64,000 nucleotides of DNA, from the NCBI GenBank assembly GCA_002698985.1, contig PAAY01000039.1, positions 1 to 64,000 on the forward strand, read 5' to 3'. The notes under the pieces are model-generated. The model saw only the letters and a program-made list of their open reading frames with translations. It was not told the DNA's origin and searched no databases. Below are positions 1-64,000 of the stretch, piece by piece; positions within the stretch are counted from its first letter, which is position 1, and every line of letters begins with the position of its first letter. The stretch is from Saprospirales bacterium. GTDB lineage: Bacteria > Bacteroidota > Bacteroidia > Chitinophagales > Saprospiraceae. The position numbers and the translations under genes are program-made.

Positions 1-294
1 TTCTGCCGGGAAGTCACCGTGGATGCGCCCAATGCCACCGAAGAATCCCAACCGCAAGCCCCGGCCGTCAAAGTCTGGCCCAACCCCGCCCGCTCCGGCG
101 TGGTGGTGGAGCTGCCGCAGCCTTCGCCCCGCCCCGTTCGTTTGGTCTTGTACGACGCCCTGGGCAGGGAGGTGTACCGCATGCTCAGCCGGGCCGGGGA
201 CAGACAGCTGTTTTTCGATGTGTCGGGCTGGGCAGGTGGGGTGTACTTTGGCCAGGTGGAAGGCTATGGCTTTTTTAAGGTGGTGGTGGAGTGA
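1..294 (+). CDS. C-terminal fragment of a secreted protein with a T9SS type A sorting domain (gene truncated by window start)
   Basis: Frame 1 is open from base 1; VKVWPNPARSGVVVEL...VRLVLYDALGREV...GVYFGQVEGYGFFKVVVE* has the T9SS C-terminal domain pattern (PNP, YDxxGR, G-Y near the end). Confidence 0.75.
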   Translation, partial: FCREVTVDAPNATEESQPQAPAVKVWPNPARSGVVVELPQPSPRPVRLVLYDALGREVYRMLSRAGDRQLFFDVSGWAGGVYFGQVEGYGFFKVVVE

Positions 295-371
295 GCCCCG
301 TGCCTATAATTATCGACATCGGGGGAAGAACCTAGGAACTGATCGGGCTTCGCCCTTTTTGAGGAATTGAG

Positions 372-403
372 CCCCGAAGCCGTATAGCCATCGGCTTTCG
401 GGG
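372..403. repeat. Intergenic palindrome CCCCGAAGCCG..CGGCTTTCGGGG
   Basis: Arms 372-382 and 392-403 pair with one bulged T. Confidence 0.6.
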
Positions 404-436
404 TGGTACCGAGGCACCCGTGTAGTAAGCCTTTCA

Positions 437-470
437 TTGTGAAGATCCGCCTTCGGCGGATGACAAAAGG
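437..470. repeat. Short hairpin repeat, copy 1 (cattgtgaagATCCGCC-ttc-GGCGGATgacaaa)
   Basis: 7-bp perfect stem 445-451/455-461; flanks shared with the copy at 681-715. Confidence 0.7.
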
Positions 471-680
471 GGGGACTGGGTAAATGAGGGTGTTAATGAT
501 GAACGTCCGAGCTCTCTGCTACCGAACCACCATCCTGCTACCACCCTGCTGTCAGGGGACACCTGAAGTGCCGTCAATAGTTGGGGCGAGGGGCTGTGTG
601 GGTGCAGGTTAGCGAGACCTTATGAGGTTTCCGGAAACCTCGTAAGGCCTGGAAACGAGGTATCTGGCTAGCTAACCGTT

Positions 681-715
681 CATTGTGAAGATCCGCCCTT
701 CGGGCGGATGACAAA
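681..715. repeat. Short hairpin repeat, copy 2 (cattgtgaagATCCGCCC-ttc-GGGCGGATgacaaa)
   Basis: 8-bp perfect stem 691-698/702-709; same flanks as copy 1. Confidence 0.7.
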
Positions 716-774
716 GGGGTTACCGGGGAAGGTTCGGAATAAATGATTGACACCCAAGCTCTCTGCTACTGAAC

Positions 775-1094
775 CGAATCCTGGTAATCCGTCAATCCTG
801 AGAATCCTGATCCTGACACCGCCATCCTGCTAATCCGCCAATCCTGAGAATCCTGATCCTGACACTGCCATCCTGCTAATCCGTCAATCCTGAGAATCCT
901 GATCCTGACACCGCCATCCTGTTAATCCGCCAATCCTGAAAATCCTGATCCTGAAACTGCCATCCTGCTAATCCGTCAATCCTGAAAATCCTGATCCTGA
1001 CACCGCCATCCTGTTAATCCGTCAATCCTGAGAATCCTGATCCTGACACCGCCATCCTACTAATCCGCCAATCCTGAAAATCCTGATCCTGACA
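775..1094. repeat. Tandem array with 46-bp period, about 7 units (gccatcctgctaatccgycaatcctgaraatcctgatcctgacacc)
   Basis: The 'gcc' anchor recurs at 821, 867, 913, 959, 1005 and 1051, exactly 46 bp apart; units are contiguous. Confidence 0.9.
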
Positions 1095-1147
1095 TTTTTT
1101 TATTTCCTTCGCTTCGCAAAAGCAATTTCTGACGAACAGCCACTGCC

Positions 1148-1684
1148 ATGACGAGAGACGAAGCCCGCAGCATTTTATTTGAACTGACAAAAACCGACTC
1201 ACTGCGCCGCCATGCACGCAGTGTGGAGTTGGTGATGGAGGCCCTGGCCCGCCATTTTGGCGAAGACGAAGAAAAATTTGCCGTGACGGGCCTGCTGCAC
1301 GATGCCGACTATGAAAAATACCCCGACCAGCATCCCGGCGTCATTGTGAAGAAACTGGAAGAAATGGGCGAGGCGGAAATCGCCCACGCCATTGCCGGGC
1401 ACTACACCAAATGGAACGTGCCCCGCAACAGCTTGCTGGACAAGTGCATCGTTGCAGCCGATGAACTGACGGGTTTTATCATTGCCGCTGCGCTGATTCG
1501 CCCCACACGGCTGGAGGGGATGGGTGCCAAGAGCGTTCTGAAGAAGCTGAAAACAAAGACCTTCGCTGCCTCCGTTGACCGGGAAGAGGTGTACAAAGGC
1601 GCCGAATTGCTGGGCTGGGAATTGCCGAAGCTCATCGAGTTCATCATTGCCGTTTTGCAAAAACACGAGGACGAATTGTTCTGA
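1148..1684 (+). CDS. HD-domain protein (predicted metal-dependent phosphohydrolase)
   Basis: RRHARSVELVMEALARHF...VTGLLHDADYEKYPDQHP...AHAIAGHY has the HD superfamily H...HD...D motif layout. Confidence 0.75.
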   Translation: MTRDEARSILFELTKTDSLRRHARSVELVMEALARHFGEDEEKFAVTGLLHDADYEKYPDQHPGVIVKKLEEMGEAEIAHAIAGHYTKWNVPRNSLLDKCIVAADELTGFIIAAALIRPTRLEGMGAKSVLKKLKTKTFAASVDREEVYKGAELLGWELPKLIEFIIAVLQKHEDELF

Positions 1685-1697
1685 AACCAACCTACCC

Positions 1698-3137
1698 ATG
1701 CCACTCTCCGATTTATACGACCCTGAAAAATTCCGTCAGAACGGACACCGACTGGTGGATCAGCTCGCTGATTACCTGCATCGCCTGCGGCAACATTCGG
1801 ACGAGGAAAAAGTGATGAATTACCGCTCACCTGAGGACAGCTACCGGCTGATGAATGAGTTGTTGGATGCGCCCAACCAACCTGATATCACCAGCCTTTT
1901 CGAGCCTTTCCTTCGGGAAACGATACGCATGCACCACCCCACTTACCTGGGCCACCAAACCAGCGTGGTGGCTCCGTTGGCAGCGCTTTCGGAGCTGGTG
2001 GGCTCATTGCTAGATCCCGGAATCGGGGTCTTTGAGCAGGGCAACCTGGGTGTGGTACTGGAGCGCATCCTCACCGAGCGGCTGGCGGCCCTGGCTGGAT
2101 GGCCGAAAGGGGCATCGGGATTCCTAACCTCCGGCGGCACCCTCGGCAACCTGACGGCCCTGCTCTGCGCCCGGCAGGTGATGGCCGGCGGTGATGTCTG
2201 GAAAAACGGCAACGGCCAACAGCAACTGGCCTTCATGGCCAGCGAGCAGTCGCATTACTCCGTGGACCGGGCGGTGAGAAGCATGGGCCTGGGTGAAAAT
2301 GGTCTGATCAAAGTGCCCGTGGACCAGCATTACAGAATGAATCCGGAGGCCCTGGAACAATGCCTCCGGGAAGCTCAGAAACGGGGTACGAAGGTGCTGG
2401 GAGTGGTGGCCAGCAGTTGCACAACGGCCACCGGCAGTTACGACCCCATTGGTCCCATCGCTGATTTTTGCGAAGCGAACAAACTGTGGCTGCATGTGGA
2501 TGGCGCCCACGGCGCCTGTGTGCTGTTTTCGAAAAAGCACCGGCACCTGCTGGCCGGCATCGAAAGGGCAGATTCTTTCATCGTGGATTTTCACAAAATG
2601 CTGCTGACGCCCAAACTGGTGACAGCCCTGGTTTTCCGGAACGGCCAGCACTCCTTTGAGACCTTTGCCCAGAAGGCCTCCTACCTGTGGGAACAAGACG
2701 AAAAGCAGGAGTGGTACAACCTGGGCAAACGCACTTACGAGCTGACCAAGAGCTTTATGAGCATCCGGGTGTATGCGTTGTGGAAGGCCTATGGCCCGGC
2801 TGTTTTTGAAGAAAATGTGGACAGGTTGTATTCGCTGGCGCAACGGTTCAACGAACTGCTCAAAGCGCAGCCCGATTTTGAAACAGCGGTTGAGCGGCCG
2901 GAATCGAACATTCTTTGTTACCGGCTGATCAATGCCGATTGGAGTCCGGAAAAGACCAACGAAGTGAATGCGGCCATCCGACAGCGCCTTGTTGAGGAGG
3001 GAAAGTTTTTCATCGTTCAGACCCGGCTGGGTGACAAGCTGTACTTGCGCAGCACCGTCATCAATCCCATGACGGAAGCAGAGCATTTACAGGGTTTGAT
3101 ACAGGAAATCCGAAGTCTGGGCAGCCTTATCGCTTGA
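1698..3137 (+). CDS. Pyridoxal-dependent amino acid decarboxylase/aminotransferase family protein
   Basis: GFLTSGGTLGNLTALLCAR, LWLHVDGAHGA and SFIVDFHKMLLTP (PLP lysine region). Start moved to the internal ATG at 1698. Confidence 0.85.
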   Translation: MPLSDLYDPEKFRQNGHRLVDQLADYLHRLRQHSDEEKVMNYRSPEDSYRLMNELLDAPNQPDITSLFEPFLRETIRMHHPTYLGHQTSVVAPLAALSELVGSLLDPGIGVFEQGNLGVVLERILTERLAALAGWPKGASGFLTSGGTLGNLTALLCARQVMAGGDVWKNGNGQQQLAFMASEQSHYSVDRAVRSMGLGENGLIKVPVDQHYRMNPEALEQCLREAQKRGTKVLGVVASSCTTATGSYDPIGPIADFCEANKLWLHVDGAHGACVLFSKKHRHLLAGIERADSFIVDFHKMLLTPKLVTALVFRNGQHSFETFAQKASYLWEQDEKQEWYNLGKRTYELTKSFMSIRVYALWKAYGPAVFEENVDRLYSLAQRFNELLKAQPDFETAVERPESNILCYRLINADWSPEKTNEVNAAIRQRLVEEGKFFIVQTRLGDKLYLRSTVINPMTEAEHLQGLIQEIRSLGSLIA

Positions 3138-4755
3138 TGAGCCTGAAACGCCGCAGCAGCCGCCGGTTGGTGGCATCCTTGATGATGATGAGATAGCGGC
3201 CGCGAGGCAATTTATCCAGCCAGACGGACTTGAGGTATTCGCCCGGTCGCTGGTGTTTGAACTCCTTCCGGAACACCTCTCGTTTATCCAAATTTACCAC
3301 CCTCACCACCACATCGCAGTGCTGCACCACGGTGTATTTCACCTTTACCTCGCCGTGTGGGTCGGCCACCAGTTGCGGGCTGATGTCCCAATCTGCCAGT
3401 TCATCGGTAATGGCGGGTTGCAGGGCGGGGCCTTTCTGCGGTGCCGGAGCCTGATCGATAACGGCTCTGGCGGCCAGCATGTCGTCTTCGGGCTGCATGG
3501 GCTGGCGGAAGTAAGGAATGGTGATGACATCGCCGTTGGGCGGGCTCCATACGGAAAGGCCCCTGGGTATCGAGAACCTGTCGTTGAGGTCAACGCTTGC
3601 CACGGTAGCCGCTCCATCGGTTTTGACGAAGCGAATTTCAATTTTGTACTTGTCAATGAAAATCCAGTGGAACTGGTTGAAGCTGCCGCTGGCACGGGTC
3701 CAGGTTTTATTGTCGTCGGCAATGCGCAATGGGGCGCCCCAGCAGCCTTCACCAATGTACACGGTGCCGGCCAGATCATCACGGACAAAGCCCCCATCAC
3801 CTTCGCTGCCAAAGGAGGGTCTGATGGGCCAGGTGGCTTTTACGACGTGGGCGTCGCATTCCACGGCGAGGTCCACGCCATAGCGTTCGAACAGCGGAGC
3901 CCAATGCACGACCAGGTCGTTCTTTTCCCATTTTTTGGTGGTATGGGGCCGCATGGGGTGGTGATACTGTGCAATCTTCCAGCGTACATTCTGGTTGGAG
4001 CGCAGGTCCCTTTCCAGCCAGTCACGTTGCTCAGCCCCTGCGGGCAGCATGGTGTTCAGGGTGTAAACCCGGAGCAGGTCGCCGCCGATGGTGGTGCCGA
4101 AATAGGCATGCTGGTAGGGTGAACCGAAAACATCTACGAGGGTCCGGTTGCTTTCTTCGTGGTTGCCACGGGTAGGAACGATGGGCGTCATTCGGCCGTC
4201 ATCGGCAATGGTGAGTTGCCAGTCGTCCATCCAGCGCACCCACTGGTCCGGCAAATCGTCGAGGGTGTAATCACCGCCGAAGAGTACGCAATGAGGTTTC
4301 AGTTTGGCCACCAGCAGGTTGGCGTCGCGGCGGGCGTCGCGGTTGTTTCTGGAGTCGCCTCCGGCAATGATGGAGAGTCGTTCCCCGGCATTGTCGGGGG
4401 CGGTGGTGAAGTAGTAGCGCATGCTGACGCCTTCACTGTCTTTGATGACGAAATAGTAAGTGGTATTGGGGCGCAGGCCCCGAAGATGAACAAAGTGGTT
4501 GTGCATGCCTTTGGCATCGTGTACCACATCCGGATTGAAAGAGAAAGCATAACCTTCAGCCTGGGTTCCATGGTCGGCGTTGTCGAGCAAGAGTACCGGA
4601 TCGGAACCGGAAACCTGGTCCCAACCAACCACTGCCTGGGTGGCGGGGTCGTCATACCACATGAGCCTGAGCCGCTCAACTTTGGCCCAGAGGGCCGAAG
4701 AAAAACAGCACAAAGCAAGGATGAGCAGGAAGAATCTTGTTTTGTTCCGAACCAT
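3127..4755 (-). CDS. Metallophosphoesterase with N-terminal purple acid phosphatase-like domain, secreted
   Basis: Signal peptide; GGDSRNN, GGDYTLDD, TRGNHE, QYHHP and CDAHVVKAT match calcineurin-like phosphoesterase motifs. Confidence 0.8.
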   Translation of the reverse strand: MVRNKTRFFLLILALCCFSSALWAKVERLRLMWYDDPATQAVVGWDQVSGSDPVLLLDNADHGTQAEGYAFSFNPDVVHDAKGMHNHFVHLRGLRPNTTYYFVIKDSEGVSMRYYFTTAPDNAGERLSIIAGGDSRNNRDARRDANLLVAKLKPHCVLFGGDYTLDDLPDQWVRWMDDWQLTIADDGRMTPIVPTRGNHEESNRTLVDVFGSPYQHAYFGTTIGGDLLRVYTLNTMLPAGAEQRDWLERDLRSNQNVRWKIAQYHHPMRPHTTKKWEKNDLVVHWAPLFERYGVDLAVECDAHVVKATWPIRPSFGSEGDGGFVRDDLAGTVYIGEGCWGAPLRIADDNKTWTRASGSFNQFHWIFIDKYKIEIRFVKTDGAATVASVDLNDRFSIPRGLSVWSPPNGDVITIPYFRQPMQPEDDMLAARAVIDQAPAPQKGPALQPAITDELADWDISPQLVADPHGEVKVKYTVVQHCDVVVRVVNLDKREVFRKEFKHQRPGEYLKSVWLDKLPRGRYLIIIKDATNRRLLRRFRLIKR

Positions 4756-5097
4756 TGAATGGTGAAGGTTTTTGAAAAAACAGCGTGTTCAATTCTCCAT
4801 CAGCGTTGCAAAGTTGCCCGTTCGTCCGCTTCGCAAATGCGGGAATGAAATGCCTGCAAACTTTGTCGCTGATACGGCGGAGATAGAAAGCATTTCCACC
4901 CCCTTTTATTGTAACTTAGCGCCGCTTTTCCCGAAGGGATTTTTATCATCCCGTGTCAAAGCATGCAATAATAACAAGCAAAAGCCGGATGACGTTGCAC
5001 AAAAGTGCATTCAGCCGGTGTTCATTGAACGACTTTTCGAACAAAGAGGTTACGAAGCCTCCTGTCACCAAATTTTCAATTCTTCACAACATCCAAC

Positions 5098-6387
5098 ATG
5101 AGCAAGGATTCTGCCCTTTTCAATCTCATCAACAAAGAACTGGAACGCCAGCGCAAAGGCATCGAACTCATCGCCAGCGAGAACTTCACCAGCCCGGCTG
5201 TTTTGCAGGCCATGGGCTCCTGCCTCACCAACAAATACGCCGAGGGTTACCCGGGAAAGAGGTATTACGGTGGTTGTGAGGTTGTTGACGAGGTGGAAAA
5301 CCTGGCCATCGAGCGCCTGTGCGAACTCTTCGGTGCAGAATACGCCAATGTGCAACCGCACGCCGGTTCGCAGGCCAATGCAGCCGTATATCTCAGTGTG
5401 TTGCAGCCCGGCGACAAAATCCTGGGACTCGATCTTGCTCATGGCGGCCACCTTTCTCACGGTTCTCCGGTGAATTATTCCGGTAAAGTTTACCAGCCCG
5501 TTTTTTACGGCGTGGAAAAAGAGACCGGCACCATCAACATGGACAGCGTGGAGGAAATCGCCCTTCGGGAAAAGCCGAAACTCATTGTCTGCGGTGCTTC
5601 CGCATACAGTCGTGACTGGGACTATGCCCGCTTCCGCCAAATTGCCGACAAAGTCGGAGCATTGCTGATGGCAGACATCGCCCACCCGGCAGGACTCATC
5701 GCCGCCGGCCTGCTCAACAACCCCATGGAACACTGCCACATTGTAACCTCCACCACCCACAAAACCCTGCGGGGCCCCCGCGGCGGCATCATCATGATGG
5801 GCAAAAATTTCGATAACCCCTGGGGACGTACCACACGCAAAGGCACTGTCATTAAAATGAGTGCCATCCTGAACAGCGGGGTATTTCCCGGCATGCAGGG
5901 CGGCCCACTGGAGCATGTAATTGCCGCCAAGGCCGTGGCTTTTCACGAAGCGCTGCAACCCTCCTTCAAAACCTACGGTCAGCAGGTCATCCGCAATGCC
6001 CAAACGATGGCCAATGCCTTCGTTGAAAAAGGCTACCACATCATTTCCGAAGGCACTGACAACCACCTGATGCTCATCGACCTGCGGTCAAAAGGCAGGA
6101 CCGGCAAGCAGGCCGAAGAGGCCCTGGTGAAAGCCGATATAACCGTGAACAAGAACATGGTTCCGTTTGATGAACAATCGCCATTCGTTACCTCCGGCAT
6201 CCGGGTCGGCACCGCTGCGGTGACCACTCGGGGTTTCACGGAAGCTGATTGCCTCAAGGTGGTTGACTGGATGGACGAAGTGATCATGAACCACGAAAAC
6301 GAAGAGGTAATAACGGACGTCAGAAAGCGCGTCAACGAGTTCATGGAGCAGTTCCCACTGTACGAATCAAGCTCAGCATTGGCATAA
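5098..6387 (+). CDS. glyA: Serine hydroxymethyltransferase
   Basis: [37 protein letters not shown] and [17 protein letters not shown] are SHMT hallmarks. Confidence 0.97.
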
Positions 6388-6400
6388 GCCGACCTGAAAA

Positions 6401-7189
6401 GTGCAAAACAGCCAGGATACATATCAAATCGTTCTTCCGCAATTCGAAGGCCCTTTCGATTTGCTCCTCTTTTTCATCGAGCGCGATGAACTGGACATCA
6501 ACGATATCCCAATTGCGAAGATCACCGATGATTTCCTCGCCTACATCCGGCAGATGGAGGCCATGAACATCGACCTCGCCAGCGAGTTCATCCTGGTAGC
6601 CGCCACCCTGTGCCGCATCAAGGCCCGGATGCTCATCCCCCGCAAACCCGTTGACGAAGAAGGCAATGAGATAGACCCACGGCAGGAACTGGTGCAACGC
6701 CTGTTGGAATACAAGCGCTACAAAAGCGTGTTGGATGATATGCGCAAACTGGAAGAGGAGCGCTCCAGCCGGGAATACCGTGGCAATGTCAGCCGTGAAC
6801 TCCGCAAAATAGCTTCAGTGGCGCTGGTGGATGTGGAGCTGGAAAGCCTGTCGCTGTTCCGCCTGCTGCGCACCTTTGAGCGCATGGTGCAACGTTTTGA
6901 AGAAAGCAAGCACCGGGTGGTACACACTGTGGCCAAATGGCCCTATACCATCGCTGAAAAGCAGGAATACATCTTCAAAAAGATAAAACCCGGCAAGCGC
7001 ACAGAATTCAAAGAGCTCTTCGCCGGAATGCGCAACCGGATAGAGGCCATCGTTACATTCCTGGCCTTGTTGGAATTGCTCAACCTGCAGAAGGTTGCCA
7101 TCACCCAGGGCGAAGGCCCCAACAATTTCTGGGTGGAGCCCAAAGCCGAAGAACCGGCGGAAGCTTCATCAGCTGAAGAGGAGGAATGA
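6401..7189 (+). CDS. scpA: Segregation and condensation protein A
   Basis: FEGPFDLLLFFIERDELDINDIPIAKITDDFLAYI and ASEFILVAATLCRIKARMLIP are ScpA signatures. Confidence 0.92.
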   Translation: MQNSQDTYQIVLPQFEGPFDLLLFFIERDELDINDIPIAKITDDFLAYIRQMEAMNIDLASEFILVAATLCRIKARMLIPRKPVDEEGNEIDPRQELVQRLLEYKRYKSVLDDMRKLEEERSSREYRGNVSRELRKIASVALVDVELESLSLFRLLRTFERMVQRFEESKHRVVHTVAKWPYTIAEKQEYIFKKIKPGKRTEFKELFAGMRNRIEAIVTFLALLELLNLQKVAITQGEGPNNFWVEPKAEEPAEASSAEEEE

Positions 7190-7194
7190 TCCCG

Positions 7195-7797
7195 TCACTT
7201 TTGATCGAGTGAGCGCCACAAGACGTAAGACGCATAGGATCTGTAAGGCCGCCACTGCTCTGCAATTTCCACCATTTTCCTTTTCAATTCACGCCCTTCT
7301 TCTCTCAAAGAATAATGTTTCAGCATGGCATTACGGATGCCAAGGTCGTCAACGGGAAACACATCCGGCCGGTTGAGGGTGAACATCAGGATCATTTCCA
7401 CGGTCCACCGCCCCACCCCTTTGATGCTTGTGAGTTCCTGAATGATATCCTCATCGCTCAATTCGTGGTAGTCGGCTATCAGGTGGGAATTATTTTCAAA
7501 ATAGGCCGCCACGTTCAGCAGGTAAGATGCCTTTTGCCTGCTCAGTCCGGCCGAGCGAAGGTCATCTATTTCCTCGCTTCGCAAAACGGAAGGTTCCGGA
7601 ACAACTCCCGCATAGCGATCCAAAAAGCGGCTGTAAATAGTCGCTGCCGCTTTGCCGGAGAGTTGTTGGCCGACGATGGCCCGGAGCAAGGCTTCATAAA
7701 TATTGCCGGGTCTTTCAGGTATTTCCACTGTCACAGTTTGGAGCAATTCCTTCATCACCGGATCTGCCGAGAGGTGCTTTTTGATTTTGCCTGTCAC
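7195..7797 (-). CDS. DNA-3-methyladenine glycosylase II-like HhH-GPD protein
   Basis: LLRAIVGQQLSGKAAATIYSRF and LTSIKGVGRWTVEMILMFTLNRPDVFPVDDLGI (HhH-GPD with catalytic Asp). Confidence 0.9.
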   Translation of the reverse strand: MTGKIKKHLSADPVMKELLQTVTVEIPERPGNIYEALLRAIVGQQLSGKAAATIYSRFLDRYAGVVPEPSVLRSEEIDDLRSAGLSRQKASYLLNVAAYFENNSHLIADYHELSDEDIIQELTSIKGVGRWTVEMILMFTLNRPDVFPVDDLGIRNAMLKHYSLREEGRELKRKMVEIAEQWRPYRSYASYVLWRSLDQK

Positions 7798-7990
7798 AAT
7801 TCGGGTATTTTTTTTAAAATATAGCGCAAAGCTGTTTCGGCTTCAAGATAGGTAATAAAAGAAAAAGGCCCCTGTCCGGCGAACCGAAACAGAGACCTAC
7901 GAGAATCAAACATCACGTATATTCTTACAATTGTCCTGTATCTAAAAAGGCTAAGCGCCTCAGGATCGTTCACACATACGTGAGTGAATT

Positions 7991-8184
7991 AAAAAAGAGG
8001 GGTAGAGCAGTGGTCTGTATTTTTATGCCTCGTTTGGCAATTTGATTCAAAAAGTGGGGGCAGAGCCAGTCATATCTTTGAGCACCTTGCGGTGCGTATT
8101 TGTTCAAAAAAAGGGGGTAGAGCGGGTCGTATCTTAAAGCACATTGCTGTGCGTAATTGTCAAAAAAAAGGGGGTAGAGCGGTC
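7991..8184. repeat. Tandem array of four imperfect 57-58 bp units with internal hairpin
   Basis: The t/cagagc anchor recurs at 8003, 8061, 8118 and 8175 after an A-rich/GGGG block. Hairpins GCACC-TTGC-GGTGC (8082-8095) and GCACA-TTGC-TGTGC (8139-8152). Confidence 0.8.
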
Positions 8185-8199
8185 TTGCAAATCATTCTT

Positions 8200-8424
8200 T
8201 CAGCTCCGGGCAGCTTCTCCGAAAAGCTGGTGCATGGGGATATTGGTTTCGCAATATCCCCAGACCAGGTCAAAGCTATTTCCCATGGCTATGTTATTCT
8301 TATCGTTTTTGGGAACCGGCACCGGCACCGGCTGGGCTGATGCCCCTGACAACTCATCCAGGAGATCCATAACACCTGTTACAACTTCTTTCACCTCGTT
8401 CAGGAGCTTGCTGATCACTTTCAT
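8200..8424 (-). CDS. Small hypothetical protein with PVPVPVP linker
   Basis: 74 aa ORF 41 bp downstream of another small ORF on the same strand; no recognised family. Confidence 0.4.
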   Translation of the reverse strand: MKVISKLLNEVKEVVTGVMDLLDELSGASAQPVPVPVPKNDKNNIAMGNSFDLVWGYCETNIPMHQLFGEAARS

Positions 8425-8465
8425 GGTTCCGGTTTTAAAATTAACGTGATGGATGAAGGGTTGGA

Positions 8466-8750
8466 TTAAGCAAGAAGACTTGAAGTGTAAAGCGGGTTGC
8501 TCAACTCTGCCAAACGGTCAACACGGTTCTTTACAGCTACGTCATTGGCATCGGTGCTGAGCTCGCTGTTGCAAAGGCCTTCTACCGGAATGAACTCATC
8601 GAGTTGGATGGCTTCAGGGCTAACAAATTCTACGGAAAGAGTGGAAACGATGGTGCAATCATCAGCTACAGGAAGCTGGTTGTTGCTGTTGTTAGCGAAG
8701 GCAGCGATGGTGGTGAGAACGAGTGCGAAAGTAAAAACGATGCTTTTCAT
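8466..8750 (-). CDS. Small exported protein (94 aa) with two cysteines
   Basis: MKSIVFTFALVLTTIAAFA is a clear signal peptide. Confidence 0.6.
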   Translation of the reverse strand: MKSIVFTFALVLTTIAAFANNSNNQLPVADDCTIVSTLSVEFVSPEAIQLDEFIPVEGLCNSELSTDANDVAVKNRVDRLAELSNPLYTSSLLA

Positions 8751-9421
8751 GGTGTTTGTTCAGAGTTTGTTGTTTCAGGTGCTTGCTTCAGGGGGAGGAG
8801 TTGGGTTGATAGTGTTTCCGGAATTTCGTCCGGACGATTGTTGTTGGAATTAGTGCTTTTCCGGGCGGAATCAACTCGCAGTTTCAAAAACTTTGGGAGT
8901 TGTGCTTTTTAGATGAGAAGGAGTTGGAGAGAATTTTCGGAGGAGGGTGGTTATTTCCGAATTGGTGTCACAAAGATATACCCCTTACGGACTCGTGTCA
9001 AGGTTTTGGGCAATGTTTTTTCAAACTTTTTTTCAAATTATAAAACACAATCAAACCACACATTATCAGCTATTTAAAAAATTACACTCATTCAAAAAAC
9101 ATTTAAAAACAAAGGAATTACAATTAACAGAAACAATTAATTCAAGCACAAAAAAAATGAAAAAAATTTTTAGCCTGTTCATTTTTCTTCAAAAACAGGG
9201 TCACGATCGGAGTTTTTTAAAAATAGAGCTATTTTTTTCAAAATATACGTCCATTTGTGACGAGCATAATTTACCAGAAATAAAGCAACTCTTTTTATGC
9301 CAATAATAAAAGCGCCGAAATGCTGTGACAACTTTTCGAACCAATAGGCTCCAGAACAACTGCTGAAAGTCCTGATCATGTACATTCGGCAGGTGCAGGT
9401 GTTTGCCTAACTTCGCCGGAA

Positions 9422-10771
9422 ATGACCGACCTTATGAGCAGTATCTTATTGAAGCAAGCCAACATTGTAAACAGAGGAGCAATCAAGACCGGTGACATCC
9501 TGATCAAAGACGGAAGGATCGAGCGCATAGATTCCTCGATTGACGCTCAGGCCACAATGGAGCTAAACTGTGAAGGAAAGTATGTCATTCCAGGCATCAT
9601 CGATGACCAGGTGCATTTCCGGGAACCGGGTCTGACCCACAAGGCCGACCTCTATACCGAACCACGGGCGGCGGTTGCCGGCGGGGTTACTTCCTTTATG
9701 GAAATGCCCAATACAAAGCCGCCAGCACTGACCCAGGAATTGCTCGAAGAAAAATACCTGACTGCCCGCCGGAAGTCCCTGGCCAACTATTCCTTTTTCA
9801 TGGGTGCCTCCAACGACAACATCGAGGAGGTGCTCAAGACCGATGAAAAAGAAGTCTGCGGAATAAAGGTATTCATGGGCTCCAGCACGGGCAACATGCT
9901 GGTTGACGACGAAAAGACCCTGGAGGCCATTTTCTCCCGCTGCCCCCTGCTCATCGCCACCCATTGCGAAGACGAAGCTACCATCCGCAAGAACATGGAG
10001 GAAGCCCGTAACAAATACGGCGAAGACGTTCCCATCGGGCTGCACCCCCTCATCCGGAGTGTGGAAGGGTGTTACCTTTCGTCCAGCATGGCTGTCGGCC
10101 TGGCGAAAAAGCACGGCACCCGGCTTCACATCCTGCACATTTCGACGAAAGACGAACTGGATCTGTTCACCAATGGTGTTCCCCTACGTGAAAAACTGAT
10201 CACTGCCGAGGTGTGCGTGCACCACCTCTATTTCAACAGCAAGGATTACGAAAGGCTGGGAACCCAGATCAAGTGCAACCCCGCAGTGAAAGGCCCCGAA
10301 CACCAGGAAGCCCTGATGCCGGCCTTGCTGGACAACAGGCTGGATATCGTGGCCACCGACCATGCCCCGCACACCTGGGAGGAAAAACAGCAGTCGTATT
10401 TCAATGCACCTTCGGGTGTGCCGCTGGTTCAGCACTCGCTGAATGTCATGCTGGAGTTTTACCAGAAGGGGCAGATCAGCCTGGAAAGGATCGTGGAGAA
10501 AATGTGCCATGCACCGGCTGAGTGCTTCCGGGTGAAAGAAAGGGGCTACCTCGATGAGGGCTATTGGGCTGACCTGGCAATAGTGGACCTGGAAAAGGAA
10601 TGGACAGTGGAAAAGTCAAACATCTATTACAAATGTGGCTGGTCACCATTTGAAGGGCACACTTTCAAAGGCAAAGTGGAAACCACCATCGTGAGTGGCC
10701 ATATCGCATGGAATGAGGGCCGGTTTTTCGAAGATAAAAAAGGTGAAAGGCTTCAGTTCCTGGGTCGCTGA
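9422..10771 (+). CDS. pyrC: Dihydroorotase
   Basis: VIPGIIDDQVHFREPGLTHKADLYTEPRAAVAGGVTSFMEMPNT and DIVATDHAPHTWEEK. An alternative ATG start lies at 9434. Confidence 0.92.
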   Translation: MTDLMSSILLKQANIVNRGAIKTGDILIKDGRIERIDSSIDAQATMELNCEGKYVIPGIIDDQVHFREPGLTHKADLYTEPRAAVAGGVTSFMEMPNTKPPALTQELLEEKYLTARRKSLANYSFFMGASNDNIEEVLKTDEKEVCGIKVFMGSSTGNMLVDDEKTLEAIFSRCPLLIATHCEDEATIRKNMEEARNKYGEDVPIGLHPLIRSVEGCYLSSSMAVGLAKKHGTRLHILHISTKDELDLFTNGVPLREKLITAEVCVHHLYFNSKDYERLGTQIKCNPAVKGPEHQEALMPALLDNRLDIVATDHAPHTWEEKQQSYFNAPSGVPLVQHSLNVMLEFYQKGQISLERIVEKMCHAPAECFRVKERGYLDEGYWADLAIVDLEKEWTVEKSNIYYKCGWSPFEGHTFKGKVETTIVSGHIAWNEGRFFEDKKGERLQFLGR

Positions 10772-11256
10772 CTTGCTTTCCCGGCAATGCTTTCGCTCAA
10801 CAGTCGATCAACAACAAACAGCAGCATGATTGCAGCAATGGTGGAAAAAAGGTAGAAAATGCCTTTGGCAGGAATGGCCGTCAGCAGTTCATTGAACCGG
10901 TGAACAGTGTCTCTCACCAGCGGAGCATCGTTGATATTAACGAAAGACCTGGAGAAGATCCAATAAATGGCGATGCTTACCAGCACCAACCCGCCAATCA
11001 AGTTTTTCAGAATGGACTGGTTGATCAAATTACCGGTGGCCAGGGCCTGTTCCTGAATGGCCTCCATTACGTTTTTGGCGAAGCGCATCGATGGCTTTTC
11101 CAGGGGCAATTGTTTCAGAGACTCGTGAGTGGCTTTTACCCTTTGCCATTCTTGTTGCAGGGTTTTATCCGTTTTGAGTCTTTTCTTCAGCAACTCCTCC
11201 TCCTGAGCCGTGCACTCTCCGGACACATATTTCCAAAGCAACTCCTGATCTTTCAT
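10753..11256 (-). CDS. Putative anti-sigma factor (membrane)
   Basis: Start overlaps the stop of the upstream sigma factor by 4 nt; acidic/helical N-terminus (WKYVSGECTAQEEELLKKRL) and TM segments. Confidence 0.6.
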   Translation of the reverse strand: MKDQELLWKYVSGECTAQEEELLKKRLKTDKTLQQEWQRVKATHESLKQLPLEKPSMRFAKNVMEAIQEQALATGNLINQSILKNLIGGLVLVSIAIYWIFSRSFVNINDAPLVRDTVHRFNELLTAIPAKGIFYLFSTIAAIMLLFVVDRLLSESIAGKASQRPRN

Positions 11257-11822
11257 AACAACTGTTTTACTTCCGTTTTCAATTGGCGTTCCAGAATGCC
11301 TTTGAGTGTTGAGCGCAACCTGAACAGCTTCACTTTGATGTTGCTCTCCGTCAGGCCGGTAATTTCGGCAATTTCTTTCACCGAGCGTTCGGCCTGGTAG
11401 TAAAGGCTGATCAGCGCAGCATCTTCGGGTTTCATCTGGGCTATTGCCACCTCCAGCATCTGCCGGGTGTCAGCAGCCTCCATGGCCTGAGAAGGTGTCG
11501 GCTCAAAATCCGGCACCTGCATGTGCGTTTCCGAATCATCGATGGAGGCTGTTCTGCCGGGCCTGGACCGGTACCGGTCAATGGCCGCCCTCCAGGTGAT
11601 GCGGTAAAGCCAGGTGGCAAATTTCGATTTGCCCTCAAAAGATACCAGCCCTTTCCATGCTTTCAGAAAAGCATCCTGAGCGGCTTCTTCGGCTTCTTCC
11701 CGGTTGTTGAGGATGCGCATGGCAATGGTAAAAACGTAATCCTGATACATCTCCACCAATTGCCGGAAGGCATTGGCATCGCCCTTTCGGGCTTTTTCAA
11801 TGATCAGGTTTTCGTTTGACAT
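11253..11822 (-). CDS. RNA polymerase ECF-type sigma factor
   Basis: FRQLVEMYQDYVFTIAMRILNNREEAEEAAQDAFLKAWKGL and KEIAEITGLTESNIKVKLFRLR. Confidence 0.92.
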   Translation of the reverse strand: MSNENLIIEKARKGDANAFRQLVEMYQDYVFTIAMRILNNREEAEEAAQDAFLKAWKGLVSFEGKSKFATWLYRITWRAAIDRYRSRPGRTASIDDSETHMQVPDFEPTPSQAMEAADTRQMLEVAIAQMKPEDAALISLYYQAERSVKEIAEITGLTESNIKVKLFRLRSTLKGILERQLKTEVKQLL

Positions 11823-11909
11823 TGCTGATTAGCTTGCATCCCGGATAGAAGCTGTACCCCGTTGGACGGGCGCCTCTGCCGGACGGTTACAAAATTGATT
11901 GGAAGTGTA

Positions 11910-11935
11910 AAGGCAGCCGGAAGCCCGGCTGCCTT
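11910..11935. terminator. Hairpin AAGGCAGCCGG..CCGGCTGCCTT
   Basis: 11-bp perfect stem just past the 3' end of the 11958-14205 minus-strand genes; short T tract only. Confidence 0.5.
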
Positions 11936-11957
11936 CTATGGTCGGAAGTAATACGAA

Positions 11958-13382
11958 TCAGCGATTGACAACGACGGGCGAGTGCAAAACTTCAAGCCCG
12001 CAATCTTCACCAACACTTTGGTACAGGGTATCGGTCACGGCAAGTTTTGCGAAGCTGTCGCCAGTCAATACAACATCAGCTGTTTTAACAATGTAGTCTT
12101 CAGCATCGAGTTTCACATCTCCAGAAAGGCGAGCGGTGAGCATTTGACCTTCCCCTTCCAGGCGCATACCCACATCCCCTCCAAGTTCTACACTGAGGTT
12201 GTTGACATTGAGTTCTTCTCCTCTTATTTCATGCTCTCCTTCGCTGCGCAATGTGAGTGAGGGCAAGTGGAAGCCGGACAATTCCACATCATCAGTATTG
12301 AGAAATTCCAACTCATTTACCGAAGGAACAATGATTTCTATAACGATGGGGTATTCTGCCTCATCGAAATCCGTGGAGACCACCAGCTCATCACCGTTCT
12401 TTTTGAAAGAAACATGGTCTGTGTATCGCTCTCCTCTGCGGATGTGCGCCAGGGGCAGATCTCCTTTGATGATTTCAAATTTCAGGGGGCCCTCCCCCTT
12501 CACTTTGGTTACACCTTCCAGCCAATGGTAGTGGTCGTCCTCCTGTAGGTATTGCTGGCTGATCAGGCCGTTGGAGGTCATTTGAGCGGTGTATCCGCCA
12601 AGGTGCCAGGGGAAGCTGTAATTGCTGTCAATGTCCAGGCGGCGTTGTGCCCTGGGCGTTTTGCCTTCAAACCGGATGTACTTTCCTTCGGGAACCCTGA
12701 TGAGGAGTTCGACCTCCTGGGCCCGCCACTTCTGTCCTTTGTCAAGAACGTAATAGGACGGGACTTTGAGGGTGTTGCCCTCCAGCGTGTATTCAAAATC
12801 AATGGCCTGGGCCTGTTGCTCTGCCTGCTCGGGTGTTGCACCACGAGCCATACGCTTTTGCATGATTTCGAAATTGCCGGACTCGGATTTCTCTACTGAA
12901 AGTACAATGTTGGTACTGATCAGCTTATCACCGCTTACGTACAGCAAATCGCCAATCCGCATCCACGATGAGTTGTAAGGGTTTTTAGAAAATTCGAGGA
13001 CCAGCGTATCCACCGAACCCAGGTTGGCCTCTAAAGGCATGGACATTTCAGCTCCGGCTGAAAAATCGCTGGCTGTTTTCGTTCCGACGAAAAAGAAGCT
13101 GACCACATTGACAATCCAGAAAATCCACAGGCCGGCAGCCCATCGTGGTTTGAAATAGGTCTTCATGAAAATCCGCATCACCATGAGGATGCCCATCAAA
13201 ACCGGTATGCCCACCATCAAAAGCACATTGATGATTCCGAGGGTTGTGAGGTACTTCGGTTCCGGTGCCAGGAATGCAGTAAAGGGCATTCCGAAGAAGA
13301 GCATACCAACAGTAGCGATCCAGAACAAGGCCAGAAATATGATGAGTGCTATCCCGATGGCATAAGCCAAAGGCTTGAGCAC
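11958..13382 (-). CDS. C-terminal part of PspC-type membrane protein with DUF2807/GIN-like beta-repeat C-terminus
   Basis: TM helices then repetitive LxLRSEGEHEIRGEELNVNNLSVELGGDV. In frame with the upstream PspC ORF if one A is removed from the A11 run at 13559-13569. Confidence 0.75.
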   Translation of the reverse strand: MLKPLAYAIGIALIIFLALFWIATVGMLFFGMPFTAFLAPEPKYLTTLGIINVLLMVGIPVLMGILMVMRIFMKTYFKPRWAAGLWIFWIVNVVSFFFVGTKTASDFSAGAEMSMPLEANLGSVDTLVLEFSKNPYNSSWMRIGDLLYVSGDKLISTNIVLSVEKSESGNFEIMQKRMARGATPEQAEQQAQAIDFEYTLEGNTLKVPSYYVLDKGQKWRAQEVELLIRVPEGKYIRFEGKTPRAQRRLDIDSNYSFPWHLGGYTAQMTSNGLISQQYLQEDDHYHWLEGVTKVKGEGPLKFEIIKGDLPLAHIRRGERYTDHVSFKKNGDELVVSTDFDEAEYPIVIEIIVPSVNELEFLNTDDVELSGFHLPSLTLRSEGEHEIRGEELNVNNLSVELGGDVGMRLEGEGQMLTARLSGDVKLDAEDYIVKTADVVLTGDSFAKLAVTDTLYQSVGEDCGLEVLHSPVVVNR

Positions 13383-13554
13383 AGTGGCCAGAAAACTTAC
13401 AATGCCTTTGATGATGGAGCCTAAAACATGTACCCCTTCTGAAGCGGCGTTGCGAAAGCCGAGGGTGGGGTCTTCTCCTCCTTCTCCGGCTTCATCGCCT
13501 TCGTCGCCTTCCTGGTCTTCAGGGGAGGCTGCACTGGCTCCGTATTGCCGTTTC

Positions 13555-14205
13555 TTACTTTTTTTTTTTCGAAAACTCAGCCTTCAGTTCTTCGCCAAGT
13601 TCCCCCATCTTTTTCGACATGTAAGAGAGTTCCTCTTCAATGATGCGACCTATGTTGCTGACATTGGCAGGTTCGCCCCGCATGGCTAGGCGGTCACTGG
13701 CTGTTTTCGCCTCCGGCAATACTGCCCACAGGATAAGGTAGAGCGGTATTCCAAAACCACCTGACACCGTTAGCAGGATAAAAGCGAGTCTTACCCACAC
13801 GGGATCCTGAATACCGAAGTAAGCAGCTATTCCGGAACACACACCACCCACTACGCTGTCGTCAGGGTTGCGGAAGAGGCGCTTGCCGGTCTTGAATTCC
13901 CACCGCTTTCCGGAATCAGATTTCGGAGCATCCTCTCCAATGGATTCCGCTCCAAAATCCTCCGGAGTGCCCATGATGGCAATGACGTGCTTCACGTCAG
14001 CCAGGGTGACAATCGGGCGATTTCCAAGTTTTTCCTGAAAAAGCTCTGCCATCCGGGCCTCTATGTCCGCAGTGATTTCCTCGTAGCCCTCTGAGCTACT
14101 GAAATGCTTGTGGATTGTTTTCAGGTAAGTGCGAAGGTGGTCGTAGGCATCCTCATCGATGGTGAAAGGCATGCCGCCGAGGTTGATGTTGAGTACCTTA
14201 TTCAT
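13555..14205 (-). CDS. PspC domain protein, N-terminal part
   Basis: MNKVLNINLGGMPFTIDEDAYDHLRTYL and FRNPDDSVVGGVCSGIAAYFGIQDPVWVRLAFILLTVSGGFGIPLYLILWAVLP (PspC). Confidence 0.9.
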   Translation of the reverse strand: MNKVLNINLGGMPFTIDEDAYDHLRTYLKTIHKHFSSSEGYEEITADIEARMAELFQEKLGNRPIVTLADVKHVIAIMGTPEDFGAESIGEDAPKSDSGKRWEFKTGKRLFRNPDDSVVGGVCSGIAAYFGIQDPVWVRLAFILLTVSGGFGIPLYLILWAVLPEAKTASDRLAMRGEPANVSNIGRIIEEELSYMSKKMGELGEELKAEFSKKKK

Positions 14206-14570
14206 TTTACTTCCTTGTTGTTAGCGGTTAAACTGCGGGTGGACTGGTTGACAGCTTCCACCAATTTTTGCCAGTTGCTCATCAGTCCATTCAAAAATTC
14301 CTCGCCGTCCTTCGTCAACGAATAGTACTTGCGAGGGGGGCCTGCATCTGATTCTTTCCAGGTGTAGTCGAGCAACCCGGCACTTTTCAATCGAGCCAGC
14401 AGCGGATAAAGGGTGCCTTGCACTACGATCATCTCTGCGGCTTCCAGGCGCTTGATGATGTCAGAAGGGTATGCCTCTTTCTCATCTGAGATGATGGCCA
14501 GGATACATAGCTCCAGTATCCCCTTCCGCATCTGTTGGCCTGTGTTATCTATTAGTTCCTGAACTTTCAT
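14202..14570 (-). CDS. PadR family transcriptional regulator
   Basis: MRKGILELCILAIISDEKEAYPSDIIKRLEAAEMIVVQGTLYPLLARLKSAGLLDYTWKESDAGPPRKYYSLTKDG. Confidence 0.93.
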   Translation of the reverse strand: MKVQELIDNTGQQMRKGILELCILAIISDEKEAYPSDIIKRLEAAEMIVVQGTLYPLLARLKSAGLLDYTWKESDAGPPRKYYSLTKDGEEFLNGLMSNWQKLVEAVNQSTRSLTANNKEVK

Positions 14571-14648
14571 TGCTGAAGTTTACAAATGATGGCTTCATGA
14601 TCAGCTCTTCAGTTTTGTTTTGACAGGGCAAATCTAAGGGTTTACCAA

Positions 14649-14685
14649 GTACTATGCAATACATAGTACCATCTATTGCATGGTA
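14649..14685. promoter_or_regulatory. Two abutting dyad operators upstream of padR-pspC
   Basis: GTACTATG-CAATA-CATAGTAC (14649-14669) and TACCAT-CTATTGC-ATGGTA (14667-14685). Confidence 0.65.
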
Positions 14686-14754
14686 TTATTGATTAAACAG
14701 TAGCTTGCATAGACGAATGCTAAGAAACGACCGACTTGATTTTGGGGCAAACAA

Positions 14755-14785
14755 AAAAGGCCGGACCACAATGGCCCGGCCTTTT
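14755..14785 (-). terminator. Intrinsic terminator of porV
   Basis: AAAAGGCCGG(14755-14764)/CCGGCCTTTT(14776-14785) just past the porV stop. Confidence 0.75.
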
Positions 14786-14806
14786 CTGTCGGAAATGACA
14801 CTTGTC

Positions 14807-16036
14807 TTATTCTTCCGGATTTTCAAAGGCTGAGAAATCAAACAGCAATGAAAAGCGGAGTGTGTTGTCGAGCGGGTTGCGCTGGTTGGTGGTGGGCACC
14901 AGGTAAGAGAAGTTAAGGCCGAAGATGTTGTATTTCAAGCCGAGGCCTACTGTGAAGAAGTGGCGATCACCTTTGCTGCGGCTCTCGGTGAAGTAACCCA
15001 TGCGGATGGCAAACTGCTTGTCGTACCAGTATTCTGCTCCAACGGAGAACATCAGCTCTTTCAGCTCTTCGTCAAAACCGTTGGGGGCATCACTGAAAGA
15101 AGAGAAAATTCCCTGAATGGGTGATTGCTCTCTCCAGTCGGGCACACCATTGCCGTCGGCGTCACAATCCTCTTTGTTTTCGCCGATACAGCGGGTTGGC
15201 ACCAAAAGCTTATTCACATCGCCAGCCAGGGTAATGCTGTTGTAGTCGTCGAGGTTGATGGTCCAGGCAGCTCCCAGGCCAAGGTTTGTCGGCAGGAAAT
15301 CCTTCTGCTTGTTGGCAGCGTTGGTATAGGTAATCTTGGAACCGATGTTGGTGATTGCCAGACCGAGCATCAGATCACTTGGACGGCCATTGGCTTCCAG
15401 GTCAGTTTTGTATGTGAATGAAATATCAGCTGCGCCGGCTGTTCCGGCCTCGATGATCTGTCCATCTACCTGCTGGCCGCTGGCCAGGTTGGAGTAGATG
15501 AATTTGGCACCTACGGCAGCAGAGAACTTGTCTGAGAGTTTTCTGGAATAGGCCAGGGTCACCTCAAACTCGTTGGGACGGCCGGTTCCCGTTGGGGTAG
15601 CGTTTTCGTCGGTGAAGTTGATATCACCCAGTGCGAAATAGCGGAGCCCCATTCCGACGGCTTGCAAATCATCCAGCTTGTAATAACCAGTGAGGTAAGC
15701 CAGGTAAACATCGGTAAGCCCCAGCGCCCTCAACCAGGGAGTGTAGGTAGCAGAAACGCCCAGCGGCTTGTCGGCCAGCACCAGTTTTGACTGGTTGAAG
15801 TGCATGGCGTTGGCATCGGGAGAGATAGCTACCCCGACATCACCCATAGCGCCCGAACGTGCATCGGCCACGATCCTTAAAAAAGGAACCGCTGTGAGTA
15901 TGGTATTTGTACAATCCGATCCGTCCGGATTGATCCATTTTCCGTTTTGAAGAAGGCATTGTGCTGAAGCGGGTGTATAGGACAGCCCCATCAGCATTGC
16001 GAAGAAGAGTAGTGATTTCAAGTGTAAACCTTTCAT
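14807..16036 (-). CDS. porV: Type IX secretion outer membrane shuttle protein PorV
   Basis: TAVPFLRIVADARSGAMGDVGVAISPDANAMHFNQSKL and GLNFSYLVPTTNQRNPLDNTLRFSLLF; adjacent to porU. Confidence 0.92.
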   Translation of the reverse strand: MKGLHLKSLLFFAMLMGLSYTPASAQCLLQNGKWINPDGSDCTNTILTAVPFLRIVADARSGAMGDVGVAISPDANAMHFNQSKLVLADKPLGVSATYTPWLRALGLTDVYLAYLTGYYKLDDLQAVGMGLRYFALGDINFTDENATPTGTGRPNEFEVTLAYSRKLSDKFSAAVGAKFIYSNLASGQQVDGQIIEAGTAGAADISFTYKTDLEANGRPSDLMLGLAITNIGSKITYTNAANKQKDFLPTNLGLGAAWTINLDDYNSITLAGDVNKLLVPTRCIGENKEDCDADGNGVPDWREQSPIQGIFSSFSDAPNGFDEELKELMFSVGAEYWYDKQFAIRMGYFTESRSKGDRHFFTVGLGLKYNIFGLNFSYLVPTTNQRNPLDNTLRFSLLFDFSAFENPEE

Positions 16037-16110
16037 GAGATAAACTCAATTTTTTAAAAAAGTGTGCAAATATAAAGGGACCGGATTCAACATGGGTTCC
16101 CAAAGTATGT

Positions 16111-16178
16111 AAGAGCCTGTATAAAATTCCATCGCCTGGTTGCAAGCGGCTAAATTAAACATGCTCTAATACAGGTTT
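16111..16178. repeat. Short MITE-like element related to 27719-27880
   Basis: About 36/48 ungapped identity to the left end of 27719-27880, plus inner arms CCTGTAT/ATACAGG. Confidence 0.5.
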
Positions 16179-16199
16179 TACGAAGATAATTCCGAATCG

Positions 16200-19100
16200 T
16201 TACCTGAGTATAACCAGCTTTTCAAAGTCGCTTTCACCTTCGATGGCTTCATCACTGGCATTGGTTCTGACTTTCACTTTGTAGAGATAAACTCCCTTTG
16301 CCAGCGGGTCTCCGTAGTCGTCTCGGCCATCCCAGGGAATGCAATTATCGGTGCCTAAACGGTAGCCATCGGGAATTATTCTTTGCTGCAAAGTTTTTAT
16401 CAGGCGGCCTGATACGGTATAGATCTGCACCATCACATCCAACTCAGCACCAGACAAATTGTGCTCAAACATGAAGCAAGTCGAACTTGTAAAAGGGTTT
16501 GGATAATTCAGCACATGGTCAAGTGCAGCAACGGCATTGGAAGCCACCACAAATTCGGTATAGCCTTCAGCCGGATTGTTGGCCACATCCCAGGCGCTCA
16601 CTTTTATCTGGTGTCGGCCTTCGGCCAAACTGCTGAGCGGAAAGCGGGCCTCACCGCTGGTGTAATCATCCAATGAAGCTTCGTAAAAATCATTCAGGAT
16701 GTGGGTATTCTTTGAATCGTCATCCAAAATGGCGGCAAGGTCGTGGCCGATACTGTTACCGGCAACGTTGATGCCATTATCGTCTTTGAGCTTAACAAGC
16801 AGGGTAGGATTTTCGTCAGTGATGCCGCCGAAGACGAAATTTTCATCGTTCATAAACACCTGCACCTGCGGCCCCTGATTGTCAGCCAGTGCATTGGGGT
16901 CAGTGCCGCCCACGAAGATATCGCGGTAATTGCCGGCAGCATCAACCAGGTCAGCCTCATCGGCTGCATAGTAGCTGAACTTACTTTTACCGAAGGCATA
17001 ATTGATATCCTTCGGAACAACAAAGGTGTACTTGAACTTGCCATTGACGACGCTGGCCCGCCCTTTGAAAATGAGGTTTTTCTGAAGATCAAAATCGAAA
17101 TAAGGACTGCCCGGATCCTGTGACAGGGTGCGGTACATCACCTTTTTGTCATAAATGGTTGGGTATATCACACCGTTGAAGTCTTCAATCAGGTTTCCGT
17201 TATCATCCCTTATTTCCCCTTCTACAGTAACTTTCTGCAAAGCACGGATGGTGTCCAGTGCACCTGTGTTCATTTCCTGCTCGTCAATTTTAGTCATCAC
17301 AATATTGTGCATCGGCAATGCCATCTTCTGAGAGGGATCACCGAGGAGTGTATATTTCCGTGAGTTGGTATTGTCACTGGTTTTATTTTTCCCCAACCGA
17401 AGTGCTTCACCCAGTGCGGGCAATTCCCCTGAGATTTTATTGAACAAGGTGTCTAATGAAGCCTGGGTCAATCTTTTATTGGCACTCGCAAACACGGGTC
17501 TCACAGTAGTATATAGTGCAATAGCTCCTCCCTTGTCATGAAGGAAGGCCAGTTCACCGGCAGAAGTAAAAGCAGGATTGTCGTAGGCGGCAAAGGAACA
17601 AGTAGCAGTAACGATCAGTGGCAGTTTTTCAAAATTCTCCCAACTGAGTATATCTTCTATTTTGAGAACCCGCTCCTGCGCCCAGCCTTTGGTGCCACCA
17701 TGGCCCAGATATACCATAGCTGCCACACCTTTGAAAATATCATTGTTGATGGCTTCTGTTGCCAATGGCACCCTTGTTCCTCCCGGAGTGGACACTTGCT
17801 CAAAAGCATCAAGATAAATTTTGTCAATGTTAAGATTAGGGTACTTTGATTCCAACACTTTGGTTATTGCATTTCCATCACGAACGTGAAGGTTATTGTC
17901 TTCATCGTCACAAACAAAAGCTATGCGGTTGCGCCAGTCTTTGAGGGTGATGGGCTGTGAATCGTAGTGGATAATTTTATCCACCACCCCATTGGCCTCC
18001 TCCAGTGTATTCACTGGCAGCCGCCCTACGGCAATGTCCAATGCTCCGAAACTGATACTCCCGCCCTCGTTGTCATCGAGCAGGGCGTAAAAGTCATCAG
18101 AGGGATAGGAATAAATGGGGCTGGTTGAGTTGGCCGTTTCCCAGACGGGGATGTAATCACCTGCCAGTTTGTAAATGTCTCTGGCATCGAAAGAACCATC
18201 GCCAAAGAGCAGCAAGTACCTGAATTGTTCCGGTGCCCTTTCATAGAGCATCTTCGCAAAATCCCGAATGGCTGCGGGGTCCTTCCGGCCGGAGGAAAAT
18301 TCGTTGTACAATTGTTCAACGTCCACCATCGCCACATCCAGTCCGCTGAAATTGATTCGGTGGTCCGCCAATCTCTGGGCTGCCTCCAAAAATTTGGAAT
18401 GGTACAGTATGACCAGATCGGCAGAGGTGATGCCGTGGATGTTCTGATTGGGTATGGCGCCGACGGCCTCCGGTGTGAGGAAGCCGGCATTGTCGTTGAA
18501 TGCGATAAACTCAGCCAGTTCATTGGTATTTGCAACGAAAGAGAACACATCGCCGGTGAGGCTTCCCAACTGGTTTGCCGGCACCTGCGGATTGGTAATG
18601 TTCCAAACCCTGGTCCTTGCACTGGCACCACTGAGGTTAAATTCCGTGGCATTGTAACCAATGGAATACAGATCACGAAAGCGCATCTGATCCTCAGTCA
18701 GGTTCAGCTTTCTCCGGAAATTGACTTCGATGTAATCGAGCCAGCCTTCGTTAAAGCTGTTGGAAGGCCGAATGAACTCAAGTTCGATATTGAAATTGTC
18801 AGTTCCGGGGGTGAATTCGCCCTGCACACTCAACGCACTTGCGAAAAGGTCAATTGAGCCGCCGCCTGTTGAAGAAAAAGTATTGCTGGTAAATACAGTA
18901 CCATTTGCCGTTACGCTGAACCGGCCGGTTTGCCCACTCTGGATTCTACCCGCAAATACTGCCTTCAGATAGGCTGGCGCCGTGCCCACTAAATCGGGGA
19001 CGAGAAATTCCTCATCGTAAGATTTTGATTCCGTCACTTTGAAATAATCTCCAAACCACTGCTTTCCGGAACCTTCGCCGTAAGACCAGTCGTGCATAAT

Positions 19101-20060
19101 GTTTCGCTCGTCCTTTTCATACCGAAGGAAGTCGTTGAACTCAGAAGTGCTGTGATCGGAATTCTGAAGAGAAGCCACATCCTGCACACGCAGGCCGGTG
19201 CCACTGCCAATTTTCAAGAAGTAGTAATTGCGGTCGTCGTAAATGTTTTTGGGAACGGAAAAGGTCTGTGTGGTTTCGTCGTAATAATGTTTGTCGGGTC
19301 CTTCTGCATACATTAGTATGTAGTCACCGCTATTGAAACTGCCGTCATCTTCGCCTATTACCTGTATGGCGTTCTCAATCAGGTCATCCGGTCTTTCCAC
19401 GCTGTTAGCCTCCGGCAACATTCCACCGCCATTGCCATAGATCCGTATGGCCCGGGGGTCAATGCTCTCTACCGGCACACCCAACTGGTTTTTCAGAAAA
19501 TCGAAATCCAGTTTGTACATGCCGGTTTCAGCCACTGCAAATTTGAAAATCTGCCCATCCATGAGCACAGATTCGGTTGTGTGGCCATTGCGCACCTTGA
19601 GTGGCTCAGGCTGGGGCTCAAAATTTAACCGAAGGGAAAAAGAGGTAAGTTTCTCAACTTGCCCGCCGCCCGTTTTCCGAAGGGGAACAAAATAAATGCG
19701 GGCGTAGTATTCCGAGCGTTCTTTCTCAACCACAACCCTGACCTGAACCTGCTCGGTAAGGAATGGTGAATCTTCGAGAAAAGCTGCATCCAGGTTTTCG
19801 TACTTCGCACTGGTAAAAACCGCAGATACTTTCCCGAACTGATCGAGCAGGAAGCGCTCTGAGAAAACCGGCAAACTTCCAAATTCGTCCAGGTAAACAG
19901 CATCCTCAAAACGGATCAGTTCAACGGGCTCACTGTCCTCGGCCATCTGGATGGTGAGGGGTTCTTCCCATGCCAGGGTTTTGCTAAAGCTTGTCGGTAA
20001 TTTTGCAAAAACGCTGTTTAGTGCGAGCAGGCAGGCGGCTACCGTAAAAAGATTCTTCAT
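16200..20060 (-). CDS. porU: Type IX secretion system sortase PorU (C25-like)
   Basis: Large secreted C25-like protein (VYLGHGGTKGWAQERVL, LIVTATCSFAAYDNP, LLGDPSQKMALP) next to porV. Start placed at MKNLFTVAACLLALNSVFA. Confidence 0.92.
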   Translation of the reverse strand: MKNLFTVAACLLALNSVFAKLPTSFSKTLAWEEPLTIQMAEDSEPVELIRFEDAVYLDEFGSLPVFSERFLLDQFGKVSAVFTSAKYENLDAAFLEDSPFLTEQVQVRVVVEKERSEYYARIYFVPLRKTGGGQVEKLTSFSLRLNFEPQPEPLKVRNGHTTESVLMDGQIFKFAVAETGMYKLDFDFLKNQLGVPVESIDPRAIRIYGNGGGMLPEANSVERPDDLIENAIQVIGEDDGSFNSGDYILMYAEGPDKHYYDETTQTFSVPKNIYDDRNYYFLKIGSGTGLRVQDVASLQNSDHSTSEFNDFLRYEKDERNIMHDWSYGEGSGKQWFGDYFKVTESKSYDEEFLVPDLVGTAPAYLKAVFAGRIQSGQTGRFSVTANGTVFTSNTFSSTGGGSIDLFASALSVQGEFTPGTDNFNIELEFIRPSNSFNEGWLDYIEVNFRRKLNLTEDQMRFRDLYSIGYNATEFNLSGASARTRVWNITNPQVPANQLGSLTGDVFSFVANTNELAEFIAFNDNAGFLTPEAVGAIPNQNIHGITSADLVILYHSKFLEAAQRLADHRINFSGLDVAMVDVEQLYNEFSSGRKDPAAIRDFAKMLYERAPEQFRYLLLFGDGSFDARDIYKLAGDYIPVWETANSTSPIYSYPSDDFYALLDDNEGGSISFGALDIAVGRLPVNTLEEANGVVDKIIHYDSQPITLKDWRNRIAFVCDDEDNNLHVRDGNAITKVLESKYPNLNIDKIYLDAFEQVSTPGGTRVPLATEAINNDIFKGVAAMVYLGHGGTKGWAQERVLKIEDILSWENFEKLPLIVTATCSFAAYDNPAFTSAGELAFLHDKGGAIALYTTVRPVFASANKRLTQASLDTLFNKISGELPALGEALRLGKNKTSDNTNSRKYTLLGDPSQKMALPMHNIVMTKIDEQEMNTGALDTIRALQKVTVEGEIRDDNGNLIEDFNGVIYPTIYDKKVMYRTLSQDPGSPYFDFDLQKNLIFKGRASVVNGKFKYTFVVPKDINYAFGKSKFSYYAADEADLVDAAGNYRDIFVGGTDPNALADNQGPQVQVFMNDENFVFGGITDENPTLLVKLKDDNGINVAGNSIGHDLAAILDDDSKNTHILNDFYEASLDDYTSGEARFPLSSLAEGRHQIKVSAWDVANNPAEGYTEFVVASNAVAALDHVLNYPNPFTSSTCFMFEHNLSGAELDVMVQIYTVSGRLIKTLQQRIIPDGYRLGTDNCIPWDGRDDYGDPLAKGVYLYKVKVRTNASDEAIEGESDFEKLVILR

Positions 20061-20268
20061 AACTTGCAGTTTACACAATCTTTGGGTGAGGGTTCTACAG
20101 GTGTTCTCATCAAAATGCATTTCTTAGCACCTGCAATCTCGGACTCTCAAGAAACGTTGAGAAAGCACCTGTATGGCAATTTCCTCTTTTTTAACATGGT
20201 CGCAGAGCTTACAAAAGAGGCAAACAAAAATAAGCCTTTTGTTGCCCTGCACTCAATCCGGATGGTCA

Positions 20269-21312
20269 ATGCTGAGACAAATAACACTTATCTTCATTTT
20301 GGCAGGCACATTGGGTGCCAGTTTGCTGGCACAAGATCCGGTGTTCACGCAGTTCAATGCCACGCCATTAGCCATCAACCCGGCTTTTGCCGGCACCACC
20401 CTTGCTCCCAGATTTGCAGCCAGCTACCGCAATGAATGGCCCTCCCACTCTGATGCCGGGGTCACCGCTTATGCCACCTACGCCGCTTCTTACGACCAGT
20501 TTTTCACACCCTTCAACAGCGGCTTTGGCCTAATGGTAATGACGGACGATGCCGGAGGCGGATTGCTGAAAACGTCCATGGTGAATGCAGCATATGCTTA
20601 CCAGGTCAGCGTCAGCAATGATTTTGGGATGAAGTTGGGCATACAGGCTGGCTTCCGGCAACTGCGGCTTGATTGGGACCGACTCATCTTCCTCGACCAA
20701 CTTGATCCCCTCACCGGACCTTTGGATCCTTCGGGAAACCCAAACCCTACCAACGAGATACCACCAGAATCTTTGACGAAGACCCACTTCGATGTGGGGG
20801 CCGGCCTGCTGGTTTACACACCCGCGTTCTACGGTGGCATAGCACTGCACCACCTGACCACTCCTTCGGAAGGATTCATCCGTTCCGGAACGGGATTGGA
20901 AGAGGGGCTGCCTCTGCGATTGACCCTCCAGGCCGGTGCTGAACTCACACTTCTGCCGGGCAATAACAGGATACCGTCAACGTTTATCGCACCGGCCATC
21001 CTCTTTGTAAAGCAGGGAGACCAGGGGCAGGTGAACGTCGGCACCCATTTGAGCAGAGGGCCGCTTGCAGTGGGAGGATTTTACCGCCATGCTTTCACCA
21101 ATTCTGACGCCCTCATCGGAACCGTCAGTTTCCAATACGAAGTGTTCAAAATCGGGTACAGCTATGATTTTACGGTGGCCAGCGGATTGGAAGTGCCTGA
21201 TTCCGGTGGCTCTCACGAAATTTCGCTTTTGATCAATCTCGACAACAGCGAAACTCAGCGTAGAAAGCGCTATGCTGAACGCTACAACGACTGTTTCAAA
21301 ATTTTTCGCTGA
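20269..21312 (+). CDS. PorP/SprF family type IX secretion membrane protein
   Basis: QDPVFTQFNATPLAINPAFAGTTLAPRFAASYRNEWPS is the PorP/SprF N-terminal signature. Start placed at MLRQITLIFILAG. Confidence 0.92.
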   Translation: MLRQITLIFILAGTLGASLLAQDPVFTQFNATPLAINPAFAGTTLAPRFAASYRNEWPSHSDAGVTAYATYAASYDQFFTPFNSGFGLMVMTDDAGGGLLKTSMVNAAYAYQVSVSNDFGMKLGIQAGFRQLRLDWDRLIFLDQLDPLTGPLDPSGNPNPTNEIPPESLTKTHFDVGAGLLVYTPAFYGGIALHHLTTPSEGFIRSGTGLEEGLPLRLTLQAGAELTLLPGNNRIPSTFIAPAILFVKQGDQGQVNVGTHLSRGPLAVGGFYRHAFTNSDALIGTVSFQYEVFKIGYSYDFTVASGLEVPDSGGSHEISLLINLDNSETQRRKRYAERYNDCFKIFR

Positions 21313-21383
21313 TAAATTTGCAATCCCGAAAAATAAAAAGTGGAAAATAGACGTCAGGCAGGTGTTAAAAACCACCCTGCACG

Positions 21384-21412
21384 TTGTTTAGAAATCTACT
21401 TTCCTATATTTG
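21384..21412 (+). promoter_or_regulatory. Bacteroidota-type promoter of gldJ
   Basis: TTG (21384-21386), 18 nt, TATATTTG (21405-21412), matching TTG-N19-TAnnTTTG. Confidence 0.7.
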
Positions 21413-21451
21413 CGGGTCTATAATTCATCGTATAAACTCTTTTTTAAAGTG

Positions 21452-22957
21452 ATGAGAAATTTGTTGAAGTTAAATTCGCTTTTCATCCTCGCCATCATGC
21501 TGATTTTGAGCGCCTGCAGCAAGAAAGAGCGCTCGGCAACCACTGGTTGGCAATACAATGACGCTGACTGGGGCGGATTCGAAAAAACCGATTATGAAGG
21601 ACAGGTGACCGGTCCTAACCTCGTGTTGGTTGAAGGTGGTACCTTCACCATGGGTCTGACCGATCAGGACGTGATGTTTGAATGGAATGCCGTACCCCGC
21701 AGGGTTACCGTAGGTTCATTCTACATGGACGAAACAGAAGTTTCAAACATTGACTACCGGGAATACCTCTACTGGTTGAAACGCGTATTCGGTGAATCAT
21801 ATCCCGAGGTGTACCTCAATGCACTTCCGGACACCTTGGTTTGGCGTGAAGAACTTGCCTATAACGAACCACTGGTAGAAACCTACTTCCGCTACCCTTC
21901 CTATGACAACTACCCTGTGGTAGGTGTCAACTGGCTCCAGGCCAACGACTACGCCAAATGGCGTACCGACAGGGTGAATGAGATGATTCTCATAGAGCGC
22001 GGTATTCTGAACCCCAATCCCGAACAAAAAGACGAAGACAACTTCAACACGGAAGCATATCTGGCAGGACAATACCAAGGTAGTGTCCGCAAGAACATGA
22101 AAGACATCCGCACCGGCGGTGAAAGGCCAGTCAGGTTTGAGGATGGCATCATGCTTCCGGAATACCGCCTGCCAACTGAGGCCGAGTGGGAATACGCTGC
22201 CGTCGGACTGCGCGGCAACATGGTTTCGGAAAAAGACGAGCGGATCTCTGACCGCCGTATCTATCCCTGGAACGGAAACACCGTTCGCTACCAGAAGCGT
22301 GACAAATACCAGGGTAAGATCCTCGCCAACTTCAAGCGTGGAAAAGGTGACTACATGGGTATGGCCGGCAACCTCAATGATGCCGCACCGTTCCCGGGTC
22401 CGGTTCGCCAATACTTCCCCAACGATTACGGCCTCTACAACATGGCCGGTAACGTAAACGAATGGACCATGGACCTCTACCGTCCAATGACCAGCGTTAC
22501 AATCAGGGATGTTGAACAGCAGGACCTGAACCCATTCCGTGGTAATAAATTCAAAACCAAAGTACTCGATGAAGACGGCAAGCCGGTTGAAAAAGACAGC
22601 CTCGGCCGCCTGCGCTACCGCTATGTTGAGGACGACGAAGTGGCCACCCGTGAAAACTACAAAGTAGGTCAGCCATACAACTACCTCGACGGTGACAAGC
22701 AGTCTGAAGCTTTCTATGATTACGGTAAGCACACCCTCATCAGCGACAAGGCTCGCGTGATCAAAGGTGGTTCATGGGCAGACCGTGCCTACTGGCTCAG
22801 CCCGGGTGCAAGGCGCTTCCGTGACGAAGACAAAGCCTACCGTGACCTTGGTTTCCGCTGCGCCATGACCCGCACCGGTGGACCAACCGGTAACGAAGAC
22901 GCTGCCGGCATTACCTTCAAAACGAAGCAGAACAAAGTGAAGCGTCGCTACAAGTAA
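21452..22957 (+). CDS. gldJ: Gliding motility lipoprotein GldJ (SUMF1/FGE-like)
   Basis: Lipobox ILSAC; LVLVEGGTFTMG, YRLPTEAEWEYAA, YNMAGNVNEWTMD, VIKGGSWADR; downstream of porU/porV and upstream of murF. Start after the promoter. Confidence 0.88.
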   Translation: MRNLLKLNSLFILAIMLILSACSKKERSATTGWQYNDADWGGFEKTDYEGQVTGPNLVLVEGGTFTMGLTDQDVMFEWNAVPRRVTVGSFYMDETEVSNIDYREYLYWLKRVFGESYPEVYLNALPDTLVWREELAYNEPLVETYFRYPSYDNYPVVGVNWLQANDYAKWRTDRVNEMILIERGILNPNPEQKDEDNFNTEAYLAGQYQGSVRKNMKDIRTGGERPVRFEDGIMLPEYRLPTEAEWEYAAVGLRGNMVSEKDERISDRRIYPWNGNTVRYQKRDKYQGKILANFKRGKGDYMGMAGNLNDAAPFPGPVRQYFPNDYGLYNMAGNVNEWTMDLYRPMTSVTIRDVEQQDLNPFRGNKFKTKVLDEDGKPVEKDSLGRLRYRYVEDDEVATRENYKVGQPYNYLDGDKQSEAFYDYGKHTLISDKARVIKGGSWADRAYWLSPGARRFRDEDKAYRDLGFRCAMTRTGGPTGNEDAAGITFKTKQNKVKRRYK

Positions 22958-22976
22958 GCCGCTTCCGTAAAGGGAA

Positions 22977-23016
22977 AATCTCCACTTTCAGCCTTTTGGA
23001 AGTGGAGATTTTTTTT
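22977..23016 (+). terminator. Intrinsic terminator of gldJ
   Basis: AATCTCCACTT/AAGTGGAGATT then a T tract. Confidence 0.9.
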
Positions 23017-23047
23017 GCCCGTTCCATAACTCTTGTACTTTCACCCA

Positions 23048-24379
23048 ATGAGGGACATAGGAGCATTATACGAACTATTCAAAGCACACCCCATCATCTG
23101 CACCGACAGCAGAAAGGTGGAGCCAGGCTGCCTGTTTTTTGCCCTGAAAGGCGAAAACTTTGACGGCAATCGCTTCGCAAAACAGGCACTCGACAAAGGA
23201 GCAGCCTTTGCGGTCATAGACGACCCGGCATTTGCGCTTTCCGACAAATACATCCTCGTTTCAGATGTTCTGCACACACTGCAGCGGCTTGCCCAGTTCC
23301 ATCGCCATCAGTTTCTCATCCCCTTCCTGGCTATTACCGGCTCAAACGGAAAGACCACTACCAAAGAACTGATCAGCCAGGTGCTGGCCAGCCACTACCG
23401 GATTTATGCTACCCGGGGAAACCTCAACAACCACATCGGCGTGCCACTGACCTTGCTGGCCATTCCAGAAGAGGCCGAAATTGCCGTAGTGGAGATGGGA
23501 GCCAACCACCAGGGTGAGATAGCAGTGCTTTGTGAGATAGCCCACCCGACGCATGGCATCATCACCAACATTGGCAGGGCTCACCTGGAAGGTTTTGGAG
23601 GCCTGGAAGGTGTCAAAAAAGGGAAATCGGAACTGTACCGTTACCTCGCAGCCCACAATGGCGTCGCCTTCGTCAACAAAGATGAAGAGCACCTACAGGA
23701 ACTGCTCTCCCCTGCACAGCGGGCGGTATTTTACCGAAGGACGACATCCTTCGATCCGCACTCACTTGACTTTCAGGTGCGACTGGAGCAGGCAGAGCCA
23801 CACATTCAGATCACCTTCTGGGACGAATATGAACGGCCATACACTGCCAACAGCAAGCTGTCAGGGATGCACAATTACCAGAATGTCATGACAGCCGTTG
23901 CCATCGGGCAGTATTTCAAAGTGCCGGAGCGGAAAATTGCAGCAGCCATCGAAAGCTATACACCCCAAAACATGCGCTCTCAATGGATTACTACCGGAAC
24001 CACCCAAATCCTGCTCGATGCTTACAATGCCAACCCAACCAGTGTGGCCAAGACCCTGGATTACTTTGCCGGCCTCGACAAACCGCATAAAATCGCCATA
24101 CTCGGTGCCATGAAGGAACTGGGTGATTACAGTGCCGAAGAACACGAACGCATCGCCCGGCAAGCCTCCCGGCTTGATTTTGAGAAGATAATTCTGGTGG
24201 GGGATGAGTTCAAAGAAGCGGCCAGACAGATCGCAGCACTCCATTTCGACGACACACATGCATTGGCTGAATGGTACCGGCAGCAAGACTTCTCCGGCTG
24301 CACCATACTCATCAAAGGATCCAGAAGCATGAGGCTGGAATCACTGCTCAACAACGACAACACAGAACATGCTCAGTAA
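23048..24379 (+). CDS. murF: UDP-N-acetylmuramoyl-tripeptide--D-alanyl-D-alanine ligase
   Basis: ITGSNGKTTTKELISQVL, RGNLNNHIGVPLTLL, VVEMGANHQGEI, ILLDAYNANPTSV. Confidence 0.95.
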   Translation: MRDIGALYELFKAHPIICTDSRKVEPGCLFFALKGENFDGNRFAKQALDKGAAFAVIDDPAFALSDKYILVSDVLHTLQRLAQFHRHQFLIPFLAITGSNGKTTTKELISQVLASHYRIYATRGNLNNHIGVPLTLLAIPEEAEIAVVEMGANHQGEIAVLCEIAHPTHGIITNIGRAHLEGFGGLEGVKKGKSELYRYLAAHNGVAFVNKDEEHLQELLSPAQRAVFYRRTTSFDPHSLDFQVRLEQAEPHIQITFWDEYERPYTANSKLSGMHNYQNVMTAVAIGQYFKVPERKIAAAIESYTPQNMRSQWITTGTTQILLDAYNANPTSVAKTLDYFAGLDKPHKIAILGAMKELGDYSAEEHERIARQASRLDFEKIILVGDEFKEAARQIAALHFDDTHALAEWYRQQDFSGCTILIKGSRSMRLESLLNNDNTEHAQ

Positions 24380-25565
24380 CAAGATCAAAGACCTGGCAAG
24401 CAGGAACCATCCTGAGATAGTTTCCATCCGGCGGCACCTCCACATGCATCCCGAATTGTCTTACCAGGAAAAAGAAACGGGGCTATTCATCGCCGCCAAA
24501 CTGAATGAATGGGGCATCCGCCACGAACACGGATGGGCCGAAAACGGGGTGGTCGCCTTTATTGAAGGTCAGACACCCGAATCAGCCGTCATTGCACTGC
24601 GTGCCGACATCGATGCCCTGCCCATCCAGGAGGCCAACGATGTCCCCTACTGCTCCCAAAACCCTGGTGTGATGCACGCCTGCGGACACGATGTGCACAC
24701 CGCCAGCCTCTTGGGCACTGCTTTTATCCTCAATCAATTGAAGGCCCATTTCCGTGGCACTGTCAAACTGATCTTTCAACCGGCTGAAGAAAAACTGCCC
24801 GGGGGAGCGTCCATCCTCATTAAAGAGGGAGTGTTGCAAAAACCACCAAAACCAGCGGAGATCCTCGGCCAGCATGTGCTACCGGAATTGCCCGCCGGAA
24901 AAGTTGGCATCCGTGAAGGCATGTTCATGGCCAGCGCCGACGAGATTTACATGACAGTAACCGGGAAGGGCGGACATGCTGCTGCACCTCACCAGGTGAT
25001 CGACCCGGTTTTTATCACTTCGCAAATCATCGTCGCTTTGCAACAGGTGGTCAGCCGCCTGGCAAACCCCATCATCCCATCAGTGCTTTCCTTCGGCAAA
25101 ATCAACTCCACGGGTGGGGCCACCAATGTGATTCCCAACGAAGTTAAAGTGGAAGGCACCTTTCGTACCATGGATGAAATCTGGCGGGCCAAAGCCCTGT
25201 CATCCATCGAGCAGGTTGCAACGGGCATTGCCAAAAGCCTCGGAGGCTTTTGCGAAGTGAGAATAGAAAAAGGCTATCCATGCCTCATCAACGAACCCAA
25301 ACTTACCCGAAGGGTGAAAAAACACGCCATCGACTACCTGGGCGCTGACAAAGTGGTGGAAATACCGATGCGGATGACAGCAGAAGATTTTGCTTACTAC
25401 TCACAGGTGCTGCCCGCCTGCTTTTACCGGCTAGGCACAGCCAATGAAAAGAAAGGGATCAACTCACCGATTCATACCAACACATTCGATGTGGATGAAA
25501 AATGCCTGGAAACAGGCGCCGGCCTGATGGCATGGCTGGCCGTAAAAGAACTGGAAGGGCTTTGA
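24369..25565 (+). CDS. M20-family amidohydrolase
   Basis: IVSIRRHLHMHPELSYQEKET, ALRADIDALPIQEAND, MHACGHDVHTASLLG; overlaps murF by 11 nt. Confidence 0.93.
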   Translation: MLSNKIKDLASRNHPEIVSIRRHLHMHPELSYQEKETGLFIAAKLNEWGIRHEHGWAENGVVAFIEGQTPESAVIALRADIDALPIQEANDVPYCSQNPGVMHACGHDVHTASLLGTAFILNQLKAHFRGTVKLIFQPAEEKLPGGASILIKEGVLQKPPKPAEILGQHVLPELPAGKVGIREGMFMASADEIYMTVTGKGGHAAAPHQVIDPVFITSQIIVALQQVVSRLANPIIPSVLSFGKINSTGGATNVIPNEVKVEGTFRTMDEIWRAKALSSIEQVATGIAKSLGGFCEVRIEKGYPCLINEPKLTRRVKKHAIDYLGADKVVEIPMRMTAEDFAYYSQVLPACFYRLGTANEKKGINSPIHTNTFDVDEKCLETGAGLMAWLAVKELEGL

Positions 25566-25636
25566 GAAAATGAGACAAGCAGTTCAAAAGCAGAAGAGGG
25601 AGCCATGATCGTTCACAGCTCCCTCTTTCTTTTGCG

Positions 25637-25741
25637 TTAATACGTGGAATTTCTCTTTAGCTTCTCTGAGACCCAGTTGGTGAGGGTGATGATACCGCCA
25701 CCAATAAGAAAAGCACCTAATGCAAGTTGGAGGATCAGCAT
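25637..25741 (-). CDS. Small single-TM protein A (34 aa): MLILQLALGAFLIGGGIITLTNWVSEKLKRNSTY
   Basis: Read from the minus strand; hydrophobic N-terminus and basic C-terminus; paralogous to 26235-26336. Below the ORF track length cutoff. Confidence 0.7.
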   Translation of the reverse strand: MLILQLALGAFLIGGGIITLTNWVSEKLKRNSTY

Positions 25742-26234
25742 AACTTAAACCGTTTTTGAGTGTGATAAATCTGGTTTTGAGCATGTGCCTGAATGACTAA
25801 GGTGAGGTCTGCAAAGGGTGGGTTGTTCAGAGAAATCGCACTTTTCTATCCCGTGCTGACCAAAACCCCACCTGCAAGCAGGCAGCAATTCGTTTTGGAC
25901 AAAAACACGGGATTGAAAAAGTGTTCTGATAGTGCGAGGAAAGCAGTTTAGAGAATTGCGAAGCGAACTTAATTGATGATAAATCAATGTACGTAAGGCA
26001 TTCGTAATTAGCCTGTGAAACTGCTAATCCAGGTAAGACAATTACCTTGCCAATTGAGTGTTGACAATAATACGATAAGACCTTTTTAAAATTTGGTGTG
26101 CAGGCTTACTGACAGTACAAGGGAAGGGTGGTGCTTGCACCGGCAGGTGCAAACGAAACATCTTTAAAATGGAGTAGATAAACGGATAACATAGGATATG
26201 TTGTGATGGGGTAAAATCGGGCTGAGAGCGCCTG

Positions 26235-26336
26235 TCAGTACCACATCCGGTTGTTTCGTTCTGGCATGTAGTTAGACACCAAAACAATCAAGCCCCCGAG
26301 AATGAATGCAGCAGTTGCGATGTAAAAGATCAACAT
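26235..26336 (-). CDS. Small single-TM protein B (33 aa): MLIFYIATAAFILGGLIVLVSNYMPERNNRMWY
   Basis: Aligns over its full length with protein A, with the same start, TM and charged tail layout. Confidence 0.7.
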   Translation of the reverse strand: MLIFYIATAAFILGGLIVLVSNYMPERNNRMWY

Positions 26337-26542
26337 GGTCCGATAGTTTTTGAGTTAATAGCAAGTATGTAGCCTCCGTACCTGGCTTTTCAGGGCAAAA
26401 GCGGACGATGTTCAATGGGATGCGACCGGAAAGCAAGGGAGAATGCCGGTTGCTGACTGTAAAAATTTGGAATTGTACGTGGGGATGGGATATGTTCTCT
26501 CGCAGGGCTGCTAAGATGAAAAAACTTTTTTTGTTTCAAAAA

Positions 26543-27682
26543 TTATTTGGGAGAATTTTCGCTTTTGACACTTTTCAGCTCTCCGGATGAGGCCTTATGC
26601 CCGGGATCCATTGGCCGGTTCATGACCTCTCCCTGGTGTTGGATGCTCTCCTGGTGCACCGCATCGATCACTGCCGACAAGAACTCTTTGGCGAGATTCA
26701 GCGAAGTTCCTTTGCTTAAAATCCGTTCACGAATCCGGCTCCATCGTTCCGGCTGATAGATGGATATGTTTCGGTTGCGCTTGTGGATGCCAATCTGCTC
26801 AGCCAGCTTCATCCGCTCGCTGAAAAGCTGAAACACCTCATCATCGATCTCGTCGATTTGCCGGCGTATGTGGTCCAGTTCCCGCCAAAACAAACTGTCC
26901 TCTGTGCCGGGCGCCCTTACCACCAATGAACGGACCATTTGGTCGTATTCTACAGGCGTTATTTGTTGCCGGCTGTCGGAAAGGGCAGCCGGAGGATTTG
27001 GGTGCACTTCGGTCATCAGCCCATCGTAATTCAGGTCCAGCGCCCGCTGGGCCGTTTGCTGCAACAGCACGGGGATGCCGCAGATGTGGCTGTGATCGCA
27101 GATCAGTTGCAGGTCGGGAAACTGCCGCTTCAGCTCGATGGGGATTTGCCAGTAGGGGATGTTGCGATAGCGCTTTTCACCGTATTTATAAAAGCCCCTG
27201 TGTACGGCGGCAATTCGCCTCACACCTGCTTTGTAAATGCGTTCGATGGCTCCGATCCAAAGCTGGATGTCGGCATTGAGCGGATTTTTCACCATCACCG
27301 GCACATCAACACCTTGCAGCGCATCGGCAATTTCCTGAACGGAAAAGGGGTTGACGGTCGTTCTGGCTCCCAGCCACAAGACATCGATGCCATGTTCCAA
27401 AACGGCATCAACGTGCTTTCCCTTCGCAACCTCGGTGGTCACGGGCAGCTGCACTTCCTCTCTGACCCGCTTCAGCCAACCGAGCCCCTCATACCCTACC
27501 CCTTCAAAACTGTTGGGCCGGGTGCGGGGCTTCCAGATGCCGGCCCTGAACAGGTGTATGCCAACGGTTTTCAGGGCTTTGGCCACCTCCAAAACCTGTG
27601 CTTCCGACTCAGCACTGCAAGGGCCTGCTACCAGCAAAGGCCTTTGTTGTGTTTCAAATACGGGTTCAAAAGTCATCAGCAT
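26543..27682 (-). CDS. Bifunctional 3-deoxy-7-phosphoheptulonate synthase / chorismate mutase
   Basis: LLVAGPCSAESEAQVLEVA, FRAGIWKPRTRPNSFEGVG, IAAVHRGF, ICDHSHICG, then the C-terminal AroQ-type ELDHIRRQIDEIDDEVFQLFSERMKLAEQIG. Confidence 0.95.
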   Translation of the reverse strand: MLMTFEPVFETQQRPLLVAGPCSAESEAQVLEVAKALKTVGIHLFRAGIWKPRTRPNSFEGVGYEGLGWLKRVREEVQLPVTTEVAKGKHVDAVLEHGIDVLWLGARTTVNPFSVQEIADALQGVDVPVMVKNPLNADIQLWIGAIERIYKAGVRRIAAVHRGFYKYGEKRYRNIPYWQIPIELKRQFPDLQLICDHSHICGIPVLLQQTAQRALDLNYDGLMTEVHPNPPAALSDSRQQITPVEYDQMVRSLVVRAPGTEDSLFWRELDHIRRQIDEIDDEVFQLFSERMKLAEQIGIHKRNRNISIYQPERWSRIRERILSKGTSLNLAKEFLSAVIDAVHQESIQHQGEVMNRPMDPGHKASSGELKSVKSENSPK

Positions 27683-27718
27683 GGTTTTAGACCGGGCAAT
27701 ATTCCCAAATTCCAGCCT

Positions 27719-27880
27719 AAGAGCCTGTTTAAATCCCCATTTCTTGGCTGCAAGTGGCCAATTTTATCCTGTACTTCGTTAAATTTTTCGCCGGATTACC
27801 CGTATCCGCCTGCAAAATTTGCCTCGTTCAGAATAAAATTTGCTCACTTTCGCTCAAGCATGAGAATCTACACAGGCTCT
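27719..27880. mobile_element. MITE-like element / giant imperfect hairpin
   Basis: Terminal inverted repeats AGAGCCTGT (27720-27728) and ACAGGCTCT (27872-27880); interior is an imperfect palindrome; no coding capacity. Confidence 0.65.
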
Positions 27881-27947
27881 AAAACAGCAGGCCGCACGGA
27901 TGGTTTCGGATTCCCGTCAAAATGATGAGGGTTGTTTGATGGCTTCC

Positions 27948-27955
27948 TACATTTG
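27948..27955 (+). promoter_or_regulatory. TAnnTTTG -7 element (TACATTTG) of purK
   Basis: Exact match, 5 nt before the purK ATG. Confidence 0.55.
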
Positions 27956-27960
27956 CGGCC

Positions 27961-29130
27961 ATGAATCCGACAACCATCAAAACCGGCATCCTGGGCGGCG
28001 GCCAATTGGGCAAAATGCTTGCCCTCGCCGCCCACAACTGGGACCTCGACACCTGGGTCCTCGACCAGGACAAATCCTTCCCGGCAGGACCTGTTTGCTC
28101 TCATTTCGTGACAGGTAACTTCAAAGATTTTGAAGATGTCTATGCCTTCGGTAAACAGGTGGACGTGCTGACCATCGAGATCGAGCACGTGAACACCGAT
28201 GCCCTGCACAAGCTGGCGGCAGAGGGCGTGAAAATCCATCCGGCACCTGAAAAGCTCAACATCATCAAAGACAAAGGGCTGCAAAAGCAGTTCTACGCAG
28301 ATCAGGGTTTGCCCACTTCTTCCTTCCGCCTTTATTCCGACGAAAAAGAAGTGAGAAAGGCCCTGCAGGATGGCAGCCTCACTTTTCCCTTCGTGCAAAA
28401 ATCCCGCACGGCCGGATACGATGGCAGGGGTGTGGCTGTGATCAAAAATCCAGAGCACCTGGAAAGCCGCCTGCTGTCCGGCCCCTGTGTCATCGAAGAG
28501 CTGGTGGACATCGACAAAGAGCTGGCCGTCATCGTTGCCAGGAATGAGCGGGGCGAGGTCAAGTCCTTTCCCGCCGTTGAGATGATCTTCAACCCCGTGG
28601 CCAACCTGGTGGAGTTCCTGTCCTGCCCGGCCAACGTGAGCCGTGAGGTGGAAGAAGCTGCTGAGCAACTTGCCGTCCGAACCATCGAGGCATACGGACT
28701 TTGCGGCTTGCTGGCCGTTGAGTTGTTTCTGACGAAAAGCGGCGAGCTGCTCATCAACGAAGTGGCACCCCGCCCACACAACAGCGGTCACCACACCATT
28801 GACAGTTGCTACACATCGCAGTTCGAACAGCACCTGCGCGCCATCCTCAACCTCCCGCTGGGCAGCACTGAAATGAAAACCGCTTCGGTAATGGTGAACC
28901 TGCTGGGCGAAGAAGGACACAGCGGTCCGGTAGCCTACGAAGGCATGGAACAGTGCCTGTCCATGAAAGGCGTCAACGTCCACCTTTACGGTAAAAAGGA
29001 AACCCGCCCCTTCCGGAAAATGGGGCACGTAACTGTGGTGGCCGACTCCGTAGCCGCCGCTTTCGACATTGCCCGAAGGGTGAAGGAAACGCTGAAAGTG
29101 ATTTCGAGGGGTGTAGAGTTTAAGGTGTAG
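27961..29130 (+). CDS. purK: 5-(carboxyamino)imidazole ribonucleotide synthase
   Basis: GILGGGQLGKMLALAAHNW, FPFVQKSRTAGYDGRGV, INEVAPRPHNSGHHTIDSC. Confidence 0.95.
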   Translation: MNPTTIKTGILGGGQLGKMLALAAHNWDLDTWVLDQDKSFPAGPVCSHFVTGNFKDFEDVYAFGKQVDVLTIEIEHVNTDALHKLAAEGVKIHPAPEKLNIIKDKGLQKQFYADQGLPTSSFRLYSDEKEVRKALQDGSLTFPFVQKSRTAGYDGRGVAVIKNPEHLESRLLSGPCVIEELVDIDKELAVIVARNERGEVKSFPAVEMIFNPVANLVEFLSCPANVSREVEEAAEQLAVRTIEAYGLCGLLAVELFLTKSGELLINEVAPRPHNSGHHTIDSCYTSQFEQHLRAILNLPLGSTEMKTASVMVNLLGEEGHSGPVAYEGMEQCLSMKGVNVHLYGKKETRPFRKMGHVTVVADSVAAAFDIARRVKETLKVISRGVEFKV

Positions 29131-29174
29131 AGATTGGAGGAGCTAGCCCCCTTTCATCCCTCATCCCTCATCTC

Positions 29175-30935
29175 TCATTCCTCAACACCAATCGCCTCAT
29201 AACAAGCCTGGTGCAGCCTCGGCCTGATGTTGCGGGTGTACAAGGCCCGGCGTGAGCGGTCGGGATAGACCCGGTTGCTCAGGAAAATGACCAGCAACTC
29301 CGATTCCGGATCTACCCAAACGAAGGTGCCGGTATAGCCGGAATGGCCGAAAGATGCTTTGCTTGCACTGCGTGCAATGTAGCTGCTGCCTTCCTCGTAC
29401 TCCAGTGGCGGTTTGTCAAAGCCGAGGCCCCGTCTGTTGCCCTCCTCGCAATACTGGCAGCGGGTAAACTCCCGAACCGCCATTTCGGCAATGTAGCGGT
29501 GGCCACCGTACTCCCCTCCGTTCAGGTACATTTGGAAGAGCTTGGCCAGGTCATTGGCCGAAGCGAAGAGGCCTGCGTGGCCCGACACCCCACCGAGAAT
29601 GGCTGCATTTTCATCGTGTACGGTGCCGTGAACCTGTTGCCTTCGGAAAAAAGTGTCCCGCTCTGTGGGCACTATCCTTTCCTTCGGGAAAAAGCGCAGG
29701 GGGTTGTAGGTGATGGTGGCGGCACCCAGTGGGCGGTAAAAAGTCGCCTTCAGGTATTCCTCCAGGGGTTGCCCGGTCAGCCGCTCCACCAGCAGGGGCG
29801 TTATGACGAAAGGCAAATCCGAATAGAGGTAGCGCAGGCTGTCCTCCAGCGGCAATCGGGCAATGGTCTTATACATCCGCCGGTGGTAGCGCGGATTGAC
29901 GAACAGCGAATCCGTTATCCTGACGCTGAACCTTCTGGTTTGGCGGGGTTTGAAGGTTCCCCAACGCCATTTGCCGTTTTTCCGTTGGGCTTTCTTCCAA
30001 AACACCACGCTCGGTTTCAGCCTTCCGTAGTGCGCCATTATTTGCCGAAGGGTAAGGTCCTTTTTATTGGAGTGCTTCAGGAAATCGAAATACTGCGAGA
30101 GCGGAGCATCCAGGTCGAGTTTACCCTCACCATAAAGCTTCATCAGCGCCGGCAAGGTGCTGCTCACTTTGGTCACCGATGCCAGGTCGTAGATGGCTTC
30201 CGTGCTGAGGGGCTGCAGGCTGTCGTAGGTCATGTAGCCAAAGGCTTTGTGATACACTACAAGTCCTTTCCGGGCCACCAGCACCTGCGCCCCCGGATAA
30301 GCCCCTGCCCTGATGCCTTCTTCCACAATGGCTTTGATGCTGTCTTCCAGCAGCCGGCCGTTCATCCCGGCCGCTTCGGGAGGCAGGTATCCCAGGCGGT
30401 GGATGGGCGCTGTACGAAGGCTCTCCTGCAGTGAGCCTGCCGGGCCGGGCGATTTCTGCATCGTTGCAATGGCCCCGATGGCTCCATAAATAATTTGCGC
30501 CGCAATGGACTGGTGGAGTGCATCCCCCGCTGAGGAATACAGCAGGGCATCAGATTGCGCAACGAAGGTTTCTATTTCAGAAGGTTGGCAAGGCCCGAAA
30601 AGCGCCAGCATCACCTGCTTTTCTTCGGCAATGTTCTTCAGCTCGCTTCGCAACCCGGAGACAGTGGCCGGCTCGTTGCATTTGCAGGATAGGATGAGCC
30701 TTTTGGCCTGAGCCATTTCTTCTTCCGGTAACTGGTATTTGGCCAGGGTGCGGGAGAAAACCGTCTCGTCAGAATGCCAGAATACAGGTTCGGTCAGAGA
30801 ACGCAAAGGCAGCACTTCCCCTGCATTCTTCAGCAGGCGAACTTCCCGCACCGTGAAATGCCAGGGTGACAGGTTTTGCGAAGTGAGTGAAAAAGAAAAG
30901 CAGCAGAGAAGGCTAAACAGAAGCAGATGTCGCAT
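29175..30935 (-). CDS. Beta-lactamase-family serine hydrolase with N-terminal region resembling a GH3 C-terminal domain
   Basis: IYDLASVTKV (SxxK), YSDLPF, GHSGYTGTFVWVDPE; N-terminal VRLLKNAGEVLPLRSL resembles the GH3 LLKN...LPL motif. Confidence 0.82.
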   Translation of the reverse strand: MRHLLLFSLLCCFSFSLTSQNLSPWHFTVREVRLLKNAGEVLPLRSLTEPVFWHSDETVFSRTLAKYQLPEEEMAQAKRLILSCKCNEPATVSGLRSELKNIAEEKQVMLALFGPCQPSEIETFVAQSDALLYSSAGDALHQSIAAQIIYGAIGAIATMQKSPGPAGSLQESLRTAPIHRLGYLPPEAAGMNGRLLEDSIKAIVEEGIRAGAYPGAQVLVARKGLVVYHKAFGYMTYDSLQPLSTEAIYDLASVTKVSSTLPALMKLYGEGKLDLDAPLSQYFDFLKHSNKKDLTLRQIMAHYGRLKPSVVFWKKAQRKNGKWRWGTFKPRQTRRFSVRITDSLFVNPRYHRRMYKTIARLPLEDSLRYLYSDLPFVITPLLVERLTGQPLEEYLKATFYRPLGAATITYNPLRFFPKERIVPTERDTFFRRQQVHGTVHDENAAILGGVSGHAGLFASANDLAKLFQMYLNGGEYGGHRYIAEMAVREFTRCQYCEEGNRRGLGFDKPPLEYEEGSSYIARSASKASFGHSGYTGTFVWVDPESELLVIFLSNRVYPDRSRRALYTRNIRPRLHQACYEAIGVEE

Positions 30936-30949
30936 CGTTACAATTGTGC

Positions 30950-30957
30950 TATTTTTG
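30950..30957 (+). promoter_or_regulatory. TAnnTTTG -7 element (TATTTTTG)
   Basis: Exact match 68 nt upstream of the CDS at 31026. Confidence 0.5.
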
Positions 30958-31025
30958 GCGGCCCTGCCAACTTTATCTGTGGGGAGGGCGTCTTACTTTC
31001 GTTTAAGCCCATCAAACATACAAAT

Positions 31026-31673
31026 ATGAACTTTAAAGCCCTTTTCCTTTTTGCGTTGGTTTTGCTTTGCAGTGAAGCCGTCATAGCCCAGGAGGACATC
31101 GACAAGAACCTGGTTCAATTTTCAGGAATGGTCCTCGACGGCACCGATGCTGAGCTGATTCCGGTACCGTTCACCAACGTCATTGTGAAGGGCAAAGGAC
31201 GGGGCACCTACTCCGATTTCAACGGCTTCTTCTCCATCGTGGTGGAGAAAGGTGACACCATCGAATTTTCTGCCGTGGGTTACAAAACCGTCCACTACGG
31301 CATCCCCACCGACCTCGACGACAACCGCTATTCTCTGGTGCAACTGATGACACGAGACACCATCAACCTGCCGGAAACGGTGGTATTTCCATGGCCCAGC
31401 AAGGAGCACTTCAAGCTGGAGTTCCTGGCAATGGATGTGACTTCGGAAATGGAGGCCAGGGCCTTGCGGAACGTGGCCAACGAAACCCTGGAGCGCATGC
31501 GCAGTGCCGTGCCTTCTGATGGCCGTGAGCACGCCAACTACTACCTGCGCCAGCAGGCTCGCAGTTATTACTACATCGGGCAGCAACCGCCGATGAACAT
31601 CTTCAACCCCATCGCCTGGAAACAATTCTTTGATTCCTGGAAAAGAGGAGATTTCAAAAAGAAGAAGAAATAA
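31026..31673 (+). CDS. Secreted protein with carboxypeptidase-regulatory-like domain
   Basis: Signal peptide; FSGMVLDGTD..PVPFTNVIVKGKGRGTYSDFNGFFSIVVEKGDTIEFSAVGYKT. Confidence 0.8.
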   Translation: MNFKALFLFALVLLCSEAVIAQEDIDKNLVQFSGMVLDGTDAELIPVPFTNVIVKGKGRGTYSDFNGFFSIVVEKGDTIEFSAVGYKTVHYGIPTDLDDNRYSLVQLMTRDTINLPETVVFPWPSKEHFKLEFLAMDVTSEMEARALRNVANETLERMRSAVPSDGREHANYYLRQQARSYYYIGQQPPMNIFNPIAWKQFFDSWKRGDFKKKKK

Positions 31674-31682
31674 TTCTCGTGC

Positions 31683-32903
31683 TTAGTCCCTGTGCCCGAG
31701 GACCCTGCTGAAGTACTTGTCCAATTCTTCCTTGTTGATTTCACGGCCTCCCCGCTCCTGATGAGCATCGAGCTCGCCGTCTTTTTCTTCCAGAATGAAG
31801 CGGAAAATGTATTTGTCCTCGGCATCGAATTTCCCATCAAAAGAGCCGAAGCGCAGGTCGTTCAACTGCAGCTTCCCGTCAGCCCGGGTGATGATGTTGA
31901 AATAACCCTTGCTGAACCAGCGCAGGATTTTTATAGCCCGATCCTCTTCATGACCGCTGATCAGCTCCAAGCCTTTGGGCAATACATTGACTTGAGGGAA
32001 GGTGGACTCTTCGTCAAAAAGTGAATATTGGGCATGGTAAAAAGCCGTGTCACCTTCGGCAAGGCCGTTCCACAGGTAGTTGGTCAGGATGGTGGGACTG
32101 GTGGTATAGCGGGTGTAAGCAATGCCCTGTTCTTTAAGGGAGGCCTCAAAAATCCGGTTCACCTGAACCTTGTGGTAGAGGGTAAAAACCATGTATGCCG
32201 AGCTGAGTGCGAGACCGGCCCAGTTCACCCACCTTCTCCATTTATTTTGTCGTCGCAAAAATGCCGCTACACCGATGCCTATCAGCAACCAGATGGTGTA
32301 CAGCGGATCAACCACGGAAATGTTGGAAAAGGATACCCGGTAATCGGAAAAGGGCTGAAAGATCTGCGTTCCGAAGGCGGTAAAATTATCGAGCAAGGGG
32401 TGGGTGAAAATGGCCAGGAAGAACAGCCAGACCCAGTTTCTGACGCTCAAGCTGACGGGCTGGAGGTCTTTGCGGACATAGCGGAACCAGAGCAGGAGAG
32501 CCATTCCCGCCCCAATTGCGACGAAAAGTCCTATCCAGAATGGGGTTTCGACAGCCTCTTTGAGAATCATGTGTAGCCCCAGACCCAGCAGGGTGTATAT
32601 GCCCAGAACGAAAGTGCTCACCAGGCCTTTGTAAAAAAGTGTTTTGTAAAAGCCGCTGTCATACAATCGGTGAACCAACCAGCCCAGCGCCAGCGATGCC
32701 ATTAACGAAAAAACAAAAGAGTGCATGAAGCCCCGGTGGAAGGCCAACGCTCCCATTTCATCGGTGAAGAACATGGCCATCACGTCCAGATCGGGAAGAA
32801 GACCTCCGAAAGCGCCCCATACCATGGCACGGTTCCCAAGTTTCTTCCCCATTGCTGCTTCTCCAACAGCAGCACCCAAGGCCAGTTGGGTCAATGAATC
32901 CAT
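31683..32903 (-). CDS. Membrane-bound metal-dependent hydrolase (YdjM-like)
   Basis: MDSLTQLALGAAVGEAAMGKKLGNRAMVWGAFGGLLPDLDV..FHRGFMHS..THPLLDNFT. Confidence 0.88.
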   Translation of the reverse strand: MDSLTQLALGAAVGEAAMGKKLGNRAMVWGAFGGLLPDLDVMAMFFTDEMGALAFHRGFMHSFVFSLMASLALGWLVHRLYDSGFYKTLFYKGLVSTFVLGIYTLLGLGLHMILKEAVETPFWIGLFVAIGAGMALLLWFRYVRKDLQPVSLSVRNWVWLFFLAIFTHPLLDNFTAFGTQIFQPFSDYRVSFSNISVVDPLYTIWLLIGIGVAAFLRRQNKWRRWVNWAGLALSSAYMVFTLYHKVQVNRIFEASLKEQGIAYTRYTTSPTILTNYLWNGLAEGDTAFYHAQYSLFDEESTFPQVNVLPKGLELISGHEEDRAIKILRWFSKGYFNIITRADGKLQLNDLRFGSFDGKFDAEDKYIFRFILEEKDGELDAHQERGGREINKEELDKYFSRVLGHRD

Positions 32904-32972
32904 AGGCTAGGTTTCGAATTGAAAATGAGCAAACAGGTTTGCAAAGGAAAGGTTGACTGGGGAAATGCGGAA

Positions 32973-33995
32973 TCACTTCTTCACCAGTGGGTCCTCCATG
33001 CGACTGGCCATGCGCTGGATGGCGTCGATGATGTTGTCCAGCTGAGGCGGGTAATCGACGTATTTTGTTTTGCGGTCGTCCTCCCCCCAGATGGCTACTG
33101 TCACCACTTTCTTTTTGATGCCGTAGGTAATGGATAAGCGGAGCGGAACGGGAGTAGGCTTTTTTGTTTTTCGTTGAAAACAGACGGGGTCGGTGCAGTC
33201 ATAGACTTTTTCCATTTCGAAGAAACGCTGCTTTACGACCCATTCTATGAACTGCTCCAGTTCCTCGCGGGGGATGTTTTTTTTGTTCACCATCAGGCCT
33301 TTTCTTACGGTCTGGAACTCCTGGATCAGCCGCCCGTCGGTTTTGATGCGTATGTAATCCTTGAGTACGGGATCTATACCCCCATAATAGCCTCCGCCCA
33401 CCAGTTCTATGTTGATATAGACGGGCTCCGGCTTGTTGGGTTCAGCTTTGTCTTTTCTACGGAACCAGGACCAAAAGCCCTTTTTCTTTTCTGCTTTTGA
33501 CTTCTTGACATTTTGCTCTGCCTCAACGATCACTTCCGGCAGCTCATTGGAGGGTTTCACGAAGGGCGCCTCCGAACTGGACACCCTAACGAAATGGTAC
33601 TGGTAGGTGCCCCGGCTATTGGGCTGTTTGAATTCCAGCACCAGCTTGTTTTTGCTTAGCTGCGCAATGGTGAACCTGTCAGCATTCTGAAAACTGTAGT
33701 GAAGTGTGCGGGCATCCAACTGCCAAGTGCCTCGGGAGAACTTGCCGTTCAGGTATTGCTGGTAGGTGTTGTCATAGCGGAAGTATAGGTAGTAATCGTA
33801 GTTGTTATCCGCCTTGTGAATGATGGTATTGGATTCGAGGTGGAGCGTGTAGGTGTATTTCCACTTGGATTCAACGAAGAGGCGCTCGTCAGGCAGGTCC
33901 CATGGGCTCAATTGCTGCGCACCTGCGGTGTTAATGACCACAAACAGCAAGAGCAATGCGGATATGGAAGCGATTGAGGAAGTCGCTATTTTCAT
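32973..33995 (-). CDS. Hypothetical secreted protein
   Basis: Signal peptide and long ORF; family not recognised. Confidence 0.7.
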   Translation of the reverse strand: MKIATSSIASISALLLLFVVINTAGAQQLSPWDLPDERLFVESKWKYTYTLHLESNTIIHKADNNYDYYLYFRYDNTYQQYLNGKFSRGTWQLDARTLHYSFQNADRFTIAQLSKNKLVLEFKQPNSRGTYQYHFVRVSSSEAPFVKPSNELPEVIVEAEQNVKKSKAEKKKGFWSWFRRKDKAEPNKPEPVYINIELVGGGYYGGIDPVLKDYIRIKTDGRLIQEFQTVRKGLMVNKKNIPREELEQFIEWVVKQRFFEMEKVYDCTDPVCFQRKTKKPTPVPLRLSITYGIKKKVVTVAIWGEDDRKTKYVDYPPQLDNIIDAIQRMASRMEDPLVKK

Positions 33996-34119
33996 GGGAT
34001 TCTGAGTTCGTGTAGCATCTCGCCCTAAAAGGGGCTATAAAAGTATTTTAAAAACTTCTAATATCAAAAGGCAAGATGCAATGTGGTGCGCCCTTAACAT
34101 TATGGGCGCACCACCCTGC

Positions 34120-35592
34120 TCAGAACTTCACGCCGAATGTCAGCATGAACTTGCCTTTTGATTCGTCAATGGCAACGGTCTGCTCCGGTGCACTGCTTGT
34201 GATATAGGGGGAATAGGTCCCGGAATCAGAAGTATGCCTGTAAGCCAGGTCTATGAAGAAACTTTTTTCACGTACACCTGCACCCACACTGATGGCACTC
34301 TGGTATTCATCGTCATCGAGGTAGGGGGATCCCATAATGCCATAGCCGGCCCTTAGCCGCAGGATATTCCACGCAAATTCCCCGCCAAGGCGGACGTTGA
34401 CGGCCGAACCCAGCTCCCGCTCGATCTGATCGTTGAGTTCCTGCTCGTACTCCAGGTCGTCGATGTTGTTGGTCTGATTGAAGTTGAATTGTGCAGAGGT
34501 ATAGTCCAACCATTCTACCTCAGCAGTCAGGAATCCCAGCTTGTCAAAAAGCAGCCCCAGGCTTCCGATGAAGCGCCAGGGTGTGCGCAGGCGATACTCA
34601 AAAGAGCCTTCCGGGGAGTTGGCACTACCCTGGTTGAAACCGTTGAAGTTGTAGGTATAATCCAGTGATGTTGAATAGCTGTCATCGAGGGCGAATCCGG
34701 TAGGTGTGTGCAGGGCCACTCCCATTCTGACCATCTGGTTGAAGCGGTAGATCAGTCCCATTTTCAGGTTGATGCCGGCACCGGTGGTGCGCACCCGCTC
34801 GCTGAATTCCAGTTCCTCAAAAACGGGGTTGGTGTCATCGGGGTCTGTTTCCCTGTAGGTTTTTACTTCTTCGTAATCAAGAATGGGTACCCCCAAGGTC
34901 AGGCCCATCATCAGCTTTTCGTCGTAATTGCCGGCAAATGAGAACACCAGTTCATTGATGGATCCTTTCTGACGGATCAACTGCGATTTTCTAACGGGCT
35001 CATTTTCATCAAAATCCGAATAGTACAGTGTTTCATCGTCTGCATCGGTGTAAATGGCCTCGGCATCATAAGCCAGCCCGGCCTCAAAATCGTCCAGTTC
35101 TGAAGGGGTGTAACCTTGGGCCAGTTCCAGCCAGCGGTCGGTAATACTGCCTTCGGAAACACCTTCGAAAAAAGTGCGCTGTTTGAAGTTTGCCAATTTG
35201 TTGAAGCCAATACCAAAGGCAGTGACTTTCCAGTCGGAAGCCATTGGCCGGGAGGCAAAGACGATTCCCAGCGCATTCAGATTAAAATTGGTCTTTTCAG
35301 AGTTGATGGCAAAATTTGAGGCATCGCCCCGAAGTTGCGCTTCCGTCTGGCTCGAATACCAGGTGGGGGTGAAGACGAACTCGGAACGACGGTAAGCTGC
35401 CATGCCGGCAGGGTTCGTGCTCAGCACTGAAAAATCAGCACCCAAGGCCCCTATTCCGCCACCTACACCGATGGTCCTGGCGGTGCCTCCAACCTCCAAT
35501 TGCGAATAGCGAAGGGCATCAAAAAGGGATTGAGAATTTGCGACGGTAAGAAAGAATGAAAAGAATGCGGTAATGATCAGGAACTTTTTCAT
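34120..35592 (-). CDS. OmpP1/FadL-family outer membrane protein
   Basis: ALRYSQLEVGGTARTIGVGGGIGALGADFSVLSTNPAGMAAYR; beta-barrel pattern with terminal aromatic (GVKF). Confidence 0.87.
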   Translation of the reverse strand: MKKFLIITAFFSFFLTVANSQSLFDALRYSQLEVGGTARTIGVGGGIGALGADFSVLSTNPAGMAAYRRSEFVFTPTWYSSQTEAQLRGDASNFAINSEKTNFNLNALGIVFASRPMASDWKVTAFGIGFNKLANFKQRTFFEGVSEGSITDRWLELAQGYTPSELDDFEAGLAYDAEAIYTDADDETLYYSDFDENEPVRKSQLIRQKGSINELVFSFAGNYDEKLMMGLTLGVPILDYEEVKTYRETDPDDTNPVFEELEFSERVRTTGAGINLKMGLIYRFNQMVRMGVALHTPTGFALDDSYSTSLDYTYNFNGFNQGSANSPEGSFEYRLRTPWRFIGSLGLLFDKLGFLTAEVEWLDYTSAQFNFNQTNNIDDLEYEQELNDQIERELGSAVNVRLGGEFAWNILRLRAGYGIMGSPYLDDDEYQSAISVGAGVREKSFFIDLAYRHTSDSGTYSPYITSSAPEQTVAIDESKGKFMLTFGVKF

Positions 35593-35661
35593 CAGTTCTT
35601 AATTTTTGGTTTCGAAGGTGTTTACACTGAATGGAATACGGCGCTCAATTTTTGAGCATAA

Positions 35662-35703
35662 AAAAAGTGGGTGAACGGGGTTCGTTCCTTCCACCCACTT
35701 TTT
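35662..35703. terminator. Intrinsic terminator
   Basis: AAAAAGTGGGTG/CACCCACTTTTT, 12-bp perfect stem. Confidence 0.85.
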
Positions 35704-35735
35704 CAAATCAATCACATAAAACTGGTGCAATTCAA

Positions 35736-37109
35736 TCACTGACCTCCTCCTCTGCGGCTGCTACTGCTGCGGGAGGAACTCTTTGAAGATCCGCCGCTGC
35801 TCCGGGACGAGCCGCTGCTGCGCATGCTGCCAGAAGAACTGCGGGAGGAACCACTGCTCCTCATGGTTCCTGAGGAACTGCGGGACGAGCCGCTGCTCTG
35901 GTTCCAGCTTCCGCTGCTCCGTGAAGGCGAGCTTCCACGGTTCAAGGTTCCACTGCTGCGGGACGAGGAATTGTTCGACCGGGGGCTAACCCCTCCGGAA
36001 CTCCTCCTGTTGGAAGAGCGGTTTCTTTCCACACCCGAACGGTTTGTTGATGGTGTTCGGGAAGGAGTTGCAGATGAACGGTTTCTGCGGGATGTCCGCC
36101 TTTCAGTTCTTGGCACCTCCCGCTCACGGGAAGATGGTGTTATCGTGCGATTACGGTTTCTTTCACTGTCAATGCTGCGGTTTCTCCGGTTGTCGGGCTG
36201 AGGTTCGGTTCGCGGCACTCGACGGTTATTTGGTTCTGCAGTAACCTCACTCGCTCTGTTTCGGCGGGTCTCAGTTGGAGTGGTCACACCTTTGGCATCT
36301 GTTTCCGAAGGCCTTCTGAGAGAAGTATTTCCGTCTTCGCCAACTTTGGTGGTTGCCCGTGGGCGGGTTGTAAGACCATCCCGAACCGGGGTTCCGACCT
36401 GTGGGTCTTCATTACCCGAAGGACGGAAATGGCGTCCATTGCCGGGGCGTGTGCCACTGGTGCTGGTGCGACGGGCACCGTAGTAGTAGTTGTTGTTGTT
36501 TACAGTGTTGTAAACATAGCCGTTGCCCCAGGTGGGTGGGCAATACACATTGCTGTAAAAGCCGCCGCCATAATACGGGTCGTAACCACCATAGTAATAG
36601 TTGTTTACATAGTAGTTGTTGCCATACCAGGGTGAATACCAGGAGTTGTACCACGGAGAGCCAAAGCTGTATGAAAAGCTGAAGTAGGAACCTCGCCAGC
36701 TGTTGTAGCCAAATCCGGCGTTCCAGCGGTTCCAGCGGCGATAAGAGCGCCATGGATAGTAGCTGTCATAAATCAGAACCGTTGTGACCGGTGAGAAGAA
36801 CGGATCATAATAGTACAGATCCACATAGACGGGGTCGTAAAAGTCGAAGCCATAATAGGGGCGATGAAAACGGCGGATACGTGAAGAGTACTCGTAGTCA
36901 TACTCATCGTAATAATCGTACTCGTCATCATCAGTATCCTCGTCGTAGTATTCCTGATTGTTGCCGTTGTTATCATACGGTGAGCTGTAATAATACCCGG
37001 CATCCGTATCAGGGTCGTAATAAAGGTCATCATATTGAGCCACAGCCAGGGAGCTAAGTCCAAAGCTGAAAAGCATGATTAACCCAAGAATTAAATTCCG
37101 TCTTTTCAT
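35736..37109 (-). CDS. Exported low-complexity protein: Tyr/Asp-rich N-terminus, Tyr/Trp/Gly middle, Arg/Ser (SR-like) C-terminus
   Basis: Signal peptide MKRRNLILGLIMLFSFGLSSLAVA; C-terminus GSSRSSSGTMRSSGSSRSSSGSMRSSGSSRSSGGSSKSSSRSSSSRRGGGQ. Confidence 0.8.
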   Translation of the reverse strand: MKRRNLILGLIMLFSFGLSSLAVAQYDDLYYDPDTDAGYYYSSPYDNNGNNQEYYDEDTDDDEYDYYDEYDYEYSSRIRRFHRPYYGFDFYDPVYVDLYYYDPFFSPVTTVLIYDSYYPWRSYRRWNRWNAGFGYNSWRGSYFSFSYSFGSPWYNSWYSPWYGNNYYVNNYYYGGYDPYYGGGFYSNVYCPPTWGNGYVYNTVNNNNYYYGARRTSTSGTRPGNGRHFRPSGNEDPQVGTPVRDGLTTRPRATTKVGEDGNTSLRRPSETDAKGVTTPTETRRNRASEVTAEPNNRRVPRTEPQPDNRRNRSIDSERNRNRTITPSSREREVPRTERRTSRRNRSSATPSRTPSTNRSGVERNRSSNRRSSGGVSPRSNNSSSRSSGTLNRGSSPSRSSGSWNQSSGSSRSSSGTMRSSGSSRSSSGSMRSSGSSRSSGGSSKSSSRSSSSRRGGGQ

Positions 37110-37363
37110 CGTGCAAGATTTTAAGCGTTTAACTTCGACTCTCTCTTTCGAGTTTGCGGTCACGAATTTATTAGCTTTGCGCCACTTTTTCAGTTAACGG
37201 GGGACTAAATTGCGTTTTAGCCCCTGTTAAAGTTTCTGATATGACGTTTAGGCTGGCGAATTGTTCGAATCAGATTCACTTAAGTAAATCTTAAAACCCA
37301 GCCAAACAGGCCATCAGGCGCCACCGGGCGCCCTTTTTTTGTTAAAAAACCACAATCAAACCC

Positions 37364-38830
37364 ATGGCAAAAGAAATAACACCAAGAGAAACCGATTATT
37401 CCCAGTGGTATGTTGATATCGTCACAAGGGCCAACCTGGCGGACTATTCTGCCGTGCGCGGCTGCATGGTAATCAAACCCCACGGCTACGCCATTTGGGA
37501 GAAAATGAGAGACCAGCTCGACCGGATGTTCAAAGAAACCGGCCACGTCAATGCCTACTTCCCGCTTTTCATTCCGAAGAGCTTTTTGAGCAAAGAAGCA
37601 CAGCACGTGGAAGGCTTTGCAAAAGAATGTGCCGTGGTAACGCACCATCGGTTGATGAATGACCCAAACGGCAATGGAATCATCGTAGATCCGGAAGCCA
37701 AACTGGAAGAGGAACTGATCGTCAGGCCCACCTCAGAAACCATCATTTGGGATGCTTACCGCACCTGGATCAATTCATACCGCGACCTGCCACTCCTTAT
37801 TAACCAATGGGCCAACGTGGTAAGGTGGGAAATGCGAACGAGGCTGTTTCTGCGTACCGCAGAATTTCTTTGGCAGGAGGGTCACACCGCCCACGCCACA
37901 AAGGCCGAAGCCGAGGAAGAAGCCAAACTGATGCAAAAGATTTACGCCCAGTTTGCGGAAGAATGGATGGCCATGCCGGTAATTCAGGGTGTCAAAACTG
38001 AAAATGAGCGTTTTGCAGGAGCTGACGAGACCTATACCATTGAAGCTTTGATGCAAGATGGCAAAGCCCTTCAGGCAGGCACTTCCCACTTCCTGGGTCA
38101 AAACTTTGCCAAAGCGTTTGATGTGAAATTCCTCAACGAGAACAACGAGCAGGAATACGTTTGGGCTACCTCCTGGGGCGTATCCACACGACTGGTGGGC
38201 GGCCTCATCATGACCCATTCCGACGATGACGGCCTGGTGTTGCCGCCAAAACTGGCGCCCCTGCAAGTGGCCATCGTGCCGATACCCAAACCTGCCCCGG
38301 CCATCGATGAGGCTGCAGAAAAGATCATGAAAGCCCTCAAGGCCAAAGGCATCAGCGTGAAATACGACACGGACATGAAAAAGCGGCCGGGCTTCAAGTT
38401 CGCGGAATACGAAATGCACGGCGTGCCTGTCAGACTCGGCATCGGTGCCCGGGATCTGGAAAAAGGCGAGGTGGAAGTGGCCCGCCGCGACACCAAAGAA
38501 AAAACCAGCAAGCCCATCGACGGCATTGCCGATTATGTGTCCAATTTGCTGGATGACATCCAGCGCAACCTCCTTGAAAGGGCCAAACAGTTCAGGACTG
38601 AGCACACCACTGTGGTCAACAATTTCGATGATTTCAGGGATGCGCTCGAAGCCAAAGGTGGCTTCATTTCAGCTCATTGGGATGGCAATACCGAAACTGA
38701 ACTGAAGATCAAAGAAATGACCAAAGCCACCATCCGCTGCATCCCCAACGATGCCCCGGAAGAAGAAGGCACCTGTGTTTTGACCGGAAGACCATCCAAA
38801 CGCAGGGTTTTGTTTGCAAAGGCCTATTGA
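37364..38830 (+). CDS. proS: Prolyl-tRNA synthetase (archaeal/eukaryotic-like type)
   Basis: [67 protein letters not shown]. Confidence 0.96.
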
Positions 38831-38964
38831 TCAAGCCAGCCGGTTTGAACCGGATGTCGTGGCATTTGTTTATTGAGTGATCTAAAGCAAAATCACAGAA
38901 GAGTAAAGCGATTACGCCTGCTAAATAATTCATTGAGCTTTAGGTAATTTCCCTGAAAAGATAT

Positions 38965-38972
38965 TACCTTTG
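38965..38972 (+). promoter_or_regulatory. TAnnTTTG -7 element (TACCTTTG) of the rimP operon
   Basis: Exact match 72 nt upstream of rimP. Confidence 0.6.
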
Positions 38973-38999
38973 CGGCGCACAGACTAAATGCACCAACCG

Positions 39000-39024
39000 G
39001 AGGGAACAAAAAGTTCCCTCTTTT
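39000..39024 (+). terminator. Attenuator-like hairpin in the rimP-nusA-infB leader
   Basis: GAGGGAAC-AAAAA-GTTCCCTC followed by TTTTACTTTT, between the promoter and rimP. Confidence 0.7.
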
Positions 39025-39036
39025 ACTTTTAGAACT

Positions 39037-39522
39037 TTGGACTTGTTTTTATTGGAAGAACGGATCCGCGAGCTGCTGGACACCAAGTTTCAAGAACAAG
39101 CTTTTCAGGATTGTTTCCTTGTCGAACTTCATCTTCACGGTGGCAACAAATTGGAAGTTTTTATTGACTGCGACAGTGGAGTCACGCTAGAAAAGTGCCA
39201 GCAAGTAAGCAGATTTCTCGAAGCCCACATTGAAGAAAACCAATGGCTGGGCGAAAAGTACACACTTGACGTTTCCTCACCTGGACTGAGCCGCCCATTG
39301 AAATTGTGGCGGCAGTATCGAAAGAACATCGGACGAACTGTGGCTGCAACCCTCCTCGACGGAGAGGTGCGAACCGGAATCCTGAAGGAAGTTCACGAAG
39401 ACTACATCCTGCTGGAAGAGAAAAGAACGGAAAAAGTTGGGAAGAAAAAGAAGACTGTTTCCGTTGAAACTGAACTCCCGTTCGAACAGATCGAAAAGAC
39501 CATGATTGTGATTAGCTTTTGA
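39037..39522 (+). CDS. rimP: Ribosome maturation factor RimP
   Basis: LEVFIDCDSGVTLEKCQQVSRFLEAHIEE..YTLDVSSPGLSRPLK; TTG start; upstream of nusA. Confidence 0.92.
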   Translation: MDLFLLEERIRELLDTKFQEQAFQDCFLVELHLHGGNKLEVFIDCDSGVTLEKCQQVSRFLEAHIEENQWLGEKYTLDVSSPGLSRPLKLWRQYRKNIGRTVAATLLDGEVRTGILKEVHEDYILLEEKRTEKVGKKKKTVSVETELPFEQIEKTMIVISF

Positions 39523-39574
39523 TCATCCGGATCCGGTGTGGATCTCAATTTTTGACAATTAACTTTTTACTGAA

Positions 39575-40813
39575 ATGATAAACTTAGTTGATACATTCTC
39601 GGATTTCAAATCGAGCAAAAACATCGATCGCCCTACCATGGTGCGCGTGCTCGAGGACGTGTTTCGTACACTGATCAAAAAGAAATTCGGCTCAGACGAT
39701 AACTTCGATGTGATCGTCAATACCCAACAAGGTGACCTCGAGTTGTGGCGGGTACGTGAAATCGTGCCTGACGGTGAGGTGACCGACGACCGTAGCCAGA
39801 TATCTATCAGCGAAGCCCTTGCCATCGATGATTCTTATGAAATTGGCGAGGAATGCTACGAGCAACTGTTTTTGGAGGACTTCGGACGGCGCGCCATCCA
39901 GGCCGCCCGCCAGACCCTCATCTCCAGGATTATGGAACTGGAGAAAGACGAGATTTACAAAAAGTACATGGAGCGCGTTGGCGACATGGTTGTTGGTGAA
40001 GTGGGACAGATCATGAAGAGAGAGTTCCTCATCATCGATGATGCAACCGGCCACGAACTCATATTGCCCAAACAGGAAACCATCCGTGGAGATTTCTTCC
40101 ACAAAGGAGATATGGTGCGCGGCATCATTAAAAGGGTGGAAATGCGTAACAACACCCCTGCCGTGATCATGTCGAGGACTGACAATGGTTTCCTCGAAAA
40201 GCTCCTGGAGCAGGAAGTTCCCGAAATCGAAGACGGCATCATTGCCATCAAGCGCATCGTACGTCTGCCGGGTGAACGTGCCAAGGTGGCCGTTGAATCT
40301 TATGACGACCGCGTTGACCCAGTAGGTGCCTGCGTTGGTATGAAGGGTAGCCGTATCCACGGCATCGTTCGTGAACTGAACAACGAGAACATCGACATCA
40401 TCAACTATACCAGCAACGAGAGTTTGTTGATCCAACGGGCGCTGACACCTGCCAAGGTCACCACCATCGAGCTGGACCAGGAAAAGAAAAGGGCTTCGGT
40501 TTACCTCGAGCCCGACCAGGTTTCTCTCGCCATCGGCAAAGGCGGAACCAACATCAAGCTTGCCAGCAAGCTTACCGGCTATGAAATCGATGTTTACAGA
40601 ATCACCGATGAACAGGAAGTCGAAGATGTCGATCTGGACGAGTTCTCTGATGAGATCGAAGGCTGGGTTATCGACGAACTCAAGCGCATCGGTTGTGACA
40701 CGGCCCGCAACGTATTGGAGCTGAGCAAAGAAGAACTGCTCCGCCGTACCGAGCTGGAAGAAGAAACCGTGGACGAAGTACTGAAGATTTTGGCGGCTGA
40801 GTTCGAGGACTGA
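39575..40813 (+). CDS. nusA: Transcription termination/antitermination factor NusA
   Basis: VGACVGMKGSRIHGIVRELNNENIDIINY and VSLAIGKGGTNIKLASKLTGYEIDVY (KH domains). Confidence 0.96.
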   Translation: MINLVDTFSDFKSSKNIDRPTMVRVLEDVFRTLIKKKFGSDDNFDVIVNTQQGDLELWRVREIVPDGEVTDDRSQISISEALAIDDSYEIGEECYEQLFLEDFGRRAIQAARQTLISRIMELEKDEIYKKYMERVGDMVVGEVGQIMKREFLIIDDATGHELILPKQETIRGDFFHKGDMVRGIIKRVEMRNNTPAVIMSRTDNGFLEKLLEQEVPEIEDGIIAIKRIVRLPGERAKVAVESYDDRVDPVGACVGMKGSRIHGIVRELNNENIDIINYTSNESLLIQRALTPAKVTTIELDQEKKRASVYLEPDQVSLAIGKGGTNIKLASKLTGYEIDVYRITDEQEVEDVDLDEFSDEIEGWVIDELKRIGCDTARNVLELSKEELLRRTELEEETVDEVLKILAAEFED

Positions 40814-40900
40814 TAGTTCCTGACGCTTCCGCCTGCAGAATGTCCTGCCATCTCTGATCGAGACAGGATGCTTGTTTAAATTTTGGATTTAATTTTTTGA

Positions 40901-43783
40901 ATGAAGAAACGCTTAGTAAAAGTTGCCAAAGAGCTCAACGTAGGGGTGGCCACTGTTGTGGATTATCTCAACAACAACGGTTTTTCCATTGAGAACAAAC
41001 CTACAACGGTCATCACCGATGAGATGGAACAACTCCTCATCAAAGAGTTTTCCGGTTCCATCGCGGTCAAAGAGCAGGCCGACCAACTCACCATTGGCAT
41101 CCGGCCAGGCCTGAAGAAAGAGACGGAAGAAAAGGTCAAGGAAAAAACTACGACAACAGAATCTCCTCTTTTCAAAAAAGATCTCTTCAAAAAGCCGCTT
41201 TTCAAAAAGCCCGGCGAGGCGGAGGAATCCAAGCCGGTAGAAGAACCAAAAGAAGTGCAAGCTCCTGTGGTAGAAAAGAAAGAGGAGGAAGTTGTCGAAG
41301 AAAAGCCGAAAGTAGGCCTCAAGGTCAAAGGCAAAATCGAGCTCGACGACAAAGGCATGCCCATCGCTCCGAAAAAGGAAGAGAAGGAAGAGCCCGAAGT
41401 CGTTGAAGAAGCCAAAGAAGAAAAACCAGCGGCTGAACCTGTTGCCGACGAACAGGAGGAACCCGTTGAAACTCCTGAAACAGCCGAGCCAGGGAAAGCT
41501 CCTCAAGAACCTGCGGATGAACCTGTTGAGGGAGAGGATGAGGACGAAGAAGCTGAAATCGCTGACGATGATGAACTGGTGAGAATGCAGGCTCCCGAAC
41601 TCCGGGGTCTGAAAATTCTGGGCAAAATTGACATTGCGAAGAAGGAGAAAAAGAAGAAAAAGACCAAGAAGGAACTTGAAGAGGAAGAATTAGCGGCCAA
41701 GAAGAAAAAGCTCTTAAAAGACAAAGAAGGCAAGAAACGCCCCATTGCTTCTTCTGACGAAGAGGAGACCCGCCGTGGCAAAAGAAAACGGACCCGCCGC
41801 AAGGTACAGACCGATGACGTGAGACCCGGTTCTTCCAGTCGTGGTCGCCGCAAACCGGAGCGGGAAGTTTCCAGAAAGGAAGTTGACGAGCAGATCAAGA
41901 AAACCATGGCCAGCCTTTCTGGTGCCGGTAAAAAGAAGCGCCAGAAAATGCGCCGGGAAACCCGTGAGCGAATCCGTGAAAAGAGCGAGCTCAGACAAAT
42001 GGAAGGTGCCACCGATAAGCTTCAGGTAACTGAGTTTATCACCGTGCAGGAGCTGGCCAACCTCATGGATGTGCCTGTAACCGACGTGATCACCACCTGT
42101 ATGAACCTGGGCGTGATCGTCGGCATCAACCAGCGCCTCGATGCGGAAATCATCGAGCTGGTGGCCGGTGAGTTTGGCCACGAGGTTGAGTTCATCAGCG
42201 TGGAGGAGCAAACCGACTTCGAAGACGATTACGAAGACGATCCGAAAGACCTGGTGCCCCGTGCCCCGATCGTCACCGTCATGGGTCACGTTGACCACGG
42301 TAAAACCTCTTTGCTCGACTACATCCGGAACACCAACGTTGCCGGAGGCGAGGCAGGGGGTATCACCCAGCACATCGGTGCCTACGAGGTGGTGTTCAAT
42401 GACAAGAAACTCACCTTCCTCGATACACCTGGTCACGAGGCCTTTACAGCCATGCGTGCCCGTGGTGCCAAGGTCACCGACATCGCCATCATCGTCATTG
42501 CGGCCGACGACAACATCATGCCGCAAACGAAAGAGGCCATCAGCCACGCACAGGCTGCCGGTGTACCCATGGTCTTCGCCATCAACAAGATTGACAAGCC
42601 GGGCGCCAATCCGGAAAAGATAAAGCAGGAACTCGCCTCCATGAACATCCTTGTTGAGGACTGGGGCGGTGAGTACCAATCACAAGACATATCGGCCAAA
42701 ACCGGTCAGGGCATCGATGCCCTGCTGGAAAAAGTGCTGCTGGTGGCAGAACTGGCCGACCTCAAAGCCAACCCCAACCGTCCGGCCATGGGCACCATTC
42801 TGGAAGCCAGCCTCGACAAGGGTAAAGGCTATGTGGCCAACATACTGGTACAAACCGGAACCCTGCGCATTGGCGATGCCATGGTGGCAGGAGAGCACTC
42901 CGGCAAGGTAAAAGCCATGTTCAACGAGCGTGGCAAGCGGGTCAAAGAAGCTGGCCCCTCGACGCCGGTTTCCATGCTGGGCCTCAGCGGCGCACCGCAG
43001 GCCGGTGACCGCTTCAAGGTCATGGAAAGCGAAACGGAAGCCAGGCAGATTGCTGCCAAACGCGCCCAGATCAACCGGGAGCTGGCCAATCGTGCCACCA
43101 AGCGTATCAGCCTCGACGAGATCGGACGCCGACTGGCACTGGGCACCTTCAAAGAGCTCAACCTCATCGTAAAAGGTGACGTGGACGGTTCGGTAGAGGC
43201 CCTCTCCGATGCACTCATCAAGCTGTCGCTCGAAACCGTACAGGTGAACGTGATCCACAGAGGAGTGGGTCAGATCATTGAATCGGACGTGTTGCTGGCC
43301 TCTGCCTCTGATGCCATCATCATCGGCTTCCAGGTGCGACCCTCGCTGGGTGCCCGTAAGCTGGCCGAGCGGGAAGGTGTGCAGATCAAGCTGTACTCCA
43401 TCATTTACGAAGCAATCGAAGAGGTCAAACTGGCCATCGAAGGTTTGCTGGAGCCCACCAAAGAAGAGAAGATCGTTGCCAACCTGGAAGTGCGGGACGT
43501 CTTCAAGATCAGCAAGGTGGGTACCGTGGCAGGTTGCTACGTCATGGACGGCAAGCTCACCCGAAACACCAACATCCGTGTCATCAGGGATGGTATCGTG
43601 ATCTATCCCACCAAAGAAGGCGTTGTCGGTGAAATCAGCTCGCTGAAGCGTTTCAAAGACGACGTCAAAGAAGTCAAAAACGGCATGGAGTGCGGTTTGA
43701 CCATCAAGAACTTCAACGACATAAAAGTAGGCGACGTGATAGAAGGCTACGAAGTAGTCGAAATCAAACAGACCTACGATTAA
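40901..43783 (+). CDS. infB: Translation initiation factor IF-2
   Basis: [71 protein letters not shown]. Confidence 0.98.
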
Positions 43784-43897
43784 AAAATGATTTCCTTCGG
43801 GAAACACCAGATCCGGCCGGCCACCAGCGCCCGCCGGATTTTTTTTGCCCCTTCGCTGCGCAATGGCGGGTTTCAGTTGGCAGTTGACAGTTGGCAG

Positions 43898-43935
43898 TTG
43901 ACCCCGATACCGAAAGCTTTCGGTATCGGGGTCAA
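43898..43935. repeat. Perfect 38-bp palindrome TTGACCCCGATACCGAAAG|CTTTCGGTATCGGGGTCAA
   Basis: 19-nt arms with no mismatches and no loop. Confidence 0.95.
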
Positions 43936-44052
43936 CCGACAAAAACCCTTCAAAATCCTCCAAAAAAGCCAAATGGCAATTATCATTGTGGCCACACTTC
44001 CGCCCATCATTGCCGGAGGCGACTAAAATTTACTCGACAAAAACCATCTACC

Positions 44053-46590
44053 ATGTTCAAGCGAATCCTTCCCCTTTTGCTTTGCATCAGCTTTGCAATG
44101 GCCCTGAACGCACAGGACCGCCTTTTATCACCCAATGAATTTTTGCCCCACAAGGTGGGTGAGCAGTTTACCGAACACGCTGCACTGGTGGACTACTACC
44201 GCCACGTTGCTGCCCACAGCAACCGCATCATCTTGCAGGAATTTGGACGCACCAACGAGGAGCGTCCGCAAATACTGGCCATCGTCAGCAGCCCGCAAAA
44301 CCTGGAGCGCATCGAGGAAATCCGCCTCGACAACCTGCGCCGCGCGGGCCTTGCCGAAGGTGAGCCCAGCGACGCCCCACCTGTAGGCATCGTGTGGCTT
44401 GGATTCAGCGTACATGGTAACGAAGCCGCAGGCTCGGAAGCCAGCATGGAGGTCATTTACGAACTGGCCAACCCCGCCAACGGCGAAACCGGCAAGTGGC
44501 TGGAAAACACCGTGGTGCTCATCGAGCCCAGCGTCAACCCCGATGGCTACAGCCGCTATACTTCCTGGTACCGGCAGGCCAGCCCCGCCCTGCCCGACCC
44601 CAACCCCGTGGCACGCGAACACAACGAACCCTGGCCCGGCGGCCGGGTCAACCACTACCTCTACGACCTGAACAGGGACTGGGCCTGGTGCACCCAGGTG
44701 GAGAGCCAGAACCGCATCGCCGTTTACAACGACTGGCTGCCGCATGTTGTAGCGGATTTGCACGAGCAGGGTTACACAGAGCCTTATTACTTCGCGCCTG
44801 CGGCGCAACCCTACCACACCTACCTGACGGACTGGCAATCAAAATTCCAGGACATCATCGGCCGCAACCACGCCCGTTATTTCGACGCCAACGGCTGGCT
44901 TTATTTTACGAAGGAAGTCTTCGACCTCTTCTACCCCAGCTACGGCGACACCTACCCCAGCTTCAACGGAGCCATCGGCATGACCTATGAGCAGGGCGGT
45001 CACTCACGTGCCGGCCGCGCCATCCAACTGCCCAACGGCGACACCCTCACACTGGCCGACCGCGTGGCGCACCACAAAACCACCGCCCTGTCCACCGTGG
45101 AAGTCACTTCGATGAATGCTGCCGATGTAGTAAAGAATTTTGAAGAGCATTACAATTCTTCGCAAAACAACCCGCCGGGTCCGTACAAATCGTTCATCGT
45201 AAAAGCCAACAACGAACCCCACAAACTGAAGCAGTTCACCGAATTGCTGGACCGCCACAAAATCCGTTACGGCACAGCCGGGAAGAAGATCAGCGGCGTG
45301 GCCGGCTACAGCTACCTCACCGGCACCGATACCAAAACCGACGTTGCCGAAGGAGACCTGGTGATCAGTGCCTACCAGCCCAAAGGCATTTTTGCCCAGG
45401 TGCTGCTGGAGCCGGAATCACCGCTGGTGGACTCACTCACCTACGACATCACCGCATGGTCGCTGCTGCACGCCTATGGCTTCGACGCCATTGCGACGAA
45501 ACAAAGAATAGACCCGCAGGGAAGCTTTGCCGTGGAGATGCCCAAAATGGAACAACGCCGCAAGCAGCCCTATGCCTACCTGGTACCCTGGAACAGCACC
45601 AACTGCGCCGCCTTTTTGGCCGAATGCCTGAAACAGGATATCATGGTGCGCTACGCCGAGCAAGCTTTCGAACTGGATAATCGCAAATGGCCGGCAGGCA
45701 CCCTCGTCATCACCCGTGCCGACAACCGAAAACACGAGGATTTTCACGGCGCCGTGGCCGCTGCCGCACAGAAGTTGCAGCAGGAAGTGGTGCCGGCATA
45801 CACCGGCTTCGTGGATGCAGGCAAGGACTTTGGTTCCGAAAATGTGAAGCTGATCGGAAAACCGAAAGTGCTGGTCATTGCCGGTGAAGGAACCTTCAAC
45901 AACGAGTTTGGTCAGCTGTGGTTTTTCTTCGATAAAGAAATCGCCTACCCGGCCACCTACGTTGACATCGATGACTTCCGCAGCGTCAACCTCGACGATT
46001 TCAACACCCTCATCCTGCCCGAGGGCTTCTACCGACTCGACAATGGGGTGATGGACAAGGTGAACAACTGGGTCAGCGCCGGCGGTAAGCTCATTGCCAT
46101 CGGCTACGCCAACAGGCTGCTGGCCGACAAAGAGGGCTTTGCCCTGAAGCGCTTTGCCAGCGATGCCGACAAGAGCGCCGCCGAAAAGGCCGAAGAAGAG
46201 GAAGCCCTGCAGCAACGCACCGCCCGCTACATGGACCGGGTGCGCAGTTCCGTTTCCAACAACATGCCCGGCGCCGTGGTGGAAGTCACCATGGACAACT
46301 CGCACCCGCTGGCCTTTGGCTTTGGCGACAAGTACTTCTCCCTCAAAACCAACAGCCTGCGCTACGACCTGCTGAAAAACGCCTGGAACGTGGGCTACCT
46401 GGCCGAGGATTACAAATCCCACGGCTTCATCGGCTACAAGCTGAAAAAGTCGCTGAAGAATTCCGCCGCCTTTGCCGTACAGCAAAAAGGCCGCGGCAAA
46501 GTGATCTACCTCATCGACAACCCACTGTTCCGCTCTTTCTGGGAGCAGGGAAAGTTGCTCTTTAGCAATGCAGTGTTTTTGGTGGAATGA
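44053..46590 (+). CDS. M14-family zinc carboxypeptidase, secreted
   Basis: IVWLGFSVHGNEAAGSEASMEV (HxxE), EPSVNPDGYSRYTSWYRQA, VVADLHEQGYTEPYYFAPAAQPYH. Start set at MFKRILPLLLCISFAMALNAQ. Confidence 0.9.
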   Translation: MFKRILPLLLCISFAMALNAQDRLLSPNEFLPHKVGEQFTEHAALVDYYRHVAAHSNRIILQEFGRTNEERPQILAIVSSPQNLERIEEIRLDNLRRAGLAEGEPSDAPPVGIVWLGFSVHGNEAAGSEASMEVIYELANPANGETGKWLENTVVLIEPSVNPDGYSRYTSWYRQASPALPDPNPVAREHNEPWPGGRVNHYLYDLNRDWAWCTQVESQNRIAVYNDWLPHVVADLHEQGYTEPYYFAPAAQPYHTYLTDWQSKFQDIIGRNHARYFDANGWLYFTKEVFDLFYPSYGDTYPSFNGAIGMTYEQGGHSRAGRAIQLPNGDTLTLADRVAHHKTTALSTVEVTSMNAADVVKNFEEHYNSSQNNPPGPYKSFIVKANNEPHKLKQFTELLDRHKIRYGTAGKKISGVAGYSYLTGTDTKTDVAEGDLVISAYQPKGIFAQVLLEPESPLVDSLTYDITAWSLLHAYGFDAIATKQRIDPQGSFAVEMPKMEQRRKQPYAYLVPWNSTNCAAFLAECLKQDIMVRYAEQAFELDNRKWPAGTLVITRADNRKHEDFHGAVAAAAQKLQQEVVPAYTGFVDAGKDFGSENVKLIGKPKVLVIAGEGTFNNEFGQLWFFFDKEIAYPATYVDIDDFRSVNLDDFNTLILPEGFYRLDNGVMDKVNNWVSAGGKLIAIGYANRLLADKEGFALKRFASDADKSAAEKAEEEEALQQRTARYMDRVRSSVSNNMPGAVVEVTMDNSHPLAFGFGDKYFSLKTNSLRYDLLKNAWNVGYLAEDYKSHGFIGYKLKKSLKNSAAFAVQQKGRGKVIYLIDNPLFRSFWEQGKLLFSNAVFLVE

Positions 46591-46618
46591 GGAAGTGAAG
46601 AACTGAGGAACTGAGTGC

Positions 46619-46684
46619 CCTCATTCGTTTAGAGGGGTTGAGAGAGGTTTAGAGAAGTTGAGAGGGGTTAAGCTCTGTCGCCCA
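46619..46684 (+). repeat. Composite repeat, module A, copy 1
   Basis: 66 bp, 63/66 identical to the reverse complement of 56640-56705. Confidence 0.9.
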
Positions 46685-46765
46685 TATACCTCTCTAACCC
46701 AATACTTTAGAACGAACTCAACTCCTATTGACCAGCGGAACTTGCGCCAATTTCAATAGAAAAAG

Positions 46766-46834
46766 ACTTTTTGCCCCGATGCCGATCCCGATCCCGAAGG
46801 ATTTCGGGATTCGGGATATCGGCACGGGGGACTC
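46766..46834 (+). repeat. Composite repeat, module B, copy 1
   Basis: 69 bp identical to the reverse complement of 56481-56549; contains a long CCCGA/TCGGG hairpin. Confidence 0.95.
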
Positions 46835-46908
46835 AGGAACTAAAGAACTGAATTTGCCCTGCTCGATTCCTCAAATCCTCGATTCTTCAATTCCTCAATT
46901 AAAGAATC

Positions 46909-47589
46909 ATGCGTATCAGCCTATTCATTTTTATCGTCGCAATGGCAGCCTGTGCAGGGGAGACAAAGGCCCCGGAGGCTCCAAAAACTGCAGCTCCGGT
47001 GGCTGAAGCCACCCCAGCCGTTGACAGCATCGACTACGACAGCTCTGAATGGACAGAGCTGATCAGGCTGGATTCCACCTTTGTGCTGGATATTCGCTAC
47101 GCAACGACGAACAACTTCACCGGTGAGCAGATTTACGACTGCGGGCGCTGTTTCCTTCGGAAAAAAGCAGCGGAGAAACTGTTGGCCATTCAACGGGAAC
47201 TGCGGGAAAAAGGCCTCGGCCTCAAGCTCTTCGATTGCTACCGGCCCCGGCCTTACCAGTGGAAGCTCTGGGAAAAGGTGCCAAACCCAGCTTACGTTGC
47301 CGATCCCCGCAAAGGCTCCATGCACAACCGGGGTGCCGCCGTTGACCTCACCCTGGTGGACAGCCTCGGCCACGAACTGCCCATGGGCACCGGCTACGAT
47401 TTCTTCGGGCCCGAAGCCCACCACAGCTACACTGCCCTGCCCGACTCCATCCTCGCCAACCGCCGGCTCCTGCTCCAAACCATGGAAGGCCACGGCTTCA
47501 AACACATCCGCACCGAATGGTGGCATTACTCGCTACGCAATGACCTGTCACCGCTGGATGATTGGGTGTGGGGGTGTAATACCTTTTGA
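46909..47589 (+). CDS. D-alanyl-D-alanine dipeptidase (VanX/DdpX-like M15D), probable lipoprotein
   Basis: AACAG lipobox-like; YATTNNFTG, LFDCYRPRPYQWKLWE, SMHNRGAAVDLTLVD, HIRTEWWHYSL. Confidence 0.93.
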   Translation: MRISLFIFIVAMAACAGETKAPEAPKTAAPVAEATPAVDSIDYDSSEWTELIRLDSTFVLDIRYATTNNFTGEQIYDCGRCFLRKKAAEKLLAIQRELREKGLGLKLFDCYRPRPYQWKLWEKVPNPAYVADPRKGSMHNRGAAVDLTLVDSLGHELPMGTGYDFFGPEAHHSYTALPDSILANRRLLLQTMEGHGFKHIRTEWWHYSLRNDLSPLDDWVWGCNTF

Positions 47590-47828
47590 GCTTTTGATTA
47601 AAAAAGTACGTGAAGCATTTGCAAGGACAACTTTCCTGACCTACATTAGCTGGCAAGTTTTTCAACGACGCCTATTACATAGTACACAGAACCTGGGGAA
47701 GAAGAGAAGGCATTACCTGAAGAAGACATAGAATTGTAGAGTTTCCGGTGAAGAAATAGGTACTGTTGAGACAGACCAGGAAAAAGTGGTAGGTGTCAAA
47801 AAAAACATCCCTGAACAATTATCTCACT

Positions 47829-49336
47829 ATGAAAAAAGCACTTTTCCCCATCGCGCTGGTATTCACTGCGCTTTCATTATTTGCCCAAAAAGAAGACAAT
47901 GTGTGGTTGTTTGGTGGAATCAATGCACCGGACAGCATCGACGCCACCACCGTATTTGACTTCAGCGGTGGGGGGCGCCGGCCATATTTACTGTTGATGA
48001 ATTCATTGGCTTTTACCAGTGCAGTTCCACCATTTCTGACAAGGATGGCAACTTGCAGCTCTATTCCAATGGGGTGAATATTTATGACGATCAGCACGAA
48101 ATCATTGGCAACGGGGATGAGTTTGCGCCCTCCGACATCTATCCAGCCGGATACGACATGCCTCAGGGAGCGATATTTTTCCCTTTCCCCGGGGCAGCCA
48201 ACAAATACCTGTATTTGCATGGCGAACACGCCTATTACTATGCCGATGATTATTATTTCGTAGATGGTTGCAGCCCGCTGACCTGGTCCGTAATCGAAAA
48301 GGTGGCGGGAGAATGGGAGGTAACCGCAAAACAAACGGTGCTTTCACAAGACACCTTGCACGGCGGAAAATTCACCGGGGTGCTGCACGGAAACGGCAGG
48401 GACTGGTGGCTGATCGTACCACCGGCATTTGGCAGCAACGAATTCCGCAAATACCTGATTGACCCCAATGGCATTCAGCTCCACGACCTGCAGCCCATTG
48501 GCGAAGATTTCTATCCCGGCATGGGGCAGGTGGCCATGTCACCTGACGGCAATTGGCTGGCTTATTACACATGGATCGAGTTTGACCCATTGATTTCGGG
48601 TATTGCCATCGATCTGTACCGATTCGATCGTTGTACGGGGCAATTGAGCGATCCGCTCCGGATTTTTTACGACGATGATTATGGAACCGGTGGAGTGGCA
48701 TTTTCGAAGAGCTCCCGCTTCCTCTACGTTTCGCATCCGTTGTTCATTTATCAGTTCGACCTGTGGGCAAACGACATTGCCGCCTCCCGCACCACGGTGG
48801 CCGAATGGGACGGCTTCGTGGATGCTCAAGGCAATCCCCTCTTTTTCGAACTGCTGAAAACCGCACCAGACGGCCGCATTTACATTACTACTTTCAGCGG
48901 GCAGCCCCCCTCGCGCTACATGGGGGTCATCGAACAACCCGACTCTTTGGGTCTGGCCTGTGATGTGCAACAACACAGCCTGTACCTGCCCACGAACAAC
49001 TACCGAACTGTGCCCAACCAGCCCTTCGGTTTTGGACTGGGAGCCATTGCCGGCAGTCCCTGCGATACGGTGGTGACAGCCGTTGCGGAGAGAATAGCAC
49101 GCACTGCATCCCTCTATCCCAACCCCACCACCTCCCTCCTCCAGGTGGACTTTCCCGCAGCCACCAGCGGCACCCTGCGGCTGCTCAGCATCTCCGGTGT
49201 GGAGCTGCGGCAGTGGAAGGTCAACGGCAGCCGCCAGGCCACGCTGTATTTAGATGAGCTACCGGCAGGCATTTACCTGCTGCAAGTGCCCTTAGCCGAT
49301 GGCAGAACAGAGGTGCACAAGGTGGGGATCTGGTGA
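47829..49336 (+). pseudogene. T9SS-exported protein split by a frameshift at a G6 run
   Basis: Signal-peptide ORF (MKKALFPIALVFTALSLFAQKEDNVWLFGG) goes out of frame at GGGGGG (47970-47975). Adding one G restores SGGGAPAIFTVDEFIGFYQCSSTISDKDGNLQLYSNG; ends in a T9SS sorting domain. Confidence 0.75.
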
Positions 49337-49467
49337 GAATTTGGTTAAGAGGGGGTTGAGAAGAGTTGAGAGAAGTTTAGAGGGGGTGCAATGGTACTGG
49401 ACGGTTCAATTCAGTGAGCTACTTTCCCAGATACGGTGGGCTTTCTTCCGAATCCTCCCCACCTTGT

Positions 49468-49475
49468 TAAATTTG
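49468..49475 (+). promoter_or_regulatory. TAnnTTTG -7 element (TAAATTTG)
   Basis: Exact match 26 nt before the ATG at 49501. Confidence 0.5.
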
Positions 49476-49500
49476 CGGCTCATTTCTGTAAACTTGCCAC

Positions 49501-50721
49501 ATGAGCAGCACGGCTGAAGACATTTTGGACAGGGTATCAGGGCACCTGGAAGTGTTTTTCCGGAAGCGCATCGAGGATGCCTATGTTTTTCATGAATTCC
49601 AACATACACGGCAGGTGGTGGATGCGGTGGAAGAGCTTTGCAACCACGTGGGCATCGACGGCGAAAAGCGACTGTTGTTGAAAATTGCCGCCTGGTTTCA
49701 TGACGCCGGATATGACAAAGGACCGGAGGGGCATGAACAGCGCAGCGCAGCCTATGCCAGGGAGTTCATGCAAGGCAAGGGTTTTTCCGAAGGGGATATT
49801 GCATTTGTGGAGCGCTGCATTCTGGCCACCAATACCAACACCACCCCCACAGATGAATACGAGATGCTGCTGCGGGATGCGGACCTGAGCCACCTCGGCA
49901 AAGCCAATTATTGGGAGCGCTGCAGCCGCATCCGGCAGGAGCTGGCCCTGACCCGCAACAAGATCATGTCGGAAGCCGAGTGGGTGACCTTCGAAATCGA
50001 TTTTCTGACACGCCACAGCTATTTTACCGAGGCGGCACGGCAACTGTATGGCGAGGGCAAAGCCCGGCACCTGCAACAGCTGTTCAAACACCGCCGAAGG
50101 GTAAGCCCCGAAGCTGCTCCTCCGGTTTTGCCGAAGGCGAAGAAGAAAAAGAAGAAAAAGCAAAACAAGGCCCTCGACGGCACCAAAGACCTGGATTTCA
50201 ACCTGGGCAGGGGGGTGGAGACCATGTACCGCACCACCTACCGCACCCATGTCAACCTGAGCGCCATTGCCGACAACAAGGCCAACATCATGCTGAGTAT
50301 GAACGCCATCGTGCTTAGCATCGCCCTGCCGCAGCTGATGCCCCGTTTCGGCACCGACGCCCGCCTCATCATCCCCTCCTTGATGCTGCTGGCTACCTGC
50401 CTGACGGCTATCATACTGGCCACGCTGGCCACCAAACCCAAAATTACCGAAGGACGTTTCACCCGGGATGACATCGAGAAGCGCAGTGCCAACCTGCTTT
50501 TCTTCGGCAACTTTTACAAAATGAAACTGGATGATTTCCATTGGGGAATGATGGAAATGATACGGGACAAGGACTTCCTGTACAGCTCCATGACGAAGGA
50601 TATTTACTTTCTGGGAGTGGTGCTGGCCAAAAAGTTCCGCTTCCTGAGTTACTGTTATTCGGTGTTCATGTACGGAATGATCGCCACCGTGCTGGCTTTC
50701 GCCGTTTCGTTTTTGATTTAA
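49501..50721 (+). CDS. HD-domain protein fused to a C-terminal Pycsar effector-type TM domain (PycTM/DUF5706-like)
   Basis: HD part: FHEFQHTRQVVDAVEEL..IAAWFHDAGYDKGPEGHEQRSA..LLRDADLSHLG. C-terminal: MYRTTYRTHVNLSAIADNKANIMLSMNAIVLSIALP then TM helices. Confidence 0.82.
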   Translation: MSSTAEDILDRVSGHLEVFFRKRIEDAYVFHEFQHTRQVVDAVEELCNHVGIDGEKRLLLKIAAWFHDAGYDKGPEGHEQRSAAYAREFMQGKGFSEGDIAFVERCILATNTNTTPTDEYEMLLRDADLSHLGKANYWERCSRIRQELALTRNKIMSEAEWVTFEIDFLTRHSYFTEAARQLYGEGKARHLQQLFKHRRRVSPEAAPPVLPKAKKKKKKKQNKALDGTKDLDFNLGRGVETMYRTTYRTHVNLSAIADNKANIMLSMNAIVLSIALPQLMPRFGTDARLIIPSLMLLATCLTAIILATLATKPKITEGRFTRDDIEKRSANLLFFGNFYKMKLDDFHWGMMEMIRDKDFLYSSMTKDIYFLGVVLAKKFRFLSYCYSVFMYGMIATVLAFAVSFLI

Positions 50722-50789
50722 TGTTGAGAAAGGTTGAGAGGGGTTTGCGACGATGCGCTCTAAACCATATAAACCAGGGATGAGGGATG

Positions 50790-50807
50790 CCCCGAAAGCT
50801 TTCGGGG
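50790..50807. repeat. Palindrome CCCCGAAAGCTTTCGGGG
   Basis: Perfect 18-bp palindrome. Confidence 0.8.
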
Positions 50808-50864
50808 GAGGGATGAAAGCGCTAGCGCCTCCAAACTCTACACTATACACCCTACACTCTAAAC

Positions 50865-51120
50865 TCTTTTAACCGCAGAGTTGCACAGAGTTTTAACACA
50901 GAGTTTTAACACAGAGTTTCGCGGAGCTAGAAACTCCAAACTCTACACCCTAAACTTTTTAACCACAGAGTTGAACGGAGTTATTTCACGGAGTTGCACG
51001 GAGTTTTGACACAGAGTTTCGCGGAGCTAGAAACTCCAAACTCTACACTCTAAACCCTACACCCTAAACTTTTTAACCGCAGAGTTGAACTGAGTTTTGA
51101 CACGGAGTTCCACGGAGATG
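50865..51120. repeat. Three superunits of degenerate CACAGAGTT-type short repeats
   Basis: aaccgcagagttgcacagagttttaacacagagtt...cgcggagctagaaactccaaactctacacc recurs from about 50872, 50958 and 51073. Confidence 0.8.
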
Positions 51121-51160
51121 AAAGAGCTAGCGCACACAAACTGACAACTGGCAACTAACA

Positions 51161-51210
51161 TCCTCTATAATCCTCTATAATCCTCTATAATCCTCCATAA
51201 TCCTCCATCC
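51161..51210. repeat. Five 10-bp tandem repeats TCCTCTATAA (x3), TCCTCCATAA, TCCTCCATCC
   Basis: Direct reading; exact 10-bp period just upstream of tgt. Confidence 0.9.
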
Positions 51211-51226
51211 CCGATGAATATCGGGG
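51209..51226. repeat. Palindrome CCCCGAT-gaat-ATCGGGG
   Basis: 7-bp perfect stem. Confidence 0.75.
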
Positions 51227-51241
51227 CCATAATCCTCACAA

Positions 51242-52372
51242 ATGAAATTCACCCTGCAACATACGGATCCCGGCTCGGCAGCCAGGGCGGGATTGATTGA
51301 GACAGATCACGGTCCCATCGAGACGCCGATTTTTATGCCCGTCGGAACTGTGGGTGCGGTACGGGCCATCCACCAGCACGAGTTGGCTGACCACATCGAG
51401 GCGCAGATCATCCTGGCCAATACCTACCACCTGTACCTGCGCCCCGGCACGGAGGTGCTGAAAACGGTGGGGGGTGTTCACAAATTCATCGGCTGGGAGC
51501 GCCCCATGCTGACCGACAGCGGCGGCTTTCAGGTGTACTCCCTCAGCGATCAGCGGAAGATCAAAGAGGAAGGGGTGGTGTTCAAATCGCACCTGGACGG
51601 GTCGAAGCACCTCTTTACACCGGAAAACGTGATGGACATCCAGCGGGCCATCGGGGCCGACATCATCATGGCCTTTGACGAGTGTACGCCCTACCCCTGT
51701 GAGTACAACTATGCGAAGAAGTCCATGGAGATGACCCACCGCTGGCTGAAGCGCTGCTGCGACCGTTTCGACAGCACGGAAGGGCACTACGGCTACAGCC
51801 AGACGCTTTTTCCCATTGTGCAGGGCAGTGTTTATGAAGATCTTCGCAAACAATCGGCGGAGGTGATCGCCAGCTTCGACCGGGAGGGCAACGCCATCGG
51901 CGGCCTGTCGGTGGGTGAACCGGAGCAGGCCATGTACGACATGACGGAGCTGGTCTGCGAAATTTTGCCGAAGGAAAAACCCCGCTACCTGATGGGCGTG
52001 GGCACCCCGATGAACATCCTGGAGTGCATTGCCCGCGGAGTAGATATGTTCGACTGTGTGCTGCCCACCCGCAATGCCCGCCACGGACTGCTCTACACCG
52101 CAGAAGGCATGATCAACATCAAAAACGAGAAGTGGAAGAACGACCACAGCCCCATCGATGAAAACAGCCCCAGCGCTACCAGCCGCCACCACTCAAAAGC
52201 CTACCTGCGCCACCTGCTCTACAGCAAGGAATACCTGGGCTATCAGCTGGCTTCGCTCCAAAACCTCAGCTTTTTCCTCTGGCTGGTTGGTGAGGCCCGC
52301 AAACACATCCAGGCCGGCGATTTCGCCGCATGGAAAAAGGAAATGGTGGAGAAGATGAGCAGGCGGCTGTGA
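51242..52372 (+). CDS. tgt: Queuine tRNA-ribosyltransferase
   Basis: IETPIFMPVGTVGAVRAI, MLTDSGGFQVYSLS, YLMGVGTPMNILECIARGVDMFDCVLPTRNARHG. Confidence 0.97.
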   Translation: MKFTLQHTDPGSAARAGLIETDHGPIETPIFMPVGTVGAVRAIHQHELADHIEAQIILANTYHLYLRPGTEVLKTVGGVHKFIGWERPMLTDSGGFQVYSLSDQRKIKEEGVVFKSHLDGSKHLFTPENVMDIQRAIGADIIMAFDECTPYPCEYNYAKKSMEMTHRWLKRCCDRFDSTEGHYGYSQTLFPIVQGSVYEDLRKQSAEVIASFDREGNAIGGLSVGEPEQAMYDMTELVCEILPKEKPRYLMGVGTPMNILECIARGVDMFDCVLPTRNARHGLLYTAEGMINIKNEKWKNDHSPIDENSPSATSRHHSKAYLRHLLYSKEYLGYQLASLQNLSFFLWLVGEARKHIQAGDFAAWKKEMVEKMSRRL

Positions 52373-52386
52373 CGTAGTTGCCGTAA

Positions 52387-52406
52387 CGCCGAACTCCTGT
52401 TCGGCG
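52387..52406. repeat. Hairpin CGCCGAAC-tcct-GTTCGGCG
   Basis: 8-bp perfect stem downstream of tgt; no T tract. Confidence 0.55.
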
Positions 52407-52642
52407 TCCGTCTGCCCGCCAAAGTCGGACAAGTCGCTGCTTGAGCAGGGGAAATTGTCAGAATCGCTGATTAAACGGATTATTGGATTTCGCTGATGTT
52501 CCAAAAAAAAACTCTCAAAAAAACCTCTCAAAAACCTTCAGAAAAACCTCCACTTGTCAACGTCTGGTAAACAGCCTCGCCGTTGCGACAGCGAGTTCGT
52601 TATTTTGGGGCCGGCTTAACCAACAGCAGTTTTTCGATTCGA

Positions 52643-53728
52643 ATGAAGTTGCTCGATAGATACATCCTCCGGAAATTTTTCTCCAGCTTCTTTTTCACGG
52701 TGCTGGTGTTTTCGCTGGTGGCCATCATCATCGATTTCAGTCAGAACGTGGAGGAGTTCATCGACGAGAAACTGCCGGCCGGCCGGGTCATTCAGGAGTT
52801 TTACCTGCCGTTCACCGTATGGATCAACGGGCTGCTTTGGCCCATGTTTGCCTTGATCTCAGTGATCTTTTTCACTTCACGAATGGCCTTCAATTCCGAG
52901 ATAATTGCCATCCTGAATGCCGGCGTGAGCCTTCGCAGGCTGGCCAGGCCCTACCTGGTGGGAGCGGGAATCCTGGCGCTTTTGCACCTGGTGGCCAACC
53001 ACTATGTCATTCCCCACAGCAATAAAACCCGGCTGGATTTTTACCATTCTTACATCCACAAAGAGAGCGACAAAGGGAAGTCCCGGGACATCCACATGTT
53101 CATCAGCCCCGATACCAAGATTTTTGTGAAGGATTATTTCAAGCGCGATTCTTTTGCACGCAATTTCCGGTTGGAGCATTTCGAAGACAATGAGCTGCGT
53201 TGGTTGCTGAAAGCCGAAGAGGCCCGGTGGAAAGGCGCCCCCAACAAGTGGGAACTGAACAAATACGAAATCCGCACTTTTGATGGGATGAAGGAAAGCC
53301 TGGTGATGAACAACCGCGACAAACTGGACACCACCATCAACCTGACCCCTGCCGATTTTGTGCGTTACGACGACACCAAAGAGATGATCCCCACCAACCG
53401 CCTGCAGGATTTCATTGCCGAAGAAAAATTGCGCGGCACGGGCAATACCCGGGTTTACGAAATAGAACTCTACCGCCGTACTGCCGATCCTGTCACGGTC
53501 ATCATCGTCACACTCATCGGCATGGCCATGGCTTCCAGAAAGGTGCGGGGCGGCATGGGCCTTCACCTGGCAATGGGTATCGTCATCGGGGCGCTGTTCG
53601 TGTTCGTAGCCCGCTTTTCCATCACCTTTGCCACCAACGAGGCGCTGCACCCTTTGCTGGGCGTCTGGTTGCCCAACATCGTTTTCGGCATCGTGGCGGT
53701 GATTCTTTTCATGAAGGCGCAGAAATAA
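52643..53728 (+). CDS. LptF/LptG family permease (YjgP/YjgQ)
   Basis: MKLLDRYILRKFFSSFFFTVLVFSLVAIIIDFSQNVEEFI..SEIIAILNAGVSLRRLARPYL; C-terminal TM block. Confidence 0.92.
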   Translation: MKLLDRYILRKFFSSFFFTVLVFSLVAIIIDFSQNVEEFIDEKLPAGRVIQEFYLPFTVWINGLLWPMFALISVIFFTSRMAFNSEIIAILNAGVSLRRLARPYLVGAGILALLHLVANHYVIPHSNKTRLDFYHSYIHKESDKGKSRDIHMFISPDTKIFVKDYFKRDSFARNFRLEHFEDNELRWLLKAEEARWKGAPNKWELNKYEIRTFDGMKESLVMNNRDKLDTTINLTPADFVRYDDTKEMIPTNRLQDFIAEEKLRGTGNTRVYEIELYRRTADPVTVIIVTLIGMAMASRKVRGGMGLHLAMGIVIGALFVFVARFSITFATNEALHPLLGVWLPNIVFGIVAVILFMKAQK

Positions 53729-53785
53729 TCCCGCTCGTTCAACCCGAAGGCTGTTCAATCAATTATTTATACTCAGAACGAAGTG

Positions 53786-53810
53786 GTTTGGGCGGCTTCG
53801 CCGCCCAAAC
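53786..53810 (+). terminator. Hairpin GTTTGGGCGGC-ttc-GCCGCCCAAAC
   Basis: 11-bp perfect stem 58 nt past the permease stop; no T tract. Confidence 0.6.
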
Positions 53811-53944
53811 TCCCAATCCCAGCTGAAGTTTAAAGCTGGAATTTCTCCAAACTACTTCAGTCTTGGGTAAATGTGAAAAAAGTCATTGAACCGGATGGTT
53901 CGTGGCGATAGATTTATTGCCAACGAAAACAAAACACAAGAGCC

Positions 53945-55030
53945 ATGACAAAAAAGGAAATTCTGCAATTGCAACAAATGAAGTCTTACCCCTCGGTAAG
54001 CATCACACTGCCAACTCACCGTACATTTCCCGACAATAAGCAAGACAAGGTTTTATTGGACGATTTGCTGCGTCAGGCAAAAAAACGGCTGTTGGATGAA
54101 TTCAAAGAGGAAGAAGTAGCCGGGCTTATCCAGCGACTGGAATCCCTGGCTGCTGAAATCGACCACCAGCACAATCTTGAAGGGCTGGCGCTTTTCGTCA
54201 ACAAGGATTTTGGAAAATATTACCGGGTACCATTCAGCGTTCCGGAACGGGTGATTCTTGACGATACCTTCCTGACCAGAGACCTGGTTTTCACCCTGAA
54301 CCGCAGCAAACCCTATTGGCTGCTCGTCTTGAGTGAAAAATCTACCCGCCTGTACCACGGCATCCGCACAGACATTTTCGAAGCCATCGGCGATGGATTC
54401 CCGATGGCTTATGACGGCCCCGGAAGCACTGAGCCGCTGCCCGGCGGATTCGGCATCGAGCCTTCGAAGCTTGAAGAGAAATACCTGATGCAGTTCTTCC
54501 GGCAGGTGGATGAGGCTTTCCACAACTACTGGAAAGACGCCCAGATACCGGTGGTGGTGGCGGGAGTGGAGCACTACCTGGCCATGTTTGAAAAAGTGAC
54601 AAGCCACGGCGATGCCATCCTGACAAGCCTCAAGGGAAACTACGATGACACTCCGGTGCATGAACTTGGCAAACTCGCCTGGGAAGTGGCACGCAGGGCT
54701 TTTGATGAAAAACGCAAGTCCTGGCTCGACAAGCTGGAAGATGCCGTCAGCGCCAACTACTATGCCTCAACCATTGGAGAAGCCTGGCGAGCCGTGAAAG
54801 ATGGCCGGGCAAGGGCTTTGCTCGTTGAGCAGGATTTCCACCAGCCTGCCCACCTGAACGACGACGGCTACCTGCTCTATGTGGAGGAAAAGGCGGATGC
54901 ACCCGGCGTTATCGACGATGCCGTGGATGACCTCATCGAACTGATGATGGCGCAGGGGGGTGAAGTGATCTTCGTGGAAAACGGGGATCTGGAAAAACAC
55001 CAGCGGGTGGCTGTGATTACCAGGTATTGA
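53945..55030 (+). CDS. Bacterial archaeo-eukaryotic release factor (baeRF)-like protein
   Basis: YPSVSITLPTHRTFPDNKQDKVLLDDLLRQAKKRL, GLALFVNKDFGKYYRVPFSVPERVILDDTFLTRDL, C-terminal GGEVIFVENGDLEKHQRVAVITRY resemble baeRF families. Confidence 0.7.
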   Translation: MTKKEILQLQQMKSYPSVSITLPTHRTFPDNKQDKVLLDDLLRQAKKRLLDEFKEEEVAGLIQRLESLAAEIDHQHNLEGLALFVNKDFGKYYRVPFSVPERVILDDTFLTRDLVFTLNRSKPYWLLVLSEKSTRLYHGIRTDIFEAIGDGFPMAYDGPGSTEPLPGGFGIEPSKLEEKYLMQFFRQVDEAFHNYWKDAQIPVVVAGVEHYLAMFEKVTSHGDAILTSLKGNYDDTPVHELGKLAWEVARRAFDEKRKSWLDKLEDAVSANYYASTIGEAWRAVKDGRARALLVEQDFHQPAHLNDDGYLLYVEEKADAPGVIDDAVDDLIELMMAQGGEVIFVENGDLEKHQRVAVITRY

Positions 55031-55173
55031 TGCAGGCTTCGCCTGGTTGAATTGTTGAAGTGTTGAAATTGTTGAATTGTTGAGGGGAAGGTACTGCCTG
55101 AGTAGAAATGCCCCGGCTGATTTGCAGAGCAGTTTCTGAGATTAGTAAATTCAACCAGGTTAGCCATATGGCA

Positions 55174-55212
55174 AAAACCCGGAAGGCATTTTAGTCAGGC
55201 CTTCCGGGTTTT
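55174..55212. terminator. Bidirectional intrinsic terminator between convergent genes
   Basis: AAAACCCGGAAGGC/GCCTTCCGGGTTTT, 14-bp perfect stem. Confidence 0.92.
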
Positions 55213-55217
55213 CATTT

Positions 55218-55691
55218 TCAATCAAAAAGCTCCTGGTAGTCGGAATCTTTGGTTTTACCGGATTGGCCGGCGGGAGGCAGTTCAACGAAACCTCCATCCT
55301 CGTCAAAAATCTGGCTGTCGAGTTCTTCGAAATCCACCAGGTCACCCTGGGTCTGCCGGATGTGTTCCTGCTGGAGGTCATCCACTTTTTTTACGAAGAG
55401 AGCTTTCAGAAACAAGTAGGGAAATACCACCATGTAGCCAACCACTGTCAGCAAAATGGCCAGAATTCCCATCAGCGGATTGCTCTTAAGGGTGCTGAGC
55501 AGCCATTTGCCATAATTGATGACCACAGACTTGCGAATGATGAACGCAGCGATCAAAAGAACCGGAGCCACCCAGGTGAGAATGATGAAGATGCCCCGCA
55601 TGAGGTAAAACAAGGCAATGAAAAAGCCCACCATGACCAGGAGCCCCATGATGGAATTGATGCGAAAAGCGGCAGTATTTCGGTAAGGCAT
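55218..55691 (-). CDS. Hypothetical membrane protein
   Basis: Several TM segments and an acidic C-terminal tail. Confidence 0.7.
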   Translation of the reverse strand: MPYRNTAAFRINSIMGLLVMVGFFIALFYLMRGIFIILTWVAPVLLIAAFIIRKSVVINYGKWLLSTLKSNPLMGILAILLTVVGYMVVFPYLFLKALFVKKVDDLQQEHIRQTQGDLVDFEELDSQIFDEDGGFVELPPAGQSGKTKDSDYQELFD

Positions 55692-55805
55692 TTTGACTAA
55701 AAGTTTATTTGGTTGAGAGGAGTTGAGAGAGGTTTAGAGAGGTTGTCTCAACAATACTATCAACTTGCGAATGATCGCAAGGTTTTGATATTCAGCTCAT
55801 CTTTC

Positions 55806-56453
55806 CTAAAAAGCTGACGAATCCCCGGAAAAGTTCGATTTTATGATCTCGAGGAACTCACTTAGTATCATGGCCGTGGCACCCCAAAGCACCTCGCCCT
55901 CCAAATCGAAATAGGGAACGTTCTTCAAGCTCAGGCCCTCTCCCACCCTGATGTCAGTGATCTTCCGGGCGGTGGGGTCCAGGAAATGCCGGATTGGCTT
56001 TTCAAATACTTTGCTCACTTCTGATTCCTGCAGGCGGTAGGCAGGTTGCCGGTCCAGCACTCCCACATACGGATGCACCACGAAATTGCTCACGGGGATG
56101 TACAGATCCGTAAGCGGACCCAACACATTGATCTCTCTCCTGGCAATGCCGACCTCTTCTTCCGTTTCCCGAAGGGCGGTCTGAATGAGGGTACCGTCTT
56201 CGGGCTCAAATTTACCCCCCGGAAAGCCGATCTGCCCACTGTGCCGGTCTCCGTGGACGGTCTTGCGCTTGATGAGCAGCAGGTTCCAGTTTTCTTCCTT
56301 CGGAAAAAGGGTCAGCATCACCGCTGCCACACGGGCTTCCGGTGGCGCCTCCACATACCTGCTGCGGGTGATATGGGCCATGCGCAACTGTGCCTCCCGA
56401 CCGGGGAGCTCGTTCATCAGCATGGCCATTCGCAATTTTTTGGGAAATTCCAT
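55806..56453 (-). CDS. NUDIX hydrolase (CoA pyrophosphatase type)
   Basis: HSGQIGFPGGKFEPEDGTLIQTALRETEEEVGI (Nudix box plus upstream motif). Start moved to MEFPKKLRMAM; the longer ORF runs through intergenic repeats. Confidence 0.9.
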   Translation of the reverse strand: MEFPKKLRMAMLMNELPGREAQLRMAHITRSRYVEAPPEARVAAVMLTLFPKEENWNLLLIKRKTVHGDRHSGQIGFPGGKFEPEDGTLIQTALRETEEEVGIARREINVLGPLTDLYIPVSNFVVHPYVGVLDRQPAYRLQESEVSKVFEKPIRHFLDPTARKITDIRVGEGLSLKNVPYFDLEGEVLWGATAMILSEFLEIIKSNFSGDSSAF

Positions 56454-56480
56454 CGCTTTTTGTTGAGGATTTGAGGAACG

Positions 56481-56549
56481 GAGTCCCCCGTGCCGATATC
56501 CCGAATCCCGAAATCCTTCGGGATCGGGATCGGCATCGGGGCAAAAAGT
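56481..56549 (-). repeat. Composite repeat, module B, copy 2
   Basis: Reverse complement identical to 46766-46834. Confidence 0.95.
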
Positions 56550-56639
56550 GTTAACCTCATCGAAAGATGTTGTTCTTTCTGAACAAAGGTCGGACGGAGT
56601 CCGACGAGATGGGGTCCCGGACAGAGTCCGTAACCAGCG

Positions 56640-56705
56640 TGGGCGACAAAGCTCAACCCCTCTCAACTTCTCTAAACCTCTCTAAACCCCTCTAAACGAA
56701 TGAGG
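56640..56705 (-). repeat. Composite repeat, module A, copy 2
   Basis: Reverse complement 63/66 identical to 46619-46684. Confidence 0.9.
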
Positions 56706-56715
56706 ACACTTTTTG

Positions 56716-56733
56716 CCCCGATGGCTATCGGGG
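56716..56733. repeat. Palindrome CCCCGAT-ggct-ATCGGGG
   Basis: 7-bp perfect stem within ACTTTTTGCCCCGAT context, as in module B. Confidence 0.75.
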
Positions 56734-56775
56734 CGCTCAGTTCTTCGATTCTTCGATTCTTCAATCCTCACCACA

Positions 56776-58539
56776 TCACTTATCAACCAATTTCAAACCC
56801 AACTCCTCCAATTGTGCGGGATCTATCTCAGAGGGTGCATCGATCATCACATCGCGGCCCATGTTGTTTTTCGGGAAGGCGATGAAATCACGGATGCTGG
56901 TTTGGCCTTTCATCACGGCGCAGAGGCGGTCGAAACCGAAGGCGATGCCACCGTGGGGTGGTGCCCCGTATTCAAAAGCCCCCATGAGGAAGCCGAACTG
57001 TTTTTCAGCCTCCTCCTCGGTGAAGCCGAGGAGCTTGAAGTTTTTCTCTTGCAGCTTGCGGTCGTGGATACGGATGGAGCCACCGCCGATCTCCGCACCG
57101 TTGATGACAAGGTCGTATGCATTGGCCCGCAGGCTTTTCAGCGTCTCAAAATCATCGCTGAGCATTTTTTCTTCATCCTCCGGCTTTGGAGAAGTGAAGG
57201 GGTGGTGCATGGCGAAAAAGCGGCCGGCCTCCTCGTCCCATTCCAGCAAAGGAAAATCAACCACCCACAGCGGTTTGTAATCTCCGGGCTTCATCAGCCC
57301 CATTCTGCGGCCCATTTCCAGGCGCAGTTCACCCAGTTGCTTGCGGGTCTTTTCGGCTTCGCCGGAGAGGATTAACAACATATCTCCGGCCTCGGCACCG
57401 AATGCTTCGGCCCACTGTTTAAGGTCGTCGTCGCTGTAGAATTTTCCGACGGAAGACTTAAAGGTGCCGTCGGCGTTCACCTTGACATACACCAGTCCTT
57501 TGGCACCAATTTGCGGGCGCTGCACCCATTCCGTCAGCTCTTTGATGGCCTTGTTGGAATATTCCTCAGCCTGGCCTTTGGCGCAAATTCCGACGATGAG
57601 TTCGGCGTTGTCGAACACGCCGAAGCCCTTGCCCTTTGCCAGGTCGTTCAGTTCCACGAACTCCATCCCGAAGCGGAGGTCGGGTTTGTCGGAGCCGTAT
57701 TTGGTGATGGCCTCGTCGTAATTCATCCGTGGAAAATCCGGAAGCTCCACACCCAGCGCCTCCCGGAAAAGGTGTTTGGTGAGACCTTCAAAAGTCTGGA
57801 GCACTTCTTCCCTCGTCACAAAGGACATTTCGCAATCTATCTGGGTGAACTCCGGCTGGCGGTCGGCCCGCAGGTCCTCATCCCGGAAACATTTCACAAT
57901 CTGGAAGTACTTGTCCATACCCGCCACCATCAGGATCTGTTTGAAAGTCTGGGGCGACTGCGGCAGGGCGTAAAACTGACCGGGGTTCATGCGGCTGGGC
58001 ACTACGAAGTCGCGTGCACCTTCCGGGGTGCTTTTGATGAGGTTGGGGGTCTCTATTTCCACGAATCCCTCATCGGCCAGGTATTTCCTCGTCTCGATGG
58101 CCAGCTTGCTGCGGAACACCAGGTTTTCCCGGACGATGGGCCGGCGGATGTCCAGGTAGCGGTACTTCATTCGCAGGTCGTCGCCCCCGTCAGTTTCATC
58201 TTCGATGGTGAACGGAGGCACTTTGGAAGCGTTCAGCACGGCCAGTTCCTTCACCTCTATCTCAATATCTCCGGTGGCTCTGTTGGGGTTCTTGCTGCTG
58301 CGCTCGCGCACCACACCCGTGGCGCTGATCACGAACTCCCGGCCCAGTTTCCGGGCACGTTCGCAGAGTGCTGCATCCTCCTCGCTATTGAAAACCAGCT
58401 GGGTAATGCCGTAGCGGTCGCGCAGGTCGATGAAGGTCATGCCTCCAAAATCCCGGTTGCTCTGCACCCAGCCCGACAGTTTTACTTCTTTGCCGACATC
58501 GGCTATCCTCAGTTCTCCGCAGTTGTGTGTACGGTACAT
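56776..58539 (-). CDS. aspS: Aspartyl-tRNA synthetase
   Basis: [77 protein letters not shown]. Confidence 0.97.
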
Positions 58540-58908
58540 GAATGGTTGATTTTTCAGGTCAACCCGAACCCGGCAAGGATTCCGGTTGATGGTGATACAA
58601 GTGAAGTGTAGGAGGCCAAGACCTCAAAAAGGCTGGCAAAAATAGCGGGTTCTGAGGCAATTGTGTTTTGCCAACAACAATTTGACACGCTTTTTGAACT
58701 GTGAGGGGCAGAAACATGAACTAGCCAAATGTTAAATGTGTCTTTTTTCCATGTTTTAACCCGCCCACGGGTAGAAAAGCCAAAATGAAGTTTATTTTTG
58801 CTTTGCCCGTCGCTTCGCAATAGCTCCCCGTTGCGAATGTTCCCTTCAAGGGTTTTAAGAATCTGACAAGTTGCGGATAACATCTATTGAGGAAAAGCTT
58901 AGGAGATC

Positions 58909-60645
58909 ATGAAAAGAGCGTTGTCACTTTTACTTCTTCCCTTGTTGCTGTTGGCTTTCAACAACTCGGAAACCCCTGCGCTCAAAAAGTACCCTAAAAA
59001 ATACTTCCGCTCTCCCGTCAACCACTCCATGCTCTTGTCGGGCACCTTCGGAGAATTGCGGCCCAACCACTTCCACGCCGGCATTGACATCAAATCGGCC
59101 AAAGGCGTGCCCGGTGACGACCTCTTTGCAGCCGCCGACGGTTTCATTTCAAGAATAAAAGTGGACAGCCGCGGCTACGGCAACTCCCTTTACATCGACC
59201 ATCCCAACGGCTACACGACCCTTTATGCCCACCTCGATCATTTTTCCGAAGAAATAGCAGCCTACGTCAAGGCCAAACAATACGAACAGCAATCTTTTGA
59301 GGTTGACCTCGACCTGACTCCCGACATTTTCCCGGTGCGCCAGGGCCAGCGCATTGGAGCCATGGGCAACAGCGGTTCGTCCAACGGTGCACACCTGCAC
59401 TTCGAAATCAGAGACACCCGCACCCAGGATCCCATCAATCCGCTGCTTTTCGGATTTCCGGTAGTTGACAATGTTTCCCCGCGGATGCACTCCGTAAAAG
59501 TTTACCAACTGGACCAGCACCTCCACGCCAAAGGTGCCAGGGCCTACTCTGTGTACCAGTCCAACGGCAATTACCGCATCAAAGGCGACACCATCTACAC
59601 TGATGGCGACCGGGCCGGATTCGGACTCAAGGTTTACGACCATTTCGACCGGGTGAGCAACTGGAACGGCATCTACTCGCTCAGCATGCTCAAAAACGAC
59701 AGCCTGATCTACGCTTTCGATCTGGAAACTTTTTCCTTTGACGAGACCCGCTACCTGAATGCCCATTGCGACTACGAGGAGCGAGTGACCAAAAACAGCT
59801 ATTACAACCGCTGCTTCACCCTGCCGGGCAACCAGCTTTCCATTTACAGAAAAAACAAAAACTATGGTGTGGTGGAGGTGCCCGAGCGGCGCCCCGCCAA
59901 AATCACCATGATCGCTTCTGATGTTGCCGGTAACGAGGCCAGGCTGGAATTCTGGGTGCAGCGCAAACAGGCATACAGCGCCGTGGCCGTCTCCAACGAA
60001 CTGTACAACTACATCCTGCCTTACGACGAAGGCAACATGATACGCACCGAGGGCCTGTACCTGCACATGCCGGCCGGCACCCTGTACGAAGACCTCTACC
60101 TGCGCTACGACGTTTCACCGGAGCGCTCGGACGGGTATTACTCCGACGTGCACCACCTCCACGAGTCCACCACGCCTGTGCACCAGTTTTTTGACCTCGG
60201 CCTGCGGCCAACGAAGCCCATCCCTGCCGAACTGAAATCAAAGGTCTTTGTGGCCTACTGCAACGGCAACTCCGTGGTCAACTGCGGGGGCACCTGGCAG
60301 GATGGCCTGCTCATGACCAAAGTGCGCCAGTTTGGCAATTACTGCATCATGGCCGACACCAAAGCGCCCACCATTACGCCGCTGAGCTTCCGGTACAACA
60401 TGAAAGGACGCAGTAAGATGAGCTTCCGGATCAAAGACGAAACTGCCACCGCTGCCAATGTTGACGACCTGAGCTACGATGCCTGGGTGGACGACCAGTG
60501 GATTCTCATGGAGTACGATAAAAAATCTGCCAGCATCACCCACGAGTTTGATGAGCACATCGGCCCGGGTGAACACAGCCTGAAAATCGTGGTCAGGGAT
60601 GCCGTAGGCAACGAGAAGGTGTACGAGTCCAAATTTGTCAGGTAA
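58909..60645 (+). CDS. M23-family metallopeptidase, secreted
   Basis: NHFHAGIDIKSAKGVPGDDLFAAADGFISRIKVDSRGYGNSLYIDHPNGYTTLYAHLDHF and NGAHLHFEIRD. Confidence 0.92.
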   Translation: MKRALSLLLLPLLLLAFNNSETPALKKYPKKYFRSPVNHSMLLSGTFGELRPNHFHAGIDIKSAKGVPGDDLFAAADGFISRIKVDSRGYGNSLYIDHPNGYTTLYAHLDHFSEEIAAYVKAKQYEQQSFEVDLDLTPDIFPVRQGQRIGAMGNSGSSNGAHLHFEIRDTRTQDPINPLLFGFPVVDNVSPRMHSVKVYQLDQHLHAKGARAYSVYQSNGNYRIKGDTIYTDGDRAGFGLKVYDHFDRVSNWNGIYSLSMLKNDSLIYAFDLETFSFDETRYLNAHCDYEERVTKNSYYNRCFTLPGNQLSIYRKNKNYGVVEVPERRPAKITMIASDVAGNEARLEFWVQRKQAYSAVAVSNELYNYILPYDEGNMIRTEGLYLHMPAGTLYEDLYLRYDVSPERSDGYYSDVHHLHESTTPVHQFFDLGLRPTKPIPAELKSKVFVAYCNGNSVVNCGGTWQDGLLMTKVRQFGNYCIMADTKAPTITPLSFRYNMKGRSKMSFRIKDETATAANVDDLSYDAWVDDQWILMEYDKKSASITHEFDEHIGPGEHSLKIVVRDAVGNEKVYESKFVR

Positions 60646-60714
60646 AGGTTTTGGAAATATTCCGCAAGTTTGCAGCCGTTTGTAAACTCGAGCTCACCAA
60701 ATAACCTGACATCC

Positions 60715-62406
60715 ATGCACCAGCAACAACTCATCGAGTGCGTGCCCAATTTCTCCGAAGGGCGTGACCTTTCCATCATCAAACAGATCACCGATGCCAT
60801 TGAAACCGTCGAGGGCGTGAAGCTGCTCGACGTGGACCCCGGCAAAGCCACCAACCGAACCGTGGTGACCTTTGTTGGCGAACCCGGACCGGTGGTAGAA
60901 GCTGCTTTCCGTGCCATTAAAAAAGCTTCGGAACTGATAGACATGAGCAAACACCAGGGCGAACACCCCCGCATGGGTGCCACCGATGTTTGCCCATTGG
61001 TACCGGTCTCAGGCATCAGCATGGAAGAATGCGCTGAATGGGCCAGGAAGTTGGGAGCCAGAGTTGGCGAAGAACTGGGCATCCCCGTTTACCTGTACGA
61101 AGCGGCCGCCAGCAAGCCGGAATGGAAAAACCTGGCCACCGTGCGCGCAGGTGAATACGAAGCCCTGCCCGAAAAACTGGTCAAGCCCGAATGGAAACCG
61201 GATTTCGGCCCCGCAAAGTTCAACGCAAAGGCAGGAGCTACGGCCATCGGCGCCCGGGATTTCCTGGTGGCTTACAACGTAAACCTCAACACCACCAGCG
61301 TTCGCCGCGCCAACTCCGTGGCCTTTGATGTGCGTGAGAAAGGAAGGGTGAAACGCCTCGGCAACCCCATCACAGGTGAGATCGTGAAAGACGCAAACGG
61401 AGAGCCGGTAAGAGAACCCGGCGCCTGCAAAGGTGTGAAAGCCATCGGCTGGTACATTCCGGAATACGGCCTGGCTCAGGTGTCCATGAACATCACCAAC
61501 ATCAGTGTGACGCCCGTTCACGAGGCCTTCGAGGCCTGCTGCCGGAGCGCTGAAAGCCGGGGCATGCGGGTGACCGGCTCAGAAGTGGTGGGGCTGGTGC
61601 CGCTGAAAGTGCTGCTCGATGCCGGCAGGTATTTTCTGAAGAAACAAAACTGGAGCACCGGCGCCTCAGAAGAAGAGCTCATCCACATTGCGGTGAAGAG
61701 TATGGGTCTGGATGAATTAGGCCCCTTTGACCCGAAGAAAAAGATCATTGAATACCAGCTGCGTGATGAATCCAGCCAACCCCTCGTTGGAATGACGCTG
61801 CGTGCCTTTGCCAATGAAACTGCCAAAAACAGCCCGACTCCCGGCGGCGGCTCCATCGCCGCATACGTGGGAGCTTTGGGCGCTTCGCTGGGCACCATGG
61901 TGGCCAACCTCAGTGCCGGCAAGCGTGGCTGGGACGACCGCATCGAAGAGTTCTCGGCATGGGCTGAAAAAGGCCAGCAGCTCAAAGATGCCCTCCTCAA
62001 CCTCGTTGACGAAGACACCCAGGCTTTCAACCGCATCATGGAGGCTTTCCGTTTGCCGAAGGAAACAGCCGAAGAAAAAGCTGCGCGCACGCAAGCTATC
62101 CAAGCTGCCACCCAATACGCCACCGAGGTGCCCCTGCGAACCATGGAACTGACCGTTGAGGTTTTTGAACTGGCAGAGGCAATGGTGGAACAGGGCAATC
62201 CCAATTCAGTGACGGACGGCGCTGTGGGTGCTTTGTGTGCCCATGCAGCCCTGCACGGCGCCTGGATGAACGTGCGAATCAACGCCACCAGCCTGAAGGA
62301 TGAAAAAGTGAAAAATGAACTGCTGGGCAAAGCCGAAGCGATTGGCCGGAAGGCCGATGAGCACCTTGCGAGGATCAAAGCCAAAACCGACCAAAGGTTG
62401 GGATGA
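60715..62406 (+). CDS. ftcD: Glutamate formimidoyltransferase fused to formimidoyltetrahydrofolate cyclodeaminase
   Basis: LIECVPNFSEGRDLSIIKQI, EHPRMGATDVCPLVP; C-terminal LRAFANETAKNSPTPGGGSIAAYVGALGASLGTMVANL. Confidence 0.95.
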   Translation: MHQQQLIECVPNFSEGRDLSIIKQITDAIETVEGVKLLDVDPGKATNRTVVTFVGEPGPVVEAAFRAIKKASELIDMSKHQGEHPRMGATDVCPLVPVSGISMEECAEWARKLGARVGEELGIPVYLYEAAASKPEWKNLATVRAGEYEALPEKLVKPEWKPDFGPAKFNAKAGATAIGARDFLVAYNVNLNTTSVRRANSVAFDVREKGRVKRLGNPITGEIVKDANGEPVREPGACKGVKAIGWYIPEYGLAQVSMNITNISVTPVHEAFEACCRSAESRGMRVTGSEVVGLVPLKVLLDAGRYFLKKQNWSTGASEEELIHIAVKSMGLDELGPFDPKKKIIEYQLRDESSQPLVGMTLRAFANETAKNSPTPGGGSIAAYVGALGASLGTMVANLSAGKRGWDDRIEEFSAWAEKGQQLKDALLNLVDEDTQAFNRIMEAFRLPKETAEEKAARTQAIQAATQYATEVPLRTMELTVEVFELAEAMVEQGNPNSVTDGAVGALCAHAALHGAWMNVRINATSLKDEKVKNELLGKAEAIGRKADEHLARIKAKTDQRLG

Positions 62407-62415
62407 GTTGGTGGT

Positions 62416-63330
62416 TCACTTGCCCAGGGCTGCATTGATCTCCTCCTTCAGCATGCCTTCTTTCATGGCAAAGACCGAAGTGATGATCTGACGCACATTG
62501 GCGAGCTTGGCGGTGTAGTCGACCAGCTTGAGGGCTACCGAAATGAGTTTTACCCTTTCCTTAGGCAAACCTTCCATGCGGAGACGCTCCGCTTCCGTTG
62601 CAGGCCATACTTTCCGACACAAACTCCTGAATGCTTCGATGTCAACGATGCCGTAGAGCGGGCTGGGTTTGTCGAGCCGTAGCATGCTCTCCACCACTTC
62701 AAAGGTTCCTGAAGCTCCGATGAGCAATGGCGTTTGGTGTATTTTCAACTGCTCGGCCAGTGGCTGCAATACCGATTCCAGATGCATCTCGATGGCAATA
62801 ATGTCGCCCTGGCTGATGGGATCGTTCCGTTGAAAATCGCTGTACAGCACCTGTACGCCAATGGGGAAACTCTGCGCCCAATACACCTTTTCAGCATCGG
62901 CAATGATGAACTCCACGCTGCCGCCCCCCACATCCATGATGAGGGCCTTTCCGGCAAATGGGGGCACCGCCTGCATCACGCCGAGGTGGATGAGCCGGGC
63001 CTCTTCATCACCGCTGATGATCTCGATATTGATGCCCGTTTCCTCCCTGACTTTGTCAATGAAGCTTTGGCTGTTGCCGGCACGGCGAAGCGCCTCAGTA
63101 CCGAATGCCCGCCATTTGTCCACAGCCATTTCCTCCATTTTTCTGCGGAAATTCTTGAGGGTTTCGATGCCCCGCTTTTGGGGTTGTTCACCAAGTTGTG
63201 TCACTCCTTCCTCTCCGATGAGCACATAACTGCGCTCCCGGAAGACGGTCTCATAGGAGCCGTCCGGTTTTACTTCCGCAATGAGCAGGTGAAAAGTGTT
63301 GGTGCCGCAATCGATGATTCCCAGGCGCAT
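62416..63330 (-). CDS. Ppx/GppA phosphatase family protein
   Basis: MRLGIIDCGTNTFHLLIAEV, FGTEALRRAGN, ISGDEEARLIHLGV, LIMDVGGGSVEFIIAD. Confidence 0.95.
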   Translation of the reverse strand: MRLGIIDCGTNTFHLLIAEVKPDGSYETVFRERSYVLIGEEGVTQLGEQPQKRGIETLKNFRRKMEEMAVDKWRAFGTEALRRAGNSQSFIDKVREETGINIEIISGDEEARLIHLGVMQAVPPFAGKALIMDVGGGSVEFIIADAEKVYWAQSFPIGVQVLYSDFQRNDPISQGDIIAIEMHLESVLQPLAEQLKIHQTPLLIGASGTFEVVESMLRLDKPSPLYGIVDIEAFRSLCRKVWPATEAERLRMEGLPKERVKLISVALKLVDYTAKLANVRQIITSVFAMKEGMLKEEINAALGK

Positions 63331-63372
63331 GAGGACTGTGTTTTCTTCGAGTTCGAGGTGTGCTGTACGGGT

Positions 63373-63879
63373 TTACTTCGCCCCGCCTTCCATTTGCTGG
63401 CGCATTTTGGCAGCCTGCTGGATCTGGTTGTTGATATATCCCAGTCCTTCCTGTGTCATGTTGGAGGCGTAGACCTTTTGTTGCTTTTTGGTGAAAATGA
63501 AATAGGTACATCCGTTGGCATAGTAAAAGTCCGCCTCCAGAAAAATGTCGCCATTGATCTGGTAGGTGATGTGGCCGTTGGGTTTGCAAGCCGGATTGAT
63601 TGCAGCCGGCGCATCGCCGATGTGGCTTACCACGTACTGAATGGCAGGTTTTTCCACCAGGCTCATGGTAAAGGGCTCGTCGTAAAAGATGTAATCCACT
63701 GCCGTGCACTCGTTGAATAATTTCTGCTTGACGTCAGCAGGCATGGCGGGCAGCATTTCCTGGGCCGCTGGCGGCGTGCTTTCAGCCTGGGCAGGAGCTT
63801 CAGAACTTGTGTTGTCAGTGGAATTCTGACAAGCAATCAAAAATAAGAGGGCAAAGAGGGTAACAATGGGCAATTTCAT
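63373..63879 (-). CDS. Hypothetical lipoprotein
   Basis: MKLPIVTLFALLFLIACQNS lipobox; family not recognised. Confidence 0.7.
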   Translation of the reverse strand: MKLPIVTLFALLFLIACQNSTDNTSSEAPAQAESTPPAAQEMLPAMPADVKQKLFNECTAVDYIFYDEPFTMSLVEKPAIQYVVSHIGDAPAAINPACKPNGHITYQINGDIFLEADFYYANGCTYFIFTKKQQKVYASNMTQEGLGYINNQIQQAAKMRQQMEGGAK

Positions 63880-64000
63880 AAGCTAAATTTTCTTGCCGCC
63901 AAGATACGTATTTCAACAGATGCCGGTTTATTTCACAACCACTTCGCAAATGAGCTTGTTTTTGGAGCAGTAACAAGGCAAGCCTTTTTAGTTTTTTCGT

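Follow-up and report, generated by a model that had tools for sequence, protein, structure and literature searches.

The window analysed here, the whole 64-kb stretch of DNA from a Saprospirales bacterium, contains an intergenic region in which two very short open reading frames, A and B, lie on the minus strand (Table 1), and the question is whether they encode proteins and, if so, what these proteins might do. Both frames were found exactly where a preliminary description of the locus had placed them and with the same sequences, and the paralogy that it had proposed is evident from 40% identity over 30 residues; within the source genome A and B are each other's sole credible relatives. When each ORF was used as a query against 41 genomes, a single clear orthologue of each was identified in all 13 congeners (that of A in G013 is truncated at the end of a contig). 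Substitutions indicate purifying selection, with a median dN/dS of about 0.07 for A and about 0.17 for B. When the window genome is compared with its sister G003, all six changed codons of A and 14 of the 15 changed codons of B are silent, and both reading frames are intact in close relatives. The orthologues, the synonymous-biased change and the intact frames bear out the earlier view of A and B as real single-transmembrane micro-proteins, and from such comparisons it is near certain that they are genuine protein-coding paralogues. Family libraries miss both proteins; searches of Pfam, NCBIfam and PDB gave no significant match.

Table 1. Features of the micro-protein locus, in coordinates of the window
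Feature	Position	Strand	Remarks
Micro-protein A	25637..25741	-	34 aa, MLILQLALGAFLIGGGIITLTNWVSEKLKRNSTY; orthologues and dN/dS
Micro-protein B	26235..26336	-	33 aa, MLIFYIATAAFILGGLIVLVSNYMPERNNRMWY; orthologues and dN/dS
Terminator-like hairpin after A	25594..25627	-	Also at the convergent end of the M20 gene
Translation-initiation leader of A	25742..25761	-	Contains ACTCAAAAAC; kept in A orthologues
Structured core of the A leader	25846..25914	-	P1 ATCCCGTG/CACGGGAT; inner hairpin around CTGCCTGC-TT-GCAGGTGG
Leader helix P0, 3' arm (predicted)	25942..25949	-	AAACTGCT
Leader helix P0, 5' arm (predicted)	26018..26025	-	AGCAGTTT
Sigma-54-like -24/-12 promoter of A	26038..26053	-	TTGGCAAGGTAATTGT; predicted start ~26026
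ACTCAAAAAC before B	26346..26355	-	Beyond the sister genome only A-richness remains in B orthologues
GAACAT block downstream of the B box	26487..26501	-	GAGAGAACATATCCC
B box, -7-like promoter box	26510..26518	-	CATCTTAGC; part of the CANNTTAGC element
TTTTTG-containing stretch	26533..26542	-	Candidate -33 element of B

A combined profile detected members of the family (E < 1e-3) in 86 of 199 Saprospiraceae genomes, as counted from the listing, and also in named records, cultured Phaeodactylibacter included; the loci of P. xiamenensis and P. luteus (L121 and L128) carry a B-type gene. Every credible match of an order-wide search of 299 genomes falls in Saprospiraceae, and a phylum-wide search of 395 genomes revealed no convincing homologue beyond this group; most of the genomes are metagenome assemblies, so these absences are weak evidence. 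A and B represent, judging by these searches, a hitherto unnamed micro-protein family specific to Saprospiraceae, which adds a well-supported protein family, missed by profile libraries, to a large environmental bacterial family on which little molecular work has been done. The order B then A, on the same strand and a few hundred bases apart, is found in the window genome, G002 and G003, as well as in seven other genera (g43, g45, g48, g54, g62, g72 and g107), eight in total. In 11 of the 12 two-copy genomes compared, among which G044 carries its copies on separate contigs, profile scores place the second copy relatively closer to A than the first.

The preliminary description had also reported the 10-mer ACTCAAAAAC on the minus strand at 25752-25761 and 26346-26355, 10 and 9 nt before the ATGs of A and B, and both positions and spacings are correct; just two occurrences are present in the window, compared with 0.25 expected by chance. 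The further claim, that this is a conserved 5' element common to the two genes, had to be abandoned. The exact 10-mer is absent from B copies beyond the two sister genomes, and the 5' elements that are truly conserved differ between the genes. In A orthologues the leader motif REINTERPRETED is part of a longer conserved stretch, about CATCTCRAAAACGRTTTARGCTATG, before the ATG. The resemblance between A and B is explained by an adenine enrichment around positions -14 to -11 relative to the translation starts of Bacteroidota (PMC6847099): ACTCAAAAAC is the A-rich pre-start stretch usual in this phylum, and its interpretation as an ancestral shared element was rejected because it is missing from the other B orthologues. 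The same 10-mer at two further loci (L130 and L131) probably has the same cause.

Upstream of B-type genes there is a T-rich stretch, then CANNTTAGC, followed shortly by the GAACAT block, and this arrangement also precedes single-copy members of the family in genera with different neighbours. In 11 of 16 genomes, including G059, which was not used to build it, a sequence model of the B element gave a single strong site, located at the gene; the remaining five had weak matches only, and no second strong site that could mark a regulon was found in the 16 genomes. The promoter consensus of Bacteroidota sigma-ABfr is TAHHTTTG (PMC6847099, PMC7366714). The B box CANNTTAGC agrees with it in the A, the TT and the G, and in many copies a TTG is located approximately 18-20 nt upstream of the box, but throughout the family the box has C rather than T at -12 and A rather than T at -6. 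Because of this consistent departure, B may be read by another sigma factor, and the designation of B as 'basal' is a guess, since two near-invariant positions of the primary-sigma -7 consensus are not matched by the box. Sequestration of the start codon by the conserved GAACAT of the B/C leaders was considered and, on inspection, rejected, as the block does not follow the change of the start from ATGTT to ATGCT.

The A-type genes are without the B-type element. A close match to TTGGCAAGGTAATTGT is located 270-400 nt upstream of A in 12 of the 13 genomes scanned, agreeing at 14-16 of 16 positions against at most 13 in shuffled sequences, and in G010 the match is at -649. Exactly one perfect copy of TTGGCAAGRTAATTG per genome was found in 14 of 14 whole genomes, always before A, with no other exact copy of the A promoter motif in any of them. 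Upstream of the A-position copies of g43, g45, g54, g62, g72 and g107, and of a separate A-like copy in g32, there are sites of identical layout; in g48 the pair is in tandem as well, but the sigma-54-like site is missing. The spacing is constant, GG-N10-GT in the window and with GC in some copies, and it agrees with the pattern expected of a sigma-54-dependent promoter, TGG at -26/-24 and TTG[C] at -15/-12 with GG-N10-G[C] spacing. Compared with the sigma-54 consensus TGGCAC-N5-7-TTGCT (PMC12316311), the A promoter has GG at -25/-24, G at -13 and the correct spacing, but differs in A for C at -21 and, often, T or A for C at -12, and its spacer, GTAA/ATAA, is itself conserved. The rpoN gene (PF04552) is present in all 14 genomes. 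We infer that the promoter of A is of the sigma-54 type, although the site of an alternative regulator is possible because of the deviations at -21 and usually at -12 and the conserved spacer. One-mismatch sites are few, some of them inside genes and some before reprolysin-like or TPR genes. Such sites lie upstream of reprolysin-like metallopeptidases in G002 and G009 (L209, L216) and upstream of a TPR protein in G011 and G006 (L221, L222), and these genes might be further sigma-54 targets.

From the predicted start to the ATG, the leader of A spans approximately 285 nt. In 11 genomes helix P0 starts 1-13 nt downstream of the predicted transcript end, and its pairing is kept despite sequence change, its arms having been picked by eye and the RNA arms beyond eight close genomes hand-chosen; a core of 70-87 nt comes after it. 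Across the eight congeners, five pairs of the inner hairpin P3 are changed on both sides. Cells changed on both sides number 10 in the core structure and 12 in the leader structure, compared with 4.4 and 4.5, respectively, in shuffles. P1 says little in these congeners, being nearly invariant there; it reads CCCGTG/CACGGG in the window versus CCCATGC/GCATGGG in others, and matching arms are present in g107. On the sense strand GU cells outnumber AC cells by 30 to 4, and this excess, to which some constant columns contribute, points to RNA rather than to a DNA palindrome. The core of the window has a z value of -5.25, none of 200 shuffles being as stable. A covariance model finds matches at A loci only; the cores of the window genome and G003 are too diverged for it, so their equivalence is judged from position and fold. 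No Rfam match was obtained at the locus, the A leader included, and this leader may represent a new structured RNA. In several congeners there is weak support for an alternative, terminator-like helix, P4, which is not favoured in the window. In G010 the leader is enlarged to about 620 nt (L045, 898-1547), and the stretch that separates the structured core from the ORF contains additional inverted repeats, which may be an inserted repeat element.

The proteins share the consensus MLILYIATGAFxxGGGxxxxSN, followed by a basic tail. Among 29 members no charge occurs in residues 2-8 and one charged residue in residues 2-21, and after residue 22 there are 83 K/R versus 6 D/E. The AlphaFold2 model is a single helix of residues 2-32 with a mean pLDDT of 89. 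Since there is no charge before the helix and the tail is basic, the positive-inside rule predicts that A and B each form a single N-out/C-in helix in the inner membrane, the tail facing the cytoplasm. One face of this helix, A..GAFxxGGG, is built of small residues (A7, A10, G14 and G15) and appears to be of the helix-packing kind, so that each protein may pair with itself or with a partner.

We infer the function of the family from these features and by comparison with known small proteins. The reading that we prefer, held tentatively and at slightly less than even confidence, is that the pair, one copy basal and the other inducible, modulates the inner membrane or one membrane partner under envelope or nutritional stress. 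The two 5' elements suggest constant expression of one copy and induction of the other by stress or a signal. B, expressed from its own -7-like promoter, would give a basal supply of the helix, to which A would be added under a condition sensed by some sigma-54 activator; given the proposed type of its promoter, A would need RpoN and an enhancer-binding activator. The folded leader may be a second layer of control setting the amount of A, and A and B, pairing with themselves or a partner via the glycine face, might then tune the inner membrane or one membrane partner. The nearest functional parallel is probably YohP, a small stress protein of Escherichia coli with 27 aa, which is mainly N-out/C-in, dimerises via a glycine motif, lowers the proton motive force and is raised under unfavourable conditions (PMC12719787). 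Like YohP, A and B are very short single helices, their N-out/C-in orientation and glycine pairing motif being predicted from charge and sequence, and A is predicted to be inducible. The comparison is one of analogy, and homology is not claimed: A and B, unlike YohP, are two paralogues with separate 5' elements, that of A being sigma-54-like and followed by a folded leader, and their family is restricted to Saprospiraceae. It is a good deal less probable that the locus is a lineage-specific two-gene module in which basal and sigma-54-inducible helices of 33 residues form mixed oligomers, their ratio setting a property of the inner membrane and an undescribed structured RNA leader further gating the inducible copy. 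The placing of one tiny helix under the control of two different promoters, one of them with a folded leader, would make inducible partner exchange directly testable among the smallest membrane proteins.

Two other roles rank below the YohP-like modulator. A and B could be isoforms of a small accessory subunit within a larger membrane complex, such as an oxidase, transporter or translocon, and be used as alternatives, B in normal growth and A being swapped in when its promoter is on. The strong conservation of the helix itself and the two paralogues with different promoters would fit such an exchange, and CydX, a small accessory subunit of cytochrome bd, is likewise a conserved single-transmembrane micro-protein of similar length. 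Such subunits are, however, usually encoded in the operon of their complex, whereas the A and B genes stand alone and their neighbours change between genera. A search for a partner gene by neighbourhood across genera found none that was consistent and none that pointed to function. A and B are separated in most congeners, where A adjoins a chorismate-binding (PabB-like) gene and B is near a DAHP synthase, AlkA or SDR gene (the latter two named by eye). In contrast to CydX, they have no enzyme operon, unrelated neighbours, no sequence match in Pfam or NCBIfam and no similarity to small subunits in PDB, which leaves the isoform reading rather unlikely.

In the window and in several relatives B adjoins a DAHP synthase fused to chorismate mutase (26543-27682). 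B ends in Trp-Tyr, and a role as an attenuator leader peptide was dropped because A has no Trp-Tyr, the helix is the conserved part and the neighbours in other genera are unrelated. In the genera of L116, L119, L121, L122, L124, L126-L128 and L133, the single-copy gene of the micro-protein family is located between lepA and a gene that resembles, by eye, an RskA-type anti-sigma factor.

Membrane-acting type I toxins, in which the peptide would depolarise the membrane and be silenced by an antisense RNA or the folded leader, are less probable still. Ldr, TisB, DinQ and TimP are hydrophobic peptides of 20-40 residues with a structured 5' mRNA and, in some cases, tandem copies. A and B resemble them in being hydrophobic peptides below approximately 60 aa with a single helix and a basic tail, in the long structured 5' leader of A, in the terminator-like hairpin of their own and in the tandem copies. 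The toxin-like activity mentioned in the preliminary description is in this sense possible, but it is disfavoured by the near-universal vertical retention in the genus: both genes are kept in every congener, with conserved synteny and a dN/dS of 0.07-0.17, and no copy of B was found on the phages and plasmids searched. Nor was a candidate antisense gene noticed in the course of these analyses.

It is very doubtful that the A leader itself, as a regulatory small RNA, is the main product of the locus and the ORF a minor or dual function; its helices covary and one copy is present per genome, but the constraint on the ORF exceeds that on the leader, which varies widely in length and sequence. Chance occurrence of the ORFs in an intergenic region, which their shortness and their absence from family libraries might suggest, is ruled out by the orthologues and the synonymous-biased dN/dS, and is contradicted by the conserved leaders and upstream elements as well.

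Elsewhere in the window, at 16200-22957, a C25 peptidase (PorU-like), a PorP/SprF protein and a protein with an FGE-sulfatase domain (GldJ/GldK-like) are grouped, so that genes of type IX secretion or gliding are located near the micro-protein locus.
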